Assembly: GCA_024645245.1 (NCBI GenBank)
Contig: JAHEBN010000013.1
Coordinates: 1-42,489, forward strand
Direction: 5' to 3'
Origin: Jiulongibacter sp.
GTDB taxonomy: Bacteria > Bacteroidota > Bacteroidia > Cytophagales > Spirosomataceae
DNA: 42,489 bases
Made by a program: the position numbers and the translations under genes. How positions within the stretch are numbered: position 1 is the first letter of the stretch; the number at the start of each line of letters is the position of its first letter. This document shows positions 1 through 42,489 of the stretch, piece after piece. The notes beneath the pieces were generated by a model. That model ran no database searches. It saw nothing but the letters and a program-made list of their open reading frames with translations, and was not told the origin of the DNA.

Positions 1-1
1 C

Positions 2-1087
2 AAAAAGGTGTTGGCCTATTCCACCATTTCGCAACTGGGACTAATGGTAATGGCGGCAGGTGCCGGTGCAGTAAATGCTTCCCTGTTTCATTTGCTTACG
101 CATGCTGCCTTTAAAGCGGGTCTTTTTCTTGCGGCAGGTGCCATAATATACCATTTCCACCACGAGCAGGACATGCGTAAAATGGGAGGCTATTTCCATC
201 AAAACCCGGTTATTGGCATTGCCTATACCATTTGTGCCCTGGCACTTGCAGGTTTGCCTCTTTTTTCAGGTTTTCTGAGCAAGGATGCTGTATTGATAGC
301 CACTTACGACTGGGCACTTAGCAAAAATAATTTCCTGTTTATGCTTATTCCCATTTCAGGAATTTTGGCTTCTTTACTCACTTCCTGGTACATTACCCGC
401 CAATGGGTTTTGGTTATGTGGCCACGAGAAGAGTCGGCTCAGGAAAAAAGGGAAATCAAATTCGGAATCTTTGAAATTTGCATTTCGATTCTGGCTTTAT
501 TTTCCATTTGGATCTGGTTTGCAAAAATACCATTGGATTTTAGGGAATCTCATTTCTTTCGTCATTTTCCAATAGGGCCATCTATTAATCATTGGCTCGG
601 CTACATTTTATCCGCCTCCAGCGTGGTTTTAATATTTTTTTCATTCCGTTATTATCAAAAACCTAAGGCCGAAAAAGAATTGGGTTTTATGGGAAAATTG
701 GGGCTAAACCATTTCTACATCGAATCCTTTTATTCTCAATCGTTGATCCGCAATTTTTGTGGTTTTGTGCAAAAAATAAGACATCCCGATGCCGAAGTAC
801 TTGAAAGTATAGAACAGGAAAAACACCTGGCCAAATACATTTACCGATTTGATTCTTTTCTGGTGGATGGTTTCGTGCACATTTTGACCAAATTAACGGT
901 AGCTTTAAGCCAATCAAGTAATTGGCTGGATAATAATCTGGTGGATGGTGTGGTAAAAGCTACATCGGCACTGGTAAACGAAACCGGTGGGCGGTTAAAA
1001 GAAATGCAGGGTGGTCGTATTCAACAATATCTTCTGGTATTAGTACTGCTCATTTTACTAATTGTATTAATTTTGAACCTGTTATAA
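2..1087 (+). CDS. nuoL: NADH-quinone oxidoreductase subunit L (3' part)
   Basis: This is the C-terminal 361 residues of the proton-pumping membrane subunit L of complex I. The reading frame is open to the window edge, so the 5' end is missing. The first visible residues (KKVLAYSTISQLG) are the conserved antiporter-like segment that lies mid-protein in NuoL. Several membrane helices follow, then a soluble stretch around HFYIESFYSQ and an amphipathic region. The protein ends in a strongly hydrophobic C-terminal helix, as expected for the lateral-helix and last-helix part of NuoL. nuoM follows after 5 bp and nuoN after that, the usual L-M-N order at the end of a nuo operon. The first in-frame GTG at position 8 is an internal valine codon, not a start. 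Confidence 0.93.
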   Translation, partial: KKVLAYSTISQLGLMVMAAGAGAVNASLFHLLTHAAFKAGLFLAAGAIIYHFHHEQDMRKMGGYFHQNPVIGIAYTICALALAGLPLFSGFLSKDAVLIATYDWALSKNNFLFMLIPISGILASLLTSWYITRQWVLVMWPREESAQEKREIKFGIFEICISILALFSIWIWFAKIPLDFRESHFFRHFPIGPSINHWLGYILSASSVVLIFFSFRYYQKPKAEKELGFMGKLGLNHFYIESFYSQSLIRNFCGFVQKIRHPDAEVLESIEQEKHLAKYIYRFDSFLVDGFVHILTKLTVALSQSSNWLDNNLVDGVVKATSALVNETGGRLKEMQGGRIQQYLLVLVLLILLIVLILNLL

Positions 1088-1092
1088 GGTAT

Positions 1093-2673
1093 ATGGAGCA
1101 AATTTTACTTTCTGTACTGCTATTCTTACCACTGGCCTCAGGTGCACTAATCCTGTTTCTACCCGATAAACTGACTCCAAATATTAAGTGGATTGCTGTT
1201 TTGGTAGCCGTGATTAACCTGCTTATTTGTTTGTTTCTGTATCATTCTTTTGACACCCAAAATCCTGATTATCAATTTATTGTTCAGAAACCCTGGATCA
1301 AACTCGATTTAGGGAGTTTAGGTCTGATAAGTATACAATATTTGATTGCTCTCGATGGTATCAGTATGCCCATGGTCTTGCTTTCGGGTATTGTGTTCCT
1401 GGCAGGTACGATATCTTCATTTGGCATAAAAGAAAAACAAAAAAGCTATTATGCTTTTGTCCTTTTACTCACTACTTCGGTTTTTGGCTGTTTTCTTGCC
1501 CTTGACTTTTTCCTGTTTTTCCTGTTTTTCGAATTCATGCTGCTACCTATGTATTTTCTGATTGGAATATGGGGAGGGGAAAAAAGGGAATATGCTGCCA
1601 TGAAATTCATTATTTATACTTTGGTGGGCTCTGTTTTGATATTGATAGTGATGTTAGCATTGGGTCTTTCGGTAGAAGATGTCAACCTGAGTAAAGAATT
1701 GGGCAAAACGGCCTTCACATTTGATTTCCGGATTTTGGCCGATTTAAAAAACTATGCAGCCGGAAGCTTTTTACATCCAGATAATACAAGTCTGCTTTTT
1801 GGTTGGCCGGTGCGGTATGTGATGTTCATTTTACTTTTCATAGGTTTCGGTATTAAACTTCCTATGGTGCCCTTTCATACCTGGCTACCCGATGCCCATG
1901 TGGAGGCTCCAACTGCTATTTCCGTGGTGCTGGCGGGTATTTTATTAAAAGTTGGTGGTTATGGCTTTCTTCGGATTGCGGTATACTTTTTCCCGGGAGA
2001 AGCCCATCATTTTGCTGGCCTTATTGCCATTGTAGGCGTAATTTCAATCCTTTATGGAGCACTTAATGCCTTAGCACAAGAAGACCTTAAAAAGTTGGTT
2101 GCCTATTCCTCGGTTTCGCATATGGGTTTTGTTTTTCTGGGTATTGCAGCTTTAAATGATCAGGGAATCAACGGAGCAATATTCCAGATGTTCAGCCACG
2201 GAATTTTATCTTCTATGTTATTTCTGATTGCCGGCGTTATTTACGACCGTACACATAACCGATACATTCAAAATTACCGCGGACTTGCTTCCAAAATGCC
2301 CCTTTTTACCGGTGCTGTGGTGGTTGCATTTTTCGGATCTTTGGGTTTACCGGGGATTTCGGGTTTTATAGGTGAATTCTTCTCGCTTTTAGGTGCATTC
2401 AAAGCTCCGTACTTTTCTAAATTGATTCCATCACTGGCTGTGTTGGGAATAGTATTATCGGCTGTGTACCTGCTCTGGACTATGCAGAAGATGTTTTTCG
2501 GTAAATTCTGGGTAAATCTGGATAAAGAAACCGAAATGACAGACCTCAACTTCCGCGAACAAATTCTGCTTTTTTCTCTGGCTTTTTTAGCTATACTTTT
2601 CGGTATTTTCCCAAATCTGATTTTCGAAATCAGTAGCATGTCCGTTCAATTATTAACTGCCGGATTTCAATAA
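1093..2673 (+). CDS. nuoM: NADH-quinone oxidoreductase subunit M
   Basis: This is the 526-residue antiporter-like membrane subunit M of complex I, which couples quinone reduction to proton translocation. It has about 14 hydrophobic helices. Family landmarks visible are the membrane glutamate in FFEFMLLPMYFLIG (about E147), the PFHTWLPDAHVEAPT segment near residues 257-271 followed by a helix with lysine (LLKVGGYG), and the SSVSHMGFVFLG helix. The length is normal for NuoM. It starts with ATG 5 bp after the nuoL stop and is followed by nuoN after 5 bp, so the three genes are almost certainly cotranscribed. Nothing looks damaged. Confidence 0.96.
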   Translation: MEQILLSVLLFLPLASGALILFLPDKLTPNIKWIAVLVAVINLLICLFLYHSFDTQNPDYQFIVQKPWIKLDLGSLGLISIQYLIALDGISMPMVLLSGIVFLAGTISSFGIKEKQKSYYAFVLLLTTSVFGCFLALDFFLFFLFFEFMLLPMYFLIGIWGGEKREYAAMKFIIYTLVGSVLILIVMLALGLSVEDVNLSKELGKTAFTFDFRILADLKNYAAGSFLHPDNTSLLFGWPVRYVMFILLFIGFGIKLPMVPFHTWLPDAHVEAPTAISVVLAGILLKVGGYGFLRIAVYFFPGEAHHFAGLIAIVGVISILYGALNALAQEDLKKLVAYSSVSHMGFVFLGIAALNDQGINGAIFQMFSHGILSSMLFLIAGVIYDRTHNRYIQNYRGLASKMPLFTGAVVVAFFGSLGLPGISGFIGEFFSLLGAFKAPYFSKLIPSLAVLGIVLSAVYLLWTMQKMFFGKFWVNLDKETEMTDLNFREQILLFSLAFLAILFGIFPNLIFEISSMSVQLLTAGFQ

Positions 2674-2678
2674 GCCAT

Positions 2679-4139
2679 ATGTATCAAAATTTACAACATA
2701 TACTTACCGGAACATCCTATATTCAATCCGAAATCCTGCTCACTTTTGCCTTGGTTATCCTTATTTTTTGGGTAAGTTTTGTAAAGAAGCCTATTTCCGA
2801 AAAGCAGAGTAATCAATTTCATTTATTTGGTCTTATTTCTTTTCTTTTGCTTATTACCTTTCAATGGCTGGTACCAACAAGAATTGAACCCAGTCCTATT
2901 TTCAACGGCTTAATTGTATTTGATGGCTCCGCCAAATATGCCAAAATGCTGATTTTTATTGCCGGTGCCATTACCTGCCTGCACTTGATGGCATTTCGAT
3001 ATAAGTTTGACGGCGAAATGATCATTTTACTGCTGGCTTCTACACTCGGTATGTGTATTATCGTCATGAGTACCCATTTTCTGAGTTTAATTGTAGCCAT
3101 GGAGCTGGTTTCCATATGCTCTTATGTAATGGTTAGTTTCGAAAAAAAACGCCAAAATCTGGAAGCCGGCATCAAGTACCTGCTATTCGGAGCTACAACT
3201 TCAGCCATTATGTTTTATGGCATTTCTTTACTTTATGGTGCCACAGGTACTTTGCAATTTACCATACCTGAATTTTCCGCCGGACTGGCACAAAACCAAC
3301 CTATGCTCATAGGTATAGCTTTACTAATGACACTGGCGGGTCTTTTGTTTAAATTAAATGCGGCACCTTTTCATGTTTGGTCACCCGATGTGTATCAGGC
3401 CGGCCCCACTCCTATTGTCAGTTTTCTTTCCGTAGCCCCCAAATTGGCTGCATTGCTGGTTTTGATCAGAATGCGGGAATACATAAAAGTCGATATAATT
3501 CTGATCTTTGGTATTTTAATACTTGCATCAATCCTTATTGGCAATTTCGCGGCCTTATGGCAAAACAACCTGAAACGCTTGCTGGGATATTCCGGTATAG
3601 CTCATGCTGGTTTTATTTTAATAGGTATTCTGGTTGGTACCGAAAGTGGGATTCATGCCAGCATGTTTTATTTAAGTGTCTATGTTTTTATTAACATGGG
3701 GGCTTTTGTACTTGCAGATATCCTAAAATCGGCATCCGGATCTTATGAATTAGACTCTTTCAGTGGCTTAAGTAAGCAATTTAAATCGGCGGGTATAATA
3801 GCCTTAATCATAATGGTGGCTTTGGTAGGCTTGCCTCCTACTTCCGGTTTTACCGGTAAATTTCTGGTATTTATTTCTGCCTGGGATGTTTACGAGCAAG
3901 GTGGCAATAGCATTTTCCTTTGGATAGTCGGATTTGGCCTTATCAATACGGCTATCTCTATTTATTATTACTTCAAATTGCCGTACTTTCTTTTTGTAAA
4001 AAATAAACCTGAAGGTAATGATTATACCATTCATACGAGTTGGTTACAAACAGCATTACTCCTTGTTTTGGGTCTATCAGTGATCTATCTTTTCTTCCAG
4101 CCTCAATTTATCCAAAGCTGGATCAACCGTCTTTTTTGA
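2679..4139 (+). CDS. nuoN: NADH-quinone oxidoreductase subunit N
   Basis: This is the 486-residue antiporter-like membrane subunit N of complex I. Visible family features are the membrane glutamate in VAMELVSICSYVMVSFEKK (near residue 141), the loop FHVWSPDVYQAGPTPIVSF near residues 228-246, and the helix RLLGYSGIAHAGFILIG. It begins with ATG 5 bp after nuoM and is the last gene of the nuo run. Its last 63 bp overlap the 3' end of the convergent membrane-protein gene on the minus strand, so there is no room for a terminator between them. Transcripts of the two genes must be complementary at their ends. Confidence 0.96.
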   Translation: MYQNLQHILTGTSYIQSEILLTFALVILIFWVSFVKKPISEKQSNQFHLFGLISFLLLITFQWLVPTRIEPSPIFNGLIVFDGSAKYAKMLIFIAGAITCLHLMAFRYKFDGEMIILLLASTLGMCIIVMSTHFLSLIVAMELVSICSYVMVSFEKKRQNLEAGIKYLLFGATTSAIMFYGISLLYGATGTLQFTIPEFSAGLAQNQPMLIGIALLMTLAGLLFKLNAAPFHVWSPDVYQAGPTPIVSFLSVAPKLAALLVLIRMREYIKVDIILIFGILILASILIGNFAALWQNNLKRLLGYSGIAHAGFILIGILVGTESGIHASMFYLSVYVFINMGAFVLADILKSASGSYELDSFSGLSKQFKSAGIIALIIMVALVGLPPTSGFTGKFLVFISAWDVYEQGGNSIFLWIVGFGLINTAISIYYYFKLPYFLFVKNKPEGNDYTIHTSWLQTALLLVLGLSVIYLFFQPQFIQSWINRLF

Positions 4140-5642
4140 GTGCTTTTTTGCCAGGTATTTAAAGAAGAAAGGCTCTCCGGTAGCAAGTATCTGCTCAATT
4201 GGCCAACCATTGTTTACTGAAGTTTCGGGCATTGGCTGAACTTCCTCAAACTTCATCGGATGATGATCAAAAGTTAAACCATTATGCTTGTATGAAACAT
4301 ATAAGTGAAAAACAGAGTCAAGAGAACATATTGAAAATATCAGAATAAAAAGCAATTTGGAAAAGGTGTTTTTTGTAAAAGAATAACACCTGAAAAGATA
4401 TGACCACAACAAAAACAAAGAAGGCATTGAAACTCTTTGTACCCAATCATTATATTTCCCTAAACGATAGAATGGAATACAGATTAATATTATAAGAATT
4501 ATCGTCAAAAAGGTCTTGCTTTCTTTCCAAAATTCTTTTCTAATCAAAAACCATGTAGCCATAAACCAAATACCAACTTCGAAAAATTCAAACCAAGCTA
4601 GTTTTAAAAAATCTTTTACAAAAACCGTGGAATTTTGAAGAGGTGAAAAAATGAAGCCTTTATCAATTTCATTAACCGAAACGGCATTTACGAACAAAAA
4701 TAGGATGACAAAAGCAGGAATTATGAAAAAGTTAGGCAGACTAAAGAAGGGGACTAAGCTATTTTTAAATAAGTACCAGATAAAATAGGGGAAGATTCCA
4801 ACCAGCATAAATGGCGACCAGAATACCATGGCAAAAAGATAAATTGGAGAATTGTAAATGTTTTTTTCAACGATCAATTCGTAAAAAAAGAGTCCGGAAA
4901 GCACCCAACATGGAACAGCATGAGGTGCAGCCCAAAATAATAAATTGGTATTACCATGATATATCAAAAAGCGGTCAATGTCGAGCGAGTTTGACCAAAA
5001 TATTTGCGGAAAATCCCCCGACATTATTTCCCTTATTGAAAATCCGATTCCGTTTTGTAAGAAATACCCGGCAATATCTAATCCACCAATAAGCATAAAA
5101 AAAAGTAATGCCATTAAACCCTTACTTTTACTTAAAATAATAAACCAAAATACACCAAGAAGCACTCCGAATGATGAAAAGCAAAACAAAAAAATAGTGG
5201 CGGCATTATACGAAATCCAACCCGCCAATACCGGCGAAACTATATGATAACCTATATAAGCTGCCAGATAATAATGTTGGCCCTGATATAAATAGGTGAC
5301 CGGCCACGGTCGTTGAATAATATCTTTGGTAAGTGCATATATTTTCTGATGATCATGGATAAGCATTCCAAAACCACCTATACCGGATAAAGAAACCCAA
5401 AGCGTTCCTAAAATTATTACCCCTAAAAATTGCCATGTTTTTAGGGTATAATATTCGGTGTTACCGTGAAAATTATATTGGATGTATTTAAAAAGTGCTA
5501 TTAAGAACATTGCTGATACCGGCAAACTATATAAAGGACGAACCCATCCCAGTAACAGTACCAATACAGGTATCCCCAGATAAATAACACTCAAAATTTT
5601 GAGTAAAAAAACCGGTATTTTAATCTCTGAATACGATTTCAA
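4077..5642 (-). CDS. GT-C-like polytopic membrane protein, copy 1
   Basis: This is a 521-residue protein with roughly 10-12 hydrophobic helices and a soluble tail of about 60 residues. I do not recognise a named family. It is clearly a paralogue of the protein encoded just upstream: both share GGFG...HDHxK in the first long loop (here D97, H98, K100), a PWP..Y..G...Y..HY motif, F..GVLLGVFW, and a C-terminal (E/D)xFF(F/Y)K(Y/H)xAKK. A first-loop acid motif followed by many helices is the architecture of GT-C glycosyltransferases that use polyprenyl-phosphate sugars, and a GtrB-type enzyme lies next door. That role is inference. The only plausible start is TTG, 17 bp after the stop of the upstream paralogue, so the two form an operon. 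The 3' end overlaps nuoN by 63 bp. Confidence 0.72.
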   Translation of the reverse strand: MKSYSEIKIPVFLLKILSVIYLGIPVLVLLLGWVRPLYSLPVSAMFLIALFKYIQYNFHGNTEYYTLKTWQFLGVIILGTLWVSLSGIGGFGMLIHDHQKIYALTKDIIQRPWPVTYLYQGQHYYLAAYIGYHIVSPVLAGWISYNAATIFLFCFSSFGVLLGVFWFIILSKSKGLMALLFFMLIGGLDIAGYFLQNGIGFSIREIMSGDFPQIFWSNSLDIDRFLIYHGNTNLLFWAAPHAVPCWVLSGLFFYELIVEKNIYNSPIYLFAMVFWSPFMLVGIFPYFIWYLFKNSLVPFFSLPNFFIIPAFVILFLFVNAVSVNEIDKGFIFSPLQNSTVFVKDFLKLAWFEFFEVGIWFMATWFLIRKEFWKESKTFLTIILIILICIPFYRLGKYNDWVQRVSMPSLFLLWSYLFRCYSFTKNTFSKLLFILIFSICSLDSVFHLYVSYKHNGLTFDHHPMKFEEVQPMPETSVNNGWPIEQILATGEPFFFKYLAKKHSKKTVDPALDKLRLEEKIDH

Positions 5643-5659
5643 TGCAATTCTTGTTATAT

Positions 5660-7165
5660 CTATTTTTTAATAAGCTCTTGGTAATTGTCAGGCTTTTTTG
5701 CAAAGTGCTTGTAAAAAAAACTTTCATCTTTTGCCACAAATTGTGCCAATGGGTAACTAACACAAATAGTGGGCAGATCCTGAACCAGACTTTCATCCGG
5801 TGGGTCGAACCGGGGCAAAATTCTGCAGTATTTTAATGAACCTCCAATATCAATAAAAGCAGCTGTTGAAGAAAGAACTAATAAAACCCCTACTAACAAC
5901 TTTCCCTTTTTGGAGCTTAATTCAAAACTTTTAAACAACAACACAAAAAGTAAAATGATAGACGGCATCGAAATGCGGTTTGACCAGTCGTTCCACAAGC
6001 CTAATCTGTAAAGCGGAATCAGGCAGAGTAATACCGCGGTAAAAATCAATAAATATTGGTCTGTTTTCACAAGTTTTCGATATCCGGATACCACGATAAC
6101 AAATATCCAGACCACAACTTCAAAAATCAGAAAATACAGATAAACCATTATTTGCTCACCCAAACTGATATGTTGACTACTTAAATCTGTAAAAATAAAG
6201 TGTTTCACCAATTCCTGCGATTCAATAGCCAATAAATAGCTGGCAGAGTATAAAAATATGATCATGGCAAGGAATAAATTGACCGTATTAAATACACCTT
6301 TAAATCTTTTTGCTACGAAGACAAATATTAAAAAAGGAGCAATACCAAGCAAAATCATTGGCGACCACATGACCAAAAGCGAAAGAAAAAACGGGGTATA
6401 TTTAATATCATTATCTATAAAAGCATCATTTAAAAGGACTCCGATTCCAATTATTGCAGGTATAAAATGTTGCGGGGTCCAGTAAAGCATGTCTGTAATA
6501 CCCATGTAATTTATTGGAATTATATCCCAGCAATTTGCCCAAAACACATAGCCGTGATTATTCAAACGGTTAATAATTTCTGTTATAAATCCGCTTCTAT
6601 ATTTTATCAGGAACGAAAAAATAGATATTCCTCCAAACAAAATAAACATTACTGGAAAATACCATTTAAGGGTACCTGTATACCGCATCAGCCAAAATAC
6701 TCCTAAAAGCACTCCCAAAAAAGTATTACAGAATACAAAAAGTTGTACAAAATTATACCCTAAAAACCCTACCAAAAATGGCCCTGATATGTAGAAAGAT
6801 AAATAATGTGTAAGATAAAGCGGCCTTCCCTCAACTACATACATCAATGGCCAGGGTTTTTGTGAAAGCTCCTTAGCCAGGGTATTATTCTTTACATGAT
6901 CATGAAACTGATAACCAAAACCGCCGGCACCGGAATACAGTAACCACAGCAATACAATCGCAAGAATGATCCAAAAGACCCTTTTGGGCACAAAAAACTG
7001 AATTTTGTAATCCAGGTTTCCTATGTATTTAAACAGAGAAAAAATTAAAACAATACTTAATGGCAATGCGATTCCCCAGGAAGACCATCCCCAAAAGAAT
7101 GGTATAAGTGGAAATGAAATATATATAATGGTAAGTATTTTAATTAATGCCAGATTTATTCGCAT
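5660..7165 (-). CDS. GT-C-like polytopic membrane protein, copy 2
   Basis: This is a 501-residue, multi-helix membrane protein and the first gene of the minus-strand pair. Residues 79-92 carry GAGGFGYQFHDHVK, matching the same position in copy 1, so D89/H90/K92 are the best candidates for a conserved active-site loop on the non-cytoplasmic side. The C-terminal 60 residues appear soluble and again end with an FFYKHFAKK-type motif. The start is ATG. The gene diverges from the GtrB-like glycosyltransferase at 7317, with 151 bp between the starts. The arrangement suggests transfer of a lipid-linked sugar to a surface glycan or protein. An alternative is an O-antigen ligase or flippase-like protein; sequence alone does not decide. 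Confidence 0.72.
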   Translation of the reverse strand: MRINLALIKILTIIYISFPLIPFFWGWSSWGIALPLSIVLIFSLFKYIGNLDYKIQFFVPKRVFWIILAIVLLWLLYSGAGGFGYQFHDHVKNNTLAKELSQKPWPLMYVVEGRPLYLTHYLSFYISGPFLVGFLGYNFVQLFVFCNTFLGVLLGVFWLMRYTGTLKWYFPVMFILFGGISIFSFLIKYRSGFITEIINRLNNHGYVFWANCWDIIPINYMGITDMLYWTPQHFIPAIIGIGVLLNDAFIDNDIKYTPFFLSLLVMWSPMILLGIAPFLIFVFVAKRFKGVFNTVNLFLAMIIFLYSASYLLAIESQELVKHFIFTDLSSQHISLGEQIMVYLYFLIFEVVVWIFVIVVSGYRKLVKTDQYLLIFTAVLLCLIPLYRLGLWNDWSNRISMPSIILLFVLLFKSFELSSKKGKLLVGVLLVLSSTAAFIDIGGSLKYCRILPRFDPPDESLVQDLPTICVSYPLAQFVAKDESFFYKHFAKKPDNYQELIKK

Positions 7166-7184
7166 ACGGCTTTAAATGATATTC

Positions 7185-7294
7185 CAAAAATACAACAAGC
7201 CCTTGGAATATAATATTTCTAATACCTTCAATCTTAGAAGAATGGCAAATCTGGAAGGAATTCTAATCCAAACGAATTTATTTAACTAATTTTG
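7185..7294. promoter_or_regulatory. divergent promoter region, GT-C pair / GtrB-like gene
   Basis: The 151 bp between the divergent starts contain an exact TAnnTTTG element on each strand: TAATTTTG at 7287-7294 on the plus strand and TATTTTTG (read on the minus strand) at 7185-7192. Each is close to its gene. Neither has a good TTTG at the expected 19-21 bp upstream, so these are weak candidates. Confidence 0.25.
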
Positions 7295-7316
7295 GTTCGA
7301 ATTTTAATACTCTATT

Positions 7317-8261
7317 ATGCCTGATTCACTTTTAATAATTATACCGTGTTACAATGAAGAAGAGATTCTGGAATCCACTTATTCGCAGATTAATAATTGT
7401 CTGGCAGATCTGAAATCCAAAGAGCTTGTTTCTGCATCCAGTAAAATTTGCCTGGTAGACGATGGAAGTAAGGACAAAACATGGGAAATGATAGAAGGCA
7501 TTTGCCGGAAAAATGAAAACTTTAGCTCTATCAAGCTTTCCCGCAATTATGGACATCAAAGTGCCATACTTGCCGGCTTATTGGAAAACTCCGGATCTTA
7601 TGATTCCTATATTACCATCGATGCAGATCTTCAGGATGACATTGAGGTAATAGCAGATATGGTAAAAGCCCATTCCAATGGTGCCAAAGTAGTATATGGG
7701 GTAAGAAATGACCGTAGCTCCGATTCTTTTTTCAAACGCTTCACTGCAGAAAGTTTTTACAAGCTTATGCAAAAAATGGGTGTCCCGGTAATTTTCAACC
7801 ATGCAGATTTTCGACTGATGGATCAGATCATAGTTGATAAATTCGCTGAATATAAAGAGGTAAATCTTTTTATAAGGGGTATAATTCCTACTATTGGGTT
7901 CAAGTCGGAGAAAGTATATTATGCCCGAAAAGAGCGGGAAGCAGGTGAGACCAAATACCCTTTGTCAAAAATGCTGTCCTTTGCCTGGAACGGGATAACG
8001 TCTTTTTCAACCACCCCTATGAGATGGGTGCTTTGGTTTGGGATTTTTAACTTTTTACTAGCCTTAGGTATCACCGCTTATGTGATTATTAGCAGATTGG
8101 CAGGTCAAACTATTCTGGGCTGGACTTCCATAGTTTTACCAATGGCCTATTTCAGCGGTTCCAACATGATTGCCATTGGTCTCATAGGTGAATATATTGG
8201 AAAAATTTACGAAGAGATTAAAGCACGTCCTCGTTATATAGTTGAAAAACATATGAAATAA
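7317..8261 (+). CDS. GtrB/DPM1-like polyprenyl-phosphate glycosyltransferase (GT2)
   Basis: This is a 314-residue family 2 glycosyltransferase of the dolichol-phosphate mannosyltransferase/GtrB type, which moves a sugar from a nucleotide donor onto a polyprenyl phosphate at the inner face of the cytoplasmic membrane. The N-terminal GT-A domain shows IIPCYNEE (about residues 7-14), DDGSKDKT and the DADLQDD metal-binding motif (about 101-107). A C-terminal segment holds two hydrophobic helices, FGIFNFLLALGITAYVII and one around MAYFSGSNMIAIGLIGEY, then IGKIYEEIKARPRYIV, typical of GtrB. It diverges from the two GT-C-like genes, which could use its product as donor. The sugar cannot be told from sequence. 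Confidence 0.9.
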   Translation: MPDSLLIIIPCYNEEEILESTYSQINNCLADLKSKELVSASSKICLVDDGSKDKTWEMIEGICRKNENFSSIKLSRNYGHQSAILAGLLENSGSYDSYITIDADLQDDIEVIADMVKAHSNGAKVVYGVRNDRSSDSFFKRFTAESFYKLMQKMGVPVIFNHADFRLMDQIIVDKFAEYKEVNLFIRGIIPTIGFKSEKVYYARKEREAGETKYPLSKMLSFAWNGITSFSTTPMRWVLWFGIFNFLLALGITAYVIISRLAGQTILGWTSIVLPMAYFSGSNMIAIGLIGEYIGKIYEEIKARPRYIVEKHMK

Positions 8262-8349
8262 GGAATTCCCACTTCAACACAAATAAATAGCAGGAAAATC
8301 ACATTCTGATTACAATTAATTATCAGACCACTTATTAATTCAATTTTCT

Positions 8350-8381
8350 TTTGCAGAGCACCTATTATTTACTCAACTTTG
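8350..8381 (+). promoter_or_regulatory. candidate promoter of the purF-like gene
   Basis: TTTG at 8350-8353 is followed after 20 bp by CAACTTTG at 8374-8381. This is one mismatch from the Bacteroidota -7 consensus TAnnTTTG, at the expected spacing. It would start transcripts roughly 40 nt before the ATG. Confidence 0.45.
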
Positions 8382-8430
8382 TATCCTAAAAAGCAGAGGT
8401 ACCTGCTCCTTTTAGTGTACCATTTCTCCT

Positions 8431-10323
8431 ATGAGCGAAGCTATCAAACATGAATGTGGCATTGCACTCATTCGCCTCCGTAAACCACTGGCTTATTACA
8501 TTGAGAAATACGGTACGCCACTTTACCCCGTAAATAAGCTTTATGTATTGATGGAAAAGCAATCAAACCGTGGCCAGGATGGTGCAGGGGTTGCCAACGT
8601 CAAAGTAGATGTACCCCCAGGCTCAAGATACATAAGTCGTTACAGATCAATAGAAAACAGACCTATTGTCGATATTTTCGGCAAAATAAATGAGAAATAT
8701 CGTCAGGTAATAAAATCAGATCCAGACAAACTTAAAGACGCAGCATGGCTACAAAAAAACGTGGCTTTCTCAGGTGAAGTTTGGCTAGGACACCTGAGGT
8801 ATGGTACACATGGGAAAAACGAAATTGAAAATTGCCATCCCATGCTCCGACAGAGTAACTGGCGTAGCCGTAATCTGGTATGTGCCGGAAATTTCAACAT
8901 GACAAATGCTGATGAGCTTTTTCATAAACTTGTTAAACTAGGACAACACCCTAAAGATCAAGGTGATACGGTAACAGTAATGGAGAAAATAGGCCATTTT
9001 ATGGACGAGGAAAACCAAAGAGTATTTGAGCGTTTTAAAGGAATATATGAAAATCCTGCTTTATCTGATATTATTGAGGATAACATGGATTTACAACGGA
9101 TCTTACATAGGTCATGCCGTGATTTTGATGGTGGATATGCTTTGGCAGGGGTGACTGGCTACGGTGCTTCCTTTGTGGTACGTGATCCTTCCGGAATAAG
9201 ACCTGCCTACTATTGGGCAAACGACGAAGTAGTAGTGGTTGCCTCAGAAAGACCTGCAATCAAAGCCTCATTTGGAGCCCCATTGGACGAAATTCAGGAA
9301 ATCGGTCCAGGAAATGCCGTAATTATTGATAAATACGGCGAATACGGCGAATTTAACATTTTACCGGCAGCTGAAAGAAAAGCGTGTAGTTTCGAAAGAA
9401 TTTACTTTTCAAGAGGATCTGATGATGAGATTTATCAGGAAAGAAAAGAATTAGGAAGATTACTCGTTCCCCAAGTATTGAAAGAAGTCGATTACGATCT
9501 GGAGAATACCGTTTTTTCCTATATACCAAATACGGCAGAGGCCGCATTTTATGGATTAATGGAAGGTATGGAGTATTATCTTGCCGATTGGCGTAAAGAG
9601 CAAATCATAAAAGCAGGCAATGATGCAGATCGCATAGAAAAAATATTAAAATTCCGTCCCCGATTTGAAAAATTGGTTTCTAAAGACGTGAAATTACGCA
9701 CATTTATCACTAACGACAGCGACCGGGGTGAAATGGTATCGCATGTCTACGAAATGACTCATGGTGTTGTAAGACCCGGCATAGATAATGTGGTGGTAAT
9801 TGATGACTCGATAGTTCGAGGCACTACACTCGAAAAAAGTATTTTGAAATTATTAGACAATTTAGGGCCGAAAAAAATTGCAATAGTATCTTCGGCACCA
9901 CAAATTCGATACCCGGATTGTTATGGAATTGATATGTCAAAAGTGAAAGAATTTGTTGCCTTTAGGGCAATGCTGGCATTATTGAAAGAAAGAGGTATGG
10001 AATACCTGAAAGAAGAGGTACTGGAAGCTGCATTAACGGCCATTCAACAAGGAAAAGACAATCAACAAAATTTTGTCAAAAAACTTTTCGACGTTTTTCC
10101 CTATGAAGATGTTTCCCGAAAAATTGCTGAAATTATTAAGCCGGAGGGAGTAAAAGCGGAAGTTTCCGTAGTCTATCAAACAGTTGAAAATCTGAATAAG
10201 GCTTGTCCAAAAAATTTAGGTGACTGGTATTTTACAGGTAATTACCCTACTCCGGGAGGAAATAAAGTTGTTAACAAATCATTTATTAACTTCATGGAAG
10301 GAAAACTGGTCAGAGCCTATTAA
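8431..10323 (+). CDS. amidophosphoribosyltransferase, long PurF-like form
   Basis: This 630-residue protein is an N-terminal nucleophile glutaminase fused to a phosphoribosyltransferase, the enzyme type that makes phosphoribosylamine from PRPP and glutamine in purine synthesis. The presumed nucleophile is C9 in KHECGIALI, so an eight-residue propeptide must be removed. NRGQDGAGVA, LGHLRYGTHG, and GNFNMTN are glutaminase motifs. NVVVIDDSIVRGTT (about residues 452-465) is the PRPP-binding loop. Typical PurF is about 470-510 residues; this protein has an extra insertion near residues 30-90 and a longer C-terminal tail. Such long forms occur in Bacteroidota, and whether it is the main PurF or a second paralogue cannot be told here. 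A solitary gene with about 170 bp of leader. Confidence 0.85.
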   Translation: MSEAIKHECGIALIRLRKPLAYYIEKYGTPLYPVNKLYVLMEKQSNRGQDGAGVANVKVDVPPGSRYISRYRSIENRPIVDIFGKINEKYRQVIKSDPDKLKDAAWLQKNVAFSGEVWLGHLRYGTHGKNEIENCHPMLRQSNWRSRNLVCAGNFNMTNADELFHKLVKLGQHPKDQGDTVTVMEKIGHFMDEENQRVFERFKGIYENPALSDIIEDNMDLQRILHRSCRDFDGGYALAGVTGYGASFVVRDPSGIRPAYYWANDEVVVVASERPAIKASFGAPLDEIQEIGPGNAVIIDKYGEYGEFNILPAAERKACSFERIYFSRGSDDEIYQERKELGRLLVPQVLKEVDYDLENTVFSYIPNTAEAAFYGLMEGMEYYLADWRKEQIIKAGNDADRIEKILKFRPRFEKLVSKDVKLRTFITNDSDRGEMVSHVYEMTHGVVRPGIDNVVVIDDSIVRGTTLEKSILKLLDNLGPKKIAIVSSAPQIRYPDCYGIDMSKVKEFVAFRAMLALLKERGMEYLKEEVLEAALTAIQQGKDNQQNFVKKLFDVFPYEDVSRKIAEIIKPEGVKAEVSVVYQTVENLNKACPKNLGDWYFTGNYPTPGGNKVVNKSFINFMEGKLVRAY

Positions 10324-10324
10324 A

Positions 10325-10459
10325 TTAAACTTTTGACTTTTTCTTCTTTTGTGGAATTATAAAAATATTAGTGTTAACCTCTTGCATACCTATAAGTTGA
10401 AGACATTCGCGTACATTGGGTATTTCCAAATCTTCTTGAAGATTTTGTTTTTTGCTGTT
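10325..10459 (-). pseudogene. possible gene remnant in the purF-like/secreted-protein gap
   Basis: The 262-bp gap after the purF-like gene holds a 44-codon open run on the minus strand that reads like the end of a real protein (EIPNVRECLQLIGMQEVNTN, then FIIPQKKKK). It has no start: a stop codon precedes it. A start with a plausible N-terminus (ATG at 10473, MPEYKTAKNK) is present in another frame, joined across an A-rich run. This could be a decayed or frameshifted small gene, or chance. I do not recognise a family. Confidence 0.2.
10428..10453 (+). terminator. weak hairpin downstream of the purF-like gene
   Basis: AAATCTTC and GAAGATTT form a perfect inverted repeat with almost no loop at 10428-10445, followed by TG and a run of six T. 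It sits about 105 bp after the purF-like stop. The stem is AT-rich, so termination strength is doubtful. Confidence 0.3.
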
Positions 10460-10585
10460 TTATATTCAGGCATTTAAATCAGTTTTGTTGATGAATGGTC
10501 AAAATTAACGCTTCACAAATCCACACTAAAAAATGATCTAATAAATCTATTATACGGTTTCTTTAATTATTCAACCTTTTTCAAA

Positions 10586-11308
10586 ATGAAAAAATTATTT
10601 ATCTTATTTGTATTTGCGATTCCCTTTTTAGGATTTTCGCAAAATGAGCCTAAAATTCAAACCCTGATTGATCTACTTGAAACCAACATGGGCGGCCGTA
10701 AAGCTTTTGACAAAACGCATTATATAAGTTGGAATTTTTTCGGATCAAGATCATTAACCTGGAACAAATTTAACGGGGATGTAAGAATCGATTTTCACAA
10801 AGAAAACAGCGTTTATCTCATCAATGTAAATCAAATGTCAGGTAAAATTTTTAAAAATGGTGAAGAATTAACTCAGGCAGATTCTTTATCGAAGTATATA
10901 GAAGCGGGTAAAAAAATCTGGATTAATGATATGTATTGGCTTTTTATGCCATGGAAGCTACGCGATCAGGGAGTAAGTATTAAATACCTGGGAATAGAAA
11001 ATACGGAGGGTGGTGAAAAAGCGGATATGTTGGAATTAAGTTTTGAAAATGTGGGAGTAACTCCGGAAAACAAATACCACATTTTTATTGATCAAAAAAC
11101 AGGACTGGTGTCACAATGGAGCTATTATGCTAAATATGAAGATAAAGATCCCCGCTTTACTATGCCCTGGAAAAACTACCTGACCTACGGTAAAATTTTA
11201 TTATCTGGCGATCGCGGCGAAAGAAAAATTACAAACATTCACGTATTTAGTAAGTTAAATAATGAGGTGTTTGAAAGTTTCAATAAACCTGCTTTCATAA
11301 AAAACTGA
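10586..11308 (+). CDS. secreted protein of unknown function, LolA-like size
   Basis: This is a 240-residue exported protein. Residues 1-19 (MKKLFILFVFAIPFLGFSQ) form a signal peptide with a likely type I cleavage after SQ. The mature part has alternating short beta-type segments: TLTWNKFNGDVRID-like runs, then KYHIFIDQKTGLVSQWSYYA and KITNIHVFSKLNNEVF near the end. It is rich in tryptophan and aromatic residues, which resembles periplasmic LolA/LppX-like half-barrels found as small families in Bacteroidota. That fold assignment is inference; I cannot name the function. It lies 6 bp before hemH on the same strand, so the two are probably cotranscribed. No lipobox cysteine is present, so it should be soluble in the periplasm or released. 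Confidence 0.75.
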   Translation: MKKLFILFVFAIPFLGFSQNEPKIQTLIDLLETNMGGRKAFDKTHYISWNFFGSRSLTWNKFNGDVRIDFHKENSVYLINVNQMSGKIFKNGEELTQADSLSKYIEAGKKIWINDMYWLFMPWKLRDQGVSIKYLGIENTEGGEKADMLELSFENVGVTPENKYHIFIDQKTGLVSQWSYYAKYEDKDPRFTMPWKNYLTYGKILLSGDRGERKITNIHVFSKLNNEVFESFNKPAFIKN

Positions 11309-11314
11309 TAATCT

Positions 11315-12340
11315 GTGAATAATAATTTCAAAACTGGTGTTTTACTTGTAAATCTGGGAACACCGGATAGCCCGGAAGTTAAGGATGTTAGAAAATATTT
11401 AAGGGAATTCCTGATGGATGGCCGGGTAATAGACTACCCATACATACCCAGATGGATGTTGGTTAATTTGATAATCGCTCCATTTCGGTCCCCAAAATCT
11501 GCCAAAATCTATAAAGAGTTGTGGACTGCTGATGGCTCTCCCCTTAAGATTTACGGCATGCAAAATGAGGTAGAATTGCAAAAGAGATTGCCTGAAAACT
11601 TTGTTGTTAAACTAGCCATGCGATATCAAAGCCCTTCAATCGAAAATGGGCTTTTGGCTCTAAGGGATGCCGGTGTATCAAAAATAATTGTGATACCATT
11701 TTTCCCGCAATACGCTTCGGCCACTACAGGTTCAGTTTTTGAAGAAGTAGGTAGGGTTTTGAAAAAATGGCAAACAATTCCTGAATTAAAGGTTATCAGT
11801 AACTTTTTCGATAACGAAAAATTAATTTCAGGCTATGTTGCAAATGCCCGTAAAATGATGAAAAATGAAACATATGAACATTTCGTTTTTAGTTATCACG
11901 GAGTACCCGAAAGACACATCAAAAAAGGGGATCACACAGGCAATCAATGTCGACTGGGATCATGCTGCAATAATATCACACCGGCCAATCAATTTTGTTA
12001 CCGTGCCCAGTGCTTTGCAACTACACGCCTGCTGGTTCAACAATTAGGACTAAAAGAGGGCAGCTATACCACCAGTTTCCAGTCCAGACTTGGAAAAGAG
12101 GTTTGGGTTCAGCCGTACACGGAAGAGTTGGTAAAAAGTTTGGCAAGTAAAGGTATTAAAAAAGTTCTGGCCTTTTCACCGGCATTTGTAGCGGATTGTT
12201 TGGAAACCACTCTAGAAGTAGGCGAAGAATACAAGGAATTATTTGAAGAAAACGGAGGTGAAACATGGCATTTGGTCGAAAGCCTGAATAATTCCGAAAA
12301 CTGGATCGACCTTTTGGAAGAAATGGTGTTAAAAAATTAA
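11315..12340 (+). CDS. hemH: ferrochelatase, with internal cysteine cluster
   Basis: This 341-residue enzyme inserts ferrous iron into a porphyrin in the last steps of heme synthesis. LLVNLGTPDSP near the N-terminus, the catalytic histidine in FSYHGVPERH (about H195) and the glutamate in FVADCLETTLE (about E297) are clear. Between them lies GNQCRLGSCCNN (C212, C217, C218) and then FCYRAQC (C228, C233). This cysteine cluster is the pattern reported for bacterial ferrochelatases that carry an internal [2Fe-2S] cluster. The start is GTG, 6 bp after the preceding secreted-protein gene; no in-frame ATG lies near. The gene ends 8 bp from the convergent lipoprotein gene. Confidence 0.95.
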   Translation: MNNNFKTGVLLVNLGTPDSPEVKDVRKYLREFLMDGRVIDYPYIPRWMLVNLIIAPFRSPKSAKIYKELWTADGSPLKIYGMQNEVELQKRLPENFVVKLAMRYQSPSIENGLLALRDAGVSKIIVIPFFPQYASATTGSVFEEVGRVLKKWQTIPELKVISNFFDNEKLISGYVANARKMMKNETYEHFVFSYHGVPERHIKKGDHTGNQCRLGSCCNNITPANQFCYRAQCFATTRLLVQQLGLKEGSYTTSFQSRLGKEVWVQPYTEELVKSLASKGIKKVLAFSPAFVADCLETTLEVGEEYKELFEENGGETWHLVESLNNSENWIDLLEEMVLKN

Positions 12341-12348
12341 CTTAAAGC

Positions 12349-12882
12349 CTAATCCTTCACATAATTTATTTGTAAGCCATGATCAAATTTATTGATTACT
12401 GGCTTAATAATTACCTTTCCTCCATTAGTAAGATTCCAGGTAGGCATGCCTATATCGGTAATTGGTTTGCCATAGAGTGCGGTATAGTATTCTGTGAATG
12501 CTTTTAATATATCCTTTCCGCTCGCCTCAGAGTTCATATAAATATCGAGTTGAATACCATTAAGTTTTTGATTGTTATCTTGGTAATAGAGAATATCCAC
12601 AGTTTCCAGATTTCTTGTATCAAATGTAAAGCCTACATGGTCGGCCTCTTCTTCAAATTGAGAAATTGTTTCTGAGGCTTTTATTTGAAACATATCATCT
12701 CCAAATTTCACACCTCTTATTAGTCCATCTCCTTTACCTATAATTTTGGTAAGAAGCTTATTCGAACTGGTTACTACCTGTTCGGGAAGATTTTGGGCTA
12801 GTTTTTCCCCGGGTCTTTCTTCTTCTGGGTTTGAGCACGCAAGTGTTAATACCAAAACTATACCAAAATATTTTATTTTCAT
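12349..12882 (-). CDS. hypothetical lipoprotein
   Basis: This is a 177-residue exported lipoprotein of unknown function. Residues 1-15 are a short signal sequence ending in a lipobox-like LTLAC, with C16 as the lipidation site. A polar linker rich in E, N and Q follows, then a small domain with the runs DGLIRGVKFGDDMFQIKASE and FDTRNLETVDILYYQDNNQK. No family was recognised. The gene is 30 bp downstream of the Omp85-like gene on the same strand, so the two are probably cotranscribed. A lipoprotein paired with an Omp85-type barrel recalls partner lipoproteins of outer-membrane insertion machines, but that link is only by position. Confidence 0.75.
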   Translation of the reverse strand: MKIKYFGIVLVLTLACSNPEEERPGEKLAQNLPEQVVTSSNKLLTKIIGKGDGLIRGVKFGDDMFQIKASETISQFEEEADHVGFTFDTRNLETVDILYYQDNNQKLNGIQLDIYMNSEASGKDILKAFTEYYTALYGKPITDIGMPTWNLTNGGKVIIKPVINKFDHGLQINYVKD

Positions 12883-12912
12883 ATTTTATTGAAAATTATG
12901 TAACTAATTTTT

Positions 12913-14316
12913 TTATAAACCTCTCTTTACTTCCAGGTAAAACTTCCCAAAACCAGTCTGGTTACGCGAATAGTTGATATTCAGTGAGGTATCTAAAAAT
13001 GTAACTAAATCGAAACCAAGACCATATCCGCTCAATAATTTATTGGACAAAATCGAATTACTTAATTCCGGATAATAATTCTTTACAAAACCCAAATCAT
13101 AAAATGCTCTTGCAAATATACTTATTGGAACTGCGTTCAATGATTTGATTTTTACTACTCTTGTAAAATTGAATTGCCTTTTGAATAGTTGTTGCTTAAG
13201 GTTAGTTTGCAAAAGTGCATAATGCTGGCCATCTACCACATTTAGTTGGTAACCACGCACCAGATTACCGCTATATCCAAATCCTCTGACAAAAGGATAA
13301 AGCTGCCTTTGTGGTGTCGACACTTTTCCACGTAAATTAAAATCTGCAAATGTTTTACCTACAATTTTGAAGTATTTATAATACCTCAATTCCAGATTAG
13401 ACTGTTGATATTTGCTAACTATTCCCAATCCATATTGAGTAAAATTAAGCCACCACACCTGACCTTTCAATGGATATTGATTATTATCACGCCTGTCAAA
13501 TAAATAATCATAACTGAAAGTAAGGTAATTAATTTCTTTAATTTGATTACCGAGGTAATCCGGATTAATCTTACTAATCGTATCTGAAATAGACTGATTG
13601 GTAGCACCTATGTAAATAGTATGAAAATGATAGAGTGCATTTCTCAATTTATATTCAGCAAAAACACCTTTTCTTTCTCTGGTTCTTAAATCCGAATTCA
13701 AAAAATCCAGTTTGTCATTCCATGTACGATATGGCAGATTTTTTTGAGCGGAAAAAAAAACTCCTCCTCGTAATCCCATTCTTTGTCTTCTGTCAATATA
13801 AGGCCTGCCATAGGACAGTTCGAAATACGGTATAAATCCACCATAAGCTTTAATTCTTAACTTATCGTTATTTCCTGTAAGGTTGTTGTGATTTAGTTGT
13901 AGTCCAAAAGTTATTCTTTTTATATCACGGTTCCTGTCATACCACCATTCATTAAAACTTCTGTCGGCAAGATAAAGGATTGGCAAACCCACCAGGTAAA
14001 GCTTTTCCCGAACATCATATTCTACTATTATATTGTTCCCTTCAACTATATATCCAGACTTTACCGAAAGAAAAAGCGATGAATTGAAAATATTTTGTCT
14101 GCTTCTTTCGATATGATACAAGAAATCGCTCAATTTATATTCATCACCTGTTTTAAAAGTAAGTTCCCTGCGAATAATTGATTCCTTTGTACGAATATTA
14201 CCACTTATGATCACTTCATTTATGGTAAATACCTCATTCAATGAATCAGTTGGGAAAACAGAGTTCCAAATCGGTGGGTGAAGTAAACTAAACATCAAAA
14301 ATACCAAAGACATCAA
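12913..14316 (-). CDS. small Omp85/BamA-like outer membrane protein
   Basis: This 467-residue protein is a short member of the Omp85 superfamily of outer-membrane insertases. After a hydrophobic N-terminus there is one POTRA-like domain (about residues 28-105: VFTINEVIISGNIRTKESII, then KTGDEYKLSDFLYHIERSRQ). A region of amphipathic beta strands follows to the C-terminus. The loop-6 signature of the family appears as FVRGFGYSGNLVRGYQ near residues 343-358. BamA has five POTRA domains and about 800 residues, so this is a reduced form, closer in layout to TamA/FadL-free single-POTRA proteins. Its client is unknown. The start could be the second Met. Cotranscribed with the lipoprotein at 12349. 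Confidence 0.8.
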   Translation of the reverse strand: MMSLVFLMFSLLHPPIWNSVFPTDSLNEVFTINEVIISGNIRTKESIIRRELTFKTGDEYKLSDFLYHIERSRQNIFNSSLFLSVKSGYIVEGNNIIVEYDVREKLYLVGLPILYLADRSFNEWWYDRNRDIKRITFGLQLNHNNLTGNNDKLRIKAYGGFIPYFELSYGRPYIDRRQRMGLRGGVFFSAQKNLPYRTWNDKLDFLNSDLRTRERKGVFAEYKLRNALYHFHTIYIGATNQSISDTISKINPDYLGNQIKEINYLTFSYDYLFDRRDNNQYPLKGQVWWLNFTQYGLGIVSKYQQSNLELRYYKYFKIVGKTFADFNLRGKVSTPQRQLYPFVRGFGYSGNLVRGYQLNVVDGQHYALLQTNLKQQLFKRQFNFTRVVKIKSLNAVPISIFARAFYDLGFVKNYYPELSNSILSNKLLSGYGLGFDLVTFLDTSLNINYSRNQTGFGKFYLEVKRGL

Positions 14317-14389
14317 AACCCTGATTTAGATAAATAATGTGCAAAATACGCAAGAAATAACGAATTAGTTGGCGAATTTATAATTTAGA

Positions 14390-15400
14390 TCATATTGATT
14401 TGATTTTGATGGAACCCAATTGTTTCAATTGACAATCAACTCTAACACTTTGAATTTCCGGATTTTTACGCCTGATCTGATCTAATAATGCCTGTGCAGC
14501 GGCTTTGCCGGTTTTATGTCCCGAATGATAAAAATGAGTAATATTAGGATGCAATAAATAAGGCAGTTTGCCGTCAGAAATACATATAATAGAAATATCA
14601 TCAGGGATTTTATAGCCTAATTTAATTAAACTATAATGAGCAGAAATCATTAACTCATCCGACATGATATAAAGGGCGGTTATATCCTTATTCTTTTTCA
14701 GAAAAGCGGCTAGTAAATTTTCTAATTTATTCATATCCTGTATTAGCAATGACTTACCTTTAAATAGCTTTTCATTCCTTTTTAAACCTTGTTCATAACC
14801 TCCCATTCGCCGACGGGTAATCGGTAGATCTGTATCACCAAAAATTGCCCCGATACATTTGTGTCCGGAATTATATAAATACTCCACAGCCCTTATACTG
14901 ATGTCAACATCATCAATTCCAACAGTAGTAAAGGTTTCATTTTCCCAAATTTTATCAATCAATACTATTGGAGGAGAATCAGCGGCAATTTCAAGAAGTT
15001 CGTTCTTTATATTAAAACCATGCCCAACAGAAAGCAAAATTCCGTCAACAGAAATTTGTTTACAATAATCTATAATGTCCAATTCCTTTTCGAAAGAATT
15101 ATCCGATTGAAAAACCAGTAAAGAATAATTTGCTTCATTTACCAGAGTATTTACCCCATTCATTAATTCGGGAATAAAAAACATGTTGTATTCGGGCAAT
15201 ATGAGGGCAATAAGACCAGAGCTTTTGGTACGTAGATACCTTGCCCTTAGATTTGGAGAATAGTTATACAACTCGCTGGCCTCTCTTACTTTTCTTTTTG
15301 TTTCCTGACTAATATCCGGATGATCTGATAATGACCGGGAAATTGTAGAAACAGACAAGTTGAGCATTTTGGCAAGCTCTTTCAGAGTAATTTTTTTCAT
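14390..15400 (-). CDS. LacI-family transcriptional regulator
   Basis: This is a 336-residue LacI/GalR repressor: an N-terminal helix-turn-helix with hinge (ITLKELAKMLNLSVSTISR, residues 4-22, then LSDHPDISQETKRKVREA) and a periplasmic-binding-protein-like ligand domain from about residue 60. Motifs such as SGLIALILPEYNMFFIPELM, VDGILLSVGHG, RRRMGGYEQGL and ISIICISDGKLPYLLHPNIT are in the expected places. It diverges from the kinase/transporter operon, with a double palindromic operator 87 bp before its start, so it most likely controls both itself and that operon. The effector is unknown, presumably the transported compound or its phosphorylated form. Confidence 0.93.
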   Translation of the reverse strand: MKKITLKELAKMLNLSVSTISRSLSDHPDISQETKRKVREASELYNYSPNLRARYLRTKSSGLIALILPEYNMFFIPELMNGVNTLVNEANYSLLVFQSDNSFEKELDIIDYCKQISVDGILLSVGHGFNIKNELLEIAADSPPIVLIDKIWENETFTTVGIDDVDISIRAVEYLYNSGHKCIGAIFGDTDLPITRRRMGGYEQGLKRNEKLFKGKSLLIQDMNKLENLLAAFLKKNKDITALYIMSDELMISAHYSLIKLGYKIPDDISIICISDGKLPYLLHPNITHFYHSGHKTGKAAAQALLDQIRRKNPEIQSVRVDCQLKQLGSIKIKSI

Positions 15401-15486
15401 ACCTACATCCGATCAAAAGAATATTGAAATAATCATTTTTATTCTGGAATTAATCAAAATCTAAGTTATATAAAAAAAGTTATCCC

Positions 15487-15514
15487 CCGCAAACGTTTGC
15501 ACAAACGTTTGCGG
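15487..15514. promoter_or_regulatory. double LacI-type operator
   Basis: A 28-bp near-perfect palindrome, CCGCAAACGTTTG-CA-CAAACGTTTGCGG, contains two copies of the self-complementary core CAAACGTTTG centred 12 bp apart. The core has the central CG and A/T arms expected of LacI/GalR-family operators. It lies in the divergent region between a lacI-type gene and the kinase/transporter operon. The spacing of about one helical turn would place two dimers on the same DNA face. Confidence 0.75.
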
Positions 15515-15550
15515 AAAATAATAATTTTTTGTTCTCAATCATTAAAATTT

Positions 15551-15796
15551 ACTTTGACTATTCAAAGTTTACATTCTCATAATAAGAATGATATTCTAAG
15601 TTGAATGGTTGAATAAATGGTAATTAGAAATTATGGGTGCTTTGTACCCATAATTTCTTTCTTAATAAAGAAATTTTACCTTCGGGTATTAAAATATAAC
15701 CTGTGATAAATCAATTCTAAAGAGCTGTTAGATTATTAATTTATCTAACACGCTCCGTATTTACCTGCTGGTTCTTAACCGGCAGGTAATTTTTTT
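15551..15796 (+). ncRNA. candidate structured leader or small RNA
   Basis: The plus strand between the operator and the kinase gene contains consecutive inverted repeats. They are ACTTTGA/TCAAAGT (15551-15568); CATTCT/AGAATG (15572-15590); a perfect 13-bp stem AGAAATTATGGGT/ACCCATAATTTCT with a 7-nt loop (15626-15658); AATTTCTTT/AAAGAAATT (15652-15675); TACC-TTCG-GGTA (15677-15688); and TGTTAGAT/ATCTAACA (15726-15750). The run ends in a terminator (15761-15796). The third and fourth stems share 15652-15658 and cannot form together. No protein gene fits here. Either a terminated small RNA or an attenuating 5' leader of the kinase/transporter operon is possible. A weak TTTG / TTACTTTG pair at 15528-15556 has too short a spacer to be called a promoter. 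Confidence 0.4.
15761..15796 (+). terminator. intrinsic terminator ahead of the kinase gene
   Basis: TTACCTGCTGGTT and AACCGGCAGGTAA pair over 13 positions (one G-U) around a CTT loop, directly followed by seven T. It is a textbook rho-independent terminator, but it sits 75 bp before the kinase start rather than after a gene, so it must end a leader transcript or small RNA. Confidence 0.7.
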
Positions 15797-15871
15797 CAAG
15801 GTTTAGACTACGGGTATGTTGAGCCAAAAAAGATTCCGAAACCAAAATTAAATTTTAAGTAGAAATTATCA

Positions 15872-16510
15872 ATGATCGGTGACAAGCTAAATATCAGTAA
15901 AGAGTATTTCCAACTGACCAATGAATTGATATGTTATCTTAGAGAAAATAATCTTCTTCATAAGCGTAAGCTGGTAATAGGAATTGGCGGTGAATCCGGA
16001 AGCGGCAAATCGGTAACTTCGATATGCCTGCAAAATGCCTTAATCGAAGAAGGTTTTCCATGTCTTTTAATCGGCATGGACGATTATTTTAAGTTACCCG
16101 CCAAAGACAACCATCACAACCGACAAAAAGATTTAGTAAATGTAGGTCCACATGAAGTACGTCTGGATTTGCTTCAAAAGCATATAGACTCCTTTCTAAT
16201 TGGTGAGGAAAGCATCAATGCTCCATTGTCAGATTACGATGCCAATTTGATTAAAAATCAAGATATTAACTTTTCCAATATTCAAATAATTATTGTCGAA
16301 GGTACTTATGTATTGTCATTACCTAATTTAGATGTAAGAATTTTTCTGGAAAGAGATTACAAGCAAACTCTGGAAGATCGAATAAAAAGAGGAAGGGAAT
16401 CATTCGACCCATTTGTTGAGCAGGTTTTGAATATTGAACACGAAATAATTTCGAAATACACAAAAGTAGCCGATATTGTCATTGACAATGCATTTAAAAT
16501 CAAACCCTAA
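15872..16510 (+). CDS. uridine-kinase-like P-loop kinase
   Basis: This 212-residue soluble kinase is of the uridine kinase/phosphoribulokinase group. The P-loop is GGESGSGKS at residues 39-47. LLIGMDDYFKLPAKDNHHN corresponds to the substrate-side DDFY region of uridine kinases, VGPHEVRLDLL to the following helix, and VEGTYVLSLPNLDVRIFLE to the Walker B and lid-approach segment; RIKRGRESFDP supplies lid arginines. It differs from true Udk in its neighbours and in lacking a CTP/uridine context. It sits 10 bp before an SLC45-like sugar transporter and opposite a LacI regulator, so a sugar, polyol or nucleoside taken up by that transporter is the likely substrate. That is inference. The start is ATG, with no Shine-Dalgarno. 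Confidence 0.82.
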   Translation: MIGDKLNISKEYFQLTNELICYLRENNLLHKRKLVIGIGGESGSGKSVTSICLQNALIEEGFPCLLIGMDDYFKLPAKDNHHNRQKDLVNVGPHEVRLDLLQKHIDSFLIGEESINAPLSDYDANLIKNQDINFSNIQIIIVEGTYVLSLPNLDVRIFLERDYKQTLEDRIKRGRESFDPFVEQVLNIEHEIISKYTKVADIVIDNAFKIKP

Positions 16511-16519
16511 ACTAAATTT

Positions 16520-17848
16520 ATGAAACCAAAATTATCTTTTTGGCAAATAATCAACATGAATGTTGGCTTTTTTGGTATACAATATAGTTTTGGCCTTCAA
16601 CAAAGTGCAGTTAACCCCATTTACGATATGCTGGGGGCATCGCCAGACCAGATACCTCTACTCAATTTAGCTGGCCCAATGACTGGCTTACTTATTCAGC
16701 CCATTATCGGGGCCATGTCGGATAAAACCTGGTCACCAAGATTTGGCAGAAGGAAACCTTATTTTTTTATTGGAGCTTTGATGTGCAGTATTGCACTTCT
16801 TTTTTATCCACTAAGTAGTTCTCTTTGGATGGCCGCTGGCTTGCTCTGGATTTTAGATATGGGAAATAACACCGCCATGGAACCCTACAGAGCTTTTATA
16901 GCCGACAAACTGGATGCATCTCAACAACCTACCGGTTTTCAAGCCCAAAGCTTTTTTACCGGTTTAGGCCAAACTCTCGTAAACCTCTCCATTTTTATTT
17001 TCCCTATACTTTTTATAGGTACCACAGGCTCTTTACCCACTTGGGTTATGGCTTCTTTTCTGCTAGGCTCGGTATGCTCAATTGGGTCTGTATGGTGGAG
17101 TATGCGTACCACCTCCGAAATTCCACCCACTGAAGAAGAATTAGCCGAAATGAAAGCTAACCCTTTAAGTATTCTTTCCCCATTCAAAGATATTTTTTCA
17201 GCCATTAAAGACATGCCTAAAGTAATGTGGCAATTGGCTTTGGTGTACTTATTCCAATGGTATGCCCTGTTTTGTTATTGGCAAAATTCGTCAAAAAGTA
17301 TTGCTCAATCTGTTTGGAAAACCACTAAATATCAAGACAATCCGGTATATAACGAAGCCGTTGGCTGGACAGGCCTTGTGAATGGTTGGTATAATATCGT
17401 CATGTTTTTGGTAGCTTTTAGTCTCGTTTATTTTGCAAAAAAATATTCGCCCAAAATGGTACATGCCTTTTGCCTTATTTTGGCTGGTTTAGGCTTCCTT
17501 GCATTTCCAATGATAGAAAATAAGTATTTGCTTTTCCCGGCAATTACCGGTTTTGGAATAGGCTGGGCAAGTATGATGGGAATTCCGTATCTGATTGTTG
17601 TGGGGGCAATTCCCAAAGAACGATACGGAGTTTATATGGGGATTATCAATATGATGATCGTTATTCCAATGCTTATTCAAACACTTTCTTTTGGGTATAT
17701 TCTAAAGCATTTTTTAAATAATGATCCAGGCAAAGCAATTTCATTTGCCGGAATACTTTTACTAATTGCTGCATTTGCCACTTTACTTATTAAAACCAAT
17801 AAAAATGTAGAAATAGAAGATGTAATGCCCATATCGGGTGGTCATTAG
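16520..17848 (+). CDS. SLC45-like MFS sugar transporter
   Basis: This 442-residue protein with about 12 membrane helices is of the major facilitator superfamily. It resembles the SLC45 / glycoside-pentoside-hexuronide-like group that moves maltose, sucrose and related glycosides with protons. Visible marks are LIQPIIGAMSDKTWSPRFG with RFGRRKPYF in the loop after helix 2 (about residue 74), MEPYRAFIADKL in the helix 4-5 region, and a second-half counterpart around PKERYGVYMGIINMMIV. It is the second gene of the LacI-controlled unit, 9 bp after the kinase. No glycoside hydrolase or isomerase lies in the unit, so the imported compound is probably phosphorylated directly. Substrate unknown. Confidence 0.85.
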   Translation: MKPKLSFWQIINMNVGFFGIQYSFGLQQSAVNPIYDMLGASPDQIPLLNLAGPMTGLLIQPIIGAMSDKTWSPRFGRRKPYFFIGALMCSIALLFYPLSSSLWMAAGLLWILDMGNNTAMEPYRAFIADKLDASQQPTGFQAQSFFTGLGQTLVNLSIFIFPILFIGTTGSLPTWVMASFLLGSVCSIGSVWWSMRTTSEIPPTEEELAEMKANPLSILSPFKDIFSAIKDMPKVMWQLALVYLFQWYALFCYWQNSSKSIAQSVWKTTKYQDNPVYNEAVGWTGLVNGWYNIVMFLVAFSLVYFAKKYSPKMVHAFCLILAGLGFLAFPMIENKYLLFPAITGFGIGWASMMGIPYLIVVGAIPKERYGVYMGIINMMIVIPMLIQTLSFGYILKHFLNNDPGKAISFAGILLLIAAFATLLIKTNKNVEIEDVMPISGGH

Positions 17849-17890
17849 ATACCAATTTGATAAGTTTATCGCATAACACTGACTGCATTA

Positions 17891-17922
17891 ATTGGCAGCA
17901 TCTTAAATTATTCCTATTTTTG
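17891..17922 (+). promoter_or_regulatory. candidate promoter of the comA-like operon
   Basis: ATTG at 17891-17894, 20 bp, then TATTTTTG at 17915-17922, an exact TAnnTTTG element. This is one mismatch from the Bacteroidota promoter consensus. The comA-like start is about 40 bp further on. Confidence 0.5.
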
Positions 17923-17963
17923 CGACCTGATACCTTAAACAAAAAAGGCACAAAAAAGGATAT

Positions 17964-18788
17964 ATGAATTATAACCTCAATCTGGTACCAGAGCGTACCC
18001 TAAAACCTCGCGAAGCCGGACTTACCATGGTAATGGATAAAGGTCTGAGCGTAAGAGAAATCGAAGATATGCTAAGCACATCAGCCGATTACATTGATAT
18101 TGTAAAGCTGGGCTGGGCTACCTCATATGTTACGCCAAATGTACAGGAAAAGCTAAATGTCTATAAATCAGCCGGTATTCCGGTTTATTTCGGAGGTACT
18201 TTATTTGAAGCATTTGTAGTTCGCGGTCAGTTTGAAGATTACATGCGTGTAATGGATAAATTTGACTTGCAACATGCCGAAGTTTCCGATGGTTCTATCA
18301 CTTTACCTCATGACGAAAAATGCGAATACATAAGCAGATTGGCTAAGCGTTGTAAAGTACTTTCAGAAGTAGGCTCCAAAGATGCTGAAAAGATATTTGC
18401 TCCTTATAAATGGATCGAAATGATGCAGGCGGAACTAAACGCCGGTGCCTGGAAAGTTATTGGAGAAGCTCGTGAAGGTGGAAATATCGGCTTGTATCGC
18501 AGCAGCGGTGAAGTACGTCAGGGTTTGGTTGATGAGATTATTCACGCCATTCCACCCGAAAATATTATCTGGGAGGCTCCTCAAAAAGGCCAACAGGTTT
18601 ATTTCGTGAAATTAGTTGGGCCTAATGTAAATCTCGGCAATATTGCTCCCAATGAACTAATACCGCTGGAAACTATTCGTCTTGGCCTAAGAGGCGATAC
18701 TTTTGCCACATTTTTGCCTGATGAAATCAAGAAAAAATACAAATTAGGGAAATATTATCAAGACGATAGAATCCGTCAGGATGATTGA
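17964..18788 (+). CDS. comA: phosphosulfolactate synthase, ComA family
   Basis: This is a 274-residue TIM-barrel protein of the ComA family, whose characterised members add sulfite to phosphoenolpyruvate to give (2R)-phospho-3-sulfolactate, the first step of coenzyme M synthesis in archaea and of sulfolactate formation in Bacillus spores. Family-type segments are KPREAGLTMVMDKGLS, ADYIDIVKLGWATSYV, VYFGGTLFE, the HAEVSDGSITLP core (about residues 108-119), VIGEAREGGNIGLY and WEAPQKGQQVYFV. The length is typical. In Bacteroidota a route from sulfolactate toward cysteate and sulfonolipids is conceivable, but no other enzyme of that route is in the window. It overlaps the DedA gene by 8 bp. Confidence 0.88.
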   Translation: MNYNLNLVPERTLKPREAGLTMVMDKGLSVREIEDMLSTSADYIDIVKLGWATSYVTPNVQEKLNVYKSAGIPVYFGGTLFEAFVVRGQFEDYMRVMDKFDLQHAEVSDGSITLPHDEKCEYISRLAKRCKVLSEVGSKDAEKIFAPYKWIEMMQAELNAGAWKVIGEAREGGNIGLYRSSGEVRQGLVDEIIHAIPPENIIWEAPQKGQQVYFVKLVGPNVNLGNIAPNELIPLETIRLGLRGDTFATFLPDEIKKKYKLGKYYQDDRIRQDD

Positions 18789-19470
18789 TCTAAAATCATT
18801 TTTTGGCCAAAAAAAACCTCTTATCTTGGAAATAATACACTTCATTCTCGACTTTCTCAGAGACCCTCTGACCACATTACAAGGATTTCTGGAAAATTAC
18901 GATACGCTTACATACGCGATATTATTCGCCATTATTTTTATAGAAACCGGCCTAATTGTAATGCCACTTCTACCAGGCGATTCCCTTCTATTTGCAACAG
19001 GATTATTAGCTTCCACCACCGGCAAACTTGATGTAAGTGTGGTAATACCTTTACTTATACTTGCGGCATTACTTGGTGATAATGTTAACTACTTTGTCGG
19101 AAATCGATTCAGTAGTTTTATTAAATCCCGTGAAAAAATACTTTTCCTGAAAAGAGAATACATTACACGTACAGAAGCTTTTTACGATAAACACGGTGGA
19201 AAAGCGGTAATTCTCGCTCGGTTTATGCCGATAATACGTACAATTGCTCCTTTTGTAGCCGGGGCCGGCAGCATGAAATACCCCCGATACATATTATTTT
19301 GCTTTATAGGAGCGGTGTTGTGGGTGACCTCCATAACACTTCTTGGGTATTTCCTCGGTGATAATGAATTCATTAAAGCCAATTTTGAAAAAGTGGTTTT
19401 AGGCATTGTTTTCGTATCCGTATTACCCATGATCTGGGGCTTTATAAAAGTCAAATTTTTCAATAACTAA
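18781..19470 (+). CDS. DedA-family membrane protein
   Basis: This is a 229-residue polytopic inner-membrane protein of the DedA/SNARE-associated family. Members are linked to undecaprenyl-phosphate or phospholipid flipping and to proton-dependent envelope homeostasis. Conserved segments seen are FIETGLIVMPLLPGDSLLFA (about residues 57-76), the re-entrant-loop acidic/proline region, LGDNVNYFVGNRF, and the arginine-rich motif RFMPIIRTIAPFVAGAGSM (about 141-159) with the following helix. The start overlaps the stop of the comA-like gene by 8 bp (ATGATTGA), implying translational coupling. aroE follows after 32 bp. Confidence 0.93.
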   Translation: MIDLKSFFGQKKPLILEIIHFILDFLRDPLTTLQGFLENYDTLTYAILFAIIFIETGLIVMPLLPGDSLLFATGLLASTTGKLDVSVVIPLLILAALLGDNVNYFVGNRFSSFIKSREKILFLKREYITRTEAFYDKHGGKAVILARFMPIIRTIAPFVAGAGSMKYPRYILFCFIGAVLWVTSITLLGYFLGDNEFIKANFEKVVLGIVFVSVLPMIWGFIKVKFFNN

Positions 19471-19502
19471 GCTCATAAAGGAAACAATTAATTTTTCAAA
19501 CT

Positions 19503-20243
19503 ATGAAAATATATGGCTTAATCGGTTACCCATTGGGTCATTCCTTTTCTAAAAAATACTTTAGTGAAAAATTTCAGGAAATGGGTTTAGAAAAAACACA
19601 TCGCTATGATTTGTTTGAAATGCCCGATCCATCTATATTTCCAAAGCTTTTTCTAGATAATCCAGATCTGTGCGGGGTAAATGTTACAATTCCTCATAAA
19701 CAAAGCTTTTTCTCTTATTTGGATGGCCTCGACCAATCTGCCGAAAGAGTGGGTGCTGTAAATGTGATAAAAAAAACTACTGGGAATAAACTTATTGGTT
19801 ACAATTCCGATTATTACGGATTCAAAAAATCCTTTGAAGAATTTACAGGTGCTGTTGTTTTTTCTAAAAAAGCTCTGATTTTAGGCTATGGCGGTGCTGC
19901 CAAAGCAATTGTGGCAGCATTGCAAGATTTAGATTTCAAAATACAGTTGGTAAGTCGAACCAAATCTGATATAGCGATTAATTACGAAGAGGCAAAAATA
20001 GTAATACCCAATTATCCGGTAATAATAAATTGTTCTCCTGTAGGTACTTATCCAAATACAAACCAATGTCCTGATATCAATTACGATGCTTTAAATCATA
20101 GCCATTTTTTGTACGATTTGATTTATAACCCTGCGGAGACATTATTTTTGAAAAAAGGAAAAGATAAAGGGGCCAAAACCAAAAACGGCTATGATATGTT
20201 AGTTAATCAGGCAGAAAAGTCCTGGGAAATCTGGAATAATTAA
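19503..20243 (+). CDS. aroE: shikimate dehydrogenase
   Basis: This 246-residue NADPH-dependent enzyme reduces 3-dehydroshikimate to shikimate in the aromatic amino-acid pathway. The substrate domain has GYPLGHSFSKKYF (residues 8-20) and GVNVTIPHK with the catalytic lysine at K66; YNSDYYGF supplies the aspartate (D103). The nucleotide-binding turn is LGYGGAAKA (about 127-135). PVIINCSPVGTYPN and YDLIYNPAETLFL match the later conserved segments, and GYDMLVNQAEKSWEIW is the closing helix. It is a little shorter than the enteric enzyme, as is common in Bacteroidota. Part of a same-strand run; the next gene starts 9 bp later. Confidence 0.95.
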   Translation: MKIYGLIGYPLGHSFSKKYFSEKFQEMGLEKTHRYDLFEMPDPSIFPKLFLDNPDLCGVNVTIPHKQSFFSYLDGLDQSAERVGAVNVIKKTTGNKLIGYNSDYYGFKKSFEEFTGAVVFSKKALILGYGGAAKAIVAALQDLDFKIQLVSRTKSDIAINYEEAKIVIPNYPVIINCSPVGTYPNTNQCPDINYDALNHSHFLYDLIYNPAETLFLKKGKDKGAKTKNGYDMLVNQAEKSWEIWNN

Positions 20244-20252
20244 AATAATAAA

Positions 20253-20558
20253 ATGAAATACCAAAAACACGTATTTATTTGTACAAATGATAAAGAAGCT
20301 CCAAAAAAATGTTGTGGAAGTGAAAAAGGAATGGAGTTGGTTAATGCATTTAAAAAAAGTCTGACAGAAAAAGGGCTTGAAAAACAAATAAGAGCTCAAC
20401 GCTCGGGATGTCTGGATACCTGTGCTTTTGGCCCTTCAGTTGTCGTTTATCCTGAAGGTATATTTTACGGCAAAGTAACTCCACAGGATGTGGAAGAAAT
20501 TGTGCAAGAACACCTGATTGGTGATAAGCCAGTTGAAAGACTAAAACTTGATTTTTGA
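20253..20558 (+). CDS. thioredoxin-like [2Fe-2S] ferredoxin
   Basis: This 101-residue protein belongs to the thioredoxin-fold [2Fe-2S] ferredoxins (the family that also includes the NuoE C-terminal domain). Four cluster cysteines are in place: C10 in VFICTND, C20 or C21 in KKCCGS, and C53 and C57 in RSGCLDTCAFGPSVVVYP. The tail GIFYGKVTPQDVEEIVQEHL completes the fold. It probably carries electrons or holds a cluster for an unidentified partner; no dedicated reductase is adjacent. Its stop overlaps the TTG start of the next gene (TTGA), which suggests coupled translation. Confidence 0.92.
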   Translation: MKYQKHVFICTNDKEAPKKCCGSEKGMELVNAFKKSLTEKGLEKQIRAQRSGCLDTCAFGPSVVVYPEGIFYGKVTPQDVEEIVQEHLIGDKPVERLKLDF

Positions 20559-21241
20559 AACAGCTTTTTTTCGATTTGGATCACACCCTTTGGGATTTCG
20601 AACAAAATGCCTTCGATTGCATTGTCGAAATTTTCGATTTACTCAATTTGCACCAAAAAGGTATCAATCCAGTTGAATTCTACTTGGCTTTTTCTGTTAT
20701 CAACCGCAATCTTTGGCATGAATTAGAACAAAATCTGATAAGCCACGAGAAAATACGTAATGAGCGTTTTAAACTTTCTTTTGCCCAAACCGGCTTAGAA
20801 ATTTCAAGCGAACAATCCATAAAATGCAATCAGCTTTTTCTGGATTTATTACCTTCTAAGAAAAAGCTTATTGATGGTTGTTACCAAATTCTGGAAAACT
20901 TAAGTGCTACTTACCGGCTTCATATCATAAGTAATGGATATCTGGATATTCAAAACGCCAAACTTGAGGCAGGCGGAATACTCCATTTTTTCGACAAAAT
21001 CATAACTAATGATACCGCCGGGATGAGAAAACCCGACCCTGGAATATTCCGGTATGCACTTAATCTTACTGATTGCTTACCTCAAAATGGCATTATGATA
21101 GGCGATAGCTATCATGCAGATATACTTGGTGCCCATGGTGCAGGTATGCAGGCTATACATTTCAGTCACGAACCGGCTATTGAAACCATACCAAACTATT
21201 TACACATTAATCGTTTAACCGATATAAAAAAACATTTATGA
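20555..21241 (+). CDS. YjjG-type HAD pyrimidine nucleotidase
   Basis: This is a 228-residue HAD-superfamily phosphatase of the YjjG/YfnB type, which dephosphorylates non-canonical pyrimidine nucleotides. Motif I is FFDLDHTLWD with D7 and D9, motif II is HIISNGY, and motifs III/IV are RKPDPGIFRYAL and MIGDSYHADILGAHGAGMQ. A helical cap of about 90 residues follows motif I. The only reasonable start is TTG, since the nucleophile motif begins six residues in and no ATG precedes it in frame. It shares 4 bp with the upstream ferredoxin gene and 4 bp (ATGA) with prmA. Confidence 0.9.
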   Translation: MKQLFFDLDHTLWDFEQNAFDCIVEIFDLLNLHQKGINPVEFYLAFSVINRNLWHELEQNLISHEKIRNERFKLSFAQTGLEISSEQSIKCNQLFLDLLPSKKKLIDGCYQILENLSATYRLHIISNGYLDIQNAKLEAGGILHFFDKIITNDTAGMRKPDPGIFRYALNLTDCLPQNGIMIGDSYHADILGAHGAGMQAIHFSHEPAIETIPNYLHINRLTDIKKHL

Positions 21242-22068
21242 ATTACTACGAAGCAAATATTGAAGTTGAAGAAGATTATGCCGAAATATTGATTGCAGAA
21301 TTAGCTGAAATTGGCTTCGATAGTTTTCTGGAAACAGATAACGGGATTCTGGCATATATCGAAGAAAGCCTTTTTAATGATGCTATTTTTAAACAACTAA
21401 TGGAAAAATATGCCAATAAAACCACTCTTTTTTACCAGTTAAAACAAATACCAAAAGAAAACTGGAATGAAGAATGGGAAAAAAACTTTCAACCGATAGA
21501 AATTGGAGATCGTATTTTGGTACGAGCTGATTTCCACCTGAGCCAACCTGACTTTGAGCATGAAATCATTATCACTCCCAAAATGTCTTTCGGTACTGGT
21601 CATCACGAAACTACTTCGCAAGTGATGCAATTACAACTGGGTATTGATCATAAAAATAAATCAGTGCTGGATGTTGGTACCGGAACAGGTATTCTGGCTA
21701 TACTGGCTGAAAAACTAGGGGCATCATACATACGTGCATTTGATATTGACGAATGGTCGGTTGAAAATACAATTGAAAATACGGCCCTCAATTTTTGTGA
21801 AAACATAAGCGTTGAGCAGGGTACAATTAATGAGGAAGAAATAAAAATTTATGATATAGTACTAGCCAATATCAATCGGAATATACTTTTGACTGAAATT
21901 CCTACCTATTCCAAATTTTTAAAAACAGAAGGAGTTTTAGTAATCAGTGGTTTTTATGAAAAGGATATTGCTGATATTGAAGCTGTTGCCATTACACACA
22001 ATTTGAAAAAAATCAGACAAAGTAGCAAGATGGAATGGGCCGCTGTCGTTTTTAGTAAAATCGATTAA
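21238..22068 (+). CDS. prmA: ribosomal protein L11 methyltransferase
   Basis: This 276-residue S-adenosylmethionine-dependent methyltransferase modifies ribosomal protein L11. The N-terminal L11-recognition domain starts MNYYEANIEVEEDYAEILIA. The catalytic domain has the family signature PKMSFGTGHHETT (about residues 115-127), motif I VLDVGTGTGILAILAEKLGA (about 142-161) and motif IV IVLANINRNILL. The last residues (KIRQSSKMEWAAVVF) match the usual PrmA ending. It is 4-bp coupled to the preceding nucleotidase gene, and the giant exported protein starts 12 bp downstream. Confidence 0.95.
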   Translation: MNYYEANIEVEEDYAEILIAELAEIGFDSFLETDNGILAYIEESLFNDAIFKQLMEKYANKTTLFYQLKQIPKENWNEEWEKNFQPIEIGDRILVRADFHLSQPDFEHEIIITPKMSFGTGHHETTSQVMQLQLGIDHKNKSVLDVGTGTGILAILAEKLGASYIRAFDIDEWSVENTIENTALNFCENISVEQGTINEEEIKIYDIVLANINRNILLTEIPTYSKFLKTEGVLVISGFYEKDIADIEAVAITHNLKKIRQSSKMEWAAVVFSKID

Positions 22069-22080
22069 TCATATCGAAAA

Positions 22081-25000
22081 ATGTCTAAAAAGAAATTCTT
22101 GAAAAACATAATTTTTGTATTTCTATTAACTCTCATTACTTCGTCAGTTTCTGCTCAGATAATACGCCTATCTGGTGAAAAAAATCAATTCATCGATGAT
22201 TTGGAAATAGTAATGTCGGATGGCAAAAATAGCCTTTCAATTGCCCAATTCGGCACTTTCAAAGACATTTATAATAATAGCTTTTCCGACGAAAATATAA
22301 AGGCATTTATATCACTTGCTCAGAAAATGTCAGGAAGAGGTCATAAAATAGGTGAATATTACAAGCTACTCGTTTTAATCAATACAATTCAGACAAAAGG
22401 AGTAAATCAGGATGAGCTAAATGTAATTATCATCGGGCTCGAATCAATTATAAATGAACAAACCCTCGGAAACAGCATTGCAATAATTGAACAATTAACC
22501 GACCTATTTAATTATAATCGCCTTTATGTCAGCAAATTCAATAAACTTTACATTACTAAAGGTGCATTTTCCTTTTCTTATTTAAAATCAAAAAAAGATT
22601 ATTTTGATTCCCCAATAATTAATAAGATTGAATCAAAGCAAAAAGAAGAAGATTTCGGACTTTTTGATGACTGGGGAGTAGAAGAAAATCAAGCTTCAAA
22701 TGAAGATCCTTGGGACAATCCTAATCTGGAAATAAAACCGGATAATTATGAATATCTGATTAATTTACCCAAAATTGGTGGGTTAATAATTAATTTGGAG
22801 AGTGTGAATCTGGCTATTGTTACACCTGTTGATTCCATGATAATCGAGGGTACCTCCGGAGCTGTGGATCTTATTCAGAAAATTTTTGTAGGAGAAAAAG
22901 GGCAATTGGACTGGCAAAATGTTTTTATTCCAAATGCAGTAGCTTACCTGGATAAATATAGTTTTAAAATAAGTAATCCTGGTTTTAAGGCAGAAAATGC
23001 CCTTTTTACTTATGACCCTTATGTAAAAGACAGCATACGTGGAATTCTTGAATATATTGGTGGCAAAGGAAGTAAAACCCAACTAAGCAGCTACCCAAGA
23101 TTTAAATCATATAGAAGTGAAGCAAATTTTAACATTCCGGAATATGAAGTTGAATTAAAAGGTGGAATTTCACTTGTAGGAAACAGAATTTTTACCGCTT
23201 CAGTCTTGGGTAATATTAACACCCTTTGGGTTAACCGGGGTAAAAATAATGCCTTTAAAGCGGAAGGGAAAAGGTTTGAAATAACTGACTCATTAATAAC
23301 CTCCAATCAGGCAAGTTTTACTACCTATATTCAAAAAGACTCCATATCTCATCCGGCCGTAAAAGTAAAATACCAGTTTAAAAACAAACAGCTAAATCTC
23401 AATAAGGTAGATCGCGGCGGTTTCAGAACAGCAACTTATTCCGATACTTTCCATGAAATGGATATCCGCTGTGATGCTCTTGCATGGAATCTAAACGAGG
23501 GTAGTATGGATTTCCACATAGTGGCTGGAAAAGACGAAGTACCGGCTGTATTTGAATCATTTAATTATTATAACCCTGCACGACTCAGAAACTTAAGTGA
23601 TGTTGCCGGATATAATCCGCTGATTTTTGCTGGTAATTATATTTACCGAAAAAGAAAAAATGAGTTTTCACTGGATGAAATAATTCCAATAATTCGCAAA
23701 GATCCCAATATAGTTCGCAATGGGGTGATCATAGCCACACAAATGGGATTTTTTGATTACAATCCTCATACTGATAAATATGCTTTAAGCCGGAAAGGAC
23801 TCCATTATTTTGAGTCGGCAACAGGTAGAAAAGATTACGATGATCTGGTATTGTCATCCATTTCAAAGGGAAACAATAATAATGCTACAATTGATAGGGA
23901 ATCCAGTGCTCTGGATATTCAGGGAGCTCAGGAGTTTAAGCTTTCAGATTCCTTAGGAATTCGCTTTTTGCCAAAAGATCAATCAATGAAATTGGATGGA
24001 AGCAAGAAATTTAGGTTTACAGGTCAGATCATTGTGAAAAACTACCGTTTTGTGGGTGAATTTGAAGTTGACTATGACAAGTTTCTTGTTAACCTCGAAA
24101 AAATAGACTCCATTAGTTTCATTCCAATAGATATATACAAGAAAGGAGGTCGATTAGAGATTGGCGGTTATATGAAATATAAAGGCAAAGGTGTGCTTTA
24201 TCTTAATAGTCCAAATAACAAATCAGGCAGAAAAAAACTTGCCGAATATCCCAAATTGGAATTACCCGAAGGTGCGGAGGTTACATTCAATAACCCGGAA
24301 AGAGGCAAATTTGGCTATCAGGAAAAAGTACACTTTACGATACCAAAAATCATACAAGACTCGCTTAATGAGGTAAATATGGCCTATCCGGGAGTTTTTT
24401 ATTCTGCTGGTATTTTTAAGCCAATTAGTGAAATACTTACTGTTTTACCCGATACATCCATCGGTTTTATTCATGCCCCTAAAGGTCCGTACGAATTATA
24501 TGGCCAAAGTAGCATAATTAAGTTTAGAGAACCCTTAAAAATGACTAAACGTGGTTTAATAAGTAAAGGTGAATTGATGCACCTGTCAGCATCTTTAAAC
24601 TTTGAAGAAGTATATTTTAATACAGATCAGCTCAATGGAAAAGGCTCAACAGGAAAAATAATTGAAACATTTCAAACAAATAAAACCTATTTCCCCCAGG
24701 TAAGTATTTCAAATTTTACTGCCAATTGGAATCCAAAGGCGGATAGTTTACTAATTAAATCTAAAGAAGATTACGACTTCTACAAAGGATCTACCCAGTT
24801 ACAAGGCGAGTTACTAGTAAGAGAATCAGGACTTTATGGACTTGGATTATTAAAAAGACAAGATTCTGAGACTAAATCCAATGGAATCAAATTTAATCAG
24901 GACGGTTTCATCGCTAATAAATCCGATTTTATTATAAAGTCGGTTGATTTAAACAGTAAACCTGTATTGGCAGGAACCAAAGTTGACGTAAATTTTGACG

Positions 25001-26895
25001 TAAAAAACAGCCTTGTCAATATTTCACCTCAAGAAATGGACTTTAATGATTCCTTATCATCAACAATTACTTTTCCTAATGCAGCTTATAAAACAACAAT
25101 CGACAATGCAAATTGGAATATAAAGGAAAAGAAAATCCGAATGAAAGGCGAGTTGGCCAATTCAAAATTTACCGCTACCAATTCTGATCAATATAACCTT
25201 AGTTTTAATGGAACTGATGCCCTCTATGAAATTGATAACAACAGTTTGAATATTAGTGGTATATCCGGCATAAATACCGTTGATTCCAAAGTGATTCCTG
25301 CTGAAGGTAAGGTATCGATAAAGTCGGGAAAGATAGAATCGCTTATAAATGCTACTGTAATTTCGGATACACTGAACGAATACCATACTCTTGCCAATGC
25401 CAACATTACAATTAATTCTAAACTTAGCTATTCCGGTGATGCCTTTTATCAGTTTGTAAATGTAAGTCAGGATACATTCAAAATTAAAATGGCAAGCTTT
25501 GAATTTGCTGAAATCAGCCCGGAAGGCCAGATTTTGGCGTCCAAAAAATCCGGCAAACTGAGTACAATCGCAAGGGCAAAAGTAGTCGAAAAAGATTCTG
25601 TATTTCTTTCACCTAAAATTCTGTATCGTGGTGATTTTACCATGTTGGCACCTTTCAAAAATTTAAATTTGAATGGTTCTGTAAAACCTATTTTAAGTCA
25701 ATATCCTGTACTTGGTAGTAATTGGATTAACTATTCTGGCAGTAAATCAGAAGCCATCTCAATAAATGTTGACGAGTCATTAAAAGACGGCGGTAAGCAA
25801 TTGTATGCAGGTATTCACCTAAAGAGAGGTTCTGTTTCGGAAGGCCTGTATCCTACTTTTTTATCTGCCAAAAGAAGTGAAGATGATTTTGATATATTCC
25901 TGGCCCATGGAGTTTTCAGACGCGACGAAACTAACAAGCGTTTTGTTATTGACGAACAAGAGAAAAAGAACGAATTATCTGAATTACTCGAATTATATGA
26001 CGGAAAAGGACTTATTAAGGTAGATGGTAAATTAGAATTGATCAATCCCGAGCTAAACAAATATGTGGAAACCTACGGACAAGGCTCCATGGAGTTGGAT
26101 TCACTAAAAAGTCAGTTTAGCGTTTTGATGAAATTCAATATGCCGGTACCACAGCCAATTTTGTTAAAAATTGGGGATAACATGGTTAAAACCAATCTGG
26201 ATGTAGGAAATTCCGAAAGTGCATTGCCTGTAGACTCTCCTGATTTTATGAACAGAATTGCACATATTGTGGGAAATAAGGAAGCCGAAGATTATAGAAA
26301 ACAATATTATAAAGGACATATCCCTCTATTTAAACTGTCTCCAAAATTCTTTGCTTCCATATTATTCAGTGATCTGAATTTGAGATGGAATCCGGTATTC
26401 AACTCGTTTTACAGTACAGGATTACTTGGAATTTCTAACATCGGGGAAACCGACATCAATGCCAAAGTACCGGGATATGTTGAGATTATAAGAAATCCAA
26501 GAAAGGGAGATGAAATTTATATGTTCTTTGAATTATCCCCTAATGATTGGTATTATCTGGGTTATAAAAATGACCAGCTGGGAATAATTACCTCAGACTA
26601 TGAGATTAACAAATTGCTGATAGCCAAAGACAAGGGATCTGGAGCTAAAGATTTAGATATAATTGCGGTAGACTCGCCGGAGGCAATGTCATTCAGGCGT
26701 AGATTTCTACAATCTTACCTTGGAGTTTCCGATGATGCCTTCAATAAACCAACATCTCCTTCGGCAGCAAATAAAGTTGAACCAGTTGAAATACCTGTTT
26801 CGAAAAATGTAGAGTCTTCAAAAACCAGTGAACCTACTTCTACTCCTACTTTACCTGCCAAAAAGAAACCAGCTGAAGAGGAAGATGGTTTTTAA
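22081..26895 (+). CDS. giant exported protein of unknown function (1604 aa)
   Basis: I do not recognise this family. Residues 1-25 form a signal peptide (hydrophobic core FVFLLTLITSSVSAQ). Residues about 60-170 look helical, possibly repeat-like. Around 195-215 there are two acidic tryptophan motifs (LFDDWGVEE, EDPWDNP). The remaining 1300 residues are dominated by short alternating strands, with no membrane helices and few cysteines, as in large beta-rich periplasmic or surface proteins (LptD/OstA-like or AsmA-like shapes are conceivable). The C-terminus is disordered and charged (P/T/S-rich, ending KKKPAEEEDGF) and is neither a T9SS C-terminal domain nor a barrel-closing strand. It follows prmA by 12 bp. 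Size suggests a structural or transport role in the envelope. Confidence 0.8.
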   Translation: MSKKKFLKNIIFVFLLTLITSSVSAQIIRLSGEKNQFIDDLEIVMSDGKNSLSIAQFGTFKDIYNNSFSDENIKAFISLAQKMSGRGHKIGEYYKLLVLINTIQTKGVNQDELNVIIIGLESIINEQTLGNSIAIIEQLTDLFNYNRLYVSKFNKLYITKGAFSFSYLKSKKDYFDSPIINKIESKQKEEDFGLFDDWGVEENQASNEDPWDNPNLEIKPDNYEYLINLPKIGGLIINLESVNLAIVTPVDSMIIEGTSGAVDLIQKIFVGEKGQLDWQNVFIPNAVAYLDKYSFKISNPGFKAENALFTYDPYVKDSIRGILEYIGGKGSKTQLSSYPRFKSYRSEANFNIPEYEVELKGGISLVGNRIFTASVLGNINTLWVNRGKNNAFKAEGKRFEITDSLITSNQASFTTYIQKDSISHPAVKVKYQFKNKQLNLNKVDRGGFRTATYSDTFHEMDIRCDALAWNLNEGSMDFHIVAGKDEVPAVFESFNYYNPARLRNLSDVAGYNPLIFAGNYIYRKRKNEFSLDEIIPIIRKDPNIVRNGVIIATQMGFFDYNPHTDKYALSRKGLHYFESATGRKDYDDLVLSSISKGNNNNATIDRESSALDIQGAQEFKLSDSLGIRFLPKDQSMKLDGSKKFRFTGQIIVKNYRFVGEFEVDYDKFLVNLEKIDSISFIPIDIYKKGGRLEIGGYMKYKGKGVLYLNSPNNKSGRKKLAEYPKLELPEGAEVTFNNPERGKFGYQEKVHFTIPKIIQDSLNEVNMAYPGVFYSAGIFKPISEILTVLPDTSIGFIHAPKGPYELYGQSSIIKFREPLKMTKRGLISKGELMHLSASLNFEEVYFNTDQLNGKGSTGKIIETFQTNKTYFPQVSISNFTANWNPKADSLLIKSKEDYDFYKGSTQLQGELLVRESGLYGLGLLKRQDSETKSNGIKFNQDGFIANKSDFIIKSVDLNSKPVLAGTKVDVNFDVKNSLVNISPQEMDFNDSLSSTITFPNAAYKTTIDNANWNIKEKKIRMKGELANSKFTATNSDQYNLSFNGTDALYEIDNNSLNISGISGINTVDSKVIPAEGKVSIKSGKIESLINATVISDTLNEYHTLANANITINSKLSYSGDAFYQFVNVSQDTFKIKMASFEFAEISPEGQILASKKSGKLSTIARAKVVEKDSVFLSPKILYRGDFTMLAPFKNLNLNGSVKPILSQYPVLGSNWINYSGSKSEAISINVDESLKDGGKQLYAGIHLKRGSVSEGLYPTFLSAKRSEDDFDIFLAHGVFRRDETNKRFVIDEQEKKNELSELLELYDGKGLIKVDGKLELINPELNKYVETYGQGSMELDSLKSQFSVLMKFNMPVPQPILLKIGDNMVKTNLDVGNSESALPVDSPDFMNRIAHIVGNKEAEDYRKQYYKGHIPLFKLSPKFFASILFSDLNLRWNPVFNSFYSTGLLGISNIGETDINAKVPGYVEIIRNPRKGDEIYMFFELSPNDWYYLGYKNDQLGIITSDYEINKLLIAKDKGSGAKDLDIIAVDSPEAMSFRRRFLQSYLGVSDDAFNKPTSPSAANKVEPVEIPVSKNVESSKTSEPTSTPTLPAKKKPAEEEDGF

Positions 26896-26955
26896 CAAGG
26901 TAAACTGCCATATTTTGCCGAAATTTGCAGCCCCGATTATAAAGGGTCGTTGGAA

Positions 26956-28263
26956 ATGAAAACAAAAGGAACAAAAAAGCATAAAGTAAATATTGTAACA
27001 CTAGGTTGTTCAAAAAATCTCGTTGATTCAGAAATACTATTCACTCAATTAAAAGGTAATGGAATTTCAACCACGCACGAAGCTGAAAACGACGATTCCA
27101 ATATTGTGGTAATCAATACTTGCGGATTCATAGATAATGCCAAGCAAGAGTCTATTGATACTATTTTAAGATATACAGAAGCAAAAGAAGCAGGTCAAAT
27201 AGATAAAGTATACGTTACCGGTTGCTTATCTCATAGATATAAAGATGAATTAGCTCCTGAAATTCCCCTGGTTGACGCCTGGTTCGGAACAAATGAATTG
27301 CCTCGTTTACTTAAAACGTTAAAAGCTGATTATAAAAAAGAATTAGTAGGTGAACGATTGCTTACCACTCCTTCACATTATGCTTATTTAAAAATTGCAG
27401 AAGGATGTGACCGACCCTGCTCTTTTTGTGCAATACCATTAATGCGTGGTAAGCACGTATCTCAGCCAATGGATGAATTAGTATTAAGTGCTAAAAATCT
27501 GGCCGCTAAAGGCACTAAAGAGTTGATTTTAATAGCTCAGGATCTTACCTATTATGGTCTTGACATATACAAAAAAAGAAATTTGTCTGAACTTTTGGCA
27601 AAACTTTCAGATATAGAGGGAATCGAATGGATAAGGTTGCAATATGCATATCCCGCTGGTTTTCCGAAGGACATTTTAGACATTATGAAAGAAAGATCCA
27701 ATATTTGTAATTACCTCGACATGCCCCTGCAACATGGATCATCTGAAATGCTTAAAATTATGAGGAGAGGCATAGATAGGGAAAAAACTGAAGCGTTAAT
27801 TAATACTATTCGCGATAAAGTACCAAATATTGCAATACGAACCACCATGATTGCGGGTCATCCCGGCGAAACAGAAGGGCATTTTGAAGAAATGTACCGT
27901 TTTGTAGAGAAAATGAAATTTGAGAGATTAGGCATATTTCAATATTCACATGAAGATGATACGCACTCATTTAAAATGCCCGACGATATTCCTTCAGAAA
28001 TAAAACAGGAACGTACGGATATTATAATGGAACTTCAGCAGGATATATCAGCTAAAATCAATAAATCCAAAATTGGAAATACTTATAAAGTATTATTTGA
28101 TAGAAAAGAAAGTGGTTATTTTATCGGACGCACCGAGCATGATTCTCCTGAAGTAGATAATGAAGTGCTTTTGTCAGCAGATCAATATGTTCGTTTGGGA
28201 GATTTTGCTAATGTAAAAATCAAACATACAGAAGAATTCGATCTTTATGGTAATTTAGTCTGA
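26956..28263 (+). CDS. rimO: ribosomal protein S12 methylthiotransferase
   Basis: This radical-SAM enzyme adds a methylthio group to an aspartate of ribosomal protein S12. The 435-residue product has an N-terminal cluster domain with cysteines in VTLGCSKN, VINTCGFID and VTGCLSHR. The radical SAM motif is CDRPCSFC (near residues 150-157). QYAYPAGFP, DMPLQHGSSEMLKIMRRG and MIAGHPGETEGHFEEM are S12-type rather than tRNA-type (MiaB) features. A TRAM-like domain closes the protein. I use the ATG at 26956; a TTG two codons earlier is also possible. The gene converges with the barrel-protein gene, with 7 bp between the stops. Confidence 0.95.
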   Translation: MKTKGTKKHKVNIVTLGCSKNLVDSEILFTQLKGNGISTTHEAENDDSNIVVINTCGFIDNAKQESIDTILRYTEAKEAGQIDKVYVTGCLSHRYKDELAPEIPLVDAWFGTNELPRLLKTLKADYKKELVGERLLTTPSHYAYLKIAEGCDRPCSFCAIPLMRGKHVSQPMDELVLSAKNLAAKGTKELILIAQDLTYYGLDIYKKRNLSELLAKLSDIEGIEWIRLQYAYPAGFPKDILDIMKERSNICNYLDMPLQHGSSEMLKIMRRGIDREKTEALINTIRDKVPNIAIRTTMIAGHPGETEGHFEEMYRFVEKMKFERLGIFQYSHEDDTHSFKMPDDIPSEIKQERTDIIMELQQDISAKINKSKIGNTYKVLFDRKESGYFIGRTEHDSPEVDNEVLLSADQYVRLGDFANVKIKHTEEFDLYGNLV

Positions 28264-28270
28264 ATGAATA

Positions 28271-30007
28271 TTAATTCTGTTTCAGATAATGAGGGAAACG
28301 CATAAACCTTAAACCTATTGAGAAGTCCAGTCTATCCATTATAATTGGACTACTCAAGGTAACGGGACCTTGTCCATTTCCATAGTCCAGAGACTTCAGA
28401 CGTCCATAATTGTAACCCGCCTCCAGGCTTAGGATTATATCTCTTCCGGTCAAATCATTACCCAAGAGGAAGTCCAAACCTAAAGTTGCTGCAGCACCGT
28501 AATCTTTTCCTTTGAAGTTAAATGATGCATCATTATAAGCCCCTTTATCGGAATAGAAGTACATCCCTGGTGCTAAACCCAATACCACAAAAGTTTTGAA
28601 ATCAATCCCTTTTCTGAAAAATAGCGATGGTCCTATAAATTTCGTGGATATATGATTGTTAATTTTACCGTCAATAATCAATTCATCTGTAATAGCATTG
28701 GTATAAGTGAGCTTACCATTACTATTTTTAGACTGAAAGTTTGTAAAAACAAAACCTAAACCAAAACTCTCTTTGGGAAAATAAGCTGCATCGGCACCAA
28801 AAGTCCAGCCTTTTAAGAGCTTTTCTTTATAGAGACCAAATGCATTTTCATTTTCTAAGGCCTTCTGATTTATATTTCCAATACCAGTTTTAACCCCTAC
28901 CCTATATTTAAGGTAATTTCTATATGGATCCGGTATTTTTTGATCTGGCAATATCTTTTCTACCTGAGCTGCTTTTTTTAAATCTTTTACTTCTTGGGAA
29001 ACAGGTTCTTTTGAAGTAACAACTGTCTGTTTTTGCTCATTTAATGGCTGACTTCCATTTCTAATTACCACTTTTTCAGGCTCAACAGCTAATTCTTTAT
29101 TTGTAATATTTTCATTCTTTTTAGCGGTAACTTCAGTTTTCTGCGAAGTAATCTCCTTTTTTTCAGAAGAATCAAAATCAATATGCTCCGTATTTTTAGT
29201 TTCTGCTATATTTGTCTTTTTATCAGAATCAGAAGGCTTTTTTGTTTCGGTTTTACTATTTCGTATGAATTCAGCATTTTCGTTATTGGTAAGGTTTTCA
29301 CCCTTTCCAATCTTTTCTGATTTTTTACTCTCTGGTAATACAATATCCTGGTTTTTTTCAGCTTTATCTATCTCTAAATTAATTGATTCTGATTCATCCT
29401 TATTAATAGAAAATGTCTCTTCCGGCTTTTTATTAATCTCAGCCTCTTTTCTTCGCTCCTTATTCAATTGGGAATCTCCTACAGTTTCTTTTTTATCTTT
29501 TACATTAACTTCGGATGTTTTATTATCTTCTGAAGATTTATTCTTCCCAATATCTTTTTGTTTGTTATTATTCTCACTTCGTCTTTCATCCATAGGTTTC
29601 ACAGCCTTTTCTGCTGGTTCTTTTTCAGGTACTCCCATTATTTGGGGTGCAATAACTTCTTCGTTTTGATCTTTTCGAGACTTTGTATTTGATTTAGCAG
29701 TTCCTTTTCTAGTATCGACACGCTGAGCCTTAATCGATGTTGATGATACGGCCGACACACCCATATCTTTACTTTTTACTAAATCATTATCGAAATAATT
29801 GTATTTAAATGATTTTACCAGATTTTTAAAAATTTCATTTCTTAAAATTTTATCTCCCTTTCCAATGTAGGCATATCTGAAACGAGTGGGAGTTTCATCC
29901 AAAATACGGCATCGTATTTCCTCACCGGCCTGAGTTGTTATCAAATCCCTCTGAGCAGCAAGCTTAAAAGATGTAAATAATACAACAAATAATATCAAAC
30001 GACTCAT
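28271..30007 (-). CDS. outer-membrane barrel protein with long charged linker
   Basis: This is an envelope protein of unknown function in three parts. From the ATG at 30007 it has a good signal peptide (MSRLILFVVLFTSFKLAAQ) and a short domain with TQAGEEIRCRILDETPTRFR, common in Bacteroidota proteins that start with a small beta domain. Residues about 100-345 are low-complexity, built almost only of K, E, N, S, T and D, and surely unstructured. Residues about 365-578 show alternating strands with aromatic girdles (WTFGADAAYFPKESFGLGFV, FVVLGLAPGMYFYSDKG, IILSLEAGYNYGRLKSLDYG), ending in a strand, as in an eight-stranded barrel. A further ATG at 30073 would add 22 residues before the signal peptide and is unlikely. 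Confidence 0.8.
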   Translation of the reverse strand: MSRLILFVVLFTSFKLAAQRDLITTQAGEEIRCRILDETPTRFRYAYIGKGDKILRNEIFKNLVKSFKYNYFDNDLVKSKDMGVSAVSSTSIKAQRVDTRKGTAKSNTKSRKDQNEEVIAPQIMGVPEKEPAEKAVKPMDERRSENNNKQKDIGKNKSSEDNKTSEVNVKDKKETVGDSQLNKERRKEAEINKKPEETFSINKDESESINLEIDKAEKNQDIVLPESKKSEKIGKGENLTNNENAEFIRNSKTETKKPSDSDKKTNIAETKNTEHIDFDSSEKKEITSQKTEVTAKKNENITNKELAVEPEKVVIRNGSQPLNEQKQTVVTSKEPVSQEVKDLKKAAQVEKILPDQKIPDPYRNYLKYRVGVKTGIGNINQKALENENAFGLYKEKLLKGWTFGADAAYFPKESFGLGFVFTNFQSKNSNGKLTYTNAITDELIIDGKINNHISTKFIGPSLFFRKGIDFKTFVVLGLAPGMYFYSDKGAYNDASFNFKGKDYGAAATLGLDFLLGNDLTGRDIILSLEAGYNYGRLKSLDYGNGQGPVTLSSPIIMDRLDFSIGLRFMRFPHYLKQN

Positions 30008-30073
30008 ATTGATACGAATGGGATTTCTGAATGTTGACGCAGAAATATCTGTAAGTAATAATTCTGATTTCAT

Positions 30074-30395
30074 AAATTTTTTATAATCTCAATAACAACA
30101 ATTTAAATATCCTAGCAAAAATTATACCGAGCCATTCCAAATTAGTTAAAATAGCAGAATTAAAGCTAAATTGAGCTCTTTGACGAAATTGTAAATAATT
30201 GGAATAATTTTTGACACATTAATAAATAACGAAAAAAGAAAACATTTAACATTCCGTTAAGTAAATTTTTCATGCCGTAATTTGTCTTATTGCAATTCTT
30301 TTTTCTATCTTTCGGAATAGTTATTAAAATCTTCAAATAAAAACACGGGATTACAATATGATATAAAACTCTACGTTAACTAAACAACTTGTAAA
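30074..30395. promoter_or_regulatory. 322-bp divergent intergenic region before the ECF sigma gene
   Basis: This gap is AT-rich and carries no gene-like reading frame. It separates the divergent barrel-protein and sigma-factor genes and must hold both promoters. The only promoter-like site I can support is at 30281-30313 (listed separately). No strong hairpin or repeat was seen. Confidence 0.4.
30281..30313 (+). promoter_or_regulatory. candidate promoter of the ECF sigma gene
   Basis: TTTG at 30281-30284, 21 bp, then TATCTTTC at 30306-30313, one mismatch from TAnnTTTG. The start codon is about 80 bp further downstream. Confidence 0.4.
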
Positions 30396-31001
30396 ATGGG
30401 AAAAGTCCTGGTTAACGAAAGTGAGCTTGTATCTGCTTATATCCGTGGCGACGAAAACGCATTCGCTACTCTTGTAAAGCGTTACAAATCTAAGGTTTAT
30501 ACCACAATCTATCTTGTAGTAAAAGATCAATATGTTGCAGAAGATCTCATGCAGGATACATTTATAAAGGCTATAAAAACCTTAAGAAATGGGAAGTATA
30601 ATGAAGAAGGAAAATTTCTTCCCTGGATTTTAAGAATTGCTCATAATTTGGCTATAGACTATTTCAGGAGAGCAAGACGCTATCCTAGCGTAGTATTTGA
30701 AGATGGAAACAGTGTTTTCAATTCTTTAAGTTTTGCGGAAAGTTCTATTGAAACCAAGCAAATAAAGAAAGAATCACATGATCATCTTAGAGATTTGATC
30801 AAGAGATTGCCGGATCAGCAACGCGAAGTGCTCATAATGAGACACTATGAAGACATGAGTTTTCAGGAAATTGCAGATGCTACCGGAGTGAGTATTAATA
30901 CTGCATTAGGTCGTATGCGTTATGCTCTCATCAATTTAAGAAAAATGATGAGTAAATCAGTATATGCCTATGACACAAACCTTTACGTCGAAAATCAATG
31001 A
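30396..31001 (+). CDS. ECF-type RNA polymerase sigma factor
   Basis: This is a 201-residue sigma-70-family factor with only regions 2 and 4. Region 2 runs from about residue 10 to 95 (ENAFATLVKRYKSKVYTTIY, EDLMQDTFIKAIKTL, FLPWILRIAHNLAIDYFRRA). Region 4 is at about 125-185 (LIKRLPDQQREVLIMRHYED, then MSFQEIADATGVSINTALGR). It directs RNA polymerase to a specific promoter class; the regulon is not visible here. A typical membrane anti-sigma gene is missing. Instead an 80-residue soluble protein is encoded in an overlapping frame at its 3' end. ECF factors of this very regular form are widespread in Bacteroidota and may act in near-housekeeping stress control. Confidence 0.94.
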   Translation: MGKVLVNESELVSAYIRGDENAFATLVKRYKSKVYTTIYLVVKDQYVAEDLMQDTFIKAIKTLRNGKYNEEGKFLPWILRIAHNLAIDYFRRARRYPSVVFEDGNSVFNSLSFAESSIETKQIKKESHDHLRDLIKRLPDQQREVLIMRHYEDMSFQEIADATGVSINTALGRMRYALINLRKMMSKSVYAYDTNLYVENQ

Positions 31002-31206
31002 TGTAGTCCGTTATTTATTTGACGAAACATCAGATGTTGAAAATGTTAGTATTGAAACAAATTTGTCTGAAGAAATCAGCCTGCTGGATTTTTATTTAGA
31101 CAGCCTCAAACTGAGATCAGAAATGGATAAAATCTCTTTAAATCCTTCTGATTTAGCGGTTAGTAACATTCTTGCATTTTCCAGAAACTATCAGCCTGTG
31201 ATATAA
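30964..31206 (+). CDS. small acidic protein overlapping the sigma gene
   Basis: This is an 80-residue acidic protein with no membrane helix and no recognised family (MPMTQTFTSKINDVVRYLFD at the start; helical segments EISLLDFYLDSLKLRSEMDK and LAVSNILAFSRNY). It begins inside the sigma gene, sharing 38 bp in another frame, and ends within a terminator stem. A second ATG at 30970 is equally good. Tight overlap points to coupled translation with the sigma factor. A role as a small anti-sigma-like modulator is the obvious idea but rests on position only. Confidence 0.65.
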   Translation: MPMTQTFTSKINDVVRYLFDETSDVENVSIETNLSEEISLLDFYLDSLKLRSEMDKISLNPSDLAVSNILAFSRNYQPVI

Positions 31207-31219
31207 TCACAGGCTTTTT
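31193..31219 (+). terminator. terminator of the sigma operon
   Basis: AGCCTGTGAT and ATCACAGGCT form a perfect 10-bp stem around an ATA loop, followed by TTTT and a T-rich stretch. The stop codon of the small gene lies in the loop and the start of the second arm. Confidence 0.85.
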
Positions 31220-31297
31220 ATTTTATTCTATTTATGAATTCTGAAATTATAAGCAGGTAATATCTGCTATGATTGTAGGCCTGAAAGCAAAGGTCAA

Positions 31298-32854
31298 TTA
31301 AGAAATTTCAATTTCTTCACCTGCTTTATTTAGAAAATGAAATTCGGTAATTCCGAATGAACTGTCTTTCACCAGTTTAATCCATTTTTTGTAATGGAAA
31401 AACCATTTCATTTGGCGTGAAATAAGCCCTTCTCTGTAATATGCATATATAAACGGGTGTACAATTATACTCACACCGCCCTCGTTTTGTTTTTGAAGCA
31501 GATGCTCCAAATGGTTATTGATCATGTCAGTAACCGCAATGCTTGCCTGAATTGTTCCTGTACCACCACAAGTGGGGCATTGTTCGCGTGTTGAAATATT
31601 CATTTCAGGGCGAACACGCTGACGAGTGATTTGTGATAAACCAAATTTGGATATAGGAAGAATTGTATATTTAGACCTATCGGTCTTCATTTCATTCTTT
31701 AGTGCTTCATGTATATCGCGACGATTATTGGCTTTTTTCATGTCGATAAAATCGATCACTACTATACCGCCCATATCTCTTAATCGCAATTGCCGAGCTA
31801 TCTCGGTGGCCGCTTCACGATTTACTGCCAATGCAGTTGCCTCCTGATCGTCCTCTTTTGTAGATTTATTGCCACTATTCACATCTATCACGTGAAGGGC
31901 TTCAGTATGCTCAATAATTAAATATCCACCACTAGGCAAGCTAACTGACCTACCAAAAAGTGACTTAATTTGTTTTTCAACACCGTAGTGTTCAAATATC
32001 TTATTCTTACTGTTATTGTGAAGTTTTAGTATTTTAGCTTTATCTGGAGCTATCGTTTGTAAAAGATTTTTAATGCTATTGTGCGTTTCCTTCGTATCCA
32101 CCACAATGTTATCAAAATCATCATTGAGCATATCTCTTAATAAAGAGGCTGCTCTATCCATTTCGGTTACAATCCTATCTCTGGGTTTAGCATTTTTTAA
32201 AGCTTCAATGCCTTGCTCCCACTTCTCCACACACGATTCCAAGTCCCTTTGCAGGTCTTCAATATCTTTATTTTCAGCAACAGTCCTAACTATTACACCA
32301 AAATTTTCAGGTTTTACAGAAGAAAGTAATTTATGTAATCTCTGCCTTTCCTGCTTACTGGTTATCTTTTTAGAAATATTAACAGAACTGGCGAAGGGTA
32401 CCAAAACCACGTATCGGCCGGCAATAGAAATATCACACGATAACCGGGGTCCTTTAGACGATATTGGCTCTTTTACAACCTGAACCAATATTGGCTGTCC
32501 TTTGGTTAATACATCGCTGATTTTGCCCAACTTATCAATCTGAGGCTGAATTTTAAAATTTTTCAGCCGAAGATTGACCTGCTTATTGGCCAGTATATTT
32601 TTAGTAAATAGATTTAATGAGAGTATGTTTGGACTCAGGTCATGATAATGCAGAAATGCATCTTTTTCATAGCCAATATCTATAAATGCGGCATTAAGGC
32701 CAGACACTATCTTTTTAACTGTACCGAGATAAATATCTCCCACAGCAAAATGATGCTCTGCCTCATCAAAATGAAACTCTATTAGTCGCTTATCTTGCAT
32801 CAAGGCAATCCTATCGCCCTTCTGCATACTACTTATGAATAATTCGTTGCTCAA
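31298..32854 (-). CDS. rng: ribonuclease G/E family endoribonuclease
   Basis: This is a 518-residue RNase G-type endoribonuclease, which cuts single-stranded RNA in rRNA maturation and mRNA decay. It has an S1-like domain with an insert (FAVGDIYLGTVKKIVSGLNA, AFIDIGYEKDAFLH), the RNase H-like fold with metal aspartates in HVIDVNSG and VVIDFIDMK, the zinc-link CPTCGGTG, and a small C-terminal domain. I place the start at TTG 32854, giving a product beginning with the family-typical SNELFISSMQKGDRIAL. An ATG at 32914 would add a 20-residue hydrophobic stretch unlike relatives. It is downstream of HU, a TPR gene and the mS38-like gene on the same strand. Confidence 0.9.
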   Translation of the reverse strand: MSNELFISSMQKGDRIALMQDKRLIEFHFDEAEHHFAVGDIYLGTVKKIVSGLNAAFIDIGYEKDAFLHYHDLSPNILSLNLFTKNILANKQVNLRLKNFKIQPQIDKLGKISDVLTKGQPILVQVVKEPISSKGPRLSCDISIAGRYVVLVPFASSVNISKKITSKQERQRLHKLLSSVKPENFGVIVRTVAENKDIEDLQRDLESCVEKWEQGIEALKNAKPRDRIVTEMDRAASLLRDMLNDDFDNIVVDTKETHNSIKNLLQTIAPDKAKILKLHNNSKNKIFEHYGVEKQIKSLFGRSVSLPSGGYLIIEHTEALHVIDVNSGNKSTKEDDQEATALAVNREAATEIARQLRLRDMGGIVVIDFIDMKKANNRRDIHEALKNEMKTDRSKYTILPISKFGLSQITRQRVRPEMNISTREQCPTCGGTGTIQASIAVTDMINNHLEHLLQKQNEGGVSIIVHPFIYAYYREGLISRQMKWFFHYKKWIKLVKDSSFGITEFHFLNKAGEEIEIS

Positions 32855-33030
32855 AATCTGAGTTAGAATTAAAGATTTTATAAAAAACCCTGTCAAAAAA
32901 ATGACAGAGAACATTTAACGATTTAAACCAAAAAAAGCAGAAAACAAAAACATAAGTTAAAAACCTATGGCTTTTGTCAACTGCTTATCTATGTTGAGTA
33001 GAAAATTGGTCTAAAAAACCGAGGTCATAA

Positions 33031-33120
33031 TTATTTTTTCTTATGACGATTTTTTCTAAGACGCTTTTTTCTTTTGTGTGTAGCCATCTTATGTCTTTTT
33101 CTTTTCTTTCCGCAAGGCAT
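33031..33120 (-). CDS. 29-residue basic protein, mS38/COX24-like
   Basis: This tiny, extremely basic protein begins MPCGKKRKRHKMATHKRK and ends RKNRHKKK; about two thirds of its residues are K, R or H. The same sequence, almost unchanged, is found across Bacteroidota and is assigned to the AURKAIP1/COX24 group, whose mitochondrial members are ribosomal small-subunit protein mS38. A role in the ribosome is therefore likely, although I rely on memory of the family for this. It sits between the TPR gene and RNase G, in what looks like a single minus-strand transcription unit. The frame is far too biased in composition, and too conserved, to be chance. Confidence 0.8.
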   Translation of the reverse strand: MPCGKKRKRHKMATHKRKKRLRKNRHKKK

Positions 33121-33229
33121 AACTTTATTTGACCCTACCCCATCTCAGGCCCTGTTTAAATGTTAAAAATCTTATCGATAAGCCCATTTGGGGAAAGGGC
33201 TAATCTTTTTCGAACCGCAAAATTAAGGA

Positions 33230-34054
33230 TTAATTCAGACTTTGCAAAGTATTTACAACTTCCTGACGCAATACTTCATCCAAAGGTAGTTTTAGAACCA
33301 TCTCCAGGTTTTTCTTTGCATTCTCTTTATCACCCAATTCAATTTGGGCGAATGCCAAACCTATTATTGCATTCACATTTCCAGGATCCAGTTTTAAAAC
33401 TTCCTGAAACCTCGCAAGGGCTTTATCATTTTGGCCAGATTGCAAGGACAGCCCACCCATACTCATCAAAGCTGGCACATAGGAGGGGTTATCGGCTAAT
33501 ACCTGACGTAACATCATTATTGCTTGCATAGGCGAGTCTGATGTAACATAAGTCATTGCTGTATTTGTTCTTGCATGTAAATCCGAAGGAATTAAATTTA
33601 AAACCTTTCCATACATATCCCTGGTTTTCTCAGCCAATTCTTCCCTGTCGACCGGGTTCAGGCTAAGCGAAAATGCTTGAAAGTATAAATCTGCAGAAAG
33701 GCTCATATCTTTAGGTGAACCCGTAATTACGGATTTTTTCTCCGCATAATACGCTGCACTATCGTAGATGTTTTCAGCGGCATATAATTCACTAAGAATC
33801 ATTAAAACTTCTGAATTCTCTTCTTGATTCCTAATCAGTGCCTTTAGTGAATCTGCCTTGATTTTATTTTTTAAGCTTAATTGAGGTGAATGTGTTCCCT
33901 CATTGTTTGACGTGGAATTCGAATTTTCTACTACTTCAGCCGAATTGAGTCCTGAATCTTTGTCATTTACTACCGTTTTAGGTAGGGAATATAATATACC
34001 CGCAAGTATAACTCCCACACCTAAAACAATAGACAAATGTAAGTTTGACTTCAA
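33230..34054 (-). CDS. membrane-anchored TPR protein
   Basis: This is a 274-residue protein with one N-terminal membrane helix (about residues 6-24, HLSIVLGVGVILAGILY), a Ser/Asn-rich linker, and tetratricopeptide repeats from about residue 60 to the end. The repeats are clear in LIPSDLHARTNTAMTYVTSD, NPSYVPALMSMGGLSLQSGQ and LDPGNVNAIIGLAFAQIELG. It probably scaffolds a protein assembly on the periplasmic side of the inner membrane; partners are unknown. It is 11 bp downstream of the HU gene and is followed by the mS38-like gene and rng, an order I believe recurs in the phylum. Confidence 0.85.
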   Translation of the reverse strand: MKSNLHLSIVLGVGVILAGILYSLPKTVVNDKDSGLNSAEVVENSNSTSNNEGTHSPQLSLKNKIKADSLKALIRNQEENSEVLMILSELYAAENIYDSAAYYAEKKSVITGSPKDMSLSADLYFQAFSLSLNPVDREELAEKTRDMYGKVLNLIPSDLHARTNTAMTYVTSDSPMQAIMMLRQVLADNPSYVPALMSMGGLSLQSGQNDKALARFQEVLKLDPGNVNAIIGLAFAQIELGDKENAKKNLEMVLKLPLDEVLRQEVVNTLQSLN

Positions 34055-34065
34055 AATTGTAGGAA

Positions 34066-34350
34066 TTATTTCACCTGACCTTTGATCAGGTCTACAAATT
34101 CTTTAGAAGGTTTAAAACTAGGTACGTAATGCTCCGGAACAGTTACTGTAGTTTGCTTAGATATATTCCTGGCTTTCTTTGCGGCTCTTTTTTTGTTTAC
34201 AAAACTACCGAATCCACGAATATACAGTGCTTCCCCTTCTCCAAGGGTGTCTTTCACTGTAACAAAAAAGGCCTCTAATGTGGTAGACACACTGGCCTTG
34301 TCAACTCCTGTCTTATCAGCTATTGCTGCAATTGCTTCTGCTTTTGTCAC
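34066..34350 (-). CDS. HU/IHF-family DNA-binding protein
   Basis: This is a 94-residue histone-like protein that bends and compacts DNA. It shows TKAEAIAAIADKTGVDKASV at the N-terminus, then GEGEALYIRGFGSFVNKKRA in the beta saddle, and RNISKQTTVTVPEHYVPSF for the DNA-binding arm and proline, followed by KPSKEFVDLI. I choose the GTG at 34350 as start because the family begins exactly there. An in-frame ATG further upstream would add 31 residues unlike HU. It is the first gene of the minus-strand unit, with a good promoter candidate just upstream. Confidence 0.92.
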   Translation of the reverse strand: MTKAEAIAAIADKTGVDKASVSTTLEAFFVTVKDTLGEGEALYIRGFGSFVNKKRAAKKARNISKQTTVTVPEHYVPSFKPSKEFVDLIKGQVK

Positions 34351-34411
34351 GTTTATTGAATTATAAGTTTGAAATTTGAATGCTAAATCGATTGGTTCCC
34401 CTAAGGGACTG

Positions 34412-34444
34412 CAAAGATAATTTAAACCTTTACAAGATGGCAAG
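34412..34444 (-). promoter_or_regulatory. candidate promoter of the HU gene
   Basis: Read on the minus strand: CTTG at 34444-34441, 21 bp, then TATCTTTG at 34419-34412, an exact TAnnTTTG. This predicts a leader of about 55 nt before the GTG start. Confidence 0.5.
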
Positions 34445-34531
34445 TAATTGAATATTTTTTTTCGGTAAAATATTAGCTATTAGTAAGTTACATTTACAAT
34501 TCCAAATAATATATAAATAATTTCTTAAATT

Positions 34532-35569
34532 ATGCTTCTAAATGAATTAATTCAATGGTATAAAACAAATAAAAGAGACCTCCCATGGCGAAAAACAACT
34601 AATCCTTACTTTATCTGGATTTCTGAAATAATGCTACAACAGACCCGAGTTGAGCAAGCCAAACCTTATTATTTCAACTTTCTCAATGAATTTCCTACGA
34701 TTCAGGATTTGGCATTTGCCCCAAGTGATAAATTAATGCGGGTATGGCAAGGGTTAGGTTATTACAGCCGAGCCAGAAATATGCAGGCAGCAGCCAATCA
34801 GATTTTGAGCGAATTTCAGGGAGAATTTCCTAAAGATTTTGACTCACTATTGAAAATAAAAGGAATTGGCCCATATACAGCTGCCGCGGTTTCTTCGATT
34901 GCATTTGGTGAAAAATCAGCAGTGGTTGATGGAAATGTGTATCGTGTACTAAGCAGGTATTTTGCTATTAGTACACCAATTGACTCTAATGCTGGTAAAA
35001 AGGAATTCTATCAACTTGCCAATGAAATTATATCAGAAAGTGACGCCGGAATATATAATCAGGCTATTATGGAGTTGGGAGCAGTAATTTGCAAACCCAG
35101 AAACCCCGATTGCACGATTTGTCCTGTAAGAAATAATTGTTTGGCATTTGCAAAAAACAATCAAGGATGCTTTCCTGTTAAAACGACTAAAACAAAAACC
35201 CGGGAAAGGTTTCTCAATTATCTTGTTTTGGAAATGGAGAATACTTTTTACGTACAGAAAAGAGCTAAAAATGACGTGTTAAAAGATTTATATGAGTTCT
35301 ATTTAATAGAAACAGATAATCCTGTGCAGAATATTGATGATTTGTCTGGAATGTTTCCGGAGTGGCTTAATAATAAAAATGTACTATTAAAAAGTGAGTC
35401 TCACTTAACCCATATTCTAAGCCATCAAAAATTACAGGCTCATTTTTTCCATCTTATAATTAAGCAAAAAAACAATTTACCCGGGCAATATGTCACACTT
35501 GAAAAACTTTTTCAATTACCTAAACCCAGAATGATAGAAAAATTTGTAACGATTAATCTTAAATTGTAA
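34532..35569 (+). CDS. mutY: A/G-specific adenine glycosylase
   Basis: This 345-residue DNA repair enzyme removes adenine mispaired with 8-oxoguanine. It shows the catalytic glutamate helix SEIMLQQTRVEQA, the helix-hairpin-helix LLKIKGIGPYTAAAVSSIAF (about residues 108-127) and the aspartate in VVDGNVYRVLSRYF. The four iron-sulfur cysteines are in CKPRNPDCTICPVRNNC. A shorter NUDIX-like C-terminal domain for recognising 8-oxoG follows (residues about 225-345). The start is ATG. It diverges from the HU gene and leads into ssb with 26 bp between. Confidence 0.95.
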   Translation: MLLNELIQWYKTNKRDLPWRKTTNPYFIWISEIMLQQTRVEQAKPYYFNFLNEFPTIQDLAFAPSDKLMRVWQGLGYYSRARNMQAAANQILSEFQGEFPKDFDSLLKIKGIGPYTAAAVSSIAFGEKSAVVDGNVYRVLSRYFAISTPIDSNAGKKEFYQLANEIISESDAGIYNQAIMELGAVICKPRNPDCTICPVRNNCLAFAKNNQGCFPVKTTKTKTRERFLNYLVLEMENTFYVQKRAKNDVLKDLYEFYLIETDNPVQNIDDLSGMFPEWLNNKNVLLKSESHLTHILSHQKLQAHFFHLIIKQKNNLPGQYVTLEKLFQLPKPRMIEKFVTINLKL

Positions 35570-35574
35570 TTTTA
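35543..35574 (+). promoter_or_regulatory. candidate promoter of ssb within the mutY end
   Basis: TTTG at 35543-35546, 20 bp, then TAATTTTA at 35567-35574, one mismatch from TAnnTTTG. It overlaps the last codons of mutY and would allow ssb expression apart from mutY. Confidence 0.35.
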
Positions 35575-35595
35575 GAAACCCGAAAATTTAAAAAT

Positions 35596-36063
35596 ATGGC
35601 TGCACTTAATAAAGTTTTGTTAATTGGTAATGTAGGGGGTGATCCTGAAATCAGAACACTGCCAAGTGGATCAAAGGTTGCAAACTTTTCACTTGCGACT
35701 TCGGAGAGCTATACTGATCGGACTGGTCAAAAGCAAACACAAACCGAATGGCATAAGATAGAGTTGTGGGATGCATTAGCGAATATTGCTGAACAATATG
35801 TTAAAAAAGGAGATTCCCTGTATATTGAAGGTAAAATCAGAAATGAAAAATGGACTGATCAAAGTGGCGTGGAAAGAAGTGGAATAAGAATAAGGGGATT
35901 GGCAATGCAAATGCTTAGCGGAGCCAATAGAAACGAAGGCAATTTTACATCTGAAAATACGAGTGGTAATAATTATCAGTCAAATGCAGCACCTCAAAAA
36001 AGTACACAAGAAGTACCTGCACCTATTGCAATGAATACTGAAGAAGACGATCTGCCATTCTAA
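35596..36063 (+). CDS. ssb: single-stranded DNA-binding protein
   Basis: This is a 155-residue SSB that coats single-stranded DNA in replication and repair. The OB-fold starts ALNKVLLIGNVGGDPEIRTL and runs to about residue 110 (KIELWDALANIAEQYVKKGD, LYIEGKIRNEKW, GIRIRGLAMQML). A flexible N/Q/S-rich linker follows. The acidic tip EEDDLPF, which recruits partner proteins, closes the protein. Its stop codon directly abuts the stop of the convergent OmpA-type gene: no base separates the two. Confidence 0.96.
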   Translation: MAALNKVLLIGNVGGDPEIRTLPSGSKVANFSLATSESYTDRTGQKQTQTEWHKIELWDALANIAEQYVKKGDSLYIEGKIRNEKWTDQSGVERSGIRIRGLAMQMLSGANRNEGNFTSENTSGNNYQSNAAPQKSTQEVPAPIAMNTEEDDLPF

Positions 36064-38601
36064 TCAGATCTTTTCAATTTGTAGAATTTTAAATTCCGTA
36101 CGACGGTTACGCTGGTGTTCGGCTTCAGTACACTGTACGCCGTCACTACAATTATTTACAGGCTGTGTTTCACCTTTTCCAATAGCTTTAATCCTGGATC
36201 TGCTTATTCCTTTTTTGACCAGATAATTTTCGACCTCGAGTGCACGTCTTTGTGACAAAAGCATGTTATCCTGAGCATTGCCGCGTGTATCAGTATGTGA
36301 ATATATTTCAATAATCATATTAGGGTATCTCTCTAATACCCCTACTAACTTGTCCAGCTCGAGGGCTATTAGTCCTTTAATTTTATACTCATCTGAGTTA
36401 TAATAAATGTTATCCAATTTTACCACATCACCAACCTTGTACAGTTTGGTATCAAATAAAGAACCGGTAAGACTTGCATTACTTTTGACTTTTACCTTTT
36501 TACCAAAAAGTTTTTTATCATAGCTTTTCTCTATGAGCTCAAAACTAGTGGCAAAATCATCTTTTATGGCTACAAGCTCATAATCGCATTCAGGATCTCT
36601 GTCAAACTCATATGAGCCGTCTTTTTTGGAATACTTTTCCTGTACTTGTCCTGTACATTTATTAATGAATCTTATTTTTACACCACCAACCGGCTCATTG
36701 TTTTCTCCTCCCGAGATAACTCCTTTAAAAATTTTCAAATTGGTATTATCACGTTTTTGAATCAAGACCCTTTTAAGTTCGGGTTCATTCTCGCTACTTT
36801 TATCTTTATTTTCTGGTATTACCGCTTGAATTGGTTCAAGTAATATTTCTAAAATAGAAGGTTCAAAGTCAGAAGCATCTTTATTGGAATAGAATTTCTT
36901 AACAGGCAAAAATTTATCCGAGTTAAGATAGAAATAATATTCATTATCAGCAGGCAAACATAGCTTTATGCTTCCATTATTGTTAGTTGTAGCACTTTCT
37001 GATATGGCCGGTTTTTCAATATTTGTGTATTGAAAAGAAGTAGCGGCAATTGCCTCTCCAGTTGCCTGATTTTTAAACGAAACTATTAAATCACGGCAAC
37101 CATATTTGGTACCGTTACGCGTAAAACGATATATATCGTCGTCGCTTCCTCCTCTTTTTCTATTGCTGCTGAAATAACCACTAGACCTATCGCCATCCGT
37201 AATTATTCCAAAATCATCCCTGTTAGAATTAAGAGGTGCCCCCAGGTTCCTTATTTTGCCATTTGGCATAAAGGTTGATTGATCAATATCAATATAAAAA
37301 ATATCGAGGTCACCTAAACCAGGATGTACATCAGACGAAAAATAAAGATTCCCTGAATCATCTACAAAAGGAAACATTTCATTTCCCTGAGTATTTACCG
37401 ACCCTCCAAGATTTTGAGGTGGTGACCATGCCCCATTTTTATATTTTGATAAATATATATCTGTACCTCCAAAACCTCCGGGCATGTCTGAAACAAAATA
37501 TAAAACTTTGTCATCTTTGGATACTGTGGGATGACCAGTAGAGTATTCAGAACTGTTGTATGGAAACTCTTTGATATTACCCCAATCCTTTTCTTTTTTT
37601 TCAGCAATGTACAGATGTAATCTATTGATTTCATCTTTTTTATTTCCAAAAATGCCAGGACCTGAAAGGCTGTTTCGGGTAAAAATAATTTTGGTGTTTT
37701 TATCAAAAAAAGCACAGGGACCTTCATGATATTTACTGTTCAGATTTTTGCTGAAGCTGCGTGTTTCAACACTTGCAGTTTCTTCATAGTTTTTACTCCC
37801 GTTAATAAAATCACTCCCCTGATGTGCTATGGTTTGAGCATCATTTGCGGTGGGTGGAGTATAATAATCGGAGCCCAATTTAGACCGAACTGATTTTTTA
37901 TTGGAATCCTGATTACCTGATTGAGATGTACTAACGGATGCCGCTTCACTTTTAGGACTGATTAATTTAATATCTTCTAAAAAGTATAAATCAAGAAAAG
38001 ATGAATTATCCCAACTGAATACTCTTTTAATTGCTGAATTTTTTGGCCGTCCTGAAACAAAAACCAGACCATCAGCATAGTAAGTTGGGCTGAAATCGGC
38101 ACTACTTGTATTGATTCCAATATATTCGAGCATATAACTGCTGCTGTTCCGTGTGAGTGCATCAAGATTAGGATAAAGCTTCAAAAAGTTTTCAGCTCGT
38201 CTATCCTGTTCCTGCAAATCATTATACTTTTTCCACTGAACAGCTGCTTCCTGCCTTTTACCATTTGAAGTTAAAACTTGAGCATATTTCAGATATGCTT
38301 TTAATTCATCTCCTTTAAGAAGGGGAGATTCTTTCAGAACCAGACTAAATATTCTTTCTGCATTTTCAAAATCTTTGACTAAATAATATGCTTCAGCCAG
38401 TTTCAATTGGATATTATTTGATTGTTCAACAGTCAAAGATTTATCCTTAGTAAGTATATCCTGATAAGTTTCAATGGCCTCAACATAGGCCATCTTCTTA
38501 AAGGCATCATCAGCTTTTTGCTGCAGTTTGCTGACGCTTTGTGCTTTTGCAGTAGTACAAAAGCATAGCAGTAGCAATATGATTACCTTTTTTAAGTGCA
38601 T
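36064..38601 (-). CDS. TPR/PD40/OmpA-domain envelope protein, PorE-like layout
   Basis: This is an 845-residue exported protein. After a signal peptide (1-21, cleavage near AKAQ) come TPR-like helices (about 24-130), then a propeller-like region with PD40-type repeats (about 160-490; for instance VLYFVSDMPGGFGGTDIYLS, LYFSSDVHPGLGDLDIFYID, GYFSSNRKRGGSDDDIYRF). Two carboxypeptidase-regulatory-like beta domains follow (near 500-590 and 630-700). Last is an OmpA peptidoglycan-binding domain (about 723-845, IEIYSHTDTRGNAQDN, LSQRRALEVENYLVKKGISR, HQRNRRTEF). This is the layout of the T9SS component PorE and of OmpA partners of surface adhesins. It lies directly downstream of such an adhesin. No lipobox is clear. 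Confidence 0.88.
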   Translation of the reverse strand: MHLKKVIILLLLCFCTTAKAQSVSKLQQKADDAFKKMAYVEAIETYQDILTKDKSLTVEQSNNIQLKLAEAYYLVKDFENAERIFSLVLKESPLLKGDELKAYLKYAQVLTSNGKRQEAAVQWKKYNDLQEQDRRAENFLKLYPNLDALTRNSSSYMLEYIGINTSSADFSPTYYADGLVFVSGRPKNSAIKRVFSWDNSSFLDLYFLEDIKLISPKSEAASVSTSQSGNQDSNKKSVRSKLGSDYYTPPTANDAQTIAHQGSDFINGSKNYEETASVETRSFSKNLNSKYHEGPCAFFDKNTKIIFTRNSLSGPGIFGNKKDEINRLHLYIAEKKEKDWGNIKEFPYNSSEYSTGHPTVSKDDKVLYFVSDMPGGFGGTDIYLSKYKNGAWSPPQNLGGSVNTQGNEMFPFVDDSGNLYFSSDVHPGLGDLDIFYIDIDQSTFMPNGKIRNLGAPLNSNRDDFGIITDGDRSSGYFSSNRKRGGSDDDIYRFTRNGTKYGCRDLIVSFKNQATGEAIAATSFQYTNIEKPAISESATTNNNGSIKLCLPADNEYYFYLNSDKFLPVKKFYSNKDASDFEPSILEILLEPIQAVIPENKDKSSENEPELKRVLIQKRDNTNLKIFKGVISGGENNEPVGGVKIRFINKCTGQVQEKYSKKDGSYEFDRDPECDYELVAIKDDFATSFELIEKSYDKKLFGKKVKVKSNASLTGSLFDTKLYKVGDVVKLDNIYYNSDEYKIKGLIALELDKLVGVLERYPNMIIEIYSHTDTRGNAQDNMLLSQRRALEVENYLVKKGISRSRIKAIGKGETQPVNNCSDGVQCTEAEHQRNRRTEFKILQIEKI

Positions 38602-38673
38602 TATAATGGATTGGGTATTATAAACAACGAATTAATTAGCAAATATCATGCCTTTCAATAATTCTGTTTTAAT

Positions 38674-38711
38674 AATAAAGCCATAATCCCAAACAGGATT
38701 ATGGCTTTATT
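38674..38711 (-). terminator. strong hairpin after the adhesin gene
   Basis: AATAAAGCCATAATCC and GGATTATGGCTTTATT form a perfect 16-bp inverted repeat around a 6-nt loop, 9 bp after the adhesin stop. On the minus strand it is followed by ATTAAAA rather than a clean T run. It may end most adhesin transcripts or stabilise their 3' ends. Confidence 0.6.
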
Positions 38712-38719
38712 TGTCATTC

Positions 38720-41700
38720 TTATCTTGCAACCGTAATGAAGCTAACCAAAGGTTTTGGACTTGCGGTTGTTTTTATCGAGTAGAAATAAGTGCCATCCGG
38801 TACATAATCCTGTCCTCCGAATCTGATTCCCTGATTAGATTTACCATCCCATTTAAACACTTTACTAGCCGGATTCATATTTTCGGGTTTCCATACCAAA
38901 TGTCCCCAACGGTTATAAATTTCGAATGATTCGATTACAACTCCATTAGGTATTTGAACTAATAATTCATCATTCAGATCATCACCATTTGGCGAGAATC
39001 CTTCTGGAACAATTACATCGCCACCGGTTGATAATGGTATCCTGATAGATGTTGGAGAATTGACTCCGATCTTAATTTCATTTCCGTTATTAGATGAATC
39101 ACTCACTACAGTATTACCAGCCAAACCTTGAGCCAGAATTGAATTAAAGTAAGGACCACTATTGCCTTCGTGATATAATCTTACGGTAAAGAAAACTGTA
39201 TCAGCTTGTGCTACTTCTAAAACACAGGTAGAATCAGAAACCAACAGGTTATTATCCAACTTGCCATCAAAGCTTTCATTTACTTTAAGTTTACCATTAT
39301 CATTGGTAGTAGGAGTTCCTATAATTGTATATTGTAATGAATCACTGAATACATAGATAAGACTATCTATCAATTGAACATTAGTTAACTTAACCGCTCC
39401 AACGTTTTTAACGATGGTTTTATAAGTAATATCATAGCTCATCGCATCATTTTCAACGCTATCAACAATGCTTAAAGCCACAGCAATAGCACCGAAATTT
39501 GGTATAGGGTTAAGATTAAATATAATTGGCGAAGGCTCATCATTATTCGTTGGATCACCATCAAAATCCGGATCCGCATTTATTCCATTAGTTGAAATAT
39601 CATGACACGCGGCGTCATCACCGGCGTACACCTCTGCAACATTAAAGAACAAGTCAGTATTGGCATTGGTCAAATCAACTTTTACTTTGAATTTTATAGC
39701 AAGTTTTTCACCAACTTTCAAAGTACTCAATGTATCAACTAATAAATAAATTTGATTTGTTCTTCCTGTGTAGGCAGTATTGGCTTTTAATCCACCTTCT
39801 GCTTCAACAGTAATCACATCATCCTGTATAACAGCCCCATTTCCAAAAGCTCTGTCCAGATCATCTGTCACATTTATATTGGTGATGTCAATTCCACCCA
39901 TATTGGTAAGATAGATAGTAAATGGCACTTCAAACTTCTGCTCTCCGATAAGTACTGCTTCTCCACAAACTTTGCTGATACCAATCATTGCAGTATCCAA
40001 CGGATCATTTATCACGAACTCACTGATATTATTAGCTAATTTGTTATCAATCTGATCAATTTTATACAGTTCAGCTTTATTTACAATTTTACCTGCACCT
40101 GTTACCTTGGTGATATAATTAAACACAATACTATCACCTGTTTTCAAGGTATCAATGTTTATAAATACAGTTCCATTGTTATAATCAGCATTTGAACTAG
40201 CATCCTTAAACTCAAGACCATCAGGAAGGATATCTCTAACAGATATGCCACTAGCCAAATTAGTTCCGATATTTTTAACCGTTACCTGATAATTTGCATC
40301 CTGACCCACAGGAACATGTATGCTCGAACCTATTTTGGTTACACTTAAGTCAACATATTGATCTGGATTTGGGGTAATTCCATCTTCTCCGCAATCTGTA
40401 ATTATAACCTTAACACTAGCCGCATTGCTTATACATGAAATATCGCTTCTTTCGAATACGTAATAAACTCCGGCTCCTGTCATACCTGGTGAAGTGATCA
40501 AAGCCGAATTTGGAGAATTACTTGCATGGAATTCGAAAATACCACCTGAACTAGATACTGCACCCATAATAGCCCCATTTAAATCAACTGTTTCAAATGG
40601 ACAAACATTTGTTAATTCAGCAATCACTGTTGGAGTTGAAGGTGTCTTACCAACTACAATTGAAATTTCATTGGAAACTTCGCTTTCACATCCACCGCCT
40701 TTTGATTTACATACGGCTGTGTATTTGTATGTGCCTGGTTGAGTAGGCGTAACTTCAATCACACCCCCGACTGTACCATTCGACCAGTTAAGAATTCCCT
40801 GACATCCAGAACCGGTTAATATTGCGGTCTCACCTAAACAAATGCTATGTGTACGACAAGAAATGAACGGTACAGAAGGCGTTCCCACTGTCAGTGAAAG
40901 TGAATCTGCAGATTCGCTAGTGCAAGTTCCAAGTTTACATACGGCAGAATATTTGGTGCTAACCGTTGGCGTAACAATAATATTTGAGCCACTTTCCCCA
41001 TTGGACCATACCACTGTACCTGAACAATTGTAAGCTTTTAATGTAACCGACTCACCTGCACAAATCAGATCTGTACTACACGCCAAGATAGGCCTTGAAG
41101 TATTTCCAACTACTATGGTCATTGCATCTGAAAGAAGGCTTGTACAATTATCTGCCTTACATATTGCCGTATATTTCGTTGTACTGTTTGGAGAAACAGT
41201 TATTGAAGCTGTTTTTTGACCAGATGACCAAATCACCGTACCTGTACAATTAGTCACTGATAAAATTACTTCGCCATCACCACAAATTTCTGTAGTTGAA
41301 GCCGTAATAACAGGTTTTGCTAAATTACATCCTCCACAACCTGTTGTTTTAATTTTTATCAATATCGCTTGAGAAGGACTGCTTGAACCACAGGTGTTGG
41401 TACATGTTGCCGTATATGATCCGGCGGTACTTACTGTTAAAGTATTTCCAGTAGCACCCGTATTCCATGTGACAGTACCATTACATCCTTCAGCAATTAA
41501 AATAGCACTTTCTTGCGAACAAATTTCTGTTTTATCAGCAGATAGAACAGGTGCAGATGTCTGTCCTCCAATAGTAATTACCACTGGCTGTGAAGAAATG
41601 CTCGTTCCACAACTATTTGTGCAAATTGCTGTATAAGAACCTGCTGTTTTTACATAAATAGTATCGCCAACTAAACCATTGCTCCATGTTACAGTACCAC

Positions 41701-42489
41701 TGCAAACAGTAGCACTTAATGTAGCTGAATCAGGCAAACACAAATTATTCTTATTGGTTTTAATGTTAGGAGAGGCAGGTGAAAGATTGCTTTCGATCAA
41801 AATAGTGTTTGAATTGCCACTCTCCCCACAAGAATTGAAACAAACAGCAGAATATGTGCCTGCACCAACAGAAATCATCTCGCCAACTTCGCCATTACTC
41901 CATTTTATCGAGTAATCACAATTAACAGCCTTTAATGTTGCCTTTTCATCACCACATACACTCACTCGATCTGTGGTAATTACTGGTGTATTTGGTACAC
42001 GACCTTTCTCAATTTCAATAATATTGCTTATTTCACTATCTCCGCAAGTATTTACACATACTGCCGAATACATTCCTGAATTTGAAACTTCAATACTATT
42101 TCCAGTAGCACCAGTTGACCATTTCACAGTACCCGAACAATTTACGGCATTAACAGTAATCGTTTCCGACCCACAAATTTCAAGTGAAGCTGCTGCAATG
42201 ACAGGTGGTTCAGGGACTAATGCATTGCCAATAATAATCAAATTACTATTATTTGAAGATCCACAAATGTTGCTACAAGTTGCTTTGTATGTGCCTGCTC
42301 CCACTTCGATCGTGGCTCCAGTGGCTCCGGTACTCCAGGTTACTGTGCCTGTACAATTGGTTGCCGTTAGGGTTGCCTTCTCTGTATTACATAGCTCGGT
42401 CTTGTTGGTAGCTATGGTAGGTGCTCCAGGTGTTGCTCCGGTTGTGATTGTAACACTGTTGCTGTTGCCTGAGGTGCCACAACTGTTGC
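38720..42489 (-). CDS. giant repetitive adhesin with T9SS type B C-terminal domain (3' part)
   Basis: This is the C-terminal 1256 residues of a cell-surface protein whose 5' end lies outside the window; the frame is open to the edge. From the window end inward there are eight to nine Ig-like units of about 72-80 residues, with the recurrent pattern EICG..E..L.A..CSGTV.WS(N/T)G..G..I.V...G.Y.A.C.N.CG. Three domains of the DUF11 type follow (LSVTKIGSSIHVPVGQDANY; FTIYLTNMGGIDITNINVTD; SYDITYKTIVKNVGAVKLTN). The last 90 residues (VIVPEGFSPNGDDLNDELLV, IYNRWGHLVW, VPDGTYFYSIKT) are the gliding-motility-associated (type B) sorting domain used by the type IX secretion system. The likely role is adhesion or gliding. 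The OmpA-type gene follows. Confidence 0.93.
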   Translation of the reverse strand, partial: NSCGTSGNSNSVTITTGATPGAPTIATNKTELCNTEKATLTATNCTGTVTWSTGATGATIEVGAGTYKATCSNICGSSNNSNLIIIGNALVPEPPVIAAASLEICGSETITVNAVNCSGTVKWSTGATGNSIEVSNSGMYSAVCVNTCGDSEISNIIEIEKGRVPNTPVITTDRVSVCGDEKATLKAVNCDYSIKWSNGEVGEMISVGAGTYSAVCFNSCGESGNSNTILIESNLSPASPNIKTNKNNLCLPDSATLSATVCSGTVTWSNGLVGDTIYVKTAGSYTAICTNSCGTSISSQPVVITIGGQTSAPVLSADKTEICSQESAILIAEGCNGTVTWNTGATGNTLTVSTAGSYTATCTNTCGSSSPSQAILIKIKTTGCGGCNLAKPVITASTTEICGDGEVILSVTNCTGTVIWSSGQKTASITVSPNSTTKYTAICKADNCTSLLSDAMTIVVGNTSRPILACSTDLICAGESVTLKAYNCSGTVVWSNGESGSNIIVTPTVSTKYSAVCKLGTCTSESADSLSLTVGTPSVPFISCRTHSICLGETAILTGSGCQGILNWSNGTVGGVIEVTPTQPGTYKYTAVCKSKGGGCESEVSNEISIVVGKTPSTPTVIAELTNVCPFETVDLNGAIMGAVSSSGGIFEFHASNSPNSALITSPGMTGAGVYYVFERSDISCISNAASVKVIITDCGEDGITPNPDQYVDLSVTKIGSSIHVPVGQDANYQVTVKNIGTNLASGISVRDILPDGLEFKDASSNADYNNGTVFINIDTLKTGDSIVFNYITKVTGAGKIVNKAELYKIDQIDNKLANNISEFVINDPLDTAMIGISKVCGEAVLIGEQKFEVPFTIYLTNMGGIDITNINVTDDLDRAFGNGAVIQDDVITVEAEGGLKANTAYTGRTNQIYLLVDTLSTLKVGEKLAIKFKVKVDLTNANTDLFFNVAEVYAGDDAACHDISTNGINADPDFDGDPTNNDEPSPIIFNLNPIPNFGAIAVALSIVDSVENDAMSYDITYKTIVKNVGAVKLTNVQLIDSLIYVFSDSLQYTIIGTPTTNDNGKLKVNESFDGKLDNNLLVSDSTCVLEVAQADTVFFTVRLYHEGNSGPYFNSILAQGLAGNTVVSDSSNNGNEIKIGVNSPTSIRIPLSTGGDVIVPEGFSPNGDDLNDELLVQIPNGVVIESFEIYNRWGHLVWKPENMNPASKVFKWDGKSNQGIRFGGQDYVPDGTYFYSIKTTASPKPLVSFITVAR

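Follow-up and report, generated by a model that had tools for sequence, protein, structure and literature searches.

SgrS of Escherichia coli is a small RNA (sRNA) with a length near 230 nt, and its regulator gene, sgrR, is divergent and encodes a protein that is not known to be a LacI repressor. SgrS is described as an Hfq-binding RNA induced by sugar stress, the intrinsic terminator of which is read through into the cotranscribed transporter gene setA, in the part of the account drawn on here (PMC4509938). FopS, which is compared below together with GibS, both being sRNAs of Bacteroides thetaiotaomicron, is presented in the excerpted report as a multicopy family consisting of a seed and a terminator that acts on the start regions of polysaccharide operons (PMC11697453). 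For Flavobacterium psychrophilum, the available sections of the corresponding study report structured 5′ leaders on carbon-metabolism mRNAs, some of them without an Rfam match, together with hints that amino-acid operons are attenuated through leader peptides (PMC9723704). The literature that was found says little about post-transcriptional control in Bacteroidota other than Bacteroides, and the search returned nothing describing the LacI-associated leader element reported here.

A predicted leader RNA at the LacI locus

The window, that is, the whole stretch of 42,489 nucleotides analyzed here, is contig C49 of a 4.55-Mb genome (G000) and carries a LacI-family repressor gene divergent from a kinase–transporter operon. 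Between the two genes lie a twin operator, a Bacteroidota-type promoter, and a predicted terminator-ended leader or small RNA of approximately 235 nt (Table 1). The transcription start at about 15562 is predicted from a promoter motif scan; the Bacteroidota consensus is TAnnTTTG, from which TTACTTTG differs at one position, and the promoter 11-mer ATTTACTTTGA is common to the window and Jiulongibacter sediminis. When read towards lacI, the twin operator (15480-15521, minus strand) also folds into a hairpin of 19 pairs with CTTTTTTTAT behind it and is scored as a terminator, which is probably a by-product of operator symmetry.

Table 1. Coordinates of the features discussed (window positions unless a locus is named)
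Feature	Position	Strand	Basis or remark
LacI-family repressor gene	14390..15400	-	Pfam LacI HTH + Peripla_BP_3; divergent from leader
Two tandem LacI-type palindromes, CAAACGTTTG x2	15489..15513	.	sequence; centres 12 bp apart
Bacteroidota-type promoter	15528..15556	+	motif scan: TTTG 15528-15531, 17 bp, TTACTTTG 15549-15556
Predicted terminator-ended leader / small RNA, ~235 nt	15562..15796	+	fold z -7.37
Motif AATGGTTGAATAA, candidate seed GGUUGAAUAA	15604..15616	+	9 nt 5′ of hairpin 1
Hairpin 1, 13-15 bp, then TTCTTAATAA	15626..15658	+	-19.2 kcal/mol; 13-bp arms 15626-15638/15646-15658
Alternative 9-bp stem overlapping hairpin 1	15652..15675	+	-4.2 kcal/mol alone; arms 15652-15660/15667-15675; part of a 12-nt, 92% pair
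UUCG mini-hairpin	~15677..15688	+	-2.5 kcal/mol
Hairpin GAGCUGUUAGAU/AUCUAACACGCUC	15722..15755	+	-13.8 kcal/mol; 8-bp arms 15726-15733/15743-15750, 12 pairs with extension
Intrinsic terminator, 12-13 bp stem + TTTTTTT	15761..15796	+	-18.9 kcal/mol; stem 15761-15789
PRK/uridine-kinase-fold kinase, operon gene 1	15872..16510	+	Pfam PF00485
MFS transporter	16520..17848	+	nearest curated model sucrose/proton symporter family, TIGR01301, E 1.5e-22, below cut-off
Start-region element ATTCAACCT	10569..10577	+	precedes ATG at 10586
TTATTTCAATAGGGTTGAAT block	L345:1492, L346:1492, L353:1492, L342	minus at L342	

An initial annotation had described this region as structured RNA with several inverted repeats, namely the 13-bp, 9-bp, UUCG, and 8-bp stems, and with a terminator of seven T residues ahead of the kinase start; all of these elements were recovered in place. 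The segment 15562-15797 has a folding energy of -68.7 kcal/mol, its shuffles averaging -38.4 (z -7.37), a value that none of 200 shuffles equaled. The same annotation regarded the 13-bp and 9-bp hairpins as mutually exclusive. Their overlap is real; however, a fold forced to contain the 9-bp alternative reaches -62.0 vs -68.3 kcal/mol overall, and the pair therefore constitutes no balanced switch, since the alternative costs 6.3 kcal/mol. A two-state switch between these stems was rejected for this reason.

The placement of a terminator in front of a gene start was surveyed with a home-made terminator scanner and our own ORF caller in the divergent intergenic regions within approximately 825 kb of G000 and Arcticibacterium luteifluviistationis (G020), and it was found in 4 of 94 regions. 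Each of the three regions other than that of the window contains a short gene overlooked by the ORF caller. Divergent promoters are thus rarely separated from their own genes by a terminator here.

Occurrence of the unit in related genomes

Orthologues of the LacI protein with 53-59% identity occur in three other genomes, J. sediminis (G018), a Cytophagales metagenome-assembled genome (G169), and A. luteifluviistationis, which makes four of the 222 family genomes when that of the window is counted; the seven further matches show only 31-33% identity. J. sediminis and A. luteifluviistationis are assigned to the Leadbetterellaceae, Cytophagales, in the NCBI taxonomy. In all four loci the LacI gene is accompanied by the twin operator and by a leader that ends, ahead of the operon, in an intrinsic terminator. 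Each of the four genomes has a single exact copy of the twin-site pattern, and in every case this copy is at the LacI locus. Orthologues of the transporter are far more widespread (96 of the 222 genomes). Among 30 transporter loci listed for an upstream scan, one was cut by a contig edge and 26 of the other 29 are without a LacI orthologue; neither a terminator nor a twin operator was detected within 500 nt upstream of the transporter in any of these 26 loci, whereas the same 500-nt scan placed both before the first operon gene in all four LacI loci. A repressor-controlled, terminator-ended leader is thus predicted with good support from these comparisons.

The leaders themselves differ considerably. 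Sequences between promoter and terminator are strongly divergent, the shortest leaders have 92 nt, and no fold common to the four loci was found. The z-scores of the leader folds are -7.42 in the window, -3.67 in J. sediminis, -6.23 in A. luteifluviistationis, and -2.62 and -3.28 in the distal and proximal units of G169. The expectation of the initial annotation that the stems would be conserved in relatives keeping the operon was accordingly borne out for the terminator-ended leader and failed for the individual stems of the window, which are not conserved among the LacI-locus relatives. Because the leader is conserved together with the LacI/operator unit in all four loci, the broader proposal of a terminator-ended leader, attenuator, or small RNA is supported; its riboswitch-like variant found no Rfam match, and of the options offered, the small-RNA reading has gained the most evidence.

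Several features of these loci may be recorded separately. G169 contains two operator-leader-terminator units in one 1.3-kb intergenic region (L051, minus strand, ~3770-3560 and 3005-2820); their operators are about 750 bp apart, the DNA separating them contains no 100-codon frame, and the kinase is missing. A scan of the genome contigs for the kinase gave no match. In family f9 (L047, L048, and L049) a GH100-like gene, a kinase, and the transporter form an operon, with Pfam evidence for GH100 on L047 only; the frame preceding it is one that we take to resemble a TonB receptor, and no LacI frame lies within the 4.6-5.5 kb fetched.

Transcription of the operon and control in cis

No promoter-like site was found 3′ of the terminator by motif scan in the window or in J. 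sediminis, and in A. luteifluviistationis approximately 13 nt separate the T run of the terminator from the TTG at which the GH100-like gene is called to start, this start codon being uncertain. Operon expression would therefore need read-through of the leader terminator, which we consider likely on these grounds.

Whether read-through could be governed within the leader was approached through the elements of a classical attenuator. An intrinsic terminator stands between promoter and first gene at all four loci, as such an attenuator would have it; the conserved aptamer or leader peptide that would be expected was not found. The segment ~15675-15687 matches the 3′ arm of the terminator, and 11% of shuffles are equally good; over the five leader units, antiterminator pairing was no better than in shuffles (9-97% equal), in agreement with the initial annotation, which had seen no clear antiterminator to the last stem. 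Antiterminator pairing was rejected as a candidate for that reason. A leader peptide was likewise rejected, the frames at the motif being MVE, MV, MVE, and a 24-codon frame, with no peptide common to the five units.

A candidate seed and its complement in start regions

The 13-mer AATGGTTGAATAA is identical in the window and A. luteifluviistationis leaders, which belong to two genera, and one in 1000 shuffled pairs shares a 13-mer. The leaders of J. sediminis and the proximal unit of G169, here called Jiulongibacter-type, share AAGACGAAATGGTTTA before a terminator the stem of which, as judged by eye, varies with pairing kept; none of 1000 shuffles reaches 16 nt. AATGGTT is common to all four leaders and is weak evidence alone (44 of 1000 shuffles equal). 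The motif lies within 9 nt of a non-terminal hairpin in the window and in A. luteifluviistationis, and in the two leaders of the Jiulongibacter type it immediately precedes the terminator. The predicted ensembles leave it unpaired to a moderate degree only, with probabilities of 0.52 for the window, where this is rank 48 among 224 positions, and of 0.51, 0.67, and 0.42 for the other leaders. The possibility that it is a general companion of terminators was rejected, as GGTTGAA was absent from the 30 nt around each of 53 sampled terminators and present there in only 2 of another 57, one of these two probably being hairpin 1 of the window.

The core GGTTGAAT of the motif is complementary to the element ATTCAACC in start regions. 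In the 40 nt before called ATGs (242 in G000, 225 in G020, 238 in G018, and 213 in a further genome, G033), TTCAACC, the complement of GGTTGAA, was present in 7, 4, 4, and 3 start regions, respectively, and on the opposite strand of the same sample in none. It ranked first among 210 words of the same composition in all four genomes (tied in G020 and G033), with a pooled count of 18 vs a mean of 1.92. Conversely, the motif word was the best of 277 words of the window leader against the G000 start regions (p 1e-4, uncorrected for the 277 words), and motif words were second and third among leader words against those of G020. Jiulongibacter-type leaders have AAATGGTTTA instead of GGTTGAAT; this motif is unremarkable against start regions, and the complement of its stretch showed no clear enrichment in those of G018. 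TTCAACC is joint top in G033, which is without this leader, and other partners must therefore exist.

Genome-wide, the pattern ATTCAACCY-N3-22-ATGAA was found 32 times in G000 vs 3 for the reversed pattern and 28 vs 6 times in G020; in a sample of 148 genomes from the order that did not include G020, G000 ranks first, and the next counts are 19, 15, and 14. One such element lies within the window itself, where ATTCAACCT and the two preceding bases are perfectly complementary to the leader motif over 10 nt (duplex -14.9 kcal/mol). A frame of 194 codons or more begins at 27 of 30 start-element loci (L299-L328); L301, L308, and L311, which have no reading frame, were left out of the Pfam counts, and 20 of the remaining 27 were tested. 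Carbohydrate-type families were assigned to 13 of these 20 genes vs 1 of 20 random controls (Fisher 7e-5), the category having been defined after the genes were seen; the 13 comprise sulfatase, 3-keto-disaccharide hydrolase, GFO/IDH/MocA, MR/MLE, AP_endonuc_2, and OMPdecase families. A smaller sample, which comprised 17 start-word genes, is less uniform, with 6 in the same family list and one GH26 beside PSCyt cytochromes, a TonB receptor, a response regulator, a dicarboxylate symporter, and a transposase. The idea that ATTCAACC is part of a promoter was rejected, since no fixed -7 distance exists in the 30 loci; as the element also follows the apparent stop codon of an upstream frame in some of them (for example L310 and L313, by eye), it more likely acts on RNA.

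Other candidate terminator-ended RNAs with the core

The full pattern AATGGTTGAATAA-N15-45-T6 was present in 7 of 222 genomes vs 4 for the reversed control, which is unconvincing alone and made sense only through the shorter core and inspection of the hairpins. With GGTTGAAT-N8-38-T7, the numbers of rows were 10, 8, 6, 10, and 4 in G000, G020, G018, G169, and G033 vs 3, 2, 0, 0, and 3 for the controls, some places being double-counted through longer T runs. Among 26 inspected places, 13 fold into hairpins of -13 kcal/mol or lower, and most of these 13 lie a short distance behind a frame on the same strand. Another 9 were flagged because they represent a ATTCAACC-ATG pair seen from its opposite strand, and the remaining ones fall in neither category or inside frames. 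Terminators preceded by GGTTGAAT, counted by eye, numbered 5 in G000 (0.58 expected), 5 in G169 (0.71), 3 in G020 (0.33), and 2 in G018 (0.6), where the terminator density is an assumed one for G018 and G169 and the word rate of G169 is taken to be like that of the others. Two of the G000 places, in C66 and C215, are start-pattern hits seen from the opposite strand, so that these counts overlap with those of the start pattern.

A candidate RNA that combines the block TTATTTCAATAGGGTTGAAT with a terminator, the stem of which varies without losing its pairing, is present in all four genomes. It is located downstream of a gene matching AMPK1_CBM in three of the four, above the curated cut-off in one, and that of G020 (L353) has a 21-nt perfect complement in the start region of a kelch gene (L321). 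The eight loci searched, those of this RNA included, gave no Rfam match.

Possible mode of regulation

The operator, the terminator, the conservation of the unit, the complementarity, and the enrichment can be read from the sequences, and from them we infer the transcription, the read-through, the identity of the sugar, the pairing, and the direction of its effect as follows. A sugar-responsive LacI repressor would bind the twin operator over the leader promoter, and in the presence of the inducing sugar, which is probably sucrose-like, the short RNA would be made. Most transcripts would end at about 15796, and a fraction would continue into the operon of kinase and transporter. The terminated RNA would probably be active itself, as GGUUGAAUAA, just 5′ of the hairpin, could pair with the (U)UAUUCAACC elements that many carbohydrate-degradation genes have immediately ahead of their start codons; such pairing would damp the translation of these genes while the sugar is available. 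This repressor-controlled leader or sRNA, which would resemble SgrS-setA and FopS and supply the operon through read-through, is the best reading overall, and we advance it tentatively. Action in trans through GGUUGAAU is plausible, if still shy of probable, for the window and Arcticibacterium; for J. sediminis it is unsupported because the Jiulongibacter-type leaders are without the exact core. A wider extension is more doubtful, namely a seed code in these Cytophagales in which a family of terminator-ended GGUUGAAU RNAs would pair with ATTCAACC before the start codons of dozens of carbohydrate-degradation genes, so that the LacI leader would join a post-transcriptional carbon-catabolite network; one family member would be the conserved RNA in the 3′ UTR of the gene with a glycogen-binding module, and another the RNA under the LacI repressor of the window.

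The main rival is that the terminator acts in cis only, as a regulated second control on the LacI-repressed operon governed by an RNA-binding protein, leader translation, or some ligand, and without any action in trans. The terminator-ended leaders of all four LacI loci, their proximity to the first gene in G020, and the structured leaders and attenuation clues in the cited part of the F. psychrophilum work (PMC9723704) would fit such an attenuator; however, the five leader units offer no antiterminator beyond shuffles, the leader peptide is not conserved, and the alternative stem is energetically unfavorable, and we consider this reading somewhat unlikely. Rather less probable is a passive terminator that would only reduce or insulate expression, the fraction read through being fixed and the motif incidental. 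The lack of a switch and the strong divergence between promoter and terminator agree with it, whereas the 13-mer and 16-mer that leader pairs share before the hairpin (1 and 0 of 1000 shuffles) and the way in which the unit tracks LacI in the loci examined argue against it.

Two further possibilities carry little weight. The 29-codon frame from 15616 (MVIRNYG...) could be a small protein gene with its own terminator, in line with the overlooked small genes at the other three divergent-region terminators, but the five leader units have no peptide in common, which makes this highly unlikely. A metabolite riboswitch, to which the strong folding might point, is the most improbable of all: the leaders of the four loci, some as short as noted above, have no common fold, LacI already supplies sugar sensing, and the Rfam search suggested by the initial annotation assigned the window to no described family (0 matches, with RsaOG as the best weak match at 23.7 bits vs a threshold of 50), and the riboswitch reading was rejected on that account.

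Should the repressor-controlled leader with activity in trans prove true, it would provide a concrete sRNA regulon, with seed, targets, and inducible promoter, for carbohydrate use in environmental Cytophagales, in which one sugar repressor would govern an uptake operon and, through a single RNA, other catabolic genes.

Comparison with described systems

The leader resembles those of F. psychrophilum in being a structured leader before carbon-metabolism genes in Bacteroidota; the sections of that study cited here describe no LacI-twin-operator unit and no common seed (PMC9723704). Its layout, a predicted terminator-ended RNA ahead of a transporter operon, would fit that of SgrS-setA, and it differs in that a kinase stands before the transporter. 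Unlike FopS and GibS, which belong to another class of Bacteroidota, the RNAs considered here gave no Rfam match, where the Rfam copy searched may hold no FopS model. A possible likeness to FopS would lie in a candidate seed complementary to the start regions of carbohydrate genes, which is supported for the window and A. luteifluviistationis and not for the Jiulongibacter-type leaders, and the distinguishing feature is that one candidate member would be placed here under a LacI repressor, ahead of an operon.
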